A stretch of 64,000 bases of DNA, taken from an uncultured Sutterella sp. (GTDB taxonomy: Bacteria; Pseudomonadota; Gammaproteobacteria; Burkholderiales; Burkholderiaceae_F). The notes below the pieces were generated by a model that ran no database searches, had not been told where the DNA came from, and was given only the letters and a program-made list of their open reading frames with translations. Shown here one piece after another: positions 1-64,000 of this stretch. A program made the position numbers and the translations under genes. The stretch lies in assembly GCA_949282745.1 (NCBI GenBank), contig CASDQM010000041.1, positions 1-64,000 of the forward strand. The letters run 5' to 3'. Each line of letters starts with the position of its first letter. The first letter of the stretch is position 1.

Positions 1-97
1 CAAGGCCGAGCCTTGTGGCGATGGTCCAAGAGCGTGCGCCCTGCTGAAGCAACAACAAAACTTGGTGGCGAATTTCTGCTGAAATCTTCTTGCCCAT
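1..97 (-). CDS. Transposase N-terminus (partial, runs off left edge)
   Basis: Reading the minus strand from ATG at 97-95 gives 32 codons without a stop to the window edge, beginning MGKKISAEIRHQVL and containing WTIATRLGL. The pattern of a short basic start, an amphipathic helix and then a helix-turn-helix-like segment is typical of the DNA-binding head of insertion-sequence transposases. A GGGG run 8 nt before the ATG could serve as a weak ribosome site. A perfect inverted repeat lies just upstream, as expected near an IS end. Too little is present to name the IS family. Transposase identity is inferred from pattern and context. Confidence 0.55.
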   Translation of the reverse strand, partial: MGKKISAEIRHQVLLLLQQGARSWTIATRLGL

Positions 98-102
98 AAA
101 AG

Positions 103-135
103 TGTCCCCAGAAAGTGTCTCGCTTTCTGGGGACA
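103..135. repeat. Perfect 13-bp inverted repeat at IS edge
   Basis: TGTCCCCAGAAAG at 103-115 is repeated as its exact reverse complement at 123-135, with a 7-nt spacer. It lies between the adenosine deaminase terminator and the transposase start, and begins with TG and ends with CA, as many IS ends do. No T-run follows on either strand, so it is unlikely to be a terminator. It probably marks the terminal or subterminal repeat of the insertion element cut by the window edge. Confidence 0.55.
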
Positions 136-171
136 GTTCACCTCGGGCTTTTTTGCGTTCGGCGCAAAGGA

Positions 172-196
172 AAACGCCGCGCGGGGCGCGGCGTTT
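172..196 (-). terminator. Hairpin terminator after the adenosine deaminase gene
   Basis: An 11-bp perfect stem (172-182 with 186-196, 3-nt loop) lies 12 nt past the stop codon of the minus-strand adenosine deaminase gene. On that strand it is followed by TTTTCCTTT, a moderate U-tract, so it should act as an intrinsic terminator. Confidence 0.65.
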
Positions 197-208
197 CAGA
201 GAGCTCGA

Positions 209-1315
209 TCAGCGCTCCGGAAGCGGCGGGAGCGCTTGGGCGAGCCGATCGAATTCGGCGAGCCACTCCTTCTTCCAGAGGGCCTTCTGTTCGTCGCTCA
301 CCCAGGCGGCGTCGATGCTGTTTTCGACCATGCCGCGAAGGGCGGGGAGGTCGAAGCCGAGCCAGTTGAACATCAAGAGCCAGCTTTCCGCGGCGTTGAC
401 GTGGTGCATCGTCGGGTCGTCGCTGTTGGGGAAGACGCGCAGACCCGCCTCGACCATCTTGCGGATCGGCTGGCGGATCGCCCACTCTTCGTCCGTGAAG
501 GTGCGAAGGTAGTAGGAGTTGGTCGGGACGACCGTGAAGATGAGGTCGCGCCGGCGGGCCTCCTCCATCAGGGCGGGATTGTCCGTGATCGTGTAGCCGT
601 GGTCGATGCGTTCGACTTCAAGGAGATCCATCGCGGTTTCGACGTTGCGCCAGTGCTCGCCGAATTCGCCCGCGTGGGCCGTGATGCGCAGGCCCGCCTT
701 CTTGGCGAGGCGGTAGGCCTTCCAGAAGTTTTCCGGTTCGTGCCCGGTTTCGCGGTAGTCGATCCCGATCCCGAGGGTTTCGGGCATGGGGTGGCGAATC
801 ATTTCCTCGACCATGAAGACCGCTTCCTCGGGGGTGTCTTCGCGGTCGATGGAGGGAATGAGGCGGCCGACGGTGCCGCATTCGGCTTCGGCGCGCTTGA
901 GGCCGCGGATGATGGCCTTCTGTCCTTCGTCGAAGGAGTAGAAGTGCTTGAGGCCCGTCGAATTCCAGAAGTATTCGATGTAGCGGACGCCCAGGCGCGA
1001 GACGGCCACGGTGTGCTCGTAGGCGATGCGCTCGAGAAATTCTGGACGCGAGAGAATGTGCGCTTCGAGCGCGCGGAAAATGCGCAGGACGCCCACGGGC
1101 TTGTCGCCGCGGGTGAAGAAGCCGTCGATCTCTTCCTGCGTGACCGGGGCGCCCGACAGACGCACGAGGTCCTCAAAGGTCGACTTCGTGATCGTGCCGA
1201 GCAGGTGGCAGTGCAGTTCGGCCTTGGGGAAGCGCGAGAAGAATTCGGTCCAGGCCTCGGGCAGGGGACGGGTGAAGGGAGAGTCGGGGACGAACCCCGG
1301 ATTGGTTGCACGCAT
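209..1315 (-). CDS. Adenosine deaminase family protein
   Basis: A 368-residue zinc-dependent amidohydrolase of the adenosine/AMP deaminase family, likely deaminating adenosine or a related nucleoside in purine salvage. Family signposts are in order: the metal-binding HxH segment AELHCHLLGT near the N-terminus (usually HxHLDG), the ITAHAGE motif with metal His and catalytic Glu, RIDHGY, and NSDDP near the C-terminus, equivalent to the STDDP metal site. Start chosen at ATG 1315, 10 nt after a GGAGG; the open frame continues far upstream only by chance in GC-rich DNA. It is divergent from erpA and has its own terminator. The non-standard HCHLLG means the substrate could be another aminopurine or a methylthioadenosine-type nucleoside. 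Confidence 0.85.
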   Translation of the reverse strand: MRATNPGFVPDSPFTRPLPEAWTEFFSRFPKAELHCHLLGTITKSTFEDLVRLSGAPVTQEEIDGFFTRGDKPVGVLRIFRALEAHILSRPEFLERIAYEHTVAVSRLGVRYIEYFWNSTGLKHFYSFDEGQKAIIRGLKRAEAECGTVGRLIPSIDREDTPEEAVFMVEEMIRHPMPETLGIGIDYRETGHEPENFWKAYRLAKKAGLRITAHAGEFGEHWRNVETAMDLLEVERIDHGYTITDNPALMEEARRRDLIFTVVPTNSYYLRTFTDEEWAIRQPIRKMVEAGLRVFPNSDDPTMHHVNAAESWLLMFNWLGFDLPALRGMVENSIDAAWVSDEQKALWKKEWLAEFDRLAQALPPLPER

Positions 1316-1558
1316 GGCGCAAAAACCTCCGTTAAACAGGAACGGCCCCAAGCATAGCAAAGTGCGGGAGGAGGAGAAATAATTCCTGACCGAAATGCTC
1401 GAAAACCGGTCGAGATCGGATTCGTTTTGGTGTAGGATAGAGTGCCCGCGATGCCCGAGGCATCGCTCTCTCAATTGGTCCGACAGGGAACTTCGCTCCT
1501 GCCGGAAGCGCTCCGTCCGGCAACGGGCGAACGCCAACGAAAAACCGATGGAAAGGTT

Positions 1559-1945
1559 ATGACGGAAGAAACGAAAAAAGTTGAAACGCAGGAAGAAGCG
1601 GTGCCCGAACTCGTGCCCGATCCCATCAACTTCACGGACGCGGCGGTCAACAAGGTGCGCGCCCTCATGGAAGAGGAAGGCAATCCCAACCTCAAGCTGC
1701 GCGTTTTCGTGCAGGGCGGCGGTTGCGCGGGCTTCCAGTACGGCTTCACCTTCGATGAGGAACAGAACGCCGACGACGCCGTGATGGAAAAGGGCGGCGT
1801 CACGCTTCTGATCGACGCGATGAGCTATCAGTACCTCGTCGGCGCGAAGATCGACTTTAAGGAAGGTCTCTCGGGCGAACAGTTCGTGATCGACAATCCC
1901 AACGCGGTGACGACCTGCGGTTGCGGTTCGTCCTTCAGCGTCTGA
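1559..1945 (+). CDS. erpA: Iron-sulfur cluster insertion protein ErpA
   Basis: An A-type carrier of 128 residues that hands Fe-S clusters to apo-enzymes such as those of isoprenoid synthesis and respiration. The three family cysteines are present: C56 in [10 protein letters not shown], and C120 and C122 in TTCGCGSSF near the C-terminus. ATG 1559 gives about the normal family length. The frame stays open upstream to an ATG at 1442 that would add 39 non-conserved residues, and the AAGG before 1559 is unusually close (2-nt spacing), so the start is not certain. Convergent with anmK across a shared terminator. A-type paralogue IscA is possible, but the D/E-rich N-terminal tail and isolated location fit ErpA. 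Confidence 0.88.
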
Positions 1946-1970
1946 CGAAAACCGTATCGTTCGAAAACGT

Positions 1971-1996
1971 TTCGGGGTGCCTTGCGGCACCCCGAA
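1971..1996. terminator. Bidirectional terminator between erpA and anmK
   Basis: An 11-bp perfect stem (TTCGGGGTGCC at 1971-1981 with its complement at 1986-1996) closes a 4-nt loop between two convergent genes. The flanks are modestly T-rich (GTCGTTTC on the plus side, AAACG on the other), so it may serve both transcripts. Confidence 0.6.
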
Positions 1997-2016
1997 GTCG
2001 TTTCTGCGCTCCCGTT

Positions 2017-3108
2017 TCAGCGCGGGTAGAGCGCGCCGAGAATGCGCTCGCCCCGCGCGCCCGTGACGGCGGGAAGGTTTCCCGGACGGCCCTCGAGAAA
2101 GCGATGGCCGAGCCAGGCGAAGGCCTGGCATTCGACGTCCATCGGATGAATGCCGAGCGCTTCGGTGGAGTGGACGCTGCCGGAAAAGGCGTTGCGAAGT
2201 TCTTCCATGAGAAGGGGATTGAGGGCGCCGCCTCCGCAGACGAAAAGCGTCGCGACGCCCGGGGCCCAGCGGCGAAGCGCGTCCGTGGCCGTGCGGGCCG
2301 TGAGGACCGTCAGCGTTCTTGCGACGTCTTCGGGCGCAAAGCGGCGCGCGCCGAGCCGTTCGGTGAGCCAGCCGAGGTGAAAGGTTTCGCGTCCGGTCGA
2401 CTTCGGCGGGGGCAGGGTGAAGTAGGGGTCCGAGAGCAGTTCGTCCAGCAGCCCGGGCAAAAGGCGGCCCTTTCGCGCGAAGGCGCCGTCCCGGTCGAAG
2501 GCCTCGCCCGTTTCCCGTTGGCACCAGGCGTCGAGCAGCATGTTCCCCGGGCCCGTGTCGAAGCCCTCCGTCTTTTCCTTCGTGAGGATCGTGACGTTGG
2601 CGATGCCGCCCACGTTGAGGACGGCGCGGCCTTCCTCGCCCGCGAAGACCGCCCGGTGAAAGGCGGGAACGAGCGGAGCGCCCTGGCCGCCCGCCGCGAT
2701 GTCGCGGGCGCGAAAGTCGCACAAAACGTCGATGCCCGTGCGCTCCGCGAGGCGCGCCGGGTGATTGAGCTGCAGGGAAAAGCCCTTTTCCGGACGGTGC
2801 CGCACGGTCTGACCGTGCACGGCGAGGGCCGTGACGTCCCGGGCGGAGAGCCCGAGCTTTCGAAGGAGGTCGAGAACCGTTTCGGCGTATTCGTCGGCGA
2901 GCCGGACGGAGGCTTCGCCGGCGCGTTCGATTTCATCCGCGAGACGTGCGGTGGCGAGTCCGAAGAGCGTCTCGCGAAGATCGGCCGGGAAGGGACGGTG
3001 GGCGCGTCCGAGACGCGTCATGCGGCCTTCGGGCGAAAAGCGCACGGCGAGCGCGTCGGTGCCGTCGAGACTCGTTCCCGACATGAGTCCGATGATGAGG
3101 CGGCTCAT
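2017..3108 (-). CDS. anmK: Anhydro-N-acetylmuramic acid kinase
   Basis: A 363-residue kinase that phosphorylates and opens 1,6-anhydro-MurNAc released during wall turnover, giving MurNAc-6-phosphate for recycling. It begins with the family hallmark GLMSGTSLDG (residues 7-16), followed by the ATP-binding elements VHGQTV, NVGGIANVT, DTGPGN and CGGGALNP of the ASKHA fold. Length is normal. Its start overlaps the end of the upstream M23 peptidase gene by 4 bp (ATGA), so the two are translationally coupled. The pairing of a wall hydrolase with a recycling kinase makes functional sense. Confidence 0.95.
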   Translation of the reverse strand: MSRLIIGLMSGTSLDGTDALAVRFSPEGRMTRLGRAHRPFPADLRETLFGLATARLADEIERAGEASVRLADEYAETVLDLLRKLGLSARDVTALAVHGQTVRHRPEKGFSLQLNHPARLAERTGIDVLCDFRARDIAAGGQGAPLVPAFHRAVFAGEEGRAVLNVGGIANVTILTKEKTEGFDTGPGNMLLDAWCQRETGEAFDRDGAFARKGRLLPGLLDELLSDPYFTLPPPKSTGRETFHLGWLTERLGARRFAPEDVARTLTVLTARTATDALRRWAPGVATLFVCGGGALNPLLMEELRNAFSGSVHSTEALGIHPMDVECQAFAWLGHRFLEGRPGNLPAVTGARGERILGALYPR

Positions 3109-4598
3109 GAGGCCTGCTCCGCGGTTTCCTCGGTCTCGTCGGTCTGCGCGGCCTTCTGCTTGGCCTCTTCCCGGGCCTTGGCTTCGGCCTTGAGGACGGA
3201 CGGAAGCGATTCGCCTTCCTCTTCGGCGAACTTGTCGAAGGCCTTGAGCCAGACGTCGGCCTGGGCGTGCATCTGGGCGAGCTGGTAGTTCGAAAGGTTT
3301 TCCGTGTCGGGCAGATCCGCCGTCTTGGGATTCACCTGCACGTCGTTGAACATGAGTTCGTAGTGCAGATGCGGTCCGGTGACGAGCCCCGTCGCGCCGA
3401 CGTAGCCGATGACGTCGCCCTTCTTGACGCGGGTGCCCACGCGGATGCCCGGCGCCAACTTCGACATGTGGGCGTAGAGCGTCGTGCGTCCGAGCCCGTG
3501 GTCGATCTTGATGTAGTGTCCGTAGCCGCGGGCTTCGTAGCGGCGCAGCGTCACGACGCCGTTGGAGGCGGCGAAGATGCGCGTGCCGCGCGGCGCGCGA
3601 AAGTCCGTCCCGTTGTGCGAGCGGACGATCCCCGTGACGGGGTGGCGGCGAAGCGGCGCATATTCGGAACTCACGTCCTGCACTTCGAGCGGAACGCGCA
3701 GGAAGGTCTGGCGCGAGGACTGACCGTCGAGCGTGTAGAAGCTCTCCGACTCGTCGCCGCGGAAGCGCACGGCCTCGTAAACGTTGCCGTCGTGCACAAT
3801 CTGCACGGCGAGAAGTCGGCCGTCCCGCACGAAGGTGCCGTCGGCGAACTTCTTTTCAAAAAGCACGCGGATTCGGTCGCCCGCCTTCATGTCGCGCACG
3901 GGATTGACTTCGCCCTCCCAGACGGCTTCGAGCTGTTCGCGCAGGCCCGAGGAGAGGCCGAGCGCGCGCGTCGTCTGCAGGAAATTGCGTCCCGCCCGGG
4001 CCGAAGCGTAGGTTTCTTCGGTGTGGAAGGTGAAGGGATGCACGGTGACCGAGAGCGATTCGCCGTAGCGCGAAATTTCGATCGTGCGCTCGTCGGCTTC
4101 GTGGGGCCCCTCCATGTAGAGGCGCAGATGGCTCAGACGGCCGTCGGGGAGACGCCCCGCGGAGACGAACTGCCCGGGCTGGGGATTGACGACGGGACGC
4201 GCTTGGGGTGTGCGCCGAATCCAGGCGAAGGCTTCGTCGTCCTCGATGCCGAGGCGGGCGAAGAGCGACGTGAGCGTTTCGCCGTTTCGCACGAAGAGGC
4301 CTTTGGTCGAGACGTTCGGGTCCGAGCGCAGACTGTCGAGCCGGGCCGAAAGGTCGGGCGCGGGCAGGATTTCCTCGACGGTGCGCGTCTCGAAGGTCGT
4401 CTCCCGAAAGCTCGGCATCATGGCGACGGCCGAGAGGGTAACGGCGCAGAGGGCGCCCGCGAAGACCGTGAGGGCGGCGCCGCGGTTGCTGCGGCGCGCA
4501 AACGAGATGCCGCGGCGAGCGGCCTCGCCTCGCTGCCAGGTCAGGTAGGAGCGCCCGAGAGAACGGATCTGACGGGCGAAAAAGGAAGCTGCGCTCAT
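3105..4598 (-). CDS. M23-family murein endopeptidase with membrane anchor
   Basis: A 497-residue cell-wall hydrolase. A basic N-terminus is followed by one hydrophobic segment (about residues 41-61) that anchors it in the inner membrane, then a LysM/OapA-like region (GETLTSLFARLGI near 106) and a C-terminal LytM/M23 domain. Zinc ligands are visible: HNGTDF (H328, D332) and HLHYE (H410, H412), plus YAHMS carrying the other catalytic His (377). It should cleave peptide cross-links in the periplasm. After the domain comes a charged Ala/Glu-rich tail. Coupled to anmK by a 4-bp overlap and divergent from tyrS. Resembles the MepM/NlpD-type peptidases; which subgroup is not settled. Confidence 0.9.
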   Translation of the reverse strand: MSAASFFARQIRSLGRSYLTWQRGEAARRGISFARRSNRGAALTVFAGALCAVTLSAVAMMPSFRETTFETRTVEEILPAPDLSARLDSLRSDPNVSTKGLFVRNGETLTSLFARLGIEDDEAFAWIRRTPQARPVVNPQPGQFVSAGRLPDGRLSHLRLYMEGPHEADERTIEISRYGESLSVTVHPFTFHTEETYASARAGRNFLQTTRALGLSSGLREQLEAVWEGEVNPVRDMKAGDRIRVLFEKKFADGTFVRDGRLLAVQIVHDGNVYEAVRFRGDESESFYTLDGQSSRQTFLRVPLEVQDVSSEYAPLRRHPVTGIVRSHNGTDFRAPRGTRIFAASNGVVTLRRYEARGYGHYIKIDHGLGRTTLYAHMSKLAPGIRVGTRVKKGDVIGYVGATGLVTGPHLHYELMFNDVQVNPKTADLPDTENLSNYQLAQMHAQADVWLKAFDKFAEEEGESLPSVLKAEAKAREEAKQKAAQTDETEETAEQAS

Positions 4599-4777
4599 GA
4601 CGGACGGGGGTTGGGGTAAAGAGGGCTATATTTTAAGGAATTTGTATTACTTCAGTGCGCTCCGACGCGCAACTCGTTCGTTTGCGAGGAAGTCGGCGGG
4701 GATCGTGTTAAAGTTAACGGATTGAATCGGGCGGGCCCGAAGACTCGGGGCGCCCTCAACGAGTAAAAAGGACAAAG

Positions 4778-6028
4778 ATGAGTGAAGGTATTGAGGTCGC
4801 GAAGAAGCTTCCCGTGACCGACGACATCCGCGAAGCCATGGCCACCATCCGCCGCGGCACCGACAGCTTCCTGATCGAGGAAGAGTTCGAGCAGAAGCTC
4901 GCCCGCTCGAAGGCGACGGGCAAGCCCCTGCGCTGCAAGCTCGGGCTCGACCCCACGGCCCCCGACATCCACATCGGGCACACGGTGGTGCTCAACAAGC
5001 TCCGTCAGCTCCAGGACCTCGGACATCAGGTGATCTTCCTCGTGGGCGACTTTACGGCCGCCATCGGCGATCCTTCGGGGCGCAACGTCACGCGTCCGCC
5101 CCTTTCGCGCGAACAGATCACGGCGAACGCCGAAACCTACCTCGCGCAGGCCGGCCACGTGCTCGACCTCGAGAAGACCGAAGTCCGCTACAACTCCGAA
5201 TGGTCCAACGCGCTCGGCTCCGTGGGCCTCATTCAGCTCGCCTCCCGCTACACGCTCGCGCGTCTGCTCGAGCGCGAAGACTTCGCCAAGCGCTACGCCG
5301 AAGAGCTCCCCATCGCCATGCACGAGCTTCTCTATCCCCTCATGCAGGGCTACGACTCGGTGGCGCTCGAGGCCGACCTCGAATTGGGCGGCTCCGACCA
5401 GCGCTTCAACCTGCTCGTCGGCCGCGAACTGCAGCGTCAGTACGGTCAGGAACCGCAGTGCATCCTGACGATGCCGCTTCTCGTCGGTCTCGACGGCCAG
5501 GTGAAGATGAGCAAGAGCAAGCACAACTACATCGGCATCACCGACGAACCCAACGACATGTTCGGCAAGGTCATGTCCATTTCCGACACGCTCATGTGGG
5601 ACTGGTACGACCTGCTCTCGCTTCGTCCCAACGACGAAATCGCCGCGCTCAAGAAGGAATGCGCCGAAGGGCGCAACCCGCGCGACGCCAAGGTGATGCT
5701 CGCCAAGGAAATCGTTACGCGCTTCCACAGCGCGGCCGCCGCCGATGGTGCCGAAGCCGAATTCGTCAACCGCTTCCGTCAGGGCGCGATGCCCTCCGAA
5801 ATTCCCGAAGTGACCGTTCCCGCGGGCGAAGAGGGGATTCAGATCGCCCGCATGCTCAAGGAAGCCGGGCTCGTTTCCTCGACGTCCGACGGCAACCGCA
5901 TGATCGAGCAGGGCGGCGTGCGCATTCAGGGCGAAAGCGTCTCGGACCGCACGCTTCGCTTCAAGGCGGGCGAAGAGCTCATCGTTCAGGTGGGTAAGCG
6001 CAAGTGGGCCAAGATTCATCTCGCCTGA
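4778..6028 (+). CDS. tyrS: Tyrosyl-tRNA synthetase
   Basis: A 416-residue class I aminoacyl-tRNA synthetase charging tRNA-Tyr. It carries the HIGH signature as DIHIGHT (65-68), the KMSKS loop as VKMSKSKHN (243-247), the tyrosine-pocket element GGSDQRFN and a C-terminal S4 RNA-binding domain (about 350-416). The HIGH form with proline-rich [11 protein letters not shown] is that of the TyrZ-like subgroup usual in betaproteobacteria. AAGGA sits 5 nt before the ATG. The 179-bp gap before it, shared with the divergent M23 gene, contains AT-rich patches but no promoter I can assign firmly. Followed 13 nt later by dtd. Confidence 0.97.
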
Positions 6029-6041
6029 CGGGAGAATCGAC

Positions 6042-6479
6042 ATGATCGTGCTTTTGCAGCGCGTCCGCGAAGCGAGCGTCTCCGTCGAGGGCAAGGTGGT
6101 CGGGCAAACGGGGCCGGGGTATCTCGCCCTCGTTTGCGCCGAAGCGGGCGACACGGACGAAAAGGCCGTGCGCGCGGCGGAAAAGACCGCCAAGCTGCGC
6201 GTCTTCGAGGACGAAGAGGGCCGCATGAACCGCACCGTCCTCGACGCGGGCGGGAGCGTGCTCGCCGTCTCGCAGTTCACGCTCGCCGCGGACACGCGCT
6301 CGGGCAACCGCCCGGGCTTTTCGCGCGCCGCGCCGCCCGCCGAGGGCGAACGTCTCGTCGGACGCTACGTCGAGACGCTCCGCGCGCAGGGACTCTCCGT
6401 GGAAACGGGCGTCTTCGGGGCGCACATGATGGTTTCGCTCGTCAACGACGGGCCGGCCACGTTTTGGATTCAGATCTGA
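6042..6479 (+). CDS. dtd: D-aminoacyl-tRNA deacylase
   Basis: A 145-residue cytoplasmic proofreading enzyme that removes D-amino acids (notably D-Tyr) or glycine mischarged on tRNA. The two active-site motifs are visible: SQFTL at 77-81 and a Gly-Pro motif NDGPAT near the C-terminus (GPAT instead of the usual GPVT). Length matches the family. It follows tyrS by 13 nt, which fits its role of correcting D-Tyr-tRNA made by that synthetase. Confidence 0.96.
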   Translation: MIVLLQRVREASVSVEGKVVGQTGPGYLALVCAEAGDTDEKAVRAAEKTAKLRVFEDEEGRMNRTVLDAGGSVLAVSQFTLAADTRSGNRPGFSRAAPPAEGERLVGRYVETLRAQGLSVETGVFGAHMMVSLVNDGPATFWIQI

Positions 6480-6495
6480 TTAAAGGGGGATTCGC

Positions 6496-7095
6496 ATGAA
6501 AATCGCATCCGCTTCGTTTGCCGAGGGCGCCTTCATCGCTCCGGAATTCGCGTACGGCCGCATCGGGGAAAACGGTGCGACGGAACGTTCCGAAAACCGC
6601 AATCCGGAACTCCACTGGACGGACGTTCCCGAAGGCACGAAGAGCTTCGTCGTGCTGTGTCTCGACGACGACGTCCCGACCGACCGTCAGACGAAGATGG
6701 GCGACGGCCTTCTGAGCGTCACGCAGCCCCGCCGCCGTTTCGTGCACTGGGTGCAGGCGAACATTCCGGCCGAGGTCGAATCGATTCCCGAAGGCTTCCT
6801 CACGGGCGAACAAAAGCGAAACGGCGCCTTCGGACGTCCGGGCGTCAACGACTACGTCGGCAACGCCATGCCCGGACCCGACGGCACGGGCCTCGGCTAC
6901 GACGGTCCCTGCCCGCCCTTCTTCGACGCGCGTTGGCACTACTACCGCTTCTCGGTGTTGGCGCTCGACTGTGAACTCACGGATCTTCCCGAGGTGTTCC
7001 GTCTCGCCGACGTGGAGGAACGCATCGCCGGCCACGTGTTGGCCACGGCCGAAACCGTGTGCCGCTACACGCTCAATCCCGCGCTTGCGAACTGA
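6496..7095 (+). CDS. PEBP / YbhB-YbcL family protein
   Basis: A 199-residue protein of the phosphatidylethanolamine-binding/Raf-kinase-inhibitor-like family. Diagnostic segments are NPELHWTDVPEG at the start, LCLDDDVPT (standing for the usual DPDAP ligand loop), RRFVHWVQANIP, GYDGPCPP and HYYRFSVLALD. It lacks a signal peptide, so it is probably cytoplasmic. Bacterial members have no agreed biochemical role. It is 16 nt downstream of dtd and ends at a strong terminator, closing the tyrS transcript. Confidence 0.88.
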   Translation: MKIASASFAEGAFIAPEFAYGRIGENGATERSENRNPELHWTDVPEGTKSFVVLCLDDDVPTDRQTKMGDGLLSVTQPRRRFVHWVQANIPAEVESIPEGFLTGEQKRNGAFGRPGVNDYVGNAMPGPDGTGLGYDGPCPPFFDARWHYYRFSVLALDCELTDLPEVFRLADVEERIAGHVLATAETVCRYTLNPALAN

Positions 7096-7108
7096 GACAA
7101 AACCCGTC

Positions 7109-7145
7109 GGCCCGCTTTCCGAAGGACTCGGAAAACGGGCCTTTT
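7109..7145 (+). terminator. Intrinsic terminator after the PEBP gene
   Basis: GGCCCG...TTTCCGA pairs with TCGGAAA...CGGGCC across a 5-nt loop (one internal mismatch), and the stem is followed directly by TTTT at 7142-7145. It separates the tyrS-dtd-PEBP unit from glyA. Confidence 0.8.
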
Positions 7146-7161
7146 CATAAGGAGGAGAGCC

Positions 7162-8421
7162 ATGTATGACAGAAACGACACGCTTGAGCGCTGCGACCCG
7201 GCGGTGTTCGCTTCCATCGAGCGGGAGCGCCGCCGTCAGGAAGAGCACATCGAAATGATCGCGAGCGAAAACTATGCGTCGCCCGCCGTCATGGAGGCCC
7301 AGGGAAGCGAACTCACGAACAAGTACGCCGAAGGCTATCCCGGCAAGCGCTATTACGGCGGTTGCGAATATGTCGACGAAGTGGAGCGTCTTGCGATCGA
7401 GCGCGCCCAACGGCTCTTTTGCGAACCAGCGGGCGTCGAGATGGCCGTGAACGTGCAGCCGCATTCGGGCGCGCAGGCGAACACCGCCGTCTTCTTTGCG
7501 CTGCTCGAGCCCGGCGACACGATCATGGGGCTTTCGCTCGCCGAGGGCGGCCACCTCACGCACGGGATGTCCCTCAACATTTCCGGAAAGTACTTCAAGG
7601 CCGTTTCCTACGGGCTCGACGAAAACGAAGCGATCGACTACGAAGCGATCGAGCGGCTCGCCAAGGAACACCGCCCGAAGCTCCTCATCGCGGGGGCCTC
7701 GGCCTATTCGCTCACCATCGACTTCGAGCGCATGGCCCGCATCGCGCACGACGTCGGAGCGTTCTTCATGGTCGACATGGCGCACTACGCGGGGCTCGTG
7801 GCGGCGGGCGTCTATCCGACGCCCTTCGGACACGCCGACGTCGTCACCACGACGACGCACAAGACCCTGCGCGGACCCAGGGGCGGACTCATTTTCATGC
7901 GCCCCGAACTTGCGAAGAAAATCAATTCGGCCGTCTTCCCCGGCACGCAGGGCGGCCCCCTCATGCACGTGATCGCGGCGAAGGCCGTGGCGCTCGGCGA
8001 AGCGCTGCGCCCCGAATTCAAGGCCTATCAGGAGCGCGTCGTCGAAAACGCGCGGGTTTTGGCCGAGACCCTCACGGCGCGCGGACTGCGCATCGTCTCG
8101 GGCGGCACCCAAAGCCACGTCATGCTCGTCGACCTGCGTCCCCTGAAAATCACCGGGAAGGATGCCGAGGCGCTCCTCGACCGAGCGAACATCACGGTCA
8201 ACAAGAATTCCATTCCGAACGATCCGGAAAAGCCCTTCGTCACCTCGGGCATTCGCCTCGGCACGCCCGCCATGACGACGCGAGGCTTCGGCGTCGAAGA
8301 GGTGCGCGAGACGGCGAACCTGATCGTCGATCTTCTCGAGGCGCCCGGAGACGAGGCCGTTCTCGAGCGCGTTCGGCTCGGCGTGAAGGCGCTCACCGAA
8401 CGCTTCCCGGTCTACCGCTGA
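7162..8421 (+). CDS. glyA: Serine hydroxymethyltransferase
   Basis: A 419-residue PLP enzyme that interconverts serine and glycine while loading tetrahydrofolate with a one-carbon unit. The PLP lysine is K234 in [14 protein letters not shown]; other family blocks include [31 protein letters not shown] and VDMAHYAGL. Length is standard. A strong AAGGAGGAG precedes the ATG, and the gene begins just after a terminator, so it must have its own promoter in the short gap or use read-through. Confidence 0.98.
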
Positions 8422-8440
8422 CCGCTTCGGGGCCGGGCCG

Positions 8441-8470
8441 TTCTCACGCGCTCGGCTCCTACGTTACAAT
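8441..8470 (+). promoter_or_regulatory. Probable sigma-70 promoter of nrdR-rib
   Basis: TACAAT at 8465-8470 matches the -10 consensus at 5 of 6 positions, with TTCTCA (8441-8446) 18 bp upstream as a weaker -35. It lies in the glyA-nrdR gap, 40 bp before the nrdR ATG. Assigned from sequence only. Confidence 0.5.
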
Positions 8471-8510
8471 CAAACTCCTTTCCACCCCATTCTTGGAGAT
8501 TCCGCGCACC

Positions 8511-9077
8511 ATGCGTTGCCCCTTCTGTCAGCACAAGGACACCCAGGTCATTGACTCCCGCTCTCCCGAGGAGGGCACCGTCATTCGACGTCGTCGGCAG
8601 TGCGTCAGGTGCGGCAAGCGCTTCACGACCTTCGAACGGGCGGCGCTCGAGATGCCCTACATCGTGAAGAAAGGGGGCGCGCGCGTCGAATACAACCGCG
8701 ACAAGCTCTACGCCTCGATGTCGCTTGCGCTCCGAAAGCGCCCCGTTTCGCCGCAGCGCGTGCAGGAGGCCGTCGACGGAATCGAGCGCACGCTCATTTT
8801 GTCGGGCGAGAGCGAAATCCGCTCGAGCCGCCTGGGCGAACTCGTGCTCGAAGCCCTGCGCGGACTCGACACCATCGCCTACATCCGATTCGCCTCGGTC
8901 TACTTCAACGTCAACGAACCCGAAGGCTTCATCGAGATGATCGAGCGCGCCGTGGAGCCCGCCAAGCGCACTTTCGACGTGGAGGCCTTCAAGGCGCTCG
9001 CGCACAAGGATGCGCTCGAAGAAAAGGAAAAGCGCCGTCAGATGCGGATCCGCCGCGACGGCTCGGAGAAGGCATGA
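8511..9077 (+). CDS. nrdR: Transcriptional repressor NrdR
   Basis: A 188-residue zinc-ribbon/ATP-cone repressor of ribonucleotide reductase genes that senses (d)ATP. Zinc ligands are C3 and C6 (MRCPFC) and C31 and C34 (CVRCGKRF). The ATP-cone follows with YIVKKGGARVEYNRDKL. The open frame extends over 1 kb upstream by chance; the ATG at 8511 gives the exact family N-terminus. It overlaps ribD by 4 bp. No NrdR boxes stand out locally, which is expected because its targets lie elsewhere. The C-terminal tail is about 30 residues longer and more charged than the compact E. coli form. Confidence 0.97.
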   Translation: MRCPFCQHKDTQVIDSRSPEEGTVIRRRRQCVRCGKRFTTFERAALEMPYIVKKGGARVEYNRDKLYASMSLALRKRPVSPQRVQEAVDGIERTLILSGESEIRSSRLGELVLEALRGLDTIAYIRFASVYFNVNEPEGFIEMIERAVEPAKRTFDVEAFKALAHKDALEEKEKRRQMRIRRDGSEKA

Positions 9078-10171
9078 CGAACGAAACCGATGTGAAGTGG
9101 ATGCGTCGGGCGCTCGAAGTCGCTTCGGGGGCCGAACGCCTCTCCCCACCCAATCCGGCGGTCGGCGCCCTGATCGTTCGGGACGACCGTCTTCTTGCGC
9201 AGGGATTCACGCAGCGCGCGGGCGGTCCGCACGCAGAAGTGATGGCGCTTCGCGACGCCTTTGAAAAGGGCGTCGACACCGAGGGCGCCACGCTCTACGT
9301 GACGCTCGAACCCTGCTCGCACTATGGACGCACGCCTCCCTGCGCGCTCGCGGTGCGCGAGGCGCGCTTCGCGCGCGTCGTCATCGGGTCGCGCGACCCG
9401 AACCCCCTCGTCTCGGGGCGCGGCATCCGCATTCTCGAAGAGGCGGGCATCCGCGTGGACGGTCCGATTCTCGAAGAAGAGGCCTTCTGGAAGAACCGCG
9501 GCTTCATGACGAGAATGCGCACGGGACTCCCCTGGGTCCGCCTTAAGACGGCGGCGACGCTCGACGGCCGCACGGCCTTTCCCGACGGCCGTTCGCAGTG
9601 GATTACGGGTCCCGCCGCAAGAGAAGACAATTTCCACGCCCGCGGCCGCGCGGGCGCCGTGGTGACGGGCGTGGGCACCGTGCTCGCGGACGATCCGCAA
9701 ATGACGCCGCGCCTGCCCGATCAGGTCCGCATGCCGCTTCGCGTCGTGCTTGATTCGAAACTTCGCACGCCGCCCGAAGCGAAGCTCTTTCAGGCGCCGG
9801 GCGACGTTTTGATCGCCACGCTCTCGAAGGATGCCGGGCGCCGCGCCGCGCTCGAAGCTGCGGGCGCCGAGGTGCTCGAACTCCCGGGACATGAGGGCGC
9901 CGTCGACCTGCGGGCGCTTCTCGAGGAACTCGCCCGTCGGGATGTCAACGAAGTGCACGTCGAAGCGGGCGCCAGGCTCTCGGGGGCCTTCCTCGAAGCG
10001 GGGCTCGTCGACGAAATTCTCCTTTATCAGGCTCCCTGCCTTTTCGGCGAGGGCCTTCCCATTGCGACCCTGCCGCTTCCGGCCGCGCCGGGCGAGGCGC
10101 CGCGATGGATCATCGTTTCCACCGATCAGGTCGGCAACGACCTGCGTATTGTTTTGAAAAGAGGACAGTGA
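9074..10171 (+). CDS. ribD: Bifunctional riboflavin deaminase/reductase RibD
   Basis: A 365-residue enzyme catalysing the second and third steps of riboflavin synthesis. The N-terminal zinc deaminase shows PHAEVMAL (H53, E55) and PCSHYGRTPPC (C81, C90). The C-terminal reductase shows RLKTAATLDGRTA, GPAAREDNFHARGRAGAVV and DDPQMTPR for NADPH and substrate binding. The correct start is the ATG overlapping the nrdR stop (ATGA); the longer open frame upstream is fortuitous. The stop overlaps the ribE start by one base (TGATG). Confidence 0.97.
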   Translation: MTNETDVKWMRRALEVASGAERLSPPNPAVGALIVRDDRLLAQGFTQRAGGPHAEVMALRDAFEKGVDTEGATLYVTLEPCSHYGRTPPCALAVREARFARVVIGSRDPNPLVSGRGIRILEEAGIRVDGPILEEEAFWKNRGFMTRMRTGLPWVRLKTAATLDGRTAFPDGRSQWITGPAAREDNFHARGRAGAVVTGVGTVLADDPQMTPRLPDQVRMPLRVVLDSKLRTPPEAKLFQAPGDVLIATLSKDAGRRAALEAAGAEVLELPGHEGAVDLRALLEELARRDVNEVHVEAGARLSGAFLEAGLVDEILLYQAPCLFGEGLPIATLPLPAAPGEAPRWIIVSTDQVGNDLRIVLKRGQ

Positions 10172-10791
10172 TGTTTACCGGAATCATTCAAGCCGTCGGC
10201 AAAGTTCGCGAACCCGAAAAGCTCGGCAACGGCGTGCGCCTGACGATCCACGCACCCGATCTCGGACTCGAGGACGTCAAGGTGGGCGACTCGATCGCCG
10301 TCAACGGCGCCTGCATGACCGTGATCGAAAAGACCGACACCGACTTCAAGGTGGACGTCTCGGCCGAAAGCCTCTCGAAGACGACGGGCCTCAACACCTT
10401 CGGCGAAGTGAACCTTGAAAAAGCCATGCGCTTGGGCGATCGCGTCGACGGCCATCTCGTGAGCGGCCACGTCGACGGCGTGGGCCTCGTCGAATCGATG
10501 GAACCCGTCGCCGAATCCTGGCGTCTCGTCATCCGCGCCCCGCGCATGCTCTCTCCGTATCTCGCCTACAAGGGCTCGATCACGGTCAACGGCGTCTCGC
10601 TCACGATCAACAAGGTCGAGGACACCGCCATGGACACGCTCGTGACGATCAATCTGATCCCGCACACGGTTCAGGTGACGACGCTCAAGAATCTTCGCGC
10701 GCAGAGCGAAGTCAATCTCGAGATCGACACGATCGCCCGCTATGTCGAACGCATGGTGAGCCTGCAGAACGACGAAGACTCCCTCTTCTGA
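10171..10791 (+). CDS. ribE: Riboflavin synthase alpha subunit
   Basis: A 206-residue enzyme with two tandem lumazine-binding barrels that converts two 6,7-dimethyl-8-ribityllumazines to riboflavin. It starts with the hallmark MFTGIIQ; the first repeat has VGDSIAVNGACMTV and the second has KGSITVNGVSLTINKV, and the GHVDGVG segment lies between. ATG at 10171 overlaps the ribD stop, so translation is coupled. The name ribE is used for the alpha subunit; some genomes call it ribC. Confidence 0.96.
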   Translation: MFTGIIQAVGKVREPEKLGNGVRLTIHAPDLGLEDVKVGDSIAVNGACMTVIEKTDTDFKVDVSAESLSKTTGLNTFGEVNLEKAMRLGDRVDGHLVSGHVDGVGLVESMEPVAESWRLVIRAPRMLSPYLAYKGSITVNGVSLTINKVEDTAMDTLVTINLIPHTVQVTTLKNLRAQSEVNLEIDTIARYVERMVSLQNDEDSLF

Positions 10792-10814
10792 AAGCAGTTT
10801 TTTCCCGACTAAGC

Positions 10815-10861
10815 TACAATTCGAAGTAGTGCGACGAACCCGCCCGACATCGGGCGGGTTC
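10815..10861 (+). promoter_or_regulatory. ribE-ribH gap: -10 box and strong hairpin
   Basis: The 169-bp gap holds a -10-like TACAAT (10815-10820) without a clear -35, followed by a perfect 11-bp stem with a 4-nt ACAT loop (10836-10846 with 10851-10861). Only CTCTCG follows, so it is at best a weak terminator and may be a processing or attenuation hairpin. No ORF, FMN riboswitch signature or ribBA remnant is recognisable. The remaining 100 bp is leader to ribH, with CGGAG before its ATG. Confidence 0.45.
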
Positions 10862-10960
10862 TCTCGCTGAAGCCCTCGGACGCGTTTTTTGCGAAAGACG
10901 TCTTCCGGGTGGTCCGGTTTTTCTCATCCGCGCCGATTTGCGCGGTCCACGGAGCTGTAT

Positions 10961-11476
10961 ATGAACGAAATTGAAATCCCGCCCGAAGGCGACGATCTGT
11001 ACATTGCCATCGTGGTCGGCCGTTTCAATGAATATGCCGGTCGCGGTGAACTCGAAGCCTGCCTCGACGAATTGAAGAAGCTCGGTGTGCCCGAGGACAA
11101 CATCACGGTCATGCGGGTGCCCGGCGCCTTGGAAATTCCGATGGCTCTTTCGATGATCGCCCGCTCGTCTCCCTATGTCGACGCGATGATCGCGCTCGGC
11201 GCCGTCATCCGCGGCGAAACCTATCACTTCGAAATCGTTTCGAACGAATCGGCCCGCGGCATCATGGATCTCCAGCTCAAGACGGGGATTCCCATCGCCA
11301 ACGGCATTCTCACCTGCGAAACGGACGAACAGGCCGTCGAACGCTTGGAAATCAAGGGCCGCGACTGCGCCCGCTGCGCCGTCGAAATGGCCAACTACAG
11401 CCTCGCGTTCCAGGCTCTGCGCGAAGAGCAGGAAGGCGATGACGACGATGACGATGATGACGACGAGGAACGTTGA
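10961..11476 (+). CDS. ribH: Lumazine synthase
   Basis: A 171-residue 6,7-dimethyl-8-ribityllumazine synthase, forming the substrate of RibE. Recognisable blocks are VVGRFNEY, VPGALEIP, ALGAVIRGETYHFE (catalytic His 89) and GILTCET. ATG 10961 is preferred because the aligned protein begins there; an in-frame start at 10889 would add 24 unrelated residues. The family normally ends soon after the last helix; here it continues with a nine-aspartate run (160-168) and EER. nusB follows after 3 nt. Confidence 0.95.
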   Translation: MNEIEIPPEGDDLYIAIVVGRFNEYAGRGELEACLDELKKLGVPEDNITVMRVPGALEIPMALSMIARSSPYVDAMIALGAVIRGETYHFEIVSNESARGIMDLQLKTGIPIANGILTCETDEQAVERLEIKGRDCARCAVEMANYSLAFQALREEQEGDDDDDDDDDEER

Positions 11477-11479
11477 GCG

Positions 11480-11974
11480 ATGACGGAACGTTCTCCCCGC
11501 ATGAGCGCCGCGCATTCGAGCCGCCATCTCGCGCGCGTGTTCGCTCTGCTCGGTCTTTATCAGTGGCTCGCCGACCCCGAGCAGGACTACGCCGCCATTG
11601 AGGCGCACCTCGCCGGGCTCATCGAAGACGAAGGCGAACAGATCGAAGGCTGCGACATTCGTCCGAGCGATTTCGCCTCGTGCGACCGCACCTTCTTCCG
11701 CACGCTTCTCTCGGGCGTGCTCGACCGCATGACGGAAATCGAGCCGCTCGTCGCGAAGACGGTCGACCGCGATCTGTCGCGCGTCTCGCTCGTCGAGCGC
11801 GCCGTGCTCTTCATCGGCGCCTTCGAACTCCTCGCCTGTCCGGAGACGCCCTGGCGCGTCATCCTGAACGAAAGCGTGGAGCTCGCCAAGGAATTCGGCA
11901 GCGGTTACCGCTTCACGAACGCCGTGCTCGAGAAGATCGCGCACGAAGTTCGCCCCGCGGAAACGGCCGAATAA
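11480..11974 (+). CDS. nusB: Transcription antitermination factor NusB
   Basis: A 164-residue all-helical RNA-binding protein that works with NusE(S10) at boxA during rRNA transcription. Signature stretches are ARVFALLGLYQWL, the central LLSGVLDR, and the C-terminal ERAVLFIGAFELL followed by RVILNESVELAKEFG and FTNAVLEKIA. The N-terminus is a little longer than in E. coli. ribH-nusB linkage is a classic arrangement; a terminator follows. Confidence 0.95.
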   Translation: MTERSPRMSAAHSSRHLARVFALLGLYQWLADPEQDYAAIEAHLAGLIEDEGEQIEGCDIRPSDFASCDRTFFRTLLSGVLDRMTEIEPLVAKTVDRDLSRVSLVERAVLFIGAFELLACPETPWRVILNESVELAKEFGSGYRFTNAVLEKIAHEVRPAETAE

Positions 11975-12000
11975 GGTCCGCCGCCTCTCACTCCTTCAAC

Positions 12001-12036
12001 AAGGCCGCCCGGCACACGTGCCGCGACGGCCTTTTT
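12001..12036 (+). terminator. Intrinsic terminator after nusB
   Basis: AAGGCCG (12001-12007) pairs with CGGCCTT (12027-12033), enclosing a nested CGGCA/TGCCG stem, and TTTTT runs from 12032 to 12036. It ends the rib-nusB transcript 14 nt before thiL, so thiL either has low read-through or a promoter overlapping nusB. Confidence 0.75.
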
Positions 12037-12049
12037 CCCATCCGGAACC

Positions 12050-13024
12050 ATGTCCCAAGGCGAATTCGATCTGATCGCTCGACACTTCACCTTTCCCGCC
12101 TCGATCGGCCGCTGGCCTTCGGAGGGCGTGGGCGACGACTGCGCCCTTATCCGGCTCTCCGAGCGCACGCTCGCCGTGACGACCGACATGATGGCGGTGG
12201 GCACGCACTTCCTGCCCGACGTTTCGCCCCGCACGATGGGGAGAAAGGCGCTCGCCGTCAATCTCTCCGACCTTGCGGCGGCCGGAGCCGAGCCCCGCGC
12301 CTTCTTCCTCTCCATCTCGCTTCCGGAGCGCGACGACGCGTGGCTCGCGGCCTTCCGAACGGGACTCCTCGAAATGGCCGAGCGTTACGGCTGCGCGCTC
12401 CTCGGCGGCGACACCGTCAAGGCGCCCGAAGGGGCTCCCGTGTCGCTTTCGATCACGGCCATGGGGGAAATGCCCGCGGGAGAGGGACTCACCCGCGCGG
12501 GCGCGCGCGTCGGCGACGACGTGTGGTTGACCGGCACGACGGGGGACGCCTATGCGGCCCTCATGATCCGCACGAAGGTCTGGCGCGACGATAAGGGCGT
12601 TCTCGCCCGACTCGCTCCCCGCATGGACGATCCGACGCCCCGCGTCGCCGTGGGTTGCGGCCTGCGGCGCTTTGCGCACGCGGCCGTTGACGTTTCGGAC
12701 GGCCTTTTGCAGGACCTCGGGCACATTCTCGAGCGAAGCGGCGTGGGCGCCGTCCTCGAGTGGGACGCCTGTCCGAAGTCCGAGGCGCTTCGCGCCTTCT
12801 CGGAAGAGAAATGCCGCCGCGCCGTCCTCGGCGGAGGCGACGACTATGAACTCCTCTTTTGCGCCGCGTCCGAAGACCGTGCGCGCGTCGAGGCGCTCGC
12901 GCGCGAGACGAAGGTGCCGCTCACGAGAATCGGTCGGATCGTCGAGCGCGGTCTTCGCGTCGTGGACCGCGAAGGAGAGGAAATCCCGGTCGGCTCTTTC
13001 GGGTTCGATCACTTTGCTTCCTAG
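12050..13024 (+). CDS. thiL: Thiamine-monophosphate kinase
   Basis: A 324-residue kinase producing thiamine pyrophosphate from thiamine phosphate and ATP. The family's N-terminal metal and nucleotide motifs are plain: GVGDDCALI, TTDMMAVGTHF, KALAVNLSDLAAAGA and LLGGDTV; the second domain contains VDVSDGL and LGGGDDYELLF. Length is typical. No TPP riboswitch is visible. It is separated from pgpA by 3 nt. Confidence 0.96.
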   Translation: MSQGEFDLIARHFTFPASIGRWPSEGVGDDCALIRLSERTLAVTTDMMAVGTHFLPDVSPRTMGRKALAVNLSDLAAAGAEPRAFFLSISLPERDDAWLAAFRTGLLEMAERYGCALLGGDTVKAPEGAPVSLSITAMGEMPAGEGLTRAGARVGDDVWLTGTTGDAYAALMIRTKVWRDDKGVLARLAPRMDDPTPRVAVGCGLRRFAHAAVDVSDGLLQDLGHILERSGVGAVLEWDACPKSEALRAFSEEKCRRAVLGGGDDYELLFCAASEDRARVEALARETKVPLTRIGRIVERGLRVVDREGEEIPVGSFGFDHFAS

Positions 13025-13027
13025 GTC

Positions 13028-13549
13028 ATGCTCAAAGAAAAATACGGAAAAGATTCGCCTTCGCGAACGCACCCTCTGACGCTCTCCTTTGCGTTCTCGC
13101 ACCCGGCCCACATCTGGGCGACCTTCTTCGGCGTGGGACTTCTGCGTCCCGGCCCGGGCACCTGGGGCACGGTGGCGGGTGCGCTCGTCTATGCGCTCTA
13201 CGCGCCGTGGCTCTCCTTTGCGGGGGAAACCGCGCTCGCGGTCGCGGCGCTCGTTCTCGCGCTCTGGGCCTGCGGGCGCACGGCGCGCGACGCGGGGGTG
13301 GCCGATCACGGCTCGATCGTGATCGACGAAGTGGTGGCGATGTGGCTCGTCCTCCCCTTCGTGCCGCCCGAACCTCTTTGGTGGGCGGCGGCGATCGTGG
13401 TCTTTCGGATTCTCGACGTCTTCAAGTTCTGGCCGATCAGTTGGCTCGACCGCAATCTGAAGGGGGGCTTGGGCGTGATGATGGACGACGTGGCTGCGGC
13501 CTTCTTCACGGTGCTCGTCCTCGTTCTCGGCGGGGCGCTCCTCTTCTGA
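13028..13549 (+). CDS. pgpA: Phosphatidylglycerophosphatase A
   Basis: A 173-residue inner-membrane phosphatase that finishes phosphatidylglycerol synthesis by removing phosphate from PGP. Signature residues include FGVGLLRPGPGTWGT near residue 35 and the acidic IVIDEVVAMW and DDVAAAF segments that form the metal site. About four hydrophobic helices are evident. Next to thiL, as in many proteobacteria. Confidence 0.93.
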   Translation: MLKEKYGKDSPSRTHPLTLSFAFSHPAHIWATFFGVGLLRPGPGTWGTVAGALVYALYAPWLSFAGETALAVAALVLALWACGRTARDAGVADHGSIVIDEVVAMWLVLPFVPPEPLWWAAAIVVFRILDVFKFWPISWLDRNLKGGLGVMMDDVAAAFFTVLVLVLGGALLF

Positions 13550-13611
13550 GGTCTTGCGAATCCGAACAAATTTTCCCGCCCGGGGAAAAAGGCCGCATGC
13601 GGCCGAGCCGA

Positions 13612-13617
13612 TACAAT
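13612..13617 (+). promoter_or_regulatory. Probable -10 box for pncC
   Basis: TACAAT at 13612-13617 lies in the 152-bp pgpA-pncC gap, but no good -35 is found 16-18 bp upstream. The same gap holds a TTTTCCC/GGGAAAA hairpin (13571-13589) and a perfect 14-bp palindrome GGCCGCATGCGGCC (13591-13604), either of which may end the pgpA transcript or be a protein site. Confidence 0.35.
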
Positions 13618-13701
13618 GGGCGGATTCGAGGTCGATTCCGGCGTACGTGAGGCCGGACGACTTGCGCGGTTTTTTCTCACGAATTTTCCGGAGACGACTT
13701 C

Positions 13702-14247
13702 ATGTTGTGGTCCAAGGCCCTCTCGGTTCTCTCCGCCGAACTCGGTCTGCGGGCGCTCAAGAAAAACGCCGCCGTGGTGACGGCGGAAAGCTGCACGGCG
13801 GGCGGCATCGCCAACGCCATTGCGGCGACGCCGGGCGCGAGCGCCTGGCTGAAAGGCGGCTGGGTAACCTATCAGACCTCGCAGAAAATCGACTGGCTCG
13901 GCGTCCCCGAAGAGCTGATCGCCTCGGAGGGCGTGGTGAGCGAAGCCGTCGCCGAAGCGATGGCGCGCGGCGCGCTCGCGCGCACGCCCACGGCGAGTCA
14001 CGCCGTCGCGACGACGGGGGTGGCGGGGCCTTCGGGCGGAACCGACGACACGCCCGTCGGCACGGTCTGCATCGCCTGGGCCGACCGTCGGGCGGGCCAC
14101 ATCGTGACGGTGTCGCGCCGCATCCGCGTGCCGGGCTCCCGGGAGGACGTGACCGAGGGCGCCGTGCAGGTGGCCCTGCAGGGCCTCTCCGCGCTTCTCG
14201 ACGGGGAAAATCCCGCGTCCATGTTCTGCGAATTCCGTTCGCGTTGA
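13702..14247 (+). CDS. pncC: Nicotinamide-nucleotide amidohydrolase (CinA C-terminal family)
   Basis: A 181-residue stand-alone CinA C-terminal domain that deamidates nicotinamide mononucleotide, recycling the product of DNA ligase for NAD synthesis. The nucleophile region is VVTAESCTAGG (Ser30), and the later loop TTGVAGPSGG and the TVCIAW strand are typical. No N-terminal MoCF-like domain is present, as in E. coli PncC. Followed 15 nt later by the CNNM-family gene. Confidence 0.92.
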   Translation: MLWSKALSVLSAELGLRALKKNAAVVTAESCTAGGIANAIAATPGASAWLKGGWVTYQTSQKIDWLGVPEELIASEGVVSEAVAEAMARGALARTPTASHAVATTGVAGPSGGTDDTPVGTVCIAWADRRAGHIVTVSRRIRVPGSREDVTEGAVQVALQGLSALLDGENPASMFCEFRSR

Positions 14248-14262
14248 TTCTTACTCTTTCGT

Positions 14263-15582
14263 ATGTCCAGTTCTCTAGATCTTCTCCTTCTTCTCGCCCT
14301 CATCCTGCTCAACGGCGTCTTCGCGCTTTCGGAAATCGCGCTGGTGACGAGCCGCAAGGCGCGTCTGAGCGCCATGGAGGAGGACGGCGTTTCGGGGGCC
14401 TCCCGGGCGCGCGAACTCAATGAAGAACCCACGCGCGCGCTCTCGACGATTCAGGTCGGCATCACTTCGATCGGCATTCTCTCGGGCATCGTCGGCGAAT
14501 CCGCGCTCGCCAAGCCCGTGGCGGGCTGGCTCATGGAGTTCGGCGTCGCCAAGGAAACGGCGGGGGTCGCCGGGATCGTCCTCGTCGTCGTGCTCGTGAC
14601 GTATTTCTCGATCGTGTTGGGCGAACTCGTTCCCAAGCGCCTCGGACAGCTCGCGCCCGAACGGCTCGCCTGCCGCGTCGCCGAACCCATTCACACGCTC
14701 TCGCGCGTGGCGGCTCCCTTCGTGCGGCTCCTGAGCGTCTCGACCGAAGCCATCCTGAAGCGCATCGGCGGCAACAATGCGGGCGAAGCCGCCGTGACGG
14801 AAGAGGAGATCCACGCCCTCATCAACGAAGGCGAAGCTTCGGGCGTGATCGAAAAGGTCGAACGCGAAATGGTCCGCAACGTCTTCCGTCTGGACGACCG
14901 TCAGGTGACCTCCCTCATGATTCCCCGCTCCGAAATCGAATGGATCGATCTCGAGGAGGACGAGGCGCTCAACATGGAAAAGATCCGCACGAGCAAGCGC
15001 TCGCGCCTGCCGGTGTGCGAAGGAAGCCTCGATCAGGTGAAGGGCATCTGTTCGACCCGCACGCTTTTGCAGCAGATGATGGAAAAGGGTCGCCCGGACT
15101 TCCGCGGCAATCTCGCCCCCGTCGTCTACGTGCCTGAATCCCTCACGGGGATGGAACTTCTGGAAAACTTCCGCAAGAACGACACCCAGATGGCGCTCGT
15201 CGTCGACGAATACGGCGACATTCAGGGGCTCGTGACGCCGCGCGACCTGCTCGAAGCGATCGCCGGAGAATTCAAGCCCGAACAGCCCGGCGACGAGTGG
15301 GCCAAGGCCCGAGAAGACGGCTCCTTCCTCCTCGACGGGATCATTCCGATTCCGGAAATGAAGGACGCGCTCCTTTTGAAGCACGTCCCGCAGGAAGAGG
15401 AAAACCGCTACAGCACGCTCGCGGGGATGCTCATGCTACTCCTCGGGCGTCTGCCGCGCGAGGGCGACGTCGTCGAGTGGGACAACTGGCGCTTTGAAAT
15501 CGTGGACATGGACGGCCGACGCATCGACAAGGTGATCGTCACGCCCGTGAAGAAGCCGCAGACGGAGGAAAAGAATGCATAA
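14263..15582 (+). CDS. CNNM/CBS-domain membrane transporter (HlyC/CorC, PaeA-like)
   Basis: A 439-residue protein with an N-terminal CNNM transmembrane region (about residues 1-175; ALSEIALVTSRKARLSAM and LGELVPKRLGQLAPE are the usual signatures), two CBS domains (about 195-330; LMIPRSEIEWIDL and LVVDEYGDIQGLVTPRD) and a C-terminal CorC_HlyC transporter-associated domain ending WRFEIVDMDGRRIDKV. Relatives are implicated in magnesium/cobalt or polyamine export; E. coli PaeA (YtfL) has the same layout. Substrate cannot be read from sequence. It overlaps the next gene by 8 bp. Confidence 0.85.
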   Translation: MSSSLDLLLLLALILLNGVFALSEIALVTSRKARLSAMEEDGVSGASRARELNEEPTRALSTIQVGITSIGILSGIVGESALAKPVAGWLMEFGVAKETAGVAGIVLVVVLVTYFSIVLGELVPKRLGQLAPERLACRVAEPIHTLSRVAAPFVRLLSVSTEAILKRIGGNNAGEAAVTEEEIHALINEGEASGVIEKVEREMVRNVFRLDDRQVTSLMIPRSEIEWIDLEEDEALNMEKIRTSKRSRLPVCEGSLDQVKGICSTRTLLQQMMEKGRPDFRGNLAPVVYVPESLTGMELLENFRKNDTQMALVVDEYGDIQGLVTPRDLLEAIAGEFKPEQPGDEWAKAREDGSFLLDGIIPIPEMKDALLLKHVPQEEENRYSTLAGMLMLLLGRLPREGDVVEWDNWRFEIVDMDGRRIDKVIVTPVKKPQTEEKNA

Positions 15583-16792
15583 GGGGATTGCGGGGGCGAT
15601 CGGCCTCGTCGTGCTCGCCGGGGCGGGCTTCGGCGGCCTGGCCGCCTGGCAGGGCTCGGAAGTCGACGCCTTTCACGGAAAGACGATTCCGCTCCCCGGA
15701 GACGTCTTCGAAGCGAAGGTTTCGACGCAGAAGCTCGATTTCCTGCACCGCGGCGTCCTTGTGGAAGTCCGCGCGAAGGGTGCGGGGACGGACATTCCCG
15801 CGGTGGCGACCTGGTCGGGCGAAGCGTCCCTGGGGCTCTCGCCCCGTCTTCGCCTCGTCCTCTCGGAAGAGGACAAGCGCGCGGCGGGCCTTGAGATGGA
15901 CGACGAACTGACGGTGGGCTTCTCCCCCTTCGGGCGCGAGAAGGATCTGCAGCTGCGGCTCCAAAACCTCAAGGCGACCGAGGCGGATCTTCTCTGCGAG
16001 ACGGCGGACTACAGCCTCTCGATCGACCTCGACCGCTCGGTCGCGCGCATCCAGGGGGCGCCGCTACGCTGCACGATGCCCGCGGCGAACCTCGTCTTCG
16101 AGGCGGGGCCCGTGACGCTCACCTACGACGGGTGGACGGACGACCCCTACGTTGGGCGCCTTGCGACCGAAATCGAGTCGCTTCGCTACGGCGACGAATG
16201 GCGCGTCGGTCGGGTGCGCACCCTCTCGAGCACAACCAAGGCTGCGGCCCCCGAAGGCAAGGACGGCAAGACGGGCGGCGTTCTCGACACGGTGAACGTC
16301 ACCTACGGACAGGCCTTCGAGTGGGAGATGGAAAACGTTTCCTCGGTCTATCTTCCCATCGAAACGAAGCGCTTCGTCGTCCGTACGCACGCCGACAAGA
16401 TGCCCGCGCGCGTCTTTGACTACCTGATGGCGCTCGCCGTGCAGGGCGATTTCGGCGGCGCCGATCCGCTCGAAGCCGTGGGCGTGCTGCAGGACGCCTT
16501 CGTGCGGGGCGGCTTCACGGTGGACGTGGACGAAAGCCGCTGGGAGACGAACGTGGGCGAGGCCTCCTTTGCCGGACGGCTCGCCGCGATGAAGACGGAC
16601 GAAAACGCTCCGATGCAGCTCGGCGCCTTCTCGCTTCTGTGCGACGAAACGCTCCTCAGGACCGTCTCGGGCGCCGAGGGCGAAGCCCTAGTGCGCGAAG
16701 GCTATCTGAAGAAGTCCGGGGACGGAAAGCTCTCCGCGCAGATCGTCATCGACGAAGAAAAGGTGTCGGTGAACGGCAAGAGAATCTTCTGA
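15575..16792 (+). CDS. DUF945 (YdgA-like) exported protein
   Basis: A 405-residue protein with one N-terminal hydrophobic segment (GAIGLVVLAGAGFGGLAAW) that should act as signal or anchor, leaving the rest in the periplasm. The GLAAWQGSEVDA start and the C-terminal pattern of GYLKKSGDGKL followed by VSVNGKRIF match the layout of DUF945/YdgA proteins, whose function is unclear. Similarity is weak, so this is a tentative family call. Translation is coupled to the CNNM gene by an 8-bp overlap, suggesting a shared membrane-related job. A terminator follows. Confidence 0.6.
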   Translation: MHKGIAGAIGLVVLAGAGFGGLAAWQGSEVDAFHGKTIPLPGDVFEAKVSTQKLDFLHRGVLVEVRAKGAGTDIPAVATWSGEASLGLSPRLRLVLSEEDKRAAGLEMDDELTVGFSPFGREKDLQLRLQNLKATEADLLCETADYSLSIDLDRSVARIQGAPLRCTMPAANLVFEAGPVTLTYDGWTDDPYVGRLATEIESLRYGDEWRVGRVRTLSSTTKAAAPEGKDGKTGGVLDTVNVTYGQAFEWEMENVSSVYLPIETKRFVVRTHADKMPARVFDYLMALAVQGDFGGADPLEAVGVLQDAFVRGGFTVDVDESRWETNVGEASFAGRLAAMKTDENAPMQLGAFSLLCDETLLRTVSGAEGEALVREGYLKKSGDGKLSAQIVIDEEKVSVNGKRIF

Positions 16793-16838
16793 CGAAGGGC
16801 CCGGACCGCCGGTTCGGACCTGTCGCTCATGATGCGCA

Positions 16839-16872
16839 AACGGCCCGCCGACCGAAAAGGTCGCGGGCCGTT
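16839..16872. terminator. Bidirectional terminator between the DUF945 gene and pyrF
   Basis: AACGGCCCG-C-CGACC pairs with GGTCGCGGGCCGTT around a GAAAA loop (14 pairs, one bulged base). It lies between convergent genes; TTCTCAC follows on plus and TTTGCGC on minus. Confidence 0.65.
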
Positions 16873-16896
16873 CTCACAAGGGAAAATCGCGGAAAA

Positions 16897-17712
16897 TCAG
16901 CGGGCCGCGTTGATCGCGTCGCGCGTGGCGATCGCCGCCTTGCGGGCGGCTTCGCGCCAGTCGTCTTCGGCGCTCGCGTAGAGGATGGCGCGGCCCGAAT
17001 TGATGACCATGCCGTCCTTCTTGGCGGTCACGCCCGCGCGCACGGCGGCGTCGATGTCGCCGCCCTGGGCGCCGATGCCCGGCACGAGGAGCGGCAGATC
17101 GGGCGCGATGCGGCGCACGTTGGCGAGTTCGTTCGGGTAGGTGGCGCCCACGACGAGGCCGAGCTGACCCGAGACGTTCCATTCGGTCGCCGCCAGACGG
17201 GCGATGCGCTCGTAGATCTTTTCGCCGTTCACTTCGAGCATCTGGAAGTCGTCGCCCCCCTTGTTGGAGGTGCGGCACAGAACGAAGGCGCCGCGGTCCG
17301 CGTAGGAGAGGTAGGGCATGATCGTGTCGTAGCCCATGAAGGGGGAGAGCGTCACGCAGTCGGCGTTGTAGCGCTCGAAGGCTTCGCGGGCGTAATGCTC
17401 GGCCGTGGAGCCGATGTCGCCGCGCTTGGCGTCGAGAATCACGGGGATGTCGGGATGGTGCTCGTGAATGTGGCGGATGACCGCCTCGAGCACTTCTTCG
17501 CCGCCGCGGCTCGAAGCGAAATAGGCGATCTGCGGCTTGAAGGCGCACACGAGATCGTGCGTGGCGTCGACGATGCCCGTGCAGAACTTCAGCACGGCTT
17601 CGGGGTCGCCCTGCAGTTCCTTCGGGAAGCGCGAGGGATTCGGATCCAACCCCACGCAGAGGAGCGTGTTGTCGTCATGCCAGCGGCGGGAGAGCTTTTC
17701 CGTAAATTTCAT
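16897..17712 (-). CDS. pyrF: Orotidine-5'-phosphate decarboxylase (type 2)
   Basis: A 271-residue enzyme performing the last step of UMP synthesis. It belongs to the longer type 2 group (about 270 residues) found in betaproteobacteria and mycobacteria, shown by CVGLDPNPSRFP at the start and the catalytic DAKRGDIGSTAEHYA block with the Lys-Asp pair. Further motifs are LSPFMGYDTI and VPGIGAQGGD. The ATG at 17712 is the conserved start (MKFTEKL); the frame continues upstream without meaning. No firm promoter was identified in the 150-bp region before it. Confidence 0.96.
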   Translation of the reverse strand: MKFTEKLSRRWHDDNTLLCVGLDPNPSRFPKELQGDPEAVLKFCTGIVDATHDLVCAFKPQIAYFASSRGGEEVLEAVIRHIHEHHPDIPVILDAKRGDIGSTAEHYAREAFERYNADCVTLSPFMGYDTIMPYLSYADRGAFVLCRTSNKGGDDFQMLEVNGEKIYERIARLAATEWNVSGQLGLVVGATYPNELANVRRIAPDLPLLVPGIGAQGGDIDAAVRAGVTAKKDGMVINSGRAILYASAEDDWREAARKAAIATRDAINAAR

Positions 17713-17862
17713 GGGTTGAGAAGGCGTCGCTTCACCTCGGAGGGGAGGGGAAACGGCGTCGAAAGCAAAAATGAAAAGGAGGGGGCTCCCCGTTCGATTC
17801 CGGGGAGAGGTCGAGTCCGCCCATCTTAGCAAATGCCTCTTCGCAGAGCTAGGGAGGCACAA

Positions 17863-17895
17863 GAAAAGGGCGAAGCCCCCGAAAGGACTTCGCCC
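17863..17895 (-). terminator. Intrinsic terminator after groEL
   Basis: GGGCGAAG (17868-17875) and CTTCGCCC (17888-17895) form an 8-bp stem beyond the groEL stop; on the minus strand it is followed by TTTTCTTGT. It ends the groES-groEL operon. Confidence 0.8.
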
Positions 17896-17926
17896 CGATG
17901 GATGCGTCAGCGCTGTCAGCCGATGA

Positions 17927-19570
<1,644 letters not shown>

Positions 19571-19617
19571 TCAATCCTTTGCTTTCAATAAAAACGTATC
19601 GTGGCAACCGGGGCGAA

Positions 19618-19905
19618 TTATTCGAGAACGCCCATGATGTCTTCCTCGCGCATGACGAGGAATTCCTGGCCGTCGACCTTGACGGTCTGGCCGGAGTACT
19701 TGCCGAAGAGCACGCGGTCGCCGACCTTGACGTCCATGGTCACGATGCGGCCGGCTTCATCACGCTTGCCGGGACCGACGGCGATGACTTCGCCCTGATC
19801 GGGCTTTTCACCGGCGGAGTCGGGGATCACGATGCCGAACGACGTGGTCGTTTCGGCTTCGAGACGCTTGATGATGACGCGGTCGTGCAACGGACGAATC
19901 TGCAT
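19618..19905 (-). CDS. groES: Co-chaperonin GroES
   Basis: The 95-residue lid of the GroEL chamber. It begins [14 protein letters not shown], has the mobile loop around [18 protein letters not shown], and ends with the strand [16 protein letters not shown] at 19905 follows GGAG at good spacing; the in-frame extension to 20043 is a non-coding leader. Driven by the heat-shock promoter at 20017-20044. Confidence 0.98.
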
Positions 19906-20016
19906 TTGAATTTCTCCAATCAAGAGGGACAAGCCGCGGCGCAAAGCGCCTGCGACTTGTGACAAAGTGTTCGCGGCGAATCCCGAGAGCGGGGGTTGCC
20001 TTACTATGTACAGCCT

Positions 20017-20044
20017 ATATGGGGCTGAGGCGGAAAATTTCAAG
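20017..20044 (-). promoter_or_regulatory. Sigma-32 heat-shock promoter of groES-groEL
   Basis: On the minus strand CTTGAAA (20044-20038) is followed after 13 bp by CCCCATAT (20024-20017). These match the sigma-32 (RpoH) -35 and -10 consensus at every informative position with normal spacing. The site is about 110 bp before the groES ATG. No CIRCE inverted repeat (the HrcA operator) is present in the gap. Confidence 0.9.
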
Positions 20045-20103
20045 GGGGCCCTTCAAAAAAAATATCGGGTTCTTCCGCGGCTCGATTTTCTCGGGAGACG
20101 CAC

Positions 20104-21666
20104 ATGGAAAGGAACCGTGCGATTCTGCGCTTCACTCTGACGGGATTCGTCGCCGCATTCCTCGCGGGCCCGGCGCCGTCGTGGGGGCAGGTGCCCGCGA
20201 CGGAAGCGGGCGCGAAGGCGAGCGCGCTGCCCGCGGAACTGCTCCGCGCCGCGAAGCGTTGGAAAGTCGATCTGAAGGACGTGACGATCGCGGTCCTGCC
20301 CGTCGACGACGTGCGCCGCACGGAAAAAGACTCCAACGTGGCGCGCATCCGCCCGGCCCTTCTTCACCGCGCCGACGTGTCCGTCGCCCCCGCCTCGAGC
20401 GCCAAGGTCGTCACGACCCTCGTGGCGCTCGAAACCCTCGGCAGTCACTACCGCTGGTACACGGGCTTTTACGCCGACGAAAAGGCCGAGCCCGACGCCA
20501 AGGGCGTTTTGCGCTCGCCCCTCTACATCAAGGGAGGGGGCGATCCGAACTTCGTTCTTGAGGCGTTCGACCTCGAACTCACGCGCCTTCGCGAAAAGGG
20601 CATCCGCAGGATCGAAGGGGACATCGTGGTCGACCGATCCTTCTTCGACATCCCCGAAACGAACCGCAACGCCTTCGACGGACGGGGTTCGCGTCCCTAC
20701 AACCTGCCGCCCGACGCGGCGCTCGTCAACTATCGGAACCTGAGCTTTGAGATGACGCCCGATCTGGAAAAGGGCGTGGCGCAGATCGTGATGCTCCCGC
20801 GCCTCGCGGGCGTGACGGCGCCCAAGACGATCGCGCTTCGCAAAAAGGGCGGCTGCGGGGACTGGAAGTCGGCGCTCGGCTACAAGCTCGAGCGGCGCAA
20901 GGACGGGACCGTGCGCGTGCGCTTCACGGGGGCGCTTCCCGCCGCCTGCGGCGCGAAGAACTTCAACGTGATCGGCTTTGAGGCGAACGAGTATCTCGAG
21001 CGGCTGTTCCGAGGTCTTTGGACGCAAAAGGGCGGCGCCTGGACGGGCCGCGTGAGGGAGGGCGCGGTTCCCGAAAACGCACGGCGCCTTCTCACGCACG
21101 TTTCGCCCGACGCGGGCGAAGTCGTGCGGCTCGTCAACAAGTGGTCGAACAATCCGATGGCGCGGCACCTCTTTCTCACGCTCGGCTACGCCGCGGTGGA
21201 AAAGGAGGCGCAGGACCAAAAGATCGAAGTCGAGGACGGAAAGCATCACCGCGGCGTTCGGCTTGACGACGCCCGCGGGGTCGTTTTGGCGTGGCTTCGG
21301 GACCGGGGAATCGACGCCCGGGGCTTTTACATGGAAAATGGCTCGGGCCTCTCGCGCGAGACGCGCGTGACGGCGCGCCTCATGGCCGAAGTGCTCGCTG
21401 CGGGGGCGCAGGGCCCCTACGCTCCCGAATTCATGGCGTCGCTCCCCATCACGGGCGAGGACGGCACGATGGCGAGGCGCAAGGTGGCCGTTTCCTGGGG
21501 GCGCATGAAAACGGGTCTTCTGCGCGACGTGCGAAGCATCGCGGGCTATGTGCACGCAAAGAGCGGCAAGCGCTACGCCCTCTATGCGGGCGTGAACGGG
21601 AAGGAGAGTCTTCCGGGCGCCCAAGCGTTTCTCGACAACGTGATTCTCTGGACGTACGAACACTGA
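20104..21666 (+). CDS. dacB: D-alanyl-D-alanine carboxypeptidase/endopeptidase (PBP4-type, S13)
   Basis: A 520-residue exported penicillin-binding protein that trims or cleaves peptidoglycan stem peptides. A signal peptide covers roughly residues 1-28. The three catalytic motifs of family S13 are present: SxxK as SSAK (S98-K101), SxN as SNN in VNKWSNNPMA, and KTG at 469-471 in GRMKTGLLRD. The large insert between the first two motifs is typical of PBP4. Divergent from groES; its promoter must overlap the 198-bp shared gap. Confidence 0.93.
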   Translation: MERNRAILRFTLTGFVAAFLAGPAPSWGQVPATEAGAKASALPAELLRAAKRWKVDLKDVTIAVLPVDDVRRTEKDSNVARIRPALLHRADVSVAPASSAKVVTTLVALETLGSHYRWYTGFYADEKAEPDAKGVLRSPLYIKGGGDPNFVLEAFDLELTRLREKGIRRIEGDIVVDRSFFDIPETNRNAFDGRGSRPYNLPPDAALVNYRNLSFEMTPDLEKGVAQIVMLPRLAGVTAPKTIALRKKGGCGDWKSALGYKLERRKDGTVRVRFTGALPAACGAKNFNVIGFEANEYLERLFRGLWTQKGGAWTGRVREGAVPENARRLLTHVSPDAGEVVRLVNKWSNNPMARHLFLTLGYAAVEKEAQDQKIEVEDGKHHRGVRLDDARGVVLAWLRDRGIDARGFYMENGSGLSRETRVTARLMAEVLAAGAQGPYAPEFMASLPITGEDGTMARRKVAVSWGRMKTGLLRDVRSIAGYVHAKSGKRYALYAGVNGKESLPGAQAFLDNVILWTYEH

Positions 21667-21690
21667 GATTTGCTTTGCGCACAAGCGAAA

Positions 21691-21716
21691 CGGGCGGTCC
21701 CTGAGGGGGCCGCCCG
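21691..21716. terminator. Hairpin terminator between dacB and the DsbD-family gene
   Basis: CGGGCGG...CC pairs with GG...CCGCCCG across a short loop, between convergent genes. On plus TCTGCGCTTTG follows, on minus TTTCGCTTG, so it may serve both. Confidence 0.6.
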
Positions 21717-21735
21717 TCTGCGCTTTGGAGCAGGT

Positions 21736-23901
21736 TTATTGCGCCGCCTTGCGGAGCGCCTCGACGACGGTGTCTCCCGTGAGAAGTTCGGGAAGGACCG
21801 TCACCTCTCCCGAGGGAGAGTAGACGAGGTAGAGCGGCACGCCCGTGCGGCCGTATCGGGCGAGAACTTCCGAGATGCGTTCGTCGCGGTTCGTCCAGTC
21901 GCCTTCGAGCGTAACGAAGTTTCCTTCGTCGAGCGCCTTCGTCACGGCGTCGGTGTTGAGGACCGCCACCTTGTTGGCCTGACAGGTGACGCACCAGGCG
22001 GCCGTGAAGTCGACGAAGACCGGACGGCCCGAAGCGAGCGCCGTCTCGACCGCTTCGTCGCTCCAGGGCGCCCAGCGGCCCGAGGTTTCGTGCCGGGCGG
22101 TTTCGCTCACGACGCCCGATCCGATAACGAAGACGGAGGCGAGGGCGATGAGCGCCGTTCCGAGCATCAGGACGGGACTAGCGGGCTTGCCCCACTGACG
22201 ACGGCCGAAGAGCCAGAGGGAGACGCCGAGCGCCGCCACGCCCGCGACGGCGAGGAGGAGGCCCGCGGTCGAAACCTGACGGCTCAGCACCCAGGCGAGC
22301 CACAGAAGGGCGAGCGCCATGGGAACGGCCATGATCTTGCGGAAGGTGTCCATCCAGGGACCGGGCTTGGGAAGCCAGGCGGCCCATCCCGGAATGAGAC
22401 AGAGCAGGAGCCAGGGAAGCGCCATGCCCAAGCCGAGCGCGAGAAAGACGGCGAGCGCCTCGAGCGCGGGCTGCGTCACGGCGAAGCCGAGCGCCGCGCC
22501 CATGAAGGGCGCCGTGCAGGGACTCGCCACGATGACGGCGAGCATGCCGGTGAAAAACGAGCTCTGCAGACCCTTCTTCGGATTTTTCGCCATCGCGACG
22601 CCGCCAAGCGACGACCCCGCGGTGAACTCAAAGAGTCCGGCGAGATTAAGCGTGATGGCGGCGAAAAGGAGCATCAAGAGCGCGATGACCCAGGGGGACT
22701 GCAGCTGAAAGCCCCAGCCGAGCGCCATGCCTGCGGACCGCAGGGCAAGAAGCGTTCCCGAGAGAAGAAGCATCGTCGTGAGGACGCCTCCCGTGAAGAC
22801 GAGGCCGTGCGCGAGGAGGGGTTCTCCCTTTTTGGCGCCCTCCACGAGCTGCAGGAGCTTGAGGCTCAGCACCGGGAAGACGCAGGGCATGAGGTTCAAA
22901 ATCAGCCCGCCGAGGAGCGCAAAGGCGACGGCCGTCCAGGCGGTGAGCGAGGGACCCTGCGGCGAATCGGCGCCCGCTTCCGACACGCCCTTCTGAGCGG
23001 GGGCGGTTGCGGGGAGCGGCGCCACGGCGCCGCGGGTGACGGGAATCGACACCTCCACGGCCCAGCCGCCCTTGGCGGGACCGCCGTCGGCGATGAGAAG
23101 GCCGTCGAGCGTCTCACGGGGCGCGCCCGCAAAGACGTCGGTGGCGCGCAGGTGGAGTTCGCTCGAGCCGTCCTCGTGGCGGCGCAAAACGGGCTCGACC
23201 TTGATGTCCATCGCATCCGCGGCGAGCGGGAAGAAGGTGAGGGATTCGGCGATCTTGCCGGTCTGCGGGGGCACGTCGATGCGCAGGCGGTTCTCTTCGA
23301 TCGTCGCCGTCACGTGTTCGTTCGTGACGACTTCTGGGATGAGCCGCTCGGCCGCCTCAATGCGGGCCGCGTTGGGACCGGGATCGGGGCGTACGGCGAC
23401 GGGCAGGCGGATCGAGGCGCTCGCTTCGCCCGGAACGCAGACGTCCTTGCAGGCAAGGAAGGAAACGTTCACGGTGACGGTCTGGCGCGAACCGAAGGCG
23501 GTGGCGCGCGGCACGTCGAGCTGGAAGGGGAAGATCGTCTCCCCGCCGTAGCCGTAGGTGACGAGTCCGGAGGTCAGAAAGCGCTCGGGGAGCGGAAAGG
23601 AAGGCGTATGCGCCTTGAGTCCCTTGGGCGTCGTGAAGCTGAACGAGGTGGGCAGGCCCGCTTCGCCCGGCATGCGCCAATAGGTGTGCCAGCCCGGTTC
23701 GTGATGAAAGACGACGGCGAGCGTGTTTTTCGCCTGCGGCGTGAGGGCCTTGTTCTGGGCGATCAGCTCGACGCGGACGTTGGGGGCCTCCTTGGGGGCG
23801 GCCGCCCGGTCGATGGCGTTGAGCCATCCCGAGTCCGCCGCCGAGGCGCCGGCGGCGAGAAGCGCTCCCGCCGCCGTCAGAAGGATTTTCCAAGAAGCCA
23901 T
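21736..23901 (-). CDS. DsbD/ScsB-type thiol:disulfide interchange protein
   Basis: A 721-residue membrane protein that carries reducing power from cytoplasmic thioredoxin to periplasmic substrates. Parts in order: a signal peptide; a large periplasmic domain with GWHTYWRMPGE and a redox pair C151/C155 (LACKDVC); an eight-helix core with LMPCVFPVLSL and IVASPCTAPF carrying the transmembrane cysteines; and a C-terminal thioredoxin-like domain with AAWCVTCQ. The long N-terminus with GWHTYWR is the ScsB-like variety rather than classical E. coli DsbD (565 residues). ATG 23901 is chosen; an upstream GTG at 23919 would overlap the hemL end and lacks a ribosome site. It lies 4 bp behind hemL. Confidence 0.88.
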   Translation of the reverse strand: MASWKILLTAAGALLAAGASAADSGWLNAIDRAAAPKEAPNVRVELIAQNKALTPQAKNTLAVVFHHEPGWHTYWRMPGEAGLPTSFSFTTPKGLKAHTPSFPLPERFLTSGLVTYGYGGETIFPFQLDVPRATAFGSRQTVTVNVSFLACKDVCVPGEASASIRLPVAVRPDPGPNAARIEAAERLIPEVVTNEHVTATIEENRLRIDVPPQTGKIAESLTFFPLAADAMDIKVEPVLRRHEDGSSELHLRATDVFAGAPRETLDGLLIADGGPAKGGWAVEVSIPVTRGAVAPLPATAPAQKGVSEAGADSPQGPSLTAWTAVAFALLGGLILNLMPCVFPVLSLKLLQLVEGAKKGEPLLAHGLVFTGGVLTTMLLLSGTLLALRSAGMALGWGFQLQSPWVIALLMLLFAAITLNLAGLFEFTAGSSLGGVAMAKNPKKGLQSSFFTGMLAVIVASPCTAPFMGAALGFAVTQPALEALAVFLALGLGMALPWLLLCLIPGWAAWLPKPGPWMDTFRKIMAVPMALALLWLAWVLSRQVSTAGLLLAVAGVAALGVSLWLFGRRQWGKPASPVLMLGTALIALASVFVIGSGVVSETARHETSGRWAPWSDEAVETALASGRPVFVDFTAAWCVTCQANKVAVLNTDAVTKALDEGNFVTLEGDWTNRDERISEVLARYGRTGVPLYLVYSPSGEVTVLPELLTGDTVVEALRKAAQ

Positions 23902-23905
23902 GCGA

Positions 23906-25186
23906 TCACTTGATTTCACGGAACGTGGCGCGGGCGGCTTCGATCGTGCGCTCGATCACTTCGTCGGTGTGCTGTATCGACACGAAGCCGGCTTCGAAGG
24001 TCGAGGGCGCGAAGTAGACGCCGCGCTCGAGCATGCCGTGGAAGAAGCGGTTGAAGCGGTCCTGATCGGCCTTCATCACGTCGACGAAGCCCTTCGGGAT
24101 GTTTTCAAGGAAGTAGATCCCGAACATGCCGCCCACGCTGTCGCCGCAGAAGGGAACGCCCGCTTCGCGCGCGGCTTCGGTGAGGCCGGCGATGAGCTTC
24201 TGCGCCTGGCCGCCGAGCTTTTCATAGAAGCCCGGTTCCTGAATGAGCTTGAGGGTGGCAAGGCCGCAGGCGACCGCGACGGGGTTCCCCGAAAGGGTGC
24301 CCGCCTGGTAGACGGGACCGCAGGGAGCGATCTTTTCCATGATGTCGCGGCGTCCGCCGAAGGCCGCCACGGGCATGCCGCCGCCGATCACCTTGCCGAG
24401 CATCGTGATGTCGGGAGTGACGCCGAAGAGCGACTGCGCGCCGTGAAGCGCCACGCGGAAGCCTGTCATCACTTCGTCGACGATGAGAAGCGCGCCGTGC
24501 TGCGTGCAGAGTTCGCGCATGGTCGAGATGAATTCCTGCGTGCCGCGCACGAGATTCATGTTCCCCGCGAAGGCTTCGACGATGACGCAGGCGATGTCGT
24601 CGCCCCACTTGGCGAAGGCTTCGCGCAGCTGTTCGGGGTTGTTGTATTCGAGAACGATCGTGTGTTCCGTGATCCCGGCGGGCACGCCCGCGGACGAGGG
24701 ATTGCCGAAGGTGAGAAGGCCCGAACCCGCCTTGACGAGGAGGGAGTCGGAGTGGCCGTGGTAGCAGCCTTCGAACTTCACGATCTTGTTGCGGCCCGTA
24801 TAGCCGCGGGCGAGACGGATGGCGGACATGCCCGCTTCCGTGCCCGAGCTCACGAGGCGGACCTCTTCCATCGAGGGAACGAGCTTGCGGATTTCTTCGG
24901 CGATGACGACTTCGCCTTCGGTGGCGGCGCCGAACGAAATGCCGCGGTCGACGGCTTCATGCAGAGCCGCCGTGACGCGGTCGTCGTTGTGGCCGAGAAT
25001 CATCGGACCCCAGGAGAGGACGTAGTCGATGTACTGCTTGTCGTCGATGTCCCACATGTAGGGGCCCTTGGCGCGGCGGATGAAGCGGGGGGCGCCGCCC
25101 ACGGAACGGAATGCGCGGACGGGGGAATTCACGCCGCCGGGAATGACTTCGCGGGCACGGTCAAAAAGTGCTTCATTGCGATCCAT
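23906..25186 (-). CDS. hemL: Glutamate-1-semialdehyde 2,1-aminomutase
   Basis: A 426-residue PLP enzyme making 5-aminolevulinate for heme in the C5 pathway. PLP lysine is K265 in [11 protein letters not shown], the position known from E. coli. Other family marks: [43 protein letters not shown] and [11 protein letters not shown] -10-like TACAAT (minus strand, 25269-25264) lies about 80 bp upstream without a clear -35. The DsbD-family gene follows directly and is probably cotranscribed. Confidence 0.97.
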
Positions 25187-25318
25187 CGTAGAGTCTCCAA
25201 ATTCGGAAGGTCGGAAGTCGCGGATGGGGGACTTCCTGGGACAAAAACATAAGAATGAACGAGATTGTAGCCGTCCGACGCTGAAGATCCCATTAAAAGG
25301 CGCGCGGGCGGTACAAGA

Positions 25319-25350
25319 AAGGCGCCCGGCCGCGGGGGGCGGGGCGCCTT
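25319..25350 (-). terminator. Intrinsic terminator after the PagP-like gene
   Basis: AAGGCGCCC (25319-25327) pairs with GGGCGCCTT (25342-25350); on the minus strand the stem is followed by TCTTGT, extending a short U-rich tail. It lies 22 nt past the PagP-like stop and before the hemL promoter region. Confidence 0.7.
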
Positions 25351-25372
25351 GGGAAGGGTTTTCGAATCGTCC

Positions 25373-26542
25373 TCAGAAGGCGAAGCCGACCGAGAGGGCG
25401 AAGTCGACGGGCATCGCGCGGATGGCGTAGTCGTCGTGGCGGTCCTCCGCAACGCCGGTGAAGCGCGCAAAGGAGGTCGTCATCGAAGCGTCGATGAAGA
25501 GGTTGTCCGTCACGGCGTAGGTGGCGCCCATCGAGAGAACCGGGTGGATGCTGTCGTCATCGTCGCCGCGGGAATTCTCGGCGCGCGAATAGCCGATGCC
25601 GCCGCCCGCGTAGAAGCGGAAGCTGTCGAAGGCGTCGATGTTGTACTGGATCTGCAGCGCGAGCATTTCGACGTCGAGATCGTATTCGCCCGGACCCGCC
25701 GCACGCGTGACCGCGTGGGTCGACTTGCGGTAGGAGAGGTCCGTCGCCCAGCTGCGGCCCGAGTAGTGGCGCCAGCCCACGTGCCAGGACGTGTCGCTGT
25801 CGACGCGCGAGGGGGAGTGTTCCTCGCCGTTGTCGGTGCGGGTGAAGCCGTAGCCGCCGTAAACGAAGTCGCTGTTCTTCGCCCAGGGGCTCGTCGCGGG
25901 GAGCGGCATCTTGCGGCTCTGGACGTCGTCGAACGTGAACGAGCTGTAAAAGAAGAAGACGTTCGTGAACGGGATGAAGGTGCCGTAGAGGCTGAACCAG
26001 TCGTTGCCGATCTTGGCGACCGGCAGCGGCAACGGAGCGGGCAGATAGTAGTAGTCGCCGCGGACCGTGATCCCGGCGAGGTAGCCCGCGCCGTAGTGCC
26101 AGCCCGTGTTGAGAATCGGATAGCGGGCCACCCAGGAGTAGCCGACCATCGGTTCGATGCGGTAGTTGGAGTCGACGAAGTTCACGAGGAAGAACATGCG
26201 TTCGTTCCCGCGTTCGTCAATCACCTGACGGGCAAGCCCCATGCCGAAGGGATAGCCGTTTTCCTGGTCCTTGTTGTCCCAGTCCCAGCGCGGGTGATTG
26301 GTGTAGGTAGGCAGCACGAGGAGCGTCCTGCCCTCTTCCATGATGTACTCGGAGCCGCGCTTCGTGTCTTCCCAGAAACCTTCCCAGGATCCGTCGCGCT
26401 CGGCGGACGAACGGGCGAGGCCGGCGGGCGTCGTGTCGACGACGGCCGAGAAAACGTCCGAAAGAGTGCCGGCCGAAGCCGAGCCGAGAAGGGCGGCGCA
26501 GCCCAGAGCTGCCAGTGCGGAACGCACGGTGGCGTGTTGCAT
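25373..26542 (-). CDS. PagP-like lipid A acyltransferase fused to a second outer-membrane beta-barrel
   Basis: A 389-residue exported protein: signal peptide about 1-24, then two domains. Residues about 51-202 match PagP (lipid A palmitoyltransferase): YTNHPRWDWD supplies the catalytic His (83), and NFVDSNYRIEPMVGYSW supplies the Asp-Ser pair (124-125), 41-42 residues on, close to the spacing in E. coli PagP (His33, Asp76, Ser77). Matching structural stretches are GYPFGMGLARQ, GWHYGAGYLAGITVR and LPAPLPLPVAKIG. Residues about 223-389 are a second barrel-like domain with alternating polar/hydrophobic strands, YAGGGIGYS and a final strand ending in Phe (VGFAF), like OmpW/OmpX-type barrels. E. 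coli PagP stops after the first domain. ATG 26542 has GGAG at good spacing. It probably acts in the outer membrane. Confidence 0.8.
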   Translation of the reverse strand: MQHATVRSALAALGCAALLGSASAGTLSDVFSAVVDTTPAGLARSSAERDGSWEGFWEDTKRGSEYIMEEGRTLLVLPTYTNHPRWDWDNKDQENGYPFGMGLARQVIDERGNERMFFLVNFVDSNYRIEPMVGYSWVARYPILNTGWHYGAGYLAGITVRGDYYYLPAPLPLPVAKIGNDWFSLYGTFIPFTNVFFFYSSFTFDDVQSRKMPLPATSPWAKNSDFVYGGYGFTRTDNGEEHSPSRVDSDTSWHVGWRHYSGRSWATDLSYRKSTHAVTRAAGPGEYDLDVEMLALQIQYNIDAFDSFRFYAGGGIGYSRAENSRGDDDDSIHPVLSMGATYAVTDNLFIDASMTTSFARFTGVAEDRHDDYAIRAMPVDFALSVGFAF

Positions 26543-26688
26543 GATGGTCTCCGAAAGAGAAATTCTGTGTTGTGTACGGGAAACGGGACATTGTCCCACA
26601 ACCGCGCGCCGTCGTTCGTGACAAGATCGCAGAAAAATTGCAAATTTCCCCCGACCCGCCGAAAAATCCTGTAGAGTTCCCTCCTTGC

Positions 26689-26993
26689 GTGAAAGGCGAG
26701 CGGACGATCGTCGGCGGGCAACCGCGGGAGGAAAGTCCGGACTCCGCAGGGCGCCGTAGCAGGTAACACCTGTCCGCCGTGAGGCGCGGATTAGAGCAAC
26801 AGAGACGAGCCGACTTCGGGTCGGGTGAAACGGGCAATCTCTACGGGGAGCAACATCAAATAGGCGGCCAACGGATCGGCCCGATCCGGCCGCGGGTAGA
26901 TGGCTTGAGGCGTTGCGCGAGCAACGTCCTAGATGAATGATCGTCACTCGGGGTCACCCGGGAACATAATCCGGCTTACAGTTCGGCTTTCAC
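26689..26993 (+). ncRNA. rnpB: RNase P RNA (bacterial class A)
   Basis: The catalytic RNA that matures tRNA 5' ends. Universal landmarks are present: GAGGAAAGTCCGG at 26728-26740 (CR-I), GCAGGTAACACCTG (J/P region), GAGCAACAGAGA, GGTGAAACGGGC, AGATGAATGAT at 26931-26941 and CCGGCTTACAG near the 3' end (CR-V). The ends were set by the P1 helix: GTGAAAG at 26689 pairs with CTTTCAC at 26993 and the helix continues with one mismatch for 13 positions. At about 305 nt it is shorter than the 377-nt E. coli RNA, so some peripheral helices must be reduced. Confidence 0.93.
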
Positions 26994-27010
26994 GCGCCGA
27001 TTTTCTTGCG

Positions 27011-27044
27011 AAACGCACCGCTTTCCGAAAGGACGGTGCGTTTT
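27011..27044 (+). terminator. Intrinsic terminator of rnpB
   Basis: AAACGCACCG (27011-27020) pairs perfectly with CGGTGCGTTT (27034-27043), followed by TTTGCTTTG. It lies 18 nt past the predicted RNase P RNA 3' end. Confidence 0.85.
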
Positions 27045-27135
27045 GCTTTGTCGGCGCCCGGAAAATCGCTACACTCTCTTTTCGTCGTTACGCGCCCTGA
27101 AGGCGCGCTCACCCATTACGAACAGAGAGGACTCC

Positions 27136-29241
27136 ATGGGCATTTTGGACAACATCATGAAGCCCCGCGCCGTCGCCGTGATCGGCGCCTCCACGCGCGC
27201 GCACACCATCGGATCGGACCTGATGAAGCGTCTGACCGAGTACGGCTTCCGGGGAGAAATCTATCCGGTCAATCCCAAGGGCGGCGTCATTGAAGGGCGC
27301 GCGGTGTACCGTTCGGTCGGCGAAATTCCGGGCGAGGTGGACCTCGCGATCGTCGTCGTCAACCGCAATTTCGTTCTCTCCACCGTCGACGAATGCCACG
27401 CCAAGGGCATCCGGGGCCTGTGCATCATCACGGCGGGCTTCAAGGAAACCGGAGCCGAAGGGGCGGCCCTCGAAAAGGAACTCCTCGAGCGCATCCGCCG
27501 CTACGGCATGCGCGCGGTGGGCCCCAACTGCCTCGGCGTCGTCAACACGCACCCCGACGTTCGTTTGGACGGGTGCTTCGCCGAAAGCCTCCCCGAGCGC
27601 GGCGGCATCGGCTTCGTCTCCCAGTCGGGGGCGCTCGGCGGCGGCATCCTCAACATCCTCAAGGACCTCAACCTCGGCTTTTCGCAGTTCATCTCGATCG
27701 GCAACCAGGCGGACGTCAACGCCGAAACGGCGCTCGAATACTGGGAGGATGAAGAGGACGTCAAGCAGATCCTCCTCTACATGGAGTCGATTCAGAATCC
27801 GGCGAACTTCCGTCGCCTGGCGAGCCGCATCTCCAAGAAAAAGCCCGTTCTCGCCCTGAAGGCCGGCCGTTCGGCCGCGGGCGCGAGCGCCGCTTCCTCC
27901 CACACGGGGTCGCTCGCCGGCGCCGACAAGGCGGCCGACGCGCTCCTTCGCCAGTCGGGCGTCATCCGCGAATTCTCGCTTCAGAAGCTCTTCGCCACGG
28001 CCAAGGTCTTCGCCACGAGCCCGATTCCGGAGGGCGACCGCGTGGCGATCATCACGAATTCCGGGGGCCCGGGCATCATGGCGACCGACGCCGTGTGCGA
28101 ATACGGCATGAAGATGGCGCAGCTCTCCGACGAGACAAAGGCGAAGCTTCGCTCCTTCCTCCCCGCCGCCGCTTCCGTGAAGAACCCCGTCGACATGATC
28201 GCCTCGGCTCCGATCGAGCACTACAAGCAGACGCTCGAGACCGTGATCGCCGACGAAGGCGTCGACATGGTGATGGTGATCTACCTTCCCTTCCTCGGCC
28301 TCAAGGATACGGACGTTGCCGACGCCCTCATGGAAATCAAGGCGCGTCATCCCGAAAAGCCCGTCGTGGGCGTCTTCATGACGAAGAACGACTTCTTCTC
28401 GAACCTCTCGGAAAAGAAGGTCAACATGCCCTTCTTCATGTACGCCGAAGAGGCGGCCGACGGTCTCATGCGCCTCAATCAGCAGCGCCTCTGGGAGAGC
28501 CGTCCCGAAGGGATCGTGCCGAGCTACGCCGTCGACCGCGCGCGCGTCGACGCGATCTTCGCCGCGGCGCGCTCCGACGGACGTCTTGAACTGACGACCC
28601 GCGAGAGCATCGACGTTCTCGAAGCCTACGGAATCCGCGTCTGCGGCGCGGCCTTCGCGAAGACGGAGGACGAAGCCGTGGCGGCGGCCGACCGCATCGG
28701 CTACCCCGTCGTCATGAAGATGACTTCGAAGACCACTTCGCACAAGACCGACGTGGGCGGCGTGCGCGTCAACATCACCGACGCCGAATCGCTTCGCCGC
28801 GAATACCGCGACCTCGTCGCCCGACTCGAGGAAAAGGGACTCCTCGAGGGCCTCGAAGGCGTGCTGATTCAGGAAATGGTGAAGGGGTCGCGCGAGATGG
28901 TCTGCGGCGTCGCCACCGATCCGCAGTACGGTCCGCTTCTCATGTTCGGCCTCGGCGGCGTCTTCGTCGAAGTGCTCAAGGACGTGATCTTCCGCGTCGC
29001 GCCCCTTACCGATCAGGACGCTTCGGACATGGTCCGCTCGATCCGTTCGTTCACTCTGCTCGAGGGTGCCCGCGGGACGACGCCCGCGCAGATCGACCGC
29101 ATTGAAGAGACGCTTCTGCGCCTCTCGCAGCTAGTGGCCGACTACCCCGAAGTGGTCGAACTCGACATCAATCCCCTGATCGTCTCGGACCGCACGGGCG
29201 AGCCCGTGGCCGTGGACGGCCGCATCCGCCTCGACCGCTGA
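27136..29241 (+). CDS. ADP-forming acetyl/acyl-CoA synthetase, single chain
   Basis: A 701-residue enzyme that converts acyl-CoA, ADP and phosphate to acid, CoA and ATP. Domain order is CoA-binding (about 1-130; AVIGAS, AVGPNCLG), succinyl-CoA-ligase-like (about 150-300) with the phosphorylated His at H256 in SSHTGSLAG, a linker, then an ATP-grasp domain (about 490-701; KMTSKTTSHKTDVGGV, MFGLGGVFVEV, ELDINPLIV). It lacks the GNAT domain of the lysine acetyltransferase Pat, so a catalytic role is likely. ATG 27136 follows AGAGAGGA; the upstream in-frame extension overlaps the rnpB terminator. A TACACT (27070-27075) with TTGTCG 16 bp upstream may be its promoter. Substrate (acetate, succinate or branched acids) is open. 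Confidence 0.88.
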   Translation: MGILDNIMKPRAVAVIGASTRAHTIGSDLMKRLTEYGFRGEIYPVNPKGGVIEGRAVYRSVGEIPGEVDLAIVVVNRNFVLSTVDECHAKGIRGLCIITAGFKETGAEGAALEKELLERIRRYGMRAVGPNCLGVVNTHPDVRLDGCFAESLPERGGIGFVSQSGALGGGILNILKDLNLGFSQFISIGNQADVNAETALEYWEDEEDVKQILLYMESIQNPANFRRLASRISKKKPVLALKAGRSAAGASAASSHTGSLAGADKAADALLRQSGVIREFSLQKLFATAKVFATSPIPEGDRVAIITNSGGPGIMATDAVCEYGMKMAQLSDETKAKLRSFLPAAASVKNPVDMIASAPIEHYKQTLETVIADEGVDMVMVIYLPFLGLKDTDVADALMEIKARHPEKPVVGVFMTKNDFFSNLSEKKVNMPFFMYAEEAADGLMRLNQQRLWESRPEGIVPSYAVDRARVDAIFAAARSDGRLELTTRESIDVLEAYGIRVCGAAFAKTEDEAVAAADRIGYPVVMKMTSKTTSHKTDVGGVRVNITDAESLRREYRDLVARLEEKGLLEGLEGVLIQEMVKGSREMVCGVATDPQYGPLLMFGLGGVFVEVLKDVIFRVAPLTDQDASDMVRSIRSFTLLEGARGTTPAQIDRIEETLLRLSQLVADYPEVVELDINPLIVSDRTGEPVAVDGRIRLDR

Positions 29242-29259
29242 GGCAAAGGTGCGCCGCAG

Positions 29260-29294
29260 AAGGGAGACGCCGGAGGGATCCGCGGCTCCCTTTT
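29260..29294 (+). terminator. Hairpin terminator after the acyl-CoA synthetase gene
   Basis: AAGGGAG (29260-29266) pairs with CTCCCTT (29286-29292), with additional pairing of CCGGA/TCCGCGG inside, and TTTTCCTT follows. It separates the synthetase gene from the dcw cluster. Confidence 0.65.
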
Positions 29295-29338
29295 CCTTGC
29301 GTGCCCCGTAACGAGCTGAAAAATTTGCCGTCTTCTCC

Positions 29339-29367
29339 TTGACCCCGCAGGCCGCGCTGAGTAAAGT
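29339..29367 (+). promoter_or_regulatory. Sigma-70 promoter of the dcw cluster (Pmra)
   Basis: TTGACC at 29339-29344 and TAAAGT at 29362-29367 are spaced by 17 bp, giving 5/6 and 4/6 matches to consensus. They lie just upstream of the MraZ repeats and about 100 bp before mraZ, the usual place of the mra promoter. Confidence 0.7.
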
Positions 29368-29381
29368 TGCCTAAAATCCGG

Positions 29382-29396
29382 TGGGAAAAAGTGGGA
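29382..29396 (+). promoter_or_regulatory. MraZ operator repeats
   Basis: TGGGA occurs at 29382-29386 and 29392-29396, start-to-start 10 bp. MraZ is known to bind TGGGN direct repeats separated by 5 nt upstream of its own gene; two units are visible here. Their place just after the -10 box fits repression of the cluster by its first product. Confidence 0.75.
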
Positions 29397-29464
29397 TGAG
29401 CGGCCTCTCATCGAGTCGGAAGACGTTCCGATTCTCCCGCCGAACGTTACGGGGACCATCGAAA

Positions 29465-29887
29465 GTGTTTCAAGGGACTTCGCTTCTGAAGCTTGACGTC
29501 AAGGGACGGCTCAGCATGCCATCGCGGCATCGCGAGACCCTGGCCGAAAACGAAGAGGCGGGGCTCGTCTTCACCCGTCACCCCGACGGGTGTCTTCTTC
29601 TCTATCCCGAATCCGTCTGGTCGCGCAAACGCGATGAACTCGCGCGCCTGCCTTTTTCCGCGCGCGCTCTGCAGCGCCTCGTGCTCGGCAGCGCCGAAAG
29701 CGTGACCTTCGACAAGGCGGGGCGACTGCTCGTTCCGACGTCTCTGCGCGAATTGGCGGGACTCGATCGCGACGTCGTTCTTTTGGGACTCGGTGAACAC
29801 TTCGAACTCTGGGACCGCGCGCGTTGGCAGAAAGCCGAAGAAGACGCCGCGGCCGCGGGCGCTTGCGCGGCCGATTTCGTTTTTTGA
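29465..29887 (+). CDS. mraZ: Transcriptional regulator MraZ
   Basis: A 140-residue ring-forming DNA-binding protein with two AbrB-like SpoVT folds, regulating the division and cell-wall cluster. Each half shows the D-x-x-x-R motif: LDVKGRLSMPSRHR and FDKAGRLLVPTSLRE. GTG at 29465 is chosen because the family begins M-F-x-G (here MFQGTS); an ATG at 29381 in the same frame would start inside the operator repeats. First gene of the dcw cluster. Confidence 0.93.
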   Translation: MFQGTSLLKLDVKGRLSMPSRHRETLAENEEAGLVFTRHPDGCLLLYPESVWSRKRDELARLPFSARALQRLVLGSAESVTFDKAGRLLVPTSLRELAGLDRDVVLLGLGEHFELWDRARWQKAEEDAAAAGACAADFVF

Positions 29888-29911
29888 TCCGCCGCCTTTT
29901 CGGAGAACCCC

Positions 29912-30865
29912 GTGACCTTCGTTCATCTGTCCGTATTGGGAGAAGAATCCCCGGAAGCCCTCGTAAGCAATCCTTCGGGGCTTTACGTCGACGGCACTTT
30001 CGGCCGCGGCGGACATGCGCGCCGCATCCTCTCGAAGCTCTCCGACGACGGACGGCTGATCGCGTTTGACCGCGATCCCGAAGCCGTTCGGGCCGCGGCG
30101 GAAATCACGGATCCCCGCTTCACGATCGTGCACGCGCCCTTCTCGACGATGCGCGAAGCCCTCGCCGAGCGCGGCGTCGCGGCGGTCGACGGCATTTTCC
30201 TCGACATCGGCGTCTCGTCGCCGCAGATCGACGACGCCGAACGGGGCTTCAGCTTCCGCTTCGACGGGCCCCTTGACATGCGCATGGACACGACGACGGG
30301 CCCCACGGCCGCAGAGTGGCTCGAAACCCGCTCGGAAGAAGACATCGCCCGGGTTCTCAAGGTGTACGGCGAAGAGCGCTTCGCCCGCGCCATCGCGCGC
30401 CGCATCGTCGAGCGCCGCGCCACGGCTCCCGTGCGCACCACGAAGGAGCTCGCCGACCTCGTCGCGTCCGTCGTGCCGCGAAACCGCAAGGACGCCAATC
30501 AGCATCCCGCCACGCGGACCTTTCAGGCCGTGCGGATCGCTGTGAACGGGGAATTGGACGAACTGCGCGCGGCGCTCTGCGCCGCGGGGGCCCTCCTCAA
30601 GCCCGAGGGGCGCCTCGCCGTCATCACGTTCCATTCGCTCGAAGACCGCATCGTGAAGCATTTCTTCGACGAAGCCTCGCACCCCGAGAAGAAACTCGAT
30701 CCGCGACTGCCGATCCGCGCCGAAGATCTCCCGCAGCCCACCTTCGTCGACATCCGCCGCATTCGCCCGAGCGAAGAGGAGTGCAACGCGAATCCCCGCG
30801 CGCGCTCCGCGATCCTGCGCGTCGGCACGCGTACGGCCCAACCCTGGTCGGAGACGACGCCGTGA
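29912..30865 (+). CDS. rsmH: 16S rRNA (cytosine-1402-N4)-methyltransferase
   Basis: A 317-residue SAM-dependent methyltransferase (formerly MraW) modifying C1402 in the ribosomal P site. Motifs: VDGTFGRGGHAR (SAM loop), AFDRDPEAV, FLDIGVSSPQIDDAERGFSF, GPLDMRMD and FHSLEDRIVKHFF. It starts with GTG at 29912 and its stop overlaps the ftsL start. Confidence 0.97.
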   Translation: MTFVHLSVLGEESPEALVSNPSGLYVDGTFGRGGHARRILSKLSDDGRLIAFDRDPEAVRAAAEITDPRFTIVHAPFSTMREALAERGVAAVDGIFLDIGVSSPQIDDAERGFSFRFDGPLDMRMDTTTGPTAAEWLETRSEEDIARVLKVYGEERFARAIARRIVERRATAPVRTTKELADLVASVVPRNRKDANQHPATRTFQAVRIAVNGELDELRAALCAAGALLKPEGRLAVITFHSLEDRIVKHFFDEASHPEKKLDPRLPIRAEDLPQPTFVDIRRIRPSEEECNANPRARSAILRVGTRTAQPWSETTP

Positions 30866-31203
30866 ACGGGAAGGAGCGCGAAAAAGTGCTGTTCATCCTC
30901 TCGATCGTGACGGGGATTGCGCTCCTTGCGGGGAGCGTGATGCTCGTGAACGAACGCTATCGGATGCGTCAGCTCTTTGTCGAACACGAGCGAGCGATCG
31001 ACGTGGAGCGCCGTCTGAAGGACGATCAGGCGGAGCTTCTCATGCGCGTGCGCCGCGCGTCGCTCCCGAGCCGCATTTCCGACTCGGCCGCCGCCTTCGG
31101 GCTCGTGCCCGTGGACGGCGCGCACACCGTGATTCTCGAGGGCGCCGACGCAAAGAAGACCGATGCGCCCGTTGAAGCAGCGCGCAAAGAGGCGAAGCCA
31201 TGA
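30862..31203 (+). CDS. ftsL: Cell division protein FtsL
   Basis: A 113-residue bitopic membrane protein of the FtsQLB complex that activates septal wall synthesis. It has a short cytoplasmic head, one transmembrane helix (about residues 9-29, VLFILSIVTGIALLAGSVML) and a coiled-coil periplasmic part with charged heptads ending in SRISDSAAAFGLVPV, the usual FtsL terminal motif. GTG at 30862 overlaps the rsmH TGA; a longer open frame through rsmH hides this start. Fits exactly between rsmH and ftsI. Confidence 0.9.
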   Translation: MNGKEREKVLFILSIVTGIALLAGSVMLVNERYRMRQLFVEHERAIDVERRLKDDQAELLMRVRRASLPSRISDSAAAFGLVPVDGAHTVILEGADAKKTDAPVEAARKEAKP

Positions 31204-33008
31204 AGATCTTTTCGGGCATCCGCCGCTTTTTCCTCACGCTTCTCTCGCGCGACCGCGAGAGAAGAGAGGCGCGTCCGCGCGACGAGAGCAGTCCGCTCAT
31301 CGTCGTGCGCATTCCGCCCGCCCGCACCTACGTGGCGTTCTTCCTCATCGTGGCGGGCTTTTTGGGCCTGGCCGTGCGCGCCTTCTATCTGCAGGTCCTC
31401 AACACGGACTTTCTGCAGCGCCAGGGGGAATACCGCTACGCCCGCACGGTGTCGCTCGCGAGTACGCGCGGCGAGATTCTCGACCGCAACGGCGTCGTCC
31501 TCGCTTCGAGCCTGCCGGTGCGCAACATCTGGGCCGACCCCGCCTTCACGCTCAAGGCCGACAAGAAGGACCTGCAGACGCTCGCCAAGACGCTCGGTAT
31601 GTCGTACTCGTCGCTTCGCCGCAAGCTTGAGCATCCGTCCTCTCCGCACTTCGTCTATCTCGCGCGCCGCGAGAGCGTCTCGACCGCGGAAACCGTGCGA
31701 AAGCTCGGCATTCCCGGCATCGGCATCACGCCCGAAGTGCGCCGCTTTTATCCCGACGGTCCCGTGCTCGCGCACATCGTGGGCTTCACCGACTCCGAAA
31801 ACCACGGCCAGGAAGGCGTGGAACTCGCCATGGACCGCACCCTGCGCGGGGAAGAAGGCGTTCGCCGCGTGATTCGCGACCGCTTCGGACGCGTGGTCGA
31901 CGACGTCTGGGCGGTCGAAGCGCGTCCGGGACAAAACGTTCAGCTTTCCATCGACTCGCGCATTCAGTTCATCGCCTACGACGCCCTCAACGCGGCCGTC
32001 AAGAACGCCGAAGCGAAGGCGGGGGCGGTCATCGTCGCGGACGTTCGGACGGGCGAGATTCTCGCGCTCGTCAATTCGCCCGCCTACGATCCGAACGACA
32101 AGGCGGGGATCAAGTTCGACCTCGTTCGCAACCGCTCGATCACCGACCAGTTCGAGCCGGGCTCGACCATGAAGCCCTTTGCGATCGCCAAGGCGCTCGA
32201 CATGGGGATCGTCACGCCGATGACGACGATTCAGACGGCCCCGGGAAAACTCACGATCGGCGACCGAACGATCGGGGACATTCACGACTACGGACTGCTC
32301 ACCGTGGCGGAGATCGTGGCGCGAAGCTCCAACATCGGCACCGTCAAGATCGCCCTCGAAATCGCGCCGCAGGTCCTGGGGGATCTCTATTCCAAGCTCG
32401 GCTTCGGCCGACCCGTGTCGATCGGCTTTCCCGGCGCTACGGCCGGACGGCTTCGGCCTGCCAAGACCTGGCGCCCGATCGAGCAGGCGACGATTTCCTA
32501 CGGTCACGGCGTGACGGTCTCGCTCGTGCAGCTCGTGCGCGCCTACACGGCGATCGCGCGCGACGGCGACGTGATCGACCTCACGCTCTACAAGCGTCCC
32601 GAAGGGGAGGTCGTCAAGGGCGAACCCGTCTTCAAGCCCGAAACGGCGCGAAGCATCCGGGCCATGATGATGAATACGGTGCGCCGCGGCGGCACGGCCT
32701 CGATCGTGAAGGTCGCGGGCTATACGGTGGCCGGGAAGACCGGCACCGCGAACAAGGTGAAGAACGGCCGTTACGTCGACGACACCGTGGCGAGCTTCGT
32801 CGGGATCATTCCCGCGACGCGTCCGCGATTTGTGATCGCCGTCATGATCGACGAGCCTAAGCGCGGGATGCACTACGGCGGCAAGGCCGCGGGCCCTGTT
32901 TTCAACGAGGTGGCCGCGGGGGCGCTGCGCACGATGATGGTGAGTCCCGACTTTGACGTGGCCGCGCAGGAGGCCCTCAAGGAGCAAAAGCGCGGCGCAC
33001 GGAGTTGA
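31200..33008 (+). CDS. ftsI: Septal peptidoglycan transpeptidase FtsI (PBP3)
   Basis: A 602-residue class B penicillin-binding protein that cross-links septal peptidoglycan. One membrane anchor (about 43-63), a dimerisation/pedestal region (STRGEILDRNGVVLA) and a transpeptidase domain with SxxK as STMK (S322-K325), SxN as SSN and KTG as AGKTGTA. It overlaps ftsL by 4 bp. A 104-bp gap with no evident signal follows before murE. Confidence 0.97.
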   Translation: MKIFSGIRRFFLTLLSRDRERREARPRDESSPLIVVRIPPARTYVAFFLIVAGFLGLAVRAFYLQVLNTDFLQRQGEYRYARTVSLASTRGEILDRNGVVLASSLPVRNIWADPAFTLKADKKDLQTLAKTLGMSYSSLRRKLEHPSSPHFVYLARRESVSTAETVRKLGIPGIGITPEVRRFYPDGPVLAHIVGFTDSENHGQEGVELAMDRTLRGEEGVRRVIRDRFGRVVDDVWAVEARPGQNVQLSIDSRIQFIAYDALNAAVKNAEAKAGAVIVADVRTGEILALVNSPAYDPNDKAGIKFDLVRNRSITDQFEPGSTMKPFAIAKALDMGIVTPMTTIQTAPGKLTIGDRTIGDIHDYGLLTVAEIVARSSNIGTVKIALEIAPQVLGDLYSKLGFGRPVSIGFPGATAGRLRPAKTWRPIEQATISYGHGVTVSLVQLVRAYTAIARDGDVIDLTLYKRPEGEVVKGEPVFKPETARSIRAMMMNTVRRGGTASIVKVAGYTVAGKTGTANKVKNGRYVDDTVASFVGIIPATRPRFVIAVMIDEPKRGMHYGGKAAGPVFNEVAAGALRTMMVSPDFDVAAQEALKEQKRGARS

Positions 33009-33112
33009 AACGATTGAACGGGTGCGCCCCTCGGGACGCGCCCATCGGATGAAACAGAGAAGGAGAGCGTGCGCCTTCCCGGCAAACGGCCGAAGGGAGC
33101 GCACCGACAGTT

Positions 33113-34621
33113 ATGACGAACGAAGAAGTGGTGGCGTGGTTGCGCCGCCTTGTGCACGAGGGATCCCACCTGCGGGTGGACAGCCGTCTCGTCGAACCCG
33201 GCGACGTCTTTGTGGCGCTTCCGGGACGCACGAGCGACGGGCGCCATTTCATCCGCGTCGCCGAGGCGCGGGGCGCCGCCGGGGCGATTTACGAGGCCCG
33301 CGAAAACGAAGCGGCTCCGGAACATCATCCGATGCCGACCCTGCCGGTTCCGAAGCTCTCGGAGCGGGCCGGGGAAATCGCCGCGCTCTTTTACGGCAAA
33401 CCCGCCGAGTCGATGCTCGGCGTCGCCGTGACGGGTACGAACGGAAAAACCACGACGAGCCACTGGTGCGCGCAGCTTCTGAGCGCTCTGGGCCGTCCCT
33501 GCGCCGCCGTCGGGACGATCGGCACCTTCCTCGCGGGCGAGCGTTTTCCCTCGCCCGGCCTCACGACGCCCGACGCGGTGAGTCTCGAAGGCCTTCTTTT
33601 TGACTTGAAGGCGCACGGCGCTCAGGCCTTCGCCGTCGAAGCGAGCTCGATCGGGCTCGTTCAGGGACGCCTCTCGGGCGCGGCGGTGCGCATCGGCGTC
33701 TTCACGAACCTCACGCGCGACCATCTCGACTATCACGGCTCCATGGAGGCCTACGAGGAGGCCAAGCGCCTTCTCTTTGCGCGTCCCGAACTCGAGGACG
33801 CCGTCCTCAACGCGGACGATCCCGCGGCCGAGACCATGGCCGAAACCGCCCGCGCGCACGGCGTGCGGGTGTGGGCGACGAGCCTTCGGGGCGAACCCGC
33901 CTGGGCGCACGAGCGCTACGTCGGCGCCGAAGACGTCCGCGCGGTGCCGCACGGCATGCGCTTTACGCTCGTGACGGACGAAGGGCGCTTCGACGTGGAA
34001 ATTCCTCTCGCGGGGGACTTCAACGTGGCGAATCTCCTCGGCGTCGTCGCCGTGCTGCGCGCGGCCGGATACGCCGCGGCCGACTTCCTGCCGCATCTTT
34101 CGTCGCTTCGCGCGCCGGAAGGGCGCATGCAAATGCTTCGCGCCGAAGGCGCGCCGCTCGCCGTCGTCGACTACGCCCATACGCCCGACGCCCTCGTGAA
34201 GGCGCTCGCGAATCTGCGTCCCATCGCCAAGGTGCGCGGCGGACGGCTCTGGGTCGTATTCGGTTGCGGAGGCGACCGCGACGCGGGAAAACGTCCCTTG
34301 ATGGCGGCCGCGGCTGAAGCCGAGGCCGACCGCGTCGTCGTCACGAGCGACAATCCCCGCACCGAGTCGCCCGAAGCGATTCTGCGTGACATCACCGCGG
34401 GCTTTCGCACTGCGCCCGCCCTCGTGGAGGCGGACCGCCGCAAGGCGATTCACGAGACGATTCTCGCGGCCGCGCCCGAAGACGTCGTGCTCGTCGCGGG
34501 GAAGGGCCACGAGGACTATCAGGAAATCAACGGCGTGCGCCATCCCTTCTCCGACGCGGAAGTCGTTCGGGAAGTCTTTGTGGAGCGCCGCACGCGTCAA
34601 CTCCAGGGAGACCGGGCATGA
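33113..34621 (+). CDS. murE: UDP-MurNAc-tripeptide synthetase (meso-DAP adding) MurE
   Basis: A 502-residue cytoplasmic Mur ligase that adds the third stem residue. ATP loop is VTGTNGKTTTSHW; the family NLTRDHLDYHG and VVDYAHTPDAL are present. The DNPRTE segment (TSDNPRTESP) is the signature selecting meso-diaminopimelate, as in Gram-negatives. Overlaps murF by 4 bp. Confidence 0.97.
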   Translation: MTNEEVVAWLRRLVHEGSHLRVDSRLVEPGDVFVALPGRTSDGRHFIRVAEARGAAGAIYEARENEAAPEHHPMPTLPVPKLSERAGEIAALFYGKPAESMLGVAVTGTNGKTTTSHWCAQLLSALGRPCAAVGTIGTFLAGERFPSPGLTTPDAVSLEGLLFDLKAHGAQAFAVEASSIGLVQGRLSGAAVRIGVFTNLTRDHLDYHGSMEAYEEAKRLLFARPELEDAVLNADDPAAETMAETARAHGVRVWATSLRGEPAWAHERYVGAEDVRAVPHGMRFTLVTDEGRFDVEIPLAGDFNVANLLGVVAVLRAAGYAAADFLPHLSSLRAPEGRMQMLRAEGAPLAVVDYAHTPDALVKALANLRPIAKVRGGRLWVVFGCGGDRDAGKRPLMAAAAEAEADRVVVTSDNPRTESPEAILRDITAGFRTAPALVEADRRKAIHETILAAAPEDVVLVAGKGHEDYQEINGVRHPFSDAEVVREVFVERRTRQLQGDRA

Positions 34622-35988
34622 ACTGGGAGTGCCGCAGAGAAACCGAAGCCGCGCTCCGGGGCGCGGGAGAAGAGTGGCGGGATCTCCTTGCGTCCGCGCC
34701 GCTGGTGACGGATTCCCGTCGGGTTACGCAGGGTTGCGTTTTCGTCGCCCTGCGCGGCGAACGCTTTGATGCGCACGACTTTTTGTCGGCCGTGCGCGAG
34801 GCGGGCGCCGCCGCGGCCGTCGTCGAGCGCGAAGCGGACGTCGACATGCCGCAGCTCGTCGTTCCCGACACGCGCTGGGCGTACATGCTCTTGGCGGCCG
34901 AGCGCCGCCGCACGTTCGAGGGCCCGGTGCTCGCGGTGGTCGGGAGCAACGGGAAGACCACGACCACGCAGATGCTCGCCGCCATTCTGAAGGAAGCCCT
35001 GGGCGAGGCCTTCTGGGCGACGAAGGGAAACTTCAACAACGAACTCGGCGTTTCGCACACGTTGCTTTCGATGAAGTCGGGCGACCGCATGGGGCTCGTC
35101 GAAGCCGGGATGAATCATCCGGGTGAAATGGCGCAGCTCGCCGACATGGTACGCCCCGACGTGGTGCTCGTCACCAACGCGCAGCGCGAACATCAGGAAT
35201 TTCTCGCGACCGTCGAGGCGACGGCCTATGAAAACGGCTTCATGATCGCGGGCGCCGCCAAGGGCGCCCGGGTCGCCGTTCCTGCCGACGACGTCTGCGC
35301 GGGGATTTGGGAGGCGATGTGCGTCGCTTCCGGCAAGGAAGCCTGGCTCTACACGATCCGTCCCGAAGGACGGGGCGTCGTGCGGGGAAGGTTTGAGTCG
35401 GGCGTTCTCACGCTCGAAACGCCCGCGGGCACCTGCGAAGTGAAGCTTCGCATTCAGGGCGAGCACAACGTGCACAACGCGACGGGCGCGGCCTGCGCCG
35501 CGCTTGCGGCGGGTCTGCCGCTCGAGGCGGTTCGTCGGGGGCTCGAAGCCTTCGAGGCGCTCCCCGGACGGGGCGCCCGAACGACTTTCGGCGCCTTCAC
35601 GCTGATCGACGACGCGTACAATGCGAATCCCGACAGCGTGCGCGCGTCGATGCGCATGACGGCCGAGGCGCCGGGGCCGAGGATCTTTGTCCTCGGCGCG
35701 ATGGGGGAAATCGGTGCGCAGAGCGCCCGCTTTCACCGGGAAATGGGCGAATGGGCCCGCAGCTGCGGTCTCGACGAACTCTGGACCGTGGGCGAAGAGC
35801 CCCGTCTTGCGGCCGAAGCCTTCGGCGAGGGCGCGAGGACCTTCTCGGACTGCGGGGAACTCATCGCAAAACTTCAGGAAATTCTCCCCGCAGCCGGGAC
35901 GCTGACCGTCAAGGCCAGCCATTCGGCGGGACTCGAGCGCGTCGTGCGCGCGATCGAGGCCTGCAAGCGGGAAACATTGGGTCAATAA
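34618..35988 (+). CDS. murF: UDP-MurNAc-pentapeptide synthetase MurF
   Basis: A 456-residue ligase adding D-Ala-D-Ala to the UDP-MurNAc tripeptide. Visible: DSRRVTQGCVFVALRGERFD, ATP loop VVGSNGKTTTTQM, the KGNFNNELGVSHTLL block and IDDAYNANPDS. Four-base overlap with murE indicates coupling; mraY follows after 18 nt. Length is usual. Confidence 0.97.
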   Translation: MNWECRRETEAALRGAGEEWRDLLASAPLVTDSRRVTQGCVFVALRGERFDAHDFLSAVREAGAAAAVVEREADVDMPQLVVPDTRWAYMLLAAERRRTFEGPVLAVVGSNGKTTTTQMLAAILKEALGEAFWATKGNFNNELGVSHTLLSMKSGDRMGLVEAGMNHPGEMAQLADMVRPDVVLVTNAQREHQEFLATVEATAYENGFMIAGAAKGARVAVPADDVCAGIWEAMCVASGKEAWLYTIRPEGRGVVRGRFESGVLTLETPAGTCEVKLRIQGEHNVHNATGAACAALAAGLPLEAVRRGLEAFEALPGRGARTTFGAFTLIDDAYNANPDSVRASMRMTAEAPGPRIFVLGAMGEIGAQSARFHREMGEWARSCGLDELWTVGEEPRLAAEAFGEGARTFSDCGELIAKLQEILPAAGTLTVKASHSAGLERVVRAIEACKRETLGQ

Positions 35989-36006
35989 GAACAACACGGC
36001 TCCATC

Positions 36007-37161
36007 ATGCTTTTGGAACTTTTTCGTCACTGGTCGGAATCCGTTTCGGGATTCTCCGTTTTCAACTACCTGACGCTTCGCGCGTTGCTCGCCGCGCTCA
36101 CGGCGCTCTTCATCGGCTTCGCCGCGGGGCCGGCCGTGATCCGCAAGCTGCGGGCCATGCATTTCGGACAGGCCGTTCGCACGGACGGCCCGAAGTCTCA
36201 CCTCGTCAAGGACGGCACGCCCACGATGGGGGGCGCCCTCATGCTCGTGGGGATCGGCGTCTCGACGCTTCTCTGGGCGGATCTTTCGAACCGCTTCGTC
36301 TGGGTCACGCTCTTCGTGACGATGGGCTACGGGCTCGTCGGCTGGATTGATGACTACCGCAAGGTCGTGCACCACAATCCCAAGGGGATGAGCGCGCGCG
36401 AGAAGTTCGGCTGGCAGTCGCTCATCGCCCTCGTGGCGGGGGTCTACCTCGTCTTCGCGCTCGCCGTGACGCCGGGCGGAACGATGGCCGAAGCCTGGCA
36501 AACCTGGCGGGCCGCAGGGATGCCTCTTGAAGTTTCGGAGAATCTTCACCTTCTCATTCCCTTCTTCAAGGACATCGCGCTTCCCTTCGGGCTCATCGGC
36601 TTTCTGATCTTCACCTTCGTCGTGATCGTGGGCTCGAGCAACGCCGTGAATCTGACGGACGGTCTCGACGGCCTGGCGATTCTGCCCTCGGTCCTCGTCG
36701 GATCGGCGCTCGGGATCTTCGCCTACGTCGTGGGACGTCCCGACTTCTCGTCCTATCTGCTCTTTCCCTACATTCCGGGCGCGGGCGAACTCGTCGTCAT
36801 CTGCGGGGCGCTTGCCGGGGCGGGCCTGGCCTTCCTCTGGTTCAACGCGCATCCGGCGCAGGTCTTCATGGGCGACGTCGGCGCGCTCGCCCTCGGCGGC
36901 TGCCTCGGAACGGTCGCCGTCATCACGCGTCAGGAAATCGTCCTCGCCATCATGGGCGGGATCTTCGTCGTGGAAACGCTCTCGGTCATGATTCAGACGG
37001 TGTACTTCCGTCTCTCGCACGGCAAGCGCGTCTTCCTGATGGCGCCCATCCACCACCATTTCGAACTGAAGGGATGGAAGGAAACGCAGGTCGTGACGCG
37101 CTTTTGGATCATCACCTTCATTTTGGTTCTCATCGGACTTTCCACTCTGAAGATCCGCTAA
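36007..37161 (+). CDS. mraY: Phospho-MurNAc-pentapeptide transferase MraY
   Basis: A 384-residue inner-membrane enzyme that moves phospho-MurNAc-pentapeptide to undecaprenyl phosphate, making lipid I. About ten hydrophobic helices are seen. Signatures: [31 protein letters not shown] (metal aspartates) and the cytoplasmic [11 protein letters not shown] loop near the end. Confidence 0.97.
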
Positions 37162-37171
37162 GGAGAGCATC

Positions 37172-38590
37172 GTGCCGCAACTCACCGATTTTTGGACGGG
37201 CCGCAGGGCCGTGGTTTTGGGAATGGGCGCTTCGGGCGTCGCCGCCGCGCGCCATCTCGCGCGCGAGGGGGCGCTTCTCACCGTGGCCGACACGCGCGAG
37301 ACGCCCGCCGCGCTCGAAACGCTTCGCGCCGAGCTCCCCGGGGCCCGCTTCGTGACGGGGGGCTTTGCGCCCGAACTCGCTGACGACTGCGACGTGCTCG
37401 TCCTCTCGCCGGGACTCTCGCCCGACTTCGGCGCGGCCGCGCCCGTCGTGGCGCGCGCCCGTGCGCGCGGCATTCCCGTGATCGGGGAGATCGAACTCTT
37501 CGCGAGGCTTCTCGCGGCGCTCGGCGAGAACCGGGGCTATCGCCCCAAGGTGGTCGGCATCACCGGCACGAACGGCAAGACGACCACGACGGTCCTCACG
37601 ACCGAAATGCTCAAGGCGTCGGGCTTCAGTGCCGTCGCGGCGGGGAACATCGGGCTCAACGCCCTTTCGGCCCTTGAGCGCGCGGCCGACGAAGGGACCC
37701 TTCCGGACGCCTGGGTGCTCGAACTCTCGAGCTTTCAGCTCGAGACGACGGCTTCGCTCGCGCTCGACGGCGCGGCGCTACTCAACGTCACGGAAGACCA
37801 CATCGACTGGCACGGCTCGATGGCGCGCTACCGCGCGGCCAAGGAACGCATTTTCCGCTCGGCGCGCGTGCGCGTCCTCGCGCGCGGCGACGACGCCGTG
37901 CCGCGCATTCTGCGAGAAGGTGACCTGACGTTCGGGGAAGACAGCCCCGAGCGCGAGGGCGACTACGGACTCTGCGGAAACGAACTCGTGCGCCGGGAAG
38001 CGGGACGCCTCGCGCCGCTTCTCTCGGAATCGGATCTTCTCCTTCGCGGCCGGCACAATTCGCTCAATGTCCTCGCGGCGCTCGCCCTCGTGCGCGCGGC
38101 CGGGGGCGACGAAAAGGCGGCTCTTTCCTGGGTGCGGAGCTACCGGGGCGAAGCGCACCGCGTGGAATTCGTCTTCTCCTCCGAGGGCGTCGACGTCGTC
38201 GACGACTCCAAGGGAACGAACGTGGGCGCCGTCGTCGCGGCGGTCGAAGGCCTCGGCAAGCAGGGCAAGCGCCTCTACCTCCTCATGGGCGGGGACGGCA
38301 AGGGACAGGACTTCTCGCCGCTTCGCGAACCGCTTCGCTCGCACGCCGCGTTCGTCGCGCTCATCGGAAAGGACCGCGAAAAGATCCGCGCGGCGCTCGC
38401 CGACGCGGTGCCCATGGAAGACTTCGGAACGCTCGAGGAGGCGGTCGATGCGCTCTGGACGCGCGCCGTGAAGACGGGGGGCGTGCTGCTCCTCTCTCCC
38501 GCCTGCGCCTCCTGGGACATGTTCCGTGACTACGCCGAGCGCAGCGAGCGCTTCATCGCCGCCGCGCGCCGCGCGGCCGGAGGCGTTTGA
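37172..38590 (+). CDS. murD: UDP-MurNAc-alanine D-glutamate ligase MurD
   Basis: A 472-residue ligase adding D-glutamate to UDP-MurNAc-L-Ala. N-terminal nucleotide fold LGMGASGVAAARHLA, ATP loop GITGTNGKTTTTVLT, ELSSFQLET, NVTEDHIDWHG and DDSKGTNVGA are all family marks. It starts with GTG at 37172 after AAGGAGAG; its stop overlaps the ftsW ATG by one base (TGATG). Confidence 0.96.
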   Translation: MPQLTDFWTGRRAVVLGMGASGVAAARHLAREGALLTVADTRETPAALETLRAELPGARFVTGGFAPELADDCDVLVLSPGLSPDFGAAAPVVARARARGIPVIGEIELFARLLAALGENRGYRPKVVGITGTNGKTTTTVLTTEMLKASGFSAVAAGNIGLNALSALERAADEGTLPDAWVLELSSFQLETTASLALDGAALLNVTEDHIDWHGSMARYRAAKERIFRSARVRVLARGDDAVPRILREGDLTFGEDSPEREGDYGLCGNELVRREAGRLAPLLSESDLLLRGRHNSLNVLAALALVRAAGGDEKAALSWVRSYRGEAHRVEFVFSSEGVDVVDDSKGTNVGAVVAAVEGLGKQGKRLYLLMGGDGKGQDFSPLREPLRSHAAFVALIGKDREKIRAALADAVPMEDFGTLEEAVDALWTRAVKTGGVLLLSPACASWDMFRDYAERSERFIAAARRAAGGV

Positions 38591-39789
38591 TGGCGCGCAC
38601 GAAACCCTCCGCTTCGCGCGAAAAGATGGAGCGCGCCCGACTGACGCTCCTTCACGAGCCCGTCGGCATCAACACCGGGCTCCTCACGGTCATTCTGGCG
38701 CTCCTTGCGATCGGGTGCGTGGCCATTTACTCGGCCACGATCGCCCAGGGGGACAATCCGCGTTCGGATTTCTCCGCCTATCACTTCATCGTGCGCCACG
38801 TGATCTTCGTGCTGGCGGGCGGGTTCGCCGCCTGGGTGGTCTACCGCATCCCGCTCGGATTCTGGGAGCGCGTGGCGCCCTGGCTCCTCATCATCGCCGT
38901 CATCTTGCTCGCGGCCGTTCTCGCGCCGGGCGTCGGACGGCGCATCAACGGGGCGACGCGGTGGATTCCCCTGGGGCCCGTGCAGATTCAAGTGTGTGAA
39001 ATCGTAAAGCTCGCCGTGCTTCTCGGGACGGCCTCCTTTACGGTGAGACGGCAGGACTTCATGCATTCGACGACGAAGGGGTTCCTGCCGATGGCGCTCT
39101 ACATGGCGGTCGTGGCGGTGCTCGTGATGCAGCAGCCCGACCTCGGGTCGCTCGTCGTCATCGTGGCGATCTTTCTGGGGACGCTCTTCATCGGAGGCCT
39201 GTCGCTCTACATCTTCGCGGCGGTGCTCGCCGTCGTGATCCTGGTGGTGGGCTGGATCGTGTGGGACACGCCCTGGCGCATGAGCCGCGTGCTCGCCTTC
39301 ATGGAGCCGTGGTCCGAGGAGCACGTCCTCAACACGGCTTATCAGCTCTCGCATTCGCTCATCGCCTTCGGGCGCGGAGAGCTCTTCGGGGTGGGACTCG
39401 GCGGTTCCGTGGAAAAACTTGCTTACCTCCCCGAACCCCACACCGACTTTATTATGGCGGTATGGGCCGAAGAAACCGGTTTCGCCGGCGTCCTCGTCGT
39501 CCTTTTTCTTTTTTACTGGCTGATTCGCCACGCCTTCGAAATCGGGCGGCAGGCCATCAAGCTGGAACGATATTTCGCGGGCCTGCTCGCACAGGGAATC
39601 GGCATTTGGTTCGGCGTGCAGGTCTTCATCAACATCGGCGTCGCCTCGGGAGCGCTTCCGACGAAGGGACTCACTCTGCCCTTCGTGAGCTACGGGGGCT
39701 CGGCCGTCGTGACGAGTCTCCTTGCGATGGGGCTTTTGATGCGCGTCGATTTTGAAAACAGAATTCACATGCGTGGAGGTCAGGTGTGA
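38590..39789 (+). CDS. ftsW: Septal peptidoglycan glycosyltransferase FtsW
   Basis: A 399-residue SEDS-family polymerase that works with FtsI to make septal glycan strands. About ten transmembrane helices. Conserved: GRRINGATRWIPLGPVQIQ, MQQPDLGSL (SEDS aspartate), LIAFGRGELFGVGLG, LPEPHTDFIMAVWAEE and LPFVSYGGSA. ATG 38590 was chosen over an in-frame TTG one codon earlier. Overlaps murG by 4 bp. Confidence 0.97.
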   Translation: MARTKPSASREKMERARLTLLHEPVGINTGLLTVILALLAIGCVAIYSATIAQGDNPRSDFSAYHFIVRHVIFVLAGGFAAWVVYRIPLGFWERVAPWLLIIAVILLAAVLAPGVGRRINGATRWIPLGPVQIQVCEIVKLAVLLGTASFTVRRQDFMHSTTKGFLPMALYMAVVAVLVMQQPDLGSLVVIVAIFLGTLFIGGLSLYIFAAVLAVVILVVGWIVWDTPWRMSRVLAFMEPWSEEHVLNTAYQLSHSLIAFGRGELFGVGLGGSVEKLAYLPEPHTDFIMAVWAEETGFAGVLVVLFLFYWLIRHAFEIGRQAIKLERYFAGLLAQGIGIWFGVQVFINIGVASGALPTKGLTLPFVSYGGSAVVTSLLAMGLLMRVDFENRIHMRGGQV

Positions 39790-40871
39790 GTACGGAACGA
39801 CATCTCGTCATCGCTGCGGCGGGGACGGGCGGACACGTGATGCCGGGGCTCGCCGTGGCGGCCGTCATGAAGTCGCGCGGCTGGCGCGTCTCCTGGATCG
39901 GCACGACGACGGGGATGGAAGCGTCCCTCGTCGAAAAGCACGGCATTGATTTTTACGCCCTGAACTTTCAGGGCGTGCGCGGGCGCGGGCTCGTCGGGGC
40001 CGTCAAGGGCGGCGTGAAGCTCCTCACGAGCGGCATCGAAGCGAGACGGGTTCTCGGGGAACTCAAGCCCGACGCGGTCTTCTCGACGGGCGGCTACGTG
40101 GCCGTTCCCGTGGGCTATGCCGCCAAGACCCTCGGCATTCCCGTGGTCCTCATGAACTGCGACGCGGACCTGCTTCTTTCCACGCAGACCCTGATGCCCG
40201 TGTGCCGCTTCCTCGCCTGCGGGTTCGCGGGCGGCGCGCGAAGCAGGGCGAAGGAAAAGGGACGCACGACGGGGAATCCCGTGCGCGCGGACATTCTCGC
40301 GATCGATCCGCCCGACGAACGTCTCGCGGGCCGTGAGGGACGCCTGCGGCTCTTCGTCTTCGGCGGCAGTCTCGGCGCGAAGATCCTCAACGACACCGTC
40401 CCCGAAGCGCTCGCGAAGATTCCCGAGGACGTGCGCCCCGAAATCGTGCACCAGACCGGACGCGACCGCGACGAAGCCGTGCGGGCGCGCTACGAGGCGC
40501 TCGGCGTGAAGGCGACCGTGCTTCCCTTCATCGACGACATGGCCACGCGCTATCGCGAAAGCGACCTGGTTCTCTGCCGAGCGGGCGCGACGAGCGTGAG
40601 CGAACTCTGCGCGGCCGGGGCCGCGAGCGTCCTCGTGCCCTTCGTCGCCAAGACGACGGCGCATCAGCTCGGCAACGCGCGCTTCATGGCCGAACGCGGG
40701 GCCGCGCGCATGCTCAAGAATGAAGAATGCACGCCCGAAGCGCTCGCCGCGCTTCTCGAGGGCCTGACGCGGGACGACATCCTCGCCATGGCCAAGAACG
40801 CCCGTTCGCTCGCCCGTCCGATGGCGGCCGAAAGCGTGGCGGATTTGATTGAAGAGGCCCTTGCGGGGTGA
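39786..40871 (+). CDS. murG: Lipid II synthase MurG
   Basis: A 361-residue GT-B glycosyltransferase on the inner face of the membrane that adds GlcNAc to lipid I. The G-loop [15 protein letters not shown], the second loop [13 protein letters not shown] and the donor site [14 protein letters not shown] are clear; the [13 protein letters not shown] stretch is also typical. GTG start at 39786 overlaps the ftsW stop. Confidence 0.97.
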
Positions 40872-40887
40872 CGATAAGGAGATTCGA

Positions 40888-42288
40888 GTGAAGTTTTTGG
40901 TCAAACACCTGCATTTCGTCGGCATCGGCGGCAGCGGCATGAGCGGCATCGCCGAGGTGCTGCTCAACCTCGGCTACGTCGTGAGCGGATCCGACCTCGC
41001 GCAGAGCCCCGTGACGGAACGCCTGCACAAGCTCGGCGCCCGCATTGCCTACGGACACGACAAACGCAACATCAAGGGGGCCGACGCCGTCGTCATCTCG
41101 TCGGCCGTGAAGGCCGACAATCCCGAAGTGGCCGCCGCGCGCGAATTCGGCATTCCCGTCGTGCCGCGCGCCGTGATGCTCGCCGAACTGATGCGCCTGC
41201 GCCGCGGGATCGCGATCGCGGGCGCCCACGGCAAGACGACGACCACGTCGCTCGTCGCGTCGCTCCTGGCGGCGGGCGGGCTCGATCCCACCTTCGTGAT
41301 CGGCGGGCGCCTCAACAGCGCGGGCGCCAACGCGCGGCTCGGGACGGGCGAATTTCTCGTCGCCGAAGCCGACGAGTCGGACGCGTCCTTCCTGAATCTC
41401 ACGCCCGTGATCTCGGTCGTGACGAACATCGACGAAGACCACATGGACACCTACGGACACGATTTTGAAAATCTCAAGTCCGCCTTCGTCGACTTTCTCG
41501 AGCGGCTGCCCTTCTACGGCGTCGCAGTGCTGTGCCTTGACGACGAAAACGTCCGAAGCATCCGCGACCGCGTCACGAAGCCCGTGATCGGCTACGGCCT
41601 CACGGCCGAGGCGCAGGTCCGCGCGATCGACGTGCGCGCCGTCGGCACCCGCATGCACTTTACGATCCTTCGTCCGGACCATCCGCCTCTGCCCGTCGAA
41701 CTCAATCTCCCGGGCATGCACAACGTGCGCAACGCCCTCGCGGCGGTCGCGGTCGCCACGATCGCGGGCGTGCGCGACGAGGCGATCGTCAAGGGGCTCG
41801 CCGAATTCAAGGGCGTGGGCCGCCGCTTTGCACAGTGGGGGGAAGTCCCCGTGCACGCCGAAGACGGCTCGATCGTCGGGAGCTACTCCCTCATCGACGA
41901 CTACGGTCACCATCCGCACGAAATGGCGGCGACGCTCGCCGCGGTGCGCGGCGCGTGGCCGGAGCGCCGCGTGGTGGTCGCCTTCCAGCCGCACCGCTAC
42001 ACGCGTACGCGCGACTGTCTCGAACTCTTCGCGGACGTTCTCTCGGGCGTGGACGAAGTCGTCCTCGCCGAGGTGTATCCCGCGGGCGAAGCCCCGATCG
42101 AAGGGGCCGACAGCGCGCATCTCGCCGACGCGGTGGCCAAGCGCACCGGACGCCGTCCGACGGTCTCGACGCTCGAAGACCTTCCCGCCGCGATCGCCCG
42201 CACGGCGCGCGCGGGCGACGTCGTCGTCACGATGGGGGCGGGCTCGATCGGCCGGATTCCCGCCAAACTGACGGGCCGCAACGAATAA
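40888..42288 (+). CDS. murC: UDP-MurNAc-L-alanine ligase MurC
   Basis: A 466-residue ligase adding L-alanine to UDP-MurNAc. Start set at GTG 40888, preceded by AAGGAG and giving the family N-terminus [20 protein letters not shown]; an in-frame ATG at 40849 lies inside murG. ATP loop [37 protein letters not shown] and DDYGHHPHE follow in order. Confidence 0.97.
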
Positions 42289-42310
42289 CGAAACAAAAAA
42301 GGGGTTTCCT

Positions 42311-43243
42311 ATGCAGAATTTGGGCAAGGTGGTCGTGCTTCTCGGCGGCCACTCTTCGGAACGTGAAGTCTCGCTCATGTCGGGCGAGGGGGTTCTCAAG
42401 GCGCTTCGCGAAAAGGGCGTCGACGCGCACGCCTTCGATCCGGCGCGCGAGCCGCTCGATGCGCTCCTTCAGGGCGGGTACGAACGCGCCTTCATCGCGC
42501 TTCACGGCGGAGCGGGGGAAAACGGCACGATTCAGGGCCTTCTCAACTTCCTGCGCCTTCCCTACACGGGTCCGGGCGTCGCCGCTTCGGCCGCGTCCTT
42601 CGACAAGGAGGTGACGAAGACCCTGTGGCGCGCCGCGGGCCTTCCCGTGCCCGAAGGGCGCGTGATGACGGGCGACGAAGACGACGCGACGCTCGAAGCG
42701 GTCATCCGCGAACTCGGCGCGACGGGGCTCGTCGTGAAGCCCGGGCGCGACGGCAGTTCCATCGGCGTCTCGAAGCTCGACCGTCCCACGACGGCCACGC
42801 TTCGCGAAGCCCTGAAGCTCGCGAAGTCGCTCTGCGACGAAATCCTCGTCGAAGAGTACATCCGCGGTCGCGAATTCACGGTGGCGGTCCTCGACGGCCG
42901 TGCGCTCCCCGTCATTGAAATCCGCGCGCCCGAAGGGAGCTACGACTTCCAGAACAAGTACTACACGGATGTCGTGTCCTACGACTGCCCGGCGAATCTC
43001 TCCGAAGAGGAGAGCGCCACGCTTCGCGAATACTGCGAAAAGGCCTTCCGTGCGGTCGGCGCCCGCGGTTGGAGCCGCATCGACGCGCTTCGCCGCGCCG
43101 ACGGACGCTTTGCGCTTCTTGAAATCAACACGGCGCCCGGGATGACCCCGCACTCGCTCGTGCCGATGGCGGCGCGGGCCGAGGGGATGGACTACGGAAC
43201 GCTGTGCGTGAAGCTCCTCGAAGGGGCGCGCATCGACGAATGA
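42311..43243 (+). CDS. ddl: D-alanine-D-alanine ligase
   Basis: A 310-residue ATP-grasp enzyme making the D-Ala-D-Ala used by MurF; the DdlB type found in dcw clusters. Motifs: LLGGHSSEREVSLMSG, ALHGGAGENG, PGRDGSSIGVS, EEYIRGREFTVAVL and LLEINTAPGMTPHSLVP. The gene ends with TGA overlapped by the ftsQ ATG. Confidence 0.96.
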   Translation: MQNLGKVVVLLGGHSSEREVSLMSGEGVLKALREKGVDAHAFDPAREPLDALLQGGYERAFIALHGGAGENGTIQGLLNFLRLPYTGPGVAASAASFDKEVTKTLWRAAGLPVPEGRVMTGDEDDATLEAVIRELGATGLVVKPGRDGSSIGVSKLDRPTTATLREALKLAKSLCDEILVEEYIRGREFTVAVLDGRALPVIEIRAPEGSYDFQNKYYTDVVSYDCPANLSEEESATLREYCEKAFRAVGARGWSRIDALRRADGRFALLEINTAPGMTPHSLVPMAARAEGMDYGTLCVKLLEGARIDE

Positions 43244-44070
43244 TGTGGAGTGAGGAGGACCGCTCCGTCGTGCGGCGCTTCGGCAAGCCCGTTGCGGCGG
43301 CCTGTCTCGTCGCGGCGCTTTTGGGCACCGCCTACCTCTGGCACGTCCGGTCGAATCCCACGCTTTCCTTTCGCTCTCTGAGCGTGAAGAACGCCGACGG
43401 GATTCAGGTGACGACGCGCCAGGTGGGGGCGGTCGTCGAAAAGGCGGTGTCCGGGAACTTCTTCACGGCCGATCTCGAGCGCGTGAAGGAGGCCGTGGAA
43501 ACGCTTCCCTGGGTGGCTTCCGCCACGGTGCGCCGCGTCTTTCCCGACCGTCTCATCGTGGAGGTGGAGCGGCACAAGGCCCTTGCGCTCTATGAGGACG
43601 GGCGGATCGTAAGCGACCGGGGCGTACTCTTTGCGGCCAATCCCGAAGAGGCCGGGGAGAGCCGTCTTCCCGTATTCTACGGGCCCGAGCAGCAGGTCTC
43701 CCTCATGACGGAGGCCTTCGTGCGGCTCTCCGACGTGCTCGCGCCCCTTTCGGTGCGGATCACCGACTTTCAGATTTCCGACCGCGCAAGCTGGTCCCTC
43801 GTCTTCTCGAGCGACGAGATTCCGCCCACGCAGGTCGAACTCGGCCGAGACGACGAAGGACTCGATTCGGTTGCGAAGCGCCTCGGGGATTTCGTGAAGG
43901 TCTACGATCAGGTGCGCAGGAAGCTGGGTGGGCCGCCCGCTTCGGTGGATCTGCGCTACGCCAAGGCGTTTGCGGCGTCGAATCCCGACGAAAACCTCAT
44001 TCGGGCGTGGCGCGAAAAAGGGCGGGACGGCGCGGCCGGAACCCCGGCGCCGATTTCTCCCGGGGCCTGA
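43240..44070 (+). CDS. ftsQ: Cell division protein FtsQ
   Basis: A 276-residue bitopic division protein bridging FtsL/FtsB and the early divisome. A short cytoplasmic head, one membrane helix (PVAAACLVAALLGTAYLW), then a POTRA domain (FRSLSVKNADGIQVTT through LPWVASATVRRVFPDRLIVEVERHK) and the beta domain. ATG 43240 overlaps the ddl stop by 4 bp; the frame extends 12 codons further upstream. The C-terminal Gly/Pro-rich tail is unremarkable. Confidence 0.93.
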   Translation: MMWSEEDRSVVRRFGKPVAAACLVAALLGTAYLWHVRSNPTLSFRSLSVKNADGIQVTTRQVGAVVEKAVSGNFFTADLERVKEAVETLPWVASATVRRVFPDRLIVEVERHKALALYEDGRIVSDRGVLFAANPEEAGESRLPVFYGPEQQVSLMTEAFVRLSDVLAPLSVRITDFQISDRASWSLVFSSDEIPPTQVELGRDDEGLDSVAKRLGDFVKVYDQVRRKLGGPPASVDLRYAKAFAASNPDENLIRAWREKGRDGAAGTPAPISPGA

Positions 44071-44077
44071 CTGACGA

Positions 44078-44083
44078 TACAAT
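44078..44083 (+). promoter_or_regulatory. Possible internal promoter before ftsA
   Basis: TACAAT at 44078-44083 lies in the 48-bp ftsQ-ftsA gap. No convincing -35 is seen (TTTCTC about 18 bp upstream at best). Internal promoters are common in this part of dcw clusters, so it is worth noting. Confidence 0.35.
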
Positions 44084-44118
44084 ACCCATCTTTCCCCACG
44101 CGATTTTCGAACGTTCCC

Positions 44119-45363
44119 ATGGCCAATACGAGTACGGACATTCTGGCTGCCATTGACGCGGGCTCAAGCAAGGTGCTCTGCGTGATCGCCCGGCCTTCCG
44201 AAACCTTGGAGGGATGCTTCAAGGTGCTCGGCTTCGGGCGCGTTCCGTCGCAGGGCATCAAAAACGGCATCATCTACGACGTCGAAAAGGCCGTCTTTTC
44301 CATCCGCACGGCCCTGCAGGAGGCTCAGAACACGGCGGGCGTCTCGGTGAGAACCGTCTGGCCCGCGATCGGCGGCTCCGTCGTCACGAGCGCCAACGCC
44401 CGGGGCGTGGCGGTGTTGCGCGGCCGCGAAGTTCGGCAGGAAGACGTCGACGAGGCCGTTCGAAACGCCTATGAGCACTGCCGCAAGCTCGCGGGCGAGC
44501 GAAACCTTTTGAAGACGAGGCTGCAGGGCTACCGCGTGGGCGAAGTGGAGGACAGCCAGAATCCCGTCGGACTCATGGGCGAGAGCATCGAAGCGCACAT
44601 GCACGCGGTCTTTTCCGACGCCATGAGTTCGCAGACGCTTCGCGCCACCATTCAGCGTGCGGGCGTCGAGGTGGGCGACTATTCGCCGCAGCCCTGGGCG
44701 AGCGCGCGGGCCGTCATCCGACCCGACGACGCCGCGTGCGGCGCGGCCGTGATCGACATGGGCGCCGACACGACGAGCTTTGCGGTATACACGGAAGGGG
44801 CCGTGCGCTACACGGACGTGATTCCCTGGGGAGCGCAGTTCTTCACGAAGGACCTCGCGAGCGTGCTCGACATCACGATCGAGCAGGCCGAGGAAATCAA
44901 GCTTTTGCGCGGGACGTGCCTCCCCGAGCGGGTGAACGACTGGGAAAGCGTCATTCCGACGCCCCTCAACGGTCGCCGTCAGCGGGCCTATTCGCGCCGC
45001 CTCATGGCGACGGTCCTCAAGGCGCGTGCCGACGAATTTCTGCGGCACTACCGCAAGCTTCTCGAGGAGCGCGGCGACCTCGGACGCGTGAGGACGATCG
45101 TTCTCACCGGGGGCGGCGCCAACCTCGCGGGACTCCCCGAGCGGGCCCGCGACATCTTCCCGGGCAAAACCGTGCGCGTGGGGCTTCCCAACAACATCGA
45201 CGGCGCCCCGCAGCTCATCAATCAGCCCGACGCGAGCGTCGTGATGGGGCTCATCGGCGAGGCGGCCGACAAGGTGGCCGGAAAGGGCGACAGACAACTC
45301 CTCAACCTCTCCGCACCGGGATTCCTGCAGAACCTGAAGAACGTTCTGATCGGGGACTACTGA
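44119..45363 (+). CDS. ftsA: Cell division protein FtsA
   Basis: A 414-residue actin-like ATPase that tethers FtsZ to the membrane and recruits later proteins. Nucleotide motifs: AAIDAGSSKVLCVIA (phosphate 1), VIDMGADTTSFAVY (phosphate 2) and LTGGGANLAGLPERA (adenosine). The C-terminal amphipathic helix is FLQNLKNVLIGDY. Length and place before ftsZ are standard. Confidence 0.97.
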   Translation: MANTSTDILAAIDAGSSKVLCVIARPSETLEGCFKVLGFGRVPSQGIKNGIIYDVEKAVFSIRTALQEAQNTAGVSVRTVWPAIGGSVVTSANARGVAVLRGREVRQEDVDEAVRNAYEHCRKLAGERNLLKTRLQGYRVGEVEDSQNPVGLMGESIEAHMHAVFSDAMSSQTLRATIQRAGVEVGDYSPQPWASARAVIRPDDAACGAAVIDMGADTTSFAVYTEGAVRYTDVIPWGAQFFTKDLASVLDITIEQAEEIKLLRGTCLPERVNDWESVIPTPLNGRRQRAYSRRLMATVLKARADEFLRHYRKLLEERGDLGRVRTIVLTGGGANLAGLPERARDIFPGKTVRVGLPNNIDGAPQLINQPDASVVMGLIGEAADKVAGKGDRQLLNLSAPGFLQNLKNVLIGDY

Positions 45364-45387
45364 CGGGGCGGCGCCGTTCCCGAAGAA

Positions 45388-45422
45388 AACGGCGTGCAAG
45401 AAACGCCGTTCTCGGTGATAAT
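45388..45422 (+). promoter_or_regulatory. ftsA-ftsZ gap: hairpin and -10-like box
   Basis: AACGGCGT (45388-45395) pairs with ACGCCGTT (45403-45410) around a 7-nt loop, followed by GATAAT (45417-45422), a 5/6 match to a -10 box. No -35 is evident because the hairpin occupies that place. The hairpin lacks a T-run. Together they may give ftsZ a separately controlled transcript. Confidence 0.4.
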
Positions 45423-45450
45423 TACAAGATTCGACATTTTGAGGTTTGCC

Positions 45451-46656
45451 ATGCCTTTTGAAATTCTGCAGGAATACGATCCGCTCAATACGGTGATCAA
45501 GGTCATCGGTGTGGGCGGTGGCGGCGGAAACGCCGTCGAACACATGATCGACCACGGCGCCAAGGGGATCGAATTCATCGCGGCCAACACGGACCATCAG
45601 GCGCTGCAGCGCTCGAAGGCGCACGTCAACATCCAGCTCGGCAGCACCGGGCTCGGTGCGGGCGCCCGTCCGGAAATCGGGGCCGCCGCGGCGGAGGAAA
45701 AGCGCGAGCAAATCGAAGCCGCCATCCGCGGCGCGCATCTGCTCTTCATCACGGCCGGCATGGGCGGCGGCACGGGTACGGGCGCCGCGCCCGTCATCGC
45801 CGAAATCGCCAAGGAACTCGGCATCCTGACGGTGGCCGTTGTCACCAAGCCCTTCAGCTTCGAAGGTTCCCGCCGCATGCGCGCGGCCGAGGCCGGCATC
45901 GAGAAGCTCAAGGACAAGGTCGACTCGATGATCGTGATCCTCAACGAAAAGCTCGAGAGCGAATGCCCGCCCAACGCCACGATGAAGGAATGCTTTGAGA
46001 CGAGCAACGAAGTGCTCTACAAGGCCTGCGTGGGTATCGCCGAAATCATTCACACGCCGGGCACGATCAACGTCGACTTCGAAGACATCAAGACCGTCAT
46101 GAGCGAACGCGGCACGGCCATCATCGGCCTTGCGACGGCTTCGGGCGAAAACCGCGCCCGCGTGGCCGCCGAAAAGGCGATCGCCTGTCCGCTTCTCGAA
46201 GGCGCCAACCTGCAGGGCGCGCGCGGTCTTCTCGTCTACTTCACGGGCGACGAATCCCTCACCCTGGCGGAAATCCGCGAGGCCATGGACATTCTCAACA
46301 CCTTCTCGACCTCGCAGGCGACCGTCATCTTCGGTTCGGCCCTGAGCGAGGAAATGGGCGACGAAGTGCGCGTCACGGTCGTGGCGACCGGTCTCGACCG
46401 CGTCGCGGAAGCGCCGCAGACGAGCGGCAAGGTTTGGAACGTCCCCAACGTCGGCGTCGACTTTGCGCAGCCCGTGGCCACGCCCGTCTCCATGACGGTT
46501 CCCTCCGTTGCGGTGCCGACGATGACGCCCGCGGCGGAACCGCAGGCCGAAGCGCCCGCGACGGAAGCGCCGGCGCCGCAGCCCGCGCCCGAACCCGCCG
46601 CGCCCGACCTGTCGGTGGGCAAGTTCACGGTGCCGAGTTATTTGCGCTCCAAGTGA
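45451..46656 (+). CDS. ftsZ: Cell division GTPase FtsZ
   Basis: A 401-residue tubulin homologue forming the division ring. Tubulin signature is GGGTGTG at 105-111; also [31 protein letters not shown] Pro/Ala-rich linker (about 340-390) leads to a C-terminal peptide ending [10 protein letters not shown], which binds FtsA and ZipA-like partners. ATG 45451 follows GAGG; an upstream ATG in frame (45394) lies in the hairpin. A strong terminator follows. Confidence 0.98.
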
Positions 46657-46665
46657 TCCCTCAAG

Positions 46666-46694
46666 CGGCCGGCCCGTTCCGGCCGTTTGTTTTT
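46666..46694 (+). terminator. Intrinsic terminator after ftsZ
   Basis: CGGCCGG (46666-46672) pairs with CCGGCCG (46679-46685), followed by TTTGTTTTT. It ends the dcw transcript, leaving lpxC to be transcribed by read-through or its own promoter. Confidence 0.85.
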
Positions 46695-46729
46695 GCTCTC
46701 TTTCGACTCCGCAGAAACGAGTTTCCGTC

Positions 46730-47647
46730 ATGTACTTCAAGCAGCGCACTTTTCGCGAATCCTCCGAAACGGTCGGGATCGGTCTGCACAGCGGCCGCAA
46801 GGTCCGTCTGACGCTTCGTCCGGCCGAGCCCGGAACGGGCATCGTCTTTCGACGCGTGGACCAGAATCCCGTCGTGGAAATCCCGTCGAATCCCCTGAGC
46901 GTGAACGACACGCGCATGGCAACGACTCTCAACGTCGGCCGCGTTCAGGTGGCGACGGTCGAGCACCTGATGAGCGCCTTGAACGGCTACGGCATCGACA
47001 ACGCCTACGTGGACGTCGACGCGCCGGAAATCCCGATCATGGACGGCTCGGGCGCGAGCTTTTCCTTCCTGATGAAGCAGGCGGGAATCGTCGAGCAGGA
47101 CGCTCCGAAGCGCTTCGTGCGCCTCAAGAAGACCGTCCGGGTCGAAGAGGGCGACAAGTGGGCTTCGCTCTCTCCTCACAACGGCTTCAAGCTCACGTTT
47201 GAAATCGACTTCGGACACCCCGCGATCGACGCGACGGCGCAGCGCGCCGAAGTGGACTTCGCGCACGACACCTATGAGAAGGCCGTCGCCCGCGCGCGCA
47301 CCTTCGGCTTCGTGCAGGACGTGGAAATGCTGCGCCGCATGGGGCTCGCCCAGGGCGGAAGCTTCATGAACGCCATCGTGATGGACGAATTCCGCGTGCT
47401 CAATCCCGAAGGACTGCGCGCACAGGACGAATTCGTCAAGCACAAGATCCTCGACGCGATGGGAGACCTCTACGTGCTCGGCTCCCCGCTTCTTGCGCAC
47501 TACCGTGCCCACAAGTCCGGGCACGGTCTCAACAATCAGCTCCTTCGCGCGCTTCTCGCCGACGAGGAAGCCTGGGAATTCGTGACTTTCGAGCGCGCCG
47601 AAGACTGCCCGGTCGACTTTTGGCTTCAGCGCCCCTCGGGCGTCTGA
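46730..47647 (+). CDS. lpxC: UDP-3-O-acyl-N-acetylglucosamine deacetylase LpxC
   Basis: A 305-residue zinc enzyme making the committed step of lipid A synthesis. Zinc ligands sit at the E. coli positions: H79 ([10 protein letters not shown]), H238 and D242 ([11 protein letters not shown]); the catalytic H265 is in [10 protein letters not shown]. Starts [10 protein letters not shown]. Its 3' end overlaps the convergent DciA-like gene by 22 bp. Confidence 0.98.
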
Positions 47648-48516
47648 TCCGCGAGGACCGCTTCGTAGAGCCGGTCCGTTTCCGTCACCGCTTGCGTGGC
47701 GTAGAGCGCCCGCGCGACCTCGGCGGGCGCTTCGCCCTGGGCAAGACGCACCTGCGCCTTGAGCAAAGCGCCGAAGCGCTCCTGAAGCTTGGCGAGGAGA
47801 TCGTCAAGCTCCGCCTCGCGCGTTTTCAGAATGTGAATCTTCGCGAGCATGCGCGCGCGAATCGGCGCGAAGTCCGGATTCTTCGCCGCGTCCTCGGCCG
47901 AGGGACAGAGAAAAGTCAGGTGCTCGAGGTTGCTGTGCTCGCCCTGTAGCCGGCGCACGTTTTCGATCTGTTGGCTTCTTCGTTCCGTCTCGCGGTCGAT
48001 CTGCGCGCGAAGGGCCTCGTCGTAGCCCTCCTTGGGGGTGAGGATTTCTTCGAGCTTTTTGAGCGTCGCCTTGAGCGCGGGGTCGTCCACGCGGTCGGCG
48101 CAGCGCGCGACGCTGAAGGCGCCCTCGAGCGTTTCGCGTCGCTCCACGAGGGGCGCGGGCGGGAGTTTGGGAAGGGCGAAGGGAACGGGAACGAGGTGAA
48201 TGTCGATCACGTCGACTTCGATTCCCTTTTGGTCGAGCGCCTTTTTCATGCGCGTGGTGAGCTGGCGCAGACGGTTTTCCTGTCCGGCGTCGCGCACCGT
48301 CAGAATGAGTTTTCTCCCCTGCAGACGGCAGTGCTTCGGGTCGCTGAAGTCGATGGCGATGCGCCAGGCCTTCAGAAGCGGACCGATCACGGCCGCCGCT
48401 TCGCGCGAGCGCGCATATTCCTGGAAAAAGGAAAAACGGCGGTGGTCGTTGCTTTCTCCCGACAAAAGCCGCGAGAGCGACATCGTTTCCTTGTATCGGT
48501 ATTGCGGTTTGGCCAT
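47626..48516 (-). CDS. DciA-like (DUF721) protein with long coiled-coil tail
   Basis: A 296-residue protein. Residues about 40-112 follow the DUF721/DciA pattern: [24 protein letters not shown], then [16 protein letters not shown] and a terminal [12 protein letters not shown]. DciA loads the replicative helicase DnaB in bacteria lacking DnaC, and a DUF721 gene between lpxC and secA is normal in betaproteobacteria, which supports the call. From about 125 the protein is highly charged and likely coiled-coil ([35 protein letters not shown]), nearly doubling the usual length. The family assignment rests on pattern and synteny. Confidence 0.6.
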
Positions 48517-48602
48517 GAAAGTCGCTCGACGAGGAAAGAAAAGGCTATTCTAACCGTTCGGACAGCATCACTCAGAGAGCCGCCCTCAGGGCGCGCGTAT
48601 CC

Positions 48603-49394
48603 ATGAAACGTCTTCTTCTCATCATCGCACTGGTTCTCTTGGGCGTGCTCGCCCTCGTCGAGCAAAGCGAGCGCTGGACCTATTCGCTCTGGCGCGCGCT
48701 CGACCGCGTTCCCGAAGCCGAGGCGCTCGCGCACGCGGGGGCGCCCGAGCCCATCGCGCACGCCGCGGGGGTCTTGGAGGGACACGTCTACACGAACAGC
48801 CGCGAGGCCCTCGAGCGGGCGCTTCGCGACGGCTACCGCTTCGTGGAGCTCGATCTTCGAAAGACGATCGGGGGCGACTATTTCGCGGCGCACCGCTATC
48901 GGGAGTTCTATGAAATGACGGGCGGGGCGCTTTTCACCTTCCTGCCGCCCACGAGAAAGCGCGTCGAGGAGAGTCTCATCCACGGGTCGCTTCATCCGCT
49001 TTTTCTCGAGGACGCCTGCCGGATTCTTCGGGAAAAGGACGCCTGGCTCGTCACTGACAAGGCGCGCGACTTTGGGGCGCTTCTCAAGGCCTGTCCCATG
49101 CCCGACCGGATGATCGTCGAAGTCTCGAGCCTCAATCAGTACTTTGCGGCGCTCGACGCGGGCATCCGCTATCCGGCCCTCAACACCCACCGCATCGCCG
49201 AAGCGCAGAAGGAGGGCGTCAAGATTCTCGTCGTCACGCCCGAGACCTACGCCAAGGCCGAGGAGCGCGACGCCTTTCTCAAAGCGGGCGGAAGCCTTCT
49301 CGTCGCTTCGAGCGAGCGATGCTCGGAATTCAAAACGCTCTTCGGACGTCCGGGGACCTGGGTCTACACGGATCGGTGCTCGCCGAAGCGTTGA
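48603..49394 (+). CDS. GDPD-like (PI-PLC superfamily) membrane-anchored protein
   Basis: A 263-residue protein with an N-terminal membrane or signal helix (LLLIIALVLLGVLALV). The following IAHAAG (His53), YTNSREALERAL and FVELDLRKT (Glu82, Asp84), then AAHR (His97), mimic the metal and catalytic residues of glycerophosphodiester phosphodiesterases, whose usual forms are AHRG, ENT and ELDV. A divergent member of that TIM-barrel superfamily, probably periplasmic or membrane-bound. Substrate unknown. A terminator lies before secA. Confidence 0.6.
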   Translation: MKRLLLIIALVLLGVLALVEQSERWTYSLWRALDRVPEAEALAHAGAPEPIAHAAGVLEGHVYTNSREALERALRDGYRFVELDLRKTIGGDYFAAHRYREFYEMTGGALFTFLPPTRKRVEESLIHGSLHPLFLEDACRILREKDAWLVTDKARDFGALLKACPMPDRMIVEVSSLNQYFAALDAGIRYPALNTHRIAEAQKEGVKILVVTPETYAKAEERDAFLKAGGSLLVASSERCSEFKTLFGRPGTWVYTDRCSPKR

Positions 49395-49446
49395 GAAATG
49401 AACACGGTTTTTTGCAAAATGCCGCAACCCTATGAGTGCGGCAACG

Positions 49447-49455
49447 TGCGATAAT
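49447..49455 (+). promoter_or_regulatory. Extended -10 promoter of secA
   Basis: TGCGATAAT at 49447-49455 is a TGn extended -10 element in the gap before secA. No -35 at 17 bp is needed for such promoters. The predicted leader of about 140 nt contains a terminator hairpin. Confidence 0.5.
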
Positions 49456-49487
49456 CCGAAAACGCACGACCTGGCGGCACAATTCGC

Positions 49488-49536
49488 GAAGGGGAGGACG
49501 GAATCTGCAGAGCGTCTTCCCTTCTTTTTGTTTTTT
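49488..49536 (+). terminator. Intrinsic terminator inside the secA leader
   Basis: A 12-pair stem (49488-49500 with 49513-49524, one bulged G and one G-U pair) is followed by TTTTTGTTTTTT (49525-49536). It lies after the extended -10 box and 69 nt before secA, so it can end upstream transcription and also attenuate secA. Confidence 0.75.
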
Positions 49537-49604
49537 GCGCCGTCGGGCTGTTTTGGGGCCGTCTCTTTTTTGCCCGGCCCGAACCATGACCAGGTTGAAG
49601 AACA

Positions 49605-52331
<2,727 letters not shown>

Positions 52332-52348
52332 TCTGAAGTGAACCGCAG

Positions 52349-52386
52349 GGCGAGACCGTCGAACTTTTCGGCGTCTCGCCTTTTTT
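52349..52386 (+). terminator. Intrinsic terminator after secA
   Basis: GGCGAGAC (52349-52356) pairs with GTCTCGCC (52373-52380), with a TTTTTT run at 52381-52386. Confidence 0.85.
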
Positions 52387-52414
52387 CTTATCTTCCGGGC
52401 CGAAGGACTCCGCG

Positions 52415-53383
52415 ATGACCCAACCGCTTTTTCTCTCCACGAAGCGCCATCTCGTGCGGCGCTTCGACGCGAACTTCTTCGTGGCGGCGCGCATGCGCCT
52501 CACTGAGGGCGTCGGCGCCCTGACGGGCACGGAGCGCCCGCCCGTCGCCGCCGTCGTGACGGGCGAGGGGGCGCCGCTTCCGGGAACGGCCGGATTTGCG
52601 GGCGCCTGGCGCGCCCTGCACGGCGTCGCCGCTCAACGCCTGGGACTTCCCGTCGAGGCCGTGCTCTACGCTCCGATCGGACGGGCGCGCAGCATGTGCG
52701 CGGCGGGACCCCTTCTGGAGGATCTTTCGGAAACCTTCGCCGAGTGTCCGCTTCCCCGAAGCGAAGAGCGTACGCTCCACGACGCGGAAGGCACCTTCCG
52801 GGTCGTCGTGGAACGAATCGGCGGGGAAACGCCGGAGCGTTCGGCCGTCTGGGGCGCCGTCTTTTCGGAACCCTTCGATCGGGAGGCGCTCGAGCGGCTC
52901 TGTACCGAGCTCGAGGGCGCCACGCTCTCGCGCCGCCGCGCAACGGAAGGGGGCGTCACGGGAGACTTTCTCTGGGTTGCGGCGCCGAGGCCTTCTCTTA
53001 AGCGACGCGCGCTCGAAGGGCGCCGCGAAGCCCTCGCGGAAGTGGCGGCGGAACTTTTGGCAAAGAGCTCGGTTCGGGAGGAGGGCGTATCTCTCACGAT
53101 CCGGGGCGCGGAAACGGTTGCGGAGGCCGAGCGCATCGCCGCTTTTCTTGCGACCCACGGCGCGCGTCTCCGGGCGGACGATTTTTGGCGGGCGATCGTG
53201 ACGGCGGAACTCCCCGGGTTCGAGTGGAACCGCATCGCCATTGCGTCGGAGGACGGGGTTATACTGAAAAACGGTGTGTGGCACGACGACGCGCTCGTTC
53301 GTCCCGCCGCCTCCCTCACCATTCATCTCTGCCGCGGTCACTGCGGCTGGCGCGGGACGATCATTCAAAACACTCGGGAATAA
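52415..53383 (+). CDS. Degenerate ArgJ-like protein (no autoprocessing motif)
   Basis: A 322-residue protein that follows the outline of ornithine/glutamate N-acetyltransferase ArgJ but has lost its catalytic core. Matching parts: PPVAAVVTGEGAPLPGTAGF with RLGLPVEAVLYAPIGRA (cf. the NTGNANA...tGVIG region), the C-terminal helix REEGVSLTIRGAETVAEAER (cf. DGEGATK...V.GA...AE), ADDFWRAIVTAE and LTIHLCRGHCGWRGTI at the end. The conserved self-cleavage block K-G-x-G-M-I-x-P-x-M-A-T is replaced by RIGGETPERSAVWGAVF, without the Thr nucleophile. About 80-90 residues shorter than ArgJ. It sits where many betaproteobacteria have argJ, between secA and mutT. Translation into a 322-residue chain without stops argues for a maintained gene. 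Function unknown. Confidence 0.55.
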   Translation: MTQPLFLSTKRHLVRRFDANFFVAARMRLTEGVGALTGTERPPVAAVVTGEGAPLPGTAGFAGAWRALHGVAAQRLGLPVEAVLYAPIGRARSMCAAGPLLEDLSETFAECPLPRSEERTLHDAEGTFRVVVERIGGETPERSAVWGAVFSEPFDREALERLCTELEGATLSRRRATEGGVTGDFLWVAAPRPSLKRRALEGRREALAEVAAELLAKSSVREEGVSLTIRGAETVAEAERIAAFLATHGARLRADDFWRAIVTAELPGFEWNRIAIASEDGVILKNGVWHDDALVRPAASLTIHLCRGHCGWRGTIIQNTRE

Positions 53384-53385
53384 CT

Positions 53386-54066
53386 ATGTCGGAAGAAAAA
53401 ATCATTGAAGTCGCCTGCGGCGTGCTGATCCGGGAAGACGGCGCCGTGCTCATCGGTTCGCGTCCCGAAGGAAAGCCCTATGCCGGATACTGGGAATTTC
53501 CGGGCGGCAAGCTCGAGGAAGGGGAAACGGTGGGGGACGCGCTCAAGCGCGAGTTTCGCGAAGAACTCGACATGACCGTCAACTCGTCCTTCCCGTGGTT
53601 CGTGACGGAACACCGCTATGAACACGGTCACGTGCGGCTGCATTTCTACCGCTCGCGCGACTTCCGCGGCACGCCCGTGTGCCGCGAGGGCCAGAAGACC
53701 GTGTGGATGCATCCGGGCGAACGTCCCCCGGGACTCATGCTTCCGAAGGACGGCGCCATCATGAACCGCGTGGCGCTGCCCGACGTGTGGGAAGACCGCG
53801 TCGACACGCTCACCTACTCGACCCAGGCCTTCCGCGCGACGGTCGAGCGTGACCGCCGTCACCGCTTCGTGGGGGCCCGTCTCGAAACGATGGACGACCT
53901 CTACAAGGCCGTGGCGCTCGATTACGACTTCGGGATCGTGGCGGCGGACCGTTTCGACGAATTCCTCGTCAACGGCGAAGCCCTTCTGCCTCTCTACGCC
54001 GAAGGGGCCCGCGCGGCGGACCTCGATCTTTGGCAGGCGCGCGGGGCGCACGGCGTGAAGCCCTGA
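53386..54066 (+). CDS. mutT: MutT-type Nudix hydrolase with eroded ThiE-like tail
   Basis: A 226-residue protein. The N-terminal Nudix domain (1-125) has the box G41-x5-E47-x7-REFREE (R55-E60) and YAGYWEFPGGK, so it should hydrolyse oxidised dGTP. Many betaproteobacterial MutTs carry a full ThiE-like TIM barrel behind this domain; here only about 95 residues remain, and only the second half of the barrel is recognisable: FVGARLETMDDLYKAVALDY DFGIV, LLPLYAEGARAADLDLW and ARGAHGV near the end. The first strands and the phosphate site are missing. ATG 53386 begins just after the ArgJ-like stop (2 nt). Confidence 0.82.
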   Translation: MSEEKIIEVACGVLIREDGAVLIGSRPEGKPYAGYWEFPGGKLEEGETVGDALKREFREELDMTVNSSFPWFVTEHRYEHGHVRLHFYRSRDFRGTPVCREGQKTVWMHPGERPPGLMLPKDGAIMNRVALPDVWEDRVDTLTYSTQAFRATVERDRRHRFVGARLETMDDLYKAVALDYDFGIVAADRFDEFLVNGEALLPLYAEGARAADLDLWQARGAHGVKP

Positions 54067-54086
54067 TTCTTGCTCTGTCCGAATGA

Positions 54087-54125
54087 AAAGCGGGACGCAC
54101 TCCTCGTCGGAGGGCGTCCCGCTTT
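54087..54125 (+). terminator. Intrinsic terminator after mutT
   Basis: AAAGCGGGACGC (54087-54098) pairs perfectly with GCGTCCCGCTTT (54114-54125), closing an apical loop that itself contains CTCC/GGAG. A short T-rich tail follows. It insulates mutT from the phosphate regulon. Confidence 0.8.
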
Positions 54126-54130
54126 GCATT

Positions 54131-54168
54131 TGTCATGAAATTGTCATTTAGTTGTCACGGCCGTGTCA
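54131..54168 (+). promoter_or_regulatory. Four-repeat Pho box upstream of pstS
   Basis: TGTCA begins at 54131, 54142, 54153 and 54164, exactly 11 bp apart, the phasing of PhoB half-sites (consensus CTGTCATAAAACTGTCA). Four in-phase units can host two PhoB dimers. A -10-like CATACT lies at 54180-54185, about 11 bp beyond the last repeat, as expected for a PhoB-activated promoter that lacks a -35. ATG of pstS is 82 bp downstream of the last repeat. Confidence 0.92.
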
Positions 54169-54249
54169 TGTAGGGTCCCCATACTTCGCCATGCGAACGG
54201 CGGAAGGTTCCGCCGTTGGCGAGTTGAGTTGAATTGATAGGAAAGCAAA

Positions 54250-55053
54250 ATGAAAAAGACCCTTCTCATGACCCTTGCGGCTCTCGGCACGATGACGGCG
54301 ACCGCTTATGCCGGTACGGTGACCGTGAACGGCTCCACGACGGTTCTTCCCGCCATGCAGCAGGTTACGGAAAGCTTTATGGCTGCTCATCCCGACGTGA
54401 CGGTCACGATTTCGGGTTCGGGTTCCGGCAACGGCATCAAGGCGCTCCGCGACAAGATGACGGACATCGCCATGTCGAGCCGTGACCTCAAGAGCAAGGA
54501 AGTCAAGGACTTCGAAAGCCACGGCATGAAGACCACCCGCTACACGGTGGCTCATGACGCCATCATCCCGGTGGTGCACAACAACAACGCCGTCAAGGGC
54601 CTCACGATGGCTCAGCTGCGCGACGTGTTCGCCGGCAAGATCAAGAACTGGAAGGAAATCGGCGGTGCCGACCGTCCGATCGTCGTGGTCGGCCGCGACT
54701 CCTCCTCGGGTACGTTTGAAAGCTGGCAGGAACTCGTGATGGGCAAGACCCGCGTTTCGCCCCGCGCCCAGCTCCAGTCCTCCTCGGGCGGCGTCGTTCA
54801 GGCGGTCGCTTCGAATGAAAACGCCATCGGCTACATCGGCATCGGCTACATGGACAAGCAGACCAAGGCCCTCGAAGTCGACGGCAAGGTCGCCAGCATG
54901 CAGTCCGCCAAGGACCGCACCTGGCCGATCGCCCGCGACCTCTACCTCTTCACCGTGACGGAATCGGCCGACGCCAAGAAGCTTCTTGACTACGCCCTTT
55001 CGGCCGAAGGTCAGAAGTTCGTTGAAAAGTCCGGTTTCGTGCCTGTGAACTGA
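54250..55053 (+). CDS. pstS: Phosphate-binding protein PstS
   Basis: A 267-residue periplasmic phosphate-binding protein of the Pst ABC importer. Signal peptide about 1-21 (ALGTMTATAYA), then GSTTVLPAMQQ, SGSGSGNGIKAL and the phosphate-binding loop RDSSSGTFESW. It is the short PstS type (about 270 residues) common outside E. coli. First gene of the operon; PhoB-activated. Confidence 0.96.
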   Translation: MKKTLLMTLAALGTMTATAYAGTVTVNGSTTVLPAMQQVTESFMAAHPDVTVTISGSGSGNGIKALRDKMTDIAMSSRDLKSKEVKDFESHGMKTTRYTVAHDAIIPVVHNNNAVKGLTMAQLRDVFAGKIKNWKEIGGADRPIVVVGRDSSSGTFESWQELVMGKTRVSPRAQLQSSSGGVVQAVASNENAIGYIGIGYMDKQTKALEVDGKVASMQSAKDRTWPIARDLYLFTVTESADAKKLLDYALSAEGQKFVEKSGFVPVN

Positions 55054-55063
55054 GAGGCTGAAG

Positions 55064-55948
55064 ATGGCGATGCCCGCTAAGCTCCGGGCGGACCTTTTCT
55101 TCGAGCGCAGTCTCAAACTTGTCGCAGGGGTAAGCGTCGTATCGCTCACGGCGATCGTCGTCTTCCTCTGCGCACAGGCGTTTCCTGCGTTCTCGGAAAT
55201 GTCCCTTACGGACTTTTTCTTTTCCACGGAGTGGTATCCGACGGACGACGAGCCGAGCTTCGGCATCGGCGCTCTGATCGTGGGTTCCCTCGCGTGCGCT
55301 CTCTACACGACCCTCATTGCCGTGCCTCTGGGCGTGCTGACGGCGGCGTGCATGCACTGCGGCATTCATGAAAAAGTCCGCCGCATCGTCAAGCCCCTCA
55401 TCGAACTGATGGCGGCGCTTCCCTCGGTCGTGATCGGCTTCATCGGCATGGTGGTTCTCGCTCCCTGGCTGCAGCAGACCTTCAACATCGCCTCGGGCCT
55501 CAACCTCACGAACGCGGCTCTGATGCTCGCCTTCATGTGCGTTCCGACGATCGCGTCGATTTCCGAAGACGCTCTGAAGAACGTGCCCAACGCCCTGCGC
55601 GAAGCGAGCCTTGCGCTCGGCGCCACGCGTTGGGAAACGCTCGTGAAGGTGGAACTCCGCTACGCCATGGGCGGCATCGGCACGGCCATCATGCTCGGCA
55701 TTTCGCGCGTGATCGGCGAAACGATGGTGGTCCTCATGGTGGCGGGCGGCGCCGGGATCATTCCCGAAAGCATCTTCGATCCGGTTCGTCCGATGACCTC
55801 GAGCATCGCCGCCGAAATGGCGGAGGCCGCGGTCGGTAGCGAACACTATCACGCCCTCTACGCGACGGGTCTGGTGCTCTTCGTCGTGACGCTTGTCTTC
55901 AATCTGGCCGCCTGGTACGCGGCGCGTGTGGGAGGCCTGAAGAAATGA
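55064..55948 (+). CDS. pstC: Phosphate ABC transporter permease PstC
   Basis: A 294-residue inner-membrane permease, one of two forming the Pst channel. Six or so hydrophobic helices and the cytoplasmic coupling motif EASLALGATRWETLVKV (EAA loop) are visible. It follows pstS by 10 nt and overlaps pstA by 4 bp. Confidence 0.96.
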   Translation: MAMPAKLRADLFFERSLKLVAGVSVVSLTAIVVFLCAQAFPAFSEMSLTDFFFSTEWYPTDDEPSFGIGALIVGSLACALYTTLIAVPLGVLTAACMHCGIHEKVRRIVKPLIELMAALPSVVIGFIGMVVLAPWLQQTFNIASGLNLTNAALMLAFMCVPTIASISEDALKNVPNALREASLALGATRWETLVKVELRYAMGGIGTAIMLGISRVIGETMVVLMVAGGAGIIPESIFDPVRPMTSSIAAEMAEAAVGSEHYHALYATGLVLFVVTLVFNLAAWYAARVGGLKK

Positions 55949-56808
55949 GCCACAAAAATAACGGCGCGCGCTTCTTCACGCAGAAGTGCGGTTTCGGCTT
56001 CATGCGCCTCGCCGCGATCATCAACATCGGTGCGCTCCTTGCCATTCTGGGGCTCATCTTCGTCGAGTCCATGCCGGCTCTGAGCTGGGAATTCCTGACG
56101 GAGCCGCCTCGCAACATGATGAGCGAAGGCGGTATCTGGCCCTGCCTCGTCGGCACCTTCTTCCTTTCGGCGGGCGCCCTCGTGATCGCGCTGCCGCTCG
56201 GCGTCGCAAGCGCCGTGTATCTGCACGAATACGGCGGATCGTCGGCCTGGGTGACGCTCACGCGTCTTTCGATCGCGAACCTCGCGGGCGTTCCCTCGAT
56301 CGTCTTCGGGCTGTTTGGCCTCACGTTCTTCGTCGTCTTCTGCGGTCTCGACGTGAGCCTTCTCTCCGGGATTCTGACGCTTTCGGTGCTCTCGCTTCCG
56401 GTCATCATCAACACGACCGAAGCCGCGCTCTCGCAGGTCCCGCAGGACTGGCGCGAAGCGAGTCTCGCGCTCGGCGCCTCGCGCCGCGAGACGATCATGA
56501 AGGTGGTGCTTCCCAATGCGCTGCCCGGGATTTTGACGGGCGCCATTCTCGCGCTCTCCCGCGTGGCCGGGGAAACGGCCGCCATCATGTACACGGGCAG
56601 CGTCTACTTCACGCCCAAGACCGGCGTGAGCCTTTTCGAACCCGTCATGGCGCTTCCCTATCACGTCTACGTGATGGCCACTTCGGGGACCAACATCGAG
56701 GCGACGCGCCCGCTGCAGTACGGCACCGCGCTCGTGCTCGTGGCGCTCGTGCTCGTGATGAGTCTCGCCGCCATTTTGTTGCGCGAACGCCGTCGTTCGC
56801 AATTCTGA
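55945..56808 (+). CDS. pstA: Phosphate ABC transporter permease PstA
   Basis: A 287-residue inner-membrane partner of PstC. EAA loop is REASLALGASRRETIMKVVL; the NLAGVPSIVFGLFGL stretch and about six membrane helices are typical. ATGA overlap with pstC implies coupled translation and equal amounts. Confidence 0.96.
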   Translation: MSHKNNGARFFTQKCGFGFMRLAAIINIGALLAILGLIFVESMPALSWEFLTEPPRNMMSEGGIWPCLVGTFFLSAGALVIALPLGVASAVYLHEYGGSSAWVTLTRLSIANLAGVPSIVFGLFGLTFFVVFCGLDVSLLSGILTLSVLSLPVIINTTEAALSQVPQDWREASLALGASRRETIMKVVLPNALPGILTGAILALSRVAGETAAIMYTGSVYFTPKTGVSLFEPVMALPYHVYVMATSGTNIEATRPLQYGTALVLVALVLVMSLAAILLRERRRSQF

Positions 56809-56820
56809 CGAGTAACAGTT

Positions 56821-57603
<783 letters not shown>

Positions 57604-57617
57604 GGAGTTGAAGAGAA

Positions 57618-58298
57618 ATGAGCGGACACATTCTCAAGAGTTTTGACCGTGACCTCGATGAGGTGACGAAGCTAGTCTACACGATGGGGACGACGGTTTC
57701 CTCGCAGCTCGAGAAGGCCGGCAAGGCCCTCATCAAGCTTGACGTCGCCCTCGCCGAAGAGGTGCGCGACGGCGACGCCGTCGTCAACGGACAGCACGTG
57801 GAAGTCGACGCCCAGGTCGAAAACCAGATCGCCATCCGCCAGCCCCAGGCCGTCGACCTTCGCCGTCTTCTCGGGTGCTCGCGCATCAGCATGGACCTCG
57901 AACGCATGGGCGACGAAGCGCGCAACATCGCGCGCTCGATCCTGCGCCTTGCGGAGCAGCCCGCCGAGAGCGTTCTCGCCAACCGTTCGGCGCTCGTGAT
58001 GGCGGTGGCGACGCTTCGCCACATGATCGACGACGTCATGCAGGCTTTTCTCGCGGACGACACCGATACGGCTCGCGAAGTGATGCTCCGTGATAGGATG
58101 GTCGACGACGTCTTCCGCACGACGCTTCGCAGTCTGGTGACGCACATGGTCGAAGACCCGGGCGCCACGACGAGCGCGATGGAGCTCATCTGGATCGCCA
58201 AGGCGCTCGAGCGCGTGGGCGACCATACGAAGAACGTGGCGGAAACGGTCATCTTCATCCGCGAAGGTGCCGATGTGCGCCATGATTTGATTGCCTGA
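57618..58298 (+). CDS. phoU: Phosphate-specific regulator PhoU
   Basis: A 226-residue all-helical protein with two three-helix repeats that links Pst to PhoR, keeping the regulon off when phosphate is plentiful. Typical stretches: FDRDLDEVTKLVYTMG, QAVDLRRLLGCSRISMDLERMGDEA (metal-binding) and the second repeat ALERVGDHTKNVAE. Lies between pstB and phoB. Confidence 0.96.
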   Translation: MSGHILKSFDRDLDEVTKLVYTMGTTVSSQLEKAGKALIKLDVALAEEVRDGDAVVNGQHVEVDAQVENQIAIRQPQAVDLRRLLGCSRISMDLERMGDEARNIARSILRLAEQPAESVLANRSALVMAVATLRHMIDDVMQAFLADDTDTAREVMLRDRMVDDVFRTTLRSLVTHMVEDPGATTSAMELIWIAKALERVGDHTKNVAETVIFIREGADVRHDLIA

Positions 58299-58303
58299 TT
58301 CCC

Positions 58304-59002
58304 ATGACTTTTCTCCTCATCGTTGAAGACGAACTGCCGATTCGGGAACTCGTTTCCTTCGTGTGCGAACGCGAGGGCTTCGAAGTGGTCGGCGCCGCGG
58401 ACGTGGGCGAAGCCTGCGCCGCGCTCAAGGCGCGCCGGCCGGACCTGATTCTTCTCGACCGGATGCTCCCCGACCGTTCGGGGCAGTCTTGGCTCGAAGA
58501 TCTGAAGAAGGATCCCGAGACGGCCGATCTTCCGGTCATCATGCTGACCGCCCGCGGTGAGGAACGCGACCGCGTCGAAGCGCTCGACGCGGGAGCGGAC
58601 GACTACATCGTGAAGCCCTTTTTCCCGCGCGAACTCGTCGCCCGCATTCGGGCGGTGCTTCGCCGCCAGGGCCAGGAGAAGGCCCGCGTGGAGCGAAGCG
58701 ACGAAAACATCGTTCGCTGCGGTCCCCTCGTCATGAACGAAGCGCGCTTCGAAGCGAGCGTCGACGGGGTGCCCGTGAAGCTCTCGGGAAAGGAATTCCG
58801 ACTGCTTCATCTCTTCGCCTCGCACCCCGGACGCGTCTTCTCGCGCGCCCAGCTTCTCGAGGCCGTTTGGGAGAGCGTCTACGTGGACGAGCGCACGGTC
58901 GACGTGCACATGCTTCGTCTGAGAAAGGCGCTCGCCGGAACGGCGGCCGAAGACCTCATTGAGACCGTGCGCGGCGTGGGTTACCGTTGCCGGGGGCTTT
59001 GA
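58304..59002 (+). CDS. phoB: Phosphate response regulator PhoB
   Basis: A 232-residue OmpR-family response regulator. Receiver domain with the phosphoryl Asp at D52 (LILLDRMLPD), conserved Thr in MLTAR and Lys in YIVKPFFPREL; C-terminal winged helix with GKEFRLLHLFASHPGRVFSR and RTVDVHMLRLRKAL. It would bind the 54131-54168 repeats and so activate its own operon. Overlaps phoR by one base. Confidence 0.96.
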   Translation: MTFLLIVEDELPIRELVSFVCEREGFEVVGAADVGEACAALKARRPDLILLDRMLPDRSGQSWLEDLKKDPETADLPVIMLTARGEERDRVEALDAGADDYIVKPFFPRELVARIRAVLRRQGQEKARVERSDENIVRCGPLVMNEARFEASVDGVPVKLSGKEFRLLHLFASHPGRVFSRAQLLEAVWESVYVDERTVDVHMLRLRKALAGTAAEDLIETVRGVGYRCRGL

Positions 59003-60219
59003 TGGCTGCCAGTGAAAACGGACGCTTCGAGCATCAGTTCCGCATTCTGCTCGTCGTAGTGGCGCTTGACCTTGCCGTGTCCCTCCTTCTCTGGGGACTT
59101 CTCGGCGGGCGTCAGGCGCTCGGTTTTTTCGCCGTCACGACGGCGCTTCTCTTCCTTTACACGCTCTTTTTCTGCGAGCGCATGCTCGAGGAGGGCTTTC
59201 GTTCGGAATCGCGCATCGTCGCGCGCGACATGCGCTACCGCCAGACGCTCGGACTTCTGCCCGAAGGCGTCGTGATCCTCGGCAACAACGCCGTGATCGA
59301 ATGGATGAACGTGGCGGCGGAACGTCACTTCGGCATGGATGCGACGGCGCTCGGCAAGCCCTTCCAGGAGGCGGTTCCCGACGAACGGCTGCGCAACTTC
59401 CTCAATGCGCGCCGCTTTGACGAACCCATGCTCTGTCAGTTCTCCGGACGCGACGAAATCTACGAAATCTCCGTGGTCGCGCCCGACCTGCAGCACACCC
59501 TCATCGTGTCGCACGACGTGACGGCCAAACGCCGCGTCGAAGACATGCGGCGCGACTTCGTCGCGAACGTCTCGCATGAACTGAGAACGCCGCTCACCGT
59601 CATCGGGGGATTCTTCGACCTGGATGCGGCGCTCGAGCCGCACCACGTCGCACTCATTCGGGATCAGGTGCAGCGCATGCGCCACATCGTCGACGACCTG
59701 CTCATGCTCTCGGGGCTCGAAAACCGCGACGAAACGCAGACGGACGAATCGGAAGTCGTCGCGATGCACCGCATCGCCGAGGACGTCGTGAGGGAGGGCG
59801 AGGCGCTTTCGCTCGGCCGCCACACCTTCATCCAGGAAATCGAGGACGTCTCGCTTCTCGGCCACCCCGACGAACTGCGAAGCGCCGCGATGAACCTCGT
59901 CTCCAACGCCGTGCGCTACACGCCCGACGGCGGCACGATCACGGTGCGCTGGGGTCGAAGCGGCATGGGCGCGGTCTTTTCCGTCGCCGACACGGGGATC
60001 GGGATCGAAGCGAAGCACATTCCGCGACTCACGGAACGCTTCTACCGCGCCGACAAGGGGCGCTCGCGCCAGACGGGCGGCACGGGGCTCGGCCTTGCGA
60101 TCGTGAAGCACGTTCTTCGCCGCAACGGCGGGACGCTCAAGATCGAGTCGACCCCGGGCGTCGGTTCCGTCTTCTCCATGCACTTCCCGGAAGAGAGAAC
60201 CTTCTCGCCCATGCGCTGA
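59002..60219 (+). CDS. phoR: Phosphate sensor histidine kinase PhoR
   Basis: A 405-residue membrane kinase. Two N-terminal helices (about 14-58), a PAS domain (about 80-175; LLPEGVVILGNNAVIEWMN), the dimerisation helix with phosphorylated H192 in VANVSHELRTPL, and ATPase boxes NLVSNAVRYTP (N), DTGIGIEAKHIPRL (G1) and GTGLGLAIV (G2). No large periplasmic sensor domain, as usual for PhoR. ATG 59002 overlaps phoB; it abuts the convergent yacG with zero spacing. Confidence 0.95.
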   Translation: MAASENGRFEHQFRILLVVVALDLAVSLLLWGLLGGRQALGFFAVTTALLFLYTLFFCERMLEEGFRSESRIVARDMRYRQTLGLLPEGVVILGNNAVIEWMNVAAERHFGMDATALGKPFQEAVPDERLRNFLNARRFDEPMLCQFSGRDEIYEISVVAPDLQHTLIVSHDVTAKRRVEDMRRDFVANVSHELRTPLTVIGGFFDLDAALEPHHVALIRDQVQRMRHIVDDLLMLSGLENRDETQTDESEVVAMHRIAEDVVREGEALSLGRHTFIQEIEDVSLLGHPDELRSAAMNLVSNAVRYTPDGGTITVRWGRSGMGAVFSVADTGIGIEAKHIPRLTERFYRADKGRSRQTGGTGLGLAIVKHVLRRNGGTLKIESTPGVGSVFSMHFPEERTFSPMR

Positions 60220-60453
60220 TCACTTACGGCTCCGCTCCTTCTTGGCGGCGACCTCGCGCGTGTGCTCGGCCGCGGCTTCGTATTCCTCGGGCGAAAGATT
60301 CATGGCGGAGCCCGGTTCTCCGCGGATCACGTATTCGTCGCTCGCCCAGGAGCCGAGGTCCGCGGTGCGGCAGACCTCCGAGCAAAACGGACGGTAGGGA
60401 TTGGCGGGCGAATATTCGGTTTCCTTCCCGCAGACGGGGCATTTCACTTTCAT
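60220..60453 (-). CDS. yacG: DNA gyrase inhibitor YacG
   Basis: A 77-residue zinc protein that binds GyrB and blocks DNA gyrase. Four zinc ligands: C5, C8 (CPVCGK), C24 and C28 (PFCSEVC), followed by [14 protein letters not shown], the family's conserved helix. The start at 60453 gives the family N-terminus MKVKCPVC; the open frame is longer. An intrinsic-terminator-like hairpin lies 11 nt upstream. Confidence 0.93.
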
Positions 60454-60463
60454 GTTTGTTCTC

Positions 60464-60495
60464 AAAAAGACGGACCGCACCTTTGGGCGCGGTCC
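60464..60495 (-). terminator. Hairpin terminator between zapD and yacG
   Basis: On the minus strand GGACCGC pairs with GCGGTCC (plus 60489-60495 with 60472-60478), followed by GTCTTTTTGAG. The U-tract ends about 11 nt before the yacG ATG. Confidence 0.7.
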
Positions 60496-60522
60496 TTCTG
60501 TATTTTTGTGTCCCAACGTCCT

Positions 60523-61260
60523 TTAGCGCGTGCAGAGCCCGAGCGTGAAGGGGACGTTCTCCTTGAAGGGATGAAGCTTGTGGTTTTCGTCGGGCTGCGA
60601 GAAACGAATCCACAGCATGTATTTGTTGGCGCTCACTTCGGGGATCACCTCTGCGTCGCGCGGAAGTTCGATGCGCGCAAGGAGGTAGCGCCGACCGTTG
60701 ACCGGGTACTGCATGGAGCCCGCCTTCGCTTCGAGCGTCTGCACGACGCAGTTGGCGCGGATTTCGTCGATCACCATCTGAATGGCGTTTCGGATCGGCT
60801 CGAACGAGGCGACCCAGCCCTGCAGTTCCTCGTGGCGCGCCGCAAAGGGCATGGAGAGCCAGTGATGGAGGACGGGGAGGTCGAATTCGCAGGTGCCGCC
60901 CGCAAGCGACTGACGCGTGCGGATGAGCTGCAGCCATTCGTTTTCGCGGATGCTCTGGCCGGACTTGCCGACGATGCGCGTGATGTCGTGAATGAGGTCG
61001 GTGAGGTGTTGATGGCGGGGCGTGCCGCTTTCCGTCTGCTGACGACGGCGTTCGAGCCCCTGAACGAGCTCGTTGCGAAGGTCCGAACGGGCGGTGGCGT
61101 CCGTCAGATCGAAGAGCGCGCCGATCGCGCAGTGGTGCGCCACGGGCGAATCCTGTGCGGCGAGCCAGTCGAAGCGGTGAAAGAGCGCTTCCAGACGCAG
61201 ATAGGTCCGAATCTTTTCGTTGCAGGGGAATTCGTAGCTAATGACGTCGGAATCCGACAT
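60523..61260 (-). CDS. zapD: Cell division factor ZapD
   Basis: A 245-residue FtsZ-bundling protein. It opens with the family marker YEFPCNEKIRTYLRLEALFHR, and includes FDLPVLHHWL and the C-terminal strand YMLWIRF. Gene order coaE-zapD-yacG is shared with E. coli and many proteobacteria. Full length. Confidence 0.95.
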   Translation of the reverse strand: MSDSDVISYEFPCNEKIRTYLRLEALFHRFDWLAAQDSPVAHHCAIGALFDLTDATARSDLRNELVQGLERRRQQTESGTPRHQHLTDLIHDITRIVGKSGQSIRENEWLQLIRTRQSLAGGTCEFDLPVLHHWLSMPFAARHEELQGWVASFEPIRNAIQMVIDEIRANCVVQTLEAKAGSMQYPVNGRRYLLARIELPRDAEVIPEVSANKYMLWIRFSQPDENHKLHPFKENVPFTLGLCTR

Positions 61261-61350
61261 GAAACGCTCCTTCTGCGCCCGGCGCTGGCAATGAGGTCTA
61301 GGGAATAGAAGAATACGATAACAAGAGACGCAGGCGATCGAAAGAGCTTC

Positions 61351-61980
61351 TCATTTCCCGCCGTAGATTTTATGTAACAGTTTGATGCGGTCCGCCAGCG
61401 CCTCGGGGGTGGAGCCGTTGTAGACGACGTCGTCCGCGGCGTCGAGCCGTGCGCGGCGGGGAAGCTGACTGCGAAGAATCGAACGGACCGTTTCGGGAGC
61501 GAGGCCGCTGCGACGAACGACGCGCTCGACCGAGGCCTCATCCGCGAGGTCGATGACGAGAACGCGCGAGACGAAGCCGCGCCAGGTCTTGTTTTCCAGA
61601 AGAAGAGGACAGTCGAAGACCGCGTAGGGCGTGTCGGGGGAGAGCGAAGCGAAGGCGCGCAGCACGTCGCGTCCGATGAGGGGGTGGAGGAGGGCTTCGA
61701 GTTCGCGCTTGGCCGCGGGGTTCGAAAAGACAAGTTCGCGCATGCGGGCGCGGTTCATGGCGCGGTTTTCGTCGAGAAAGTCGTCGCCGAAGCGCCGCGC
61801 GACGGCGAGCGAACCTTCGGCTCCGGGGCCCGTCAGGGCGCGCGAAATGGCGTCCGCGTCCACAACGGGGACGCCGAGCGAGCGAAAGACGGCCGCCGCC
61901 GTCGACTTGCCCGAGCCGATCCCTCCCGTGAGGCCGATCACCGGAACGGGAGAAAGGGCGTCGTGTGCGGTCGTCGTCAT
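61351..61980 (-). CDS. coaE: Dephospho-CoA kinase
   Basis: A 209-residue enzyme for the last step of coenzyme A synthesis. Walker A is GLTGGIGSGKST (16-27), followed by VVDADAISRAL and the LLLENKTW and QLPRRARLDAADDV blocks. GGGGA is 7 nt before the ATG, directly behind the U-tract of a terminator. A 90-bp gap leads to zapD. Confidence 0.96.
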   Translation of the reverse strand: MTTTAHDALSPVPVIGLTGGIGSGKSTAAAVFRSLGVPVVDADAISRALTGPGAEGSLAVARRFGDDFLDENRAMNRARMRELVFSNPAAKRELEALLHPLIGRDVLRAFASLSPDTPYAVFDCPLLLENKTWRGFVSRVLVIDLADEASVERVVRRSGLAPETVRSILRSQLPRRARLDAADDVVYNGSTPEALADRIKLLHKIYGGK

Positions 61981-61991
61981 GGCAAATCCCC

Positions 61992-62031
61992 AAAAAGAAA
62001 AAAGGTTCCCGTGTACCGTACACGAGAACCT
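61992..62031 (-). terminator. Strong intrinsic terminator after tRNA-Pro
   Basis: A 12-bp stem (62003-62014 with 62020-62031, one G-U pair, 5-nt loop) is followed on the minus strand by TTTTTTCTTTTT (plus 62002-61992). It lies 13 nt past the tRNA and 11 nt before the coaE ATG. Confidence 0.9.
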
Positions 62032-62044
62032 TCTTTGAATTCGC

Positions 62045-62121
<77 letters not shown>

Positions 62122-62145
62122 ATCCGATTGTGTTGCGCGAAACCG

Positions 62146-63141
62146 TTACCGATCTCTGCAAACTGTGTAGAAGAGCAATTGTAGCAGAGAATCTCGGAAA
62201 ATGCTAGGGCTTAATTGTAACAAGGCCGCTTTTCCTCGTTCGAGCTCTTGCTCCGCACGTTGTTTGCATCGCGCGATAGCTTGGGATTCTATCACAATCG
62301 AACTGATTTTGTCAAAGTCTCCGTTGCCGCTGCGGATGGCCGCGTCGATGAGGGCGCGGTTTTCTTCACTCGTGTGCAGTCGGGCGTAGAGAAGCGGAAG
62401 CGTCACCTTGCCTTCGCGAAGGTCGGCGCCGAGGTTCTTGCCGATGTCGCTCGAGACGCCCGTGTAGTCGAGCATGTCGTCGACGATCTGGAAGGCGTTG
62501 CCAAGCGCGAGCGCGTATTCGCGCACGGCCGCTTCATCCTTTTCGGAACAGTCCGCGATCGCGGCGGCCATCTTGGCGCCCGCTTCGAAGAGGCAGGCGG
62601 TCTTGCGTTCGATCACTTCGAAGTAGCGCTTTTCGTCGACCGTCGGGTCGTGGGCGTTCACCATCTGCTTCACTTCGCCTTCGGCGAGGGTGTTGGCCGC
62701 GTCGGCGAGCGCCTGCATGACGCGCAGGTTCCCCGCGCGGATCATCATCTGGAAGGAGCGCGTATAGAGAAAGTCGCCCACGAGGACCGCGACGCCGTTG
62801 CCCCAGAGGGCGTTGGCCGTGGGTTTGCCGCGGCGCACGGCGCTTTCGTCGACGACGTCGTCGTGCATGAGGGTCGCCGTGTGGAGCAGTTCGATCGTGG
62901 CGCCGAGATAGCGGTGAAGTTCCCCTTCATAGCCGAGCGCGCGGCAGATGAGCATCAGGAGGGCGGGGCGCATGCGCTTGCCGCCCGCGTTGACGATGTG
63001 CTCGCCGATCTCGCGCATGCGGGGTACGTCGGAGTCGAGCTCCTCTCGAATGATGGCGTCGACCGCCGCCATGTCCTCGGCGATCGGGGCGAAGAGCGCG
63101 CGGACGAGCGCCTTGGGGTCGGAAGAACGGATGTCCTGCAT
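62146..63141 (-). CDS. ispB: Octaprenyl/polyprenyl diphosphate synthase
   Basis: A 331-residue trans-prenyltransferase building the ubiquinone or menaquinone side chain. First aspartate-rich motif LMHDDVVDES and second FQIVDDMLDYTG are present, with GGKRMRPALLMLICRAL and GKPTANALWGN. Chain length (C40 or other) cannot be read. In relatives ispB is often divergent from rplU; here the upstream neighbour is an IS607-type remnant. Confidence 0.94.
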   Translation of the reverse strand: MQDIRSSDPKALVRALFAPIAEDMAAVDAIIREELDSDVPRMREIGEHIVNAGGKRMRPALLMLICRALGYEGELHRYLGATIELLHTATLMHDDVVDESAVRRGKPTANALWGNGVAVLVGDFLYTRSFQMMIRAGNLRVMQALADAANTLAEGEVKQMVNAHDPTVDEKRYFEVIERKTACLFEAGAKMAAAIADCSEKDEAAVREYALALGNAFQIVDDMLDYTGVSSDIGKNLGADLREGKVTLPLLYARLHTSEENRALIDAAIRSGNGDFDKISSIVIESQAIARCKQRAEQELERGKAALLQLSPSIFRDSLLQLLFYTVCRDR

Positions 63142-63205
63142 GAGCTTTTCCGTAGGGTTGAACTAGCAAAGAGAAAGTCTTCCAAATTTACCACGGGAGA
63201 CTTTT

Positions 63206-63761
63206 ATGCTGTGTTCAATCGGTGTCATCGCCAAGCACTACGGCGTATCGCCCAGTACTATTCGACGTTGGATAAAACTAGGCAACATCCAAATCGCCGG
63301 CAGAACTTTCGGCGGGCATCGCCGCTTCGAAGTGCCGAACGAAGTGTCTTCCGAACAAGAGCCGACGAGAAAGCACATCGGTTATGCGCGTCGACAGTCG
63401 GCGCGTTTGCGTGAGGCCTGATGCGAGGAAGTGATAGAAAGTGATAGAGGATATCGGCTCTGGACTCAACTGTAACAAACCGGGTTTGCGTTCCTTGCTG
63501 AGACAGTTGCTCGGCGGACGTGTGGAAAAGCTCTCCGTCGTACATGAGGATCGACTTCTGCGTTTTGGCGTAGGTTTGATTCGACAGGTTAGCCGTCGAA
63601 TGCGCACTGAAGTCGATGTTCTCGAGACTCGTGCGGAGAAAACTTTTGAAGAGGAGCTTGCCCGCGACGTCATCACGTTGATGACGGTCTTTTGCGCCCG
63701 CCTCTACGGTAAGCGGAGTCACCGAAACAAGAAATGCATGATGCTCTCGCGTGTGTCATGA
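63206..63761 (+). pseudogene. Broken IS607-type serine recombinase (TnpA)
   Basis: Two pieces of one gene in different frames. 63206-63421 encodes the MerR-like DNA-binding head (MLCSIGVIAKHYGVSPSTIR, GGHRRF) and the start of the resolvase domain (KHIGYAR), then goes out of frame. 63441-63761 resumes the catalytic domain with VIEDIGSGLN, VVHEDRLLRFG, EKTFEEELARDVI and ARLYGKRSHRNKK. The Ser-containing V-S-S-x-x-Q stretch that normally follows GYAR and about 30 residues before VIEDIGSG are missing; a short repeat, GTGATAGA, flanks the join. No TnpB follows in the window. Confidence 0.85.
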
Positions 63762-63800
63762 AGATGGTGAACAGAAGTGTAGCGCACGATGCATGATGCT
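63734..63800 (+). repeat. 12-bp direct repeat
   Basis: ATGCATGATGCT occurs at 63734-63745 and 63789-63800, around the end of the broken recombinase. It may be a by-product of recombination or of the insertion. Confidence 0.4.
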
Positions 63801-64000
63801 ACCGTTTCGGAACGGTGGTTCAGCAAAGATAGGAATCAACATTTCTTACATTGCGCAACACACATATTTAATGAATCACTTTCCATTCGCATGCCGGCCG
63901 AGCCAACTGCCGTGTTCAGGAAAAATGATGAATCCCTGTTTCGCAGTGTTTCATGCTGTGTCTCTTGCGACACACTCTTCGCTTTTTTGCTTCACCAAGT
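63762..64000 (+). other. Unassigned, AT-richer right edge
   Basis: This stretch is clearly less GC-rich than the rest of the window. One frame (ATG 63789, MHDATVSERWFSKDR) stays open for 70 codons to the window edge but is not recognised and lacks a clear ribosome site. A TGTGTC/GACACA hairpin (63957-63974) is followed by a T-run at about 63983-63988 and may be a terminator. TnpB, the usual partner of the IS607 recombinase, is not present. Confidence 0.3.

What the first reader, a model, noticed from the sequence alone, without database searches (positions are those of the whole stretch)
25373..26542. PagP catalytic barrel fused to a second outer-membrane barrel
Residues 51-202 carry the PagP His-Asp-Ser set (H83, D124, S125) with nearly the same spacing as E. 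coli PagP, while residues 223-389 form a separate barrel-like domain ending in an aromatic strand. PagP is normally a single 8-strand barrel of about 160 residues. A tandem two-barrel protein raises the question of whether the second unit gates substrate, binds a partner or senses the outer leaflet. Its strong own terminator and signal peptide argue that it is expressed as one chain.
Basis: partly seen in the sequence, partly recalled or inferred. Interest (0 to 1): 0.72.

Follow-up and report, generated by a model that had tools for sequence, protein, structure and literature searches.

The report
PagP enzyme fused to second barrel
A gut Sutterella carries a surface enzyme that probably attaches fatty acids to the cell's own endotoxin, and here, as in related genomes that keep it, the enzyme is joined in one chain to a second small membrane barrel of unknown role: an unusual but genuine protein.

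Summary
Window 25373-26542 (minus strand, 389 aa) encodes a PagP domain (PF07017, E 2.4e-24) with H83/D124/S125 aligned to the E. coli triad, then a second outer-membrane barrel domain (PF13505, E 6.3e-10). It is no assembly accident: 40 of 67 family genomes (10 of 18 genera) carry the full-length fusion, the triad is present in 40 of 41 aligned rows (the other is cut by a stop), and a PF07017 search of the same genomes found no stand-alone PagP. In the order sample 50 genomes outside the family hold PagP and none has a frame with both barrels. The second barrel is nearest OmpW (hhalign 99.1%) but lacks OmpW's gate prolines. A weak AlphaFold model (pLDDT 55) shows 8+8 strands. Best explanation: a PagP-type acyltransferase tethered to a closed accessory barrel that aids assembly or placement, or tunes activity; catalysis and the partner's role are untested. 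Multibarrel outer-membrane proteins are a described class, so this is a new variant of a known kind.

The parts
25373..26542 (-). Whole gene: PagP barrel plus second 8-strand barrel, 389 aa with stop codon
26471..26542 (-). Signal-peptide-like start, residues 1-24
   Evidence: sequence; A24 at least 90% conserved; no signal-peptide program run
26393..26470 (-). N-terminal extension, residues 25-50, with a TxPxG motif (T37 35 of 38, P39 37 of 38, G41 35 of 38)
   Evidence: the pattern matches 1 of 38 solo PagPs
26336..26386 (-). Predicted helix before the PagP barrel, residues 53-69, at the place of PagP's N-terminal helix
25931..26329 (-). PagP barrel, residues 72-204, eight predicted strands (72-82, 99-108, 114-123, 129-143, 148-159, 173-179, 183-189, 196-203)
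   Evidence: PF07017 E 2.4e-24; model; Foldseek PagP TMt 0.74-0.76
26294..26296 (-). H83, aligned with E. coli PagP H33
26168..26173 (-). D124-S125, aligned with E. coli PagP D76-S77
25871..25930 (-). Linker, residues 205-224; the stretch 205-226 is 20-23 residues long in 37 of 40 rows and 30-33 in 3
25376..25870 (-). Second barrel, residues 225-389, eight predicted strands, ending in F389 (40 of 40 rows)
   Evidence: PF13505 E 6.3e-10; hhalign to OmpW set 99.1%; model; F389

Best explanation
It is an outer-membrane PagP-type acyltransferase whose 8-strand catalytic barrel is followed, after a short linker that must lie on the periplasmic side if both barrels have 8 strands, by a second closed 8-strand barrel of the OMP_b-brl superfamily, closest to OmpW. 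Shown by sequence: one conserved chain, the aligned triad, most of the prolines recalled as PagP's lateral-gate prolines, purifying selection on both halves, joint inheritance. Inferred: the N barrel takes an acyl chain from an outer-leaflet phospholipid and puts it on lipid A or another lipid acceptor, as PagP does; the second barrel is neither a second enzyme nor an OmpW-type lateral-gate channel but a permanently attached partner that fixes the enzyme's assembly, orientation or neighbours and may tune its activity, a cis counterpart of the effect that OmpA has on E. coli PagP in trans.
For: PF07017 and PF13505 above cut-off on one chain. Triad aligned and present in 40 of 41 rows, the other being the piece after G058's in-frame stop. 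Fusion in 40 of 67 genomes, 10 of 18 genera; all 41 PF07017 matches at E 0.001 or better in those genomes lie in it; in the 37 family genomes all 27 second-barrel matches lie in it. Prolines aligned with E. coli P28, P50, P127, P144 kept in 34, 30, 38, 36 of 38 (P127 matched to P174 by the alignment). Five of five second-barrel matches among the 24 sampled genomes outside the family are OmpW proteins; hhalign 99.1% to OmpW, 97.1% to OmpA-type, about 1% to PagP. OmpW's gate prolines absent (described in PMC2993939, section read). dN/dS in four pairs 97-98% identical: N 0.011-0.133, C 0.028-0.114. N and C distances agree, Mantel r 0.884, 0 of 2000 permutations as high. AlphaFold 8+8 strands; the top four Foldseek rows are PagP and OmpW single barrels, TMt 0.74-0.77. 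OmpA lowers PagP activity to about 35% in liposomes (PMC7617971, section read).
Against: No activity is shown. The ruler residue (E. coli G88) is A 16, S 9, G 7, Q 4, T 2 of 38, so the acyl chain or even the reaction may differ. The NCBIfam PagP equivalog is matched only below its cut-off (90.5 of 155 bits). The structure model is weak (pLDDT 55, pTM 0.43) and its alignment held E. coli PagP and OmpW fragments, so fold matches are partly circular. OmpW and OmpA-type sets match each other at 97.7%, so the OmpW link is one of degree within a superfamily. The role of the second barrel rests on analogy: OmpX, also a small barrel, did not change PagP activity, and AlphaFold2 predicted no confident OmpA-PagP contact in that paper. 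27 of 67 family genomes show no PagP.
Confidence: 0.6

Rival explanations
1. The second barrel is a hydrophobic-ligand conduit of the OmpW/AlkL kind that delivers or removes lipid substrate next to the PagP lateral gate.
For: Closest relatives are OmpW-family proteins; best solved match AlkL E 6.9e-7. OprG, of the OmpW family, has a hydrophobic channel with a lateral opening (PMC2993939).
Against: The prolines said to make that opening are absent: 0 of 39 rows at columns 270-281, which hold the place of the first, and at most 4 of 39 at the columns aligned with the LPP stretch (columns matched by eye on the hhalign output). Conserved polar residues (D237, R258, D268, H276) suggest a closed interior, an inference.
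Confidence: 0.15
2. The second barrel is only a passive anchor or assembly module: it carries the invariant terminal F389 that BAM would read, and the PagP barrel follows it into the membrane.
For: F389 in 40 of 40 rows; the residue aligned to PagP's own terminal F is F in only 11 of 40.
Against: Solo PagPs are not strict there either: 18 of 38 end in F, Y or W, Fisher p 0.10 against the fused ones. 16 of 165 positions of the second barrel are at least 90% conserved, more than a bare anchor seems to need.
Confidence: 0.3
3. The PagP half is catalytically dead or repurposed, for instance as a lipid-binding scaffold.
For: Varied ruler position; equivalog model below cut-off.
Against: Triad in 40 of 41 rows; of 29 invariant columns of alignment A1 (38 rows), 23 lie at residues 71-186 of the PagP half.
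Confidence: 0.1
4. Not a fusion of two barrels: assembly error, or one large 16-strand barrel.
For: Only low-confidence models exist.
Against: Forty genomes carry it; the two halves match different 8-strand families. Among the 50 Foldseek rows shown of 979, larger barrels reach at most 0.23 by query length and 0.34 by target length, against 0.74-0.77 by target length for the best PagP and OmpW rows.
Confidence: 0.04

Closest known systems
PagP (lipid A palmitoyltransferase), E. coli 1thq/3gp6/1mm4
   Same: N half: PF07017 match, H-D-S triad, most gate prolines, predicted helix plus 8 strands
   Different: Carries a second barrel, an N-terminal extension with a TxPxG motif, and a varied ruler residue
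OmpW / OprG / AlkL family (PF03922)
   Same: Second half: closest profile match among the sets compared, 162 columns; 8 predicted strands
   Different: No gate prolines; the window's own copy does not reach PF03922 at E 0.1; fused to an enzyme domain
Multibarrel outer-membrane proteins (GfcD; the class of Solan et al. 2021)
   Same: More than one barrel in a single chain
   Different: GfcD is predicted as 12 and 13 strands with a periplasmic domain between (passages); here 8 and 8 strands with a short linker, and one barrel is of an enzyme family
OmpA-PagP effect in E. coli (PMC7617971)
   Same: A small barrel in the same membrane changes PagP activity
   Different: In trans and non-covalent there; in cis here and untested

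Membership tests
PagP (PF07017) | Profile match over the curated cut-off | tested here: met
   85.8 bits against 24
PagP (PF07017) | His-Asp-Ser set at aligned positions | tested here: met
   H83/D124/S125; 40 of 41 rows, the 41st being the piece after a stop
PagP (PF07017) | NCBIfam equivalog cut-off (NF008271) | tested here: not met
   90.5 of 155 bits; so a PagP homologue, not shown to be functionally equivalent
PagP (PF07017) | Single 8-strand barrel that ends the chain | tested here: not met
   The chain goes on for 185 residues after the PagP barrel
PagP (PF07017) | Palmitate transfer to lipid A | not testable with these tools
   needs an assay
OmpW family (PF03922) | Profile match | tested here: inconclusive
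   22 of 39 second barrels match at E 0.1 or better, best 7e-14; the window's own copy does not; hhalign of the profile 99.1%
OmpW family (PF03922) | Conserved prolines at the lateral opening (Pro69, Pro94 of OprG) | tested here: not met
   0 of 39 at columns 270-281 and at most 4 of 39 at the LPP columns (placed by eye)
OMP_b-brl (PF13505) | Profile match over cut-off | tested here: met
   39.9 bits against 28.7 for the whole protein; 39 of 39 rows match at E 0.1 or better
Multibarrel outer-membrane proteins | Two complete barrels in one chain | tested here: inconclusive
   Two families on one chain, 8+8 strands in a weak model

The most novel reading that the evidence does not exclude
The second barrel is a sensor or gate in cis: a surface ligand or membrane state acting on it switches the PagP barrel on or off, so that these bacteria carry a self-contained, ligand-controlled outer-leaflet acyltransferase whose acyl length also differs from palmitate.
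Probability: 0.12. Interest if true: 0.75.

Novelty: new variant of a known kind. Interest (0 to 1): 0.45.

Why it matters
PagP is a textbook single-barrel enzyme and a model for barrel folding. A lineage in which every copy detected here is fused to a second barrel is a natural experiment on how BAM handles two barrels in one chain and on how a neighbouring barrel alters an outer-membrane enzyme. It also bears on the lipid A of gut commensals, and the varied ruler residue predicts an acyl length that can be measured.

Tried and rejected
Single-sequence AlphaFold gave pLDDT 34.6 and was not used. A first permitted alignment put OmpW halves on the PagP domain and was not folded; shortened OmpW rows were used instead. 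A pattern-based scan of viral contigs confirmed no relative of the fusion; a scan with the second barrel's profile could not be run. The idea that the internal beta-signal was lost, judged against solo PagP, is not significant (18 of 38 against 11 of 40, p 0.10). Origin by merger of neighbouring genes: in 34 loci outside the family with a PagP profile hit, of 35 fetched, no ORF of 90 or more codons in the 6.5-7 kb taken matches the second-barrel profile at E 0.01, so no intermediate was seen. Origin of the second barrel by duplication of PagP: rejected, hhalign about 1%. A defence role: no PADLOC match at E 0.01. The pdb_via library was not available.

Full report
What is there. Window 25373-26542, minus strand, encodes 389 residues. 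Pfam finds PagP (PF07017) at residues 67-195, E 2.4e-24, and an outer-membrane barrel domain (PF13505) at 227-357, E 6.3e-10, both over cut-off. Against solved structures the only matches at E 10 or better are two E. coli PagP sequences, E 4.1e-16 and 8.9e-16. The printed alignment puts H83, D124 and S125 on E. coli H33, D76 and S77 (numbering checked; the catalytic role of these residues is recalled). The NCBIfam PagP equivalog is matched at 90.5 bits, below its cut-off of 155.

Is it real. In the window's family, as the tool groups genomes, 40 of 67 genomes in 10 of 18 genera hold a match that starts at residue 1-36 and ends at 386-389 of the query, 41 matches in all, one genome holding two. 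These counts include the window's own genome. The one relative found in named genome contigs, 98% identical, is an uncultured Sutterella; it appears to be the same contig as G060, judged by equal contig length. A search with PF07017 alone finds the same 40 genomes and 41 places at E 0.001 or better, each in a frame of 380 residues or more, one of them (G058) read through a TAG; so no stand-alone PagP was found in the family. In an alignment of 41 rows, the window protein and 40 others, the three catalytic residues are present in 40; the 41st row is the piece after that TAG. Later alignments dropped rows: A1 (38 rows) leaves out that piece and two near-copies (L002, L021), A2 (39 rows) leaves out the two near-copies, and the 40-row set leaves out the piece.

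Outside the family. In the order sample 58 of 399 genomes hold a PF07017 match, 8 of them in the family; the 50 others have open frames of 72-417 residues, one of them (G251) below the family's cut-off. The only frame over 300 (G159, 417) has its PagP at the very end. Of 35 loci fetched from 34 of those 50 genomes, 34 gave a PagP profile hit, and none has a relative of the second barrel in the stretch taken. In the phylum sample 25 of 398 genomes hold a match; apart from the window's own, frames are 99-252 residues. So the fusion was seen only in this family; a fusion broken by a frameshift would not have been noticed. In a quick tree of 40 fused and 38 solo rows the fused ones need two changes because one fragmentary solo row (L107, 12% of columns filled) falls among them; one clade is not rejected (p 0.577), and the branch that holds all fused rows and that fragment has SH-aLRT 97.

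The two halves travel together. N and C distances correlate at r 0.884 (0 of 2000 permutations as high). In four pairs at 97-98% identity dN/dS is 0.011-0.133 for N and 0.028-0.114 for C; among the 30 pairs printed, farther ones are saturated or reach 0.31 for N and 0.30 for C. Positions at least 90% conserved: 35 of 134 in the PagP barrel, 16 of 165 in the second. In the 37 family genomes of the relatives search, all second-barrel matches (27 places in 26 genomes) lie in the fusion gene. In 13 of 19 loci fetched, hemL lies downstream on the same strand within about 0.9 kb; in the other 6 it was not found, two of these (L036, L043) ending within about 150 bases (which looked only for six window proteins).

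Second barrel. All 39 copies scanned match PF13505 and 22 match OmpW (PF03922) at E 0.1 or better, best 7e-14; the window's own copy is not among the 22. Of 24 sampled genomes outside the family, 5 have a match, and all 5 are OmpW proteins. A profile search of solved structures ranks AlkL first (E 6.9e-7), then NspA (7.9e-4), OmpW (0.007), OpA60 (0.038) and OmpA (0.047). hhalign gives 99.1% and E 6.6e-19 to ten OmpW proteins, 97.1% and 5.5e-11 to nine ORFs taken at OmpA_membrane matches (not checked one by one), and about 1% to PagP; the OmpW and OmpA sets match each other at 97.7%, E 1.6e-12. So it belongs to this superfamily and is nearer OmpW. But the prolines that line OprG's lateral opening (PMC2993939, section read) are absent at the columns I matched to them by eye. 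I therefore call it OmpW-like, not an OmpW member.

Structure. The single-sequence model failed. With eight permitted rows the model has pLDDT 55 and pTM 0.43, a helix at 53-69, eight strands at 72-203 and eight at 225-388. Foldseek's first four rows are PagP and OmpW (TMt 0.74-0.77); OmpA entries reach 0.66-0.74, OprG 0.61, the NMR OmpW 0.50, NspA 0.81; larger barrels among the 50 rows shown of 979 reach at most 0.23 by query length and 0.34 by target length. The alignment held E. coli PagP and OmpW fragments, so this is partly circular; the OmpW rows covered residues after 300, with 5-6 stray residues elsewhere, so strands from 225 to 300 had no OmpW guide. Two barrels are likely, not proven.

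How it may work. The triad is kept, and the prolines aligned with E. coli P28, P50, P127 and P144 are kept in 34, 30, 38 and 36 of 38 (P127 corresponds to P174; their gate role is recalled). The position of the E. coli ruler residue G88 is A, S, G, Q or T (16, 9, 7, 4, 2 of 38). From recall, larger residues there shorten the accepted chain, so a chain shorter than palmitate is predicted; the primary papers are not held. In liposomes OmpA lowers E. coli PagP activity to about 35% while OmpX does not, and AlphaFold2 gave no confident contact (PMC7617971, abstract and one section). I infer that the fused barrel is a permanent partner of that sort, or an assembly aid; nothing here tests it.

What is known. 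[quoted passage not shown] GfcD is one (PMC11494523 and PMC8592465, passages). The survey they cite (Solan et al. 2021) is not held and may already list a PagP architecture; from memory, its abstract says that combinations with eight-stranded barrels prevail. Searches listed no paper on a PagP fused to another barrel in nature; I saw 20 of 48, 20 of 1,417, 3 of 3, 3 of 3, 25 of 468 and 5 of 5 papers, as listings, and the library leaves out most subscription journals.

Lipid A context. A 2016 study reports by BLAST that two Sutterella species lack LpxL and LpxM (PMC5080374, passages). Here 66 of 67 family genomes match the late acyltransferase family PF03279, the window's genome with two adjacent strong matches and one weak. 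Species and methods differ, so this is a caution rather than a contradiction.

Noticed in passing
26692-26994 (+): Bacterial RNase P RNA (RF00010, 223 bits) lies divergently just upstream of the fusion gene.
   Followed up: no
G057, locus L033:4215-5363 and 5646-6794: Two tandem full-length copies of the fusion gene, 86% identical, beside hemL.
   Followed up: partly
G058, locus L009: The fusion gene has an in-frame TAG inside the PagP match: a broken gene or a sequence error.
   Followed up: no
G000:C47:333892-335603 (outside the window): Two adjacent late lipid A acyltransferase matches (PF03279), although a paper reports that two Sutterella species lack LpxL and LpxM.
   Followed up: partly
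26393-26470 (-): Residues 25-50 form an N-terminal extension with a conserved TxPxG motif; the pattern matches 1 of 38 solo PagPs. Role unknown.
   Followed up: partly
PF07017 matches in family f79 of the phylum sample: Weak PagP matches in 7 genomes of one distant family, frames 99-252 residues.
   Followed up: no
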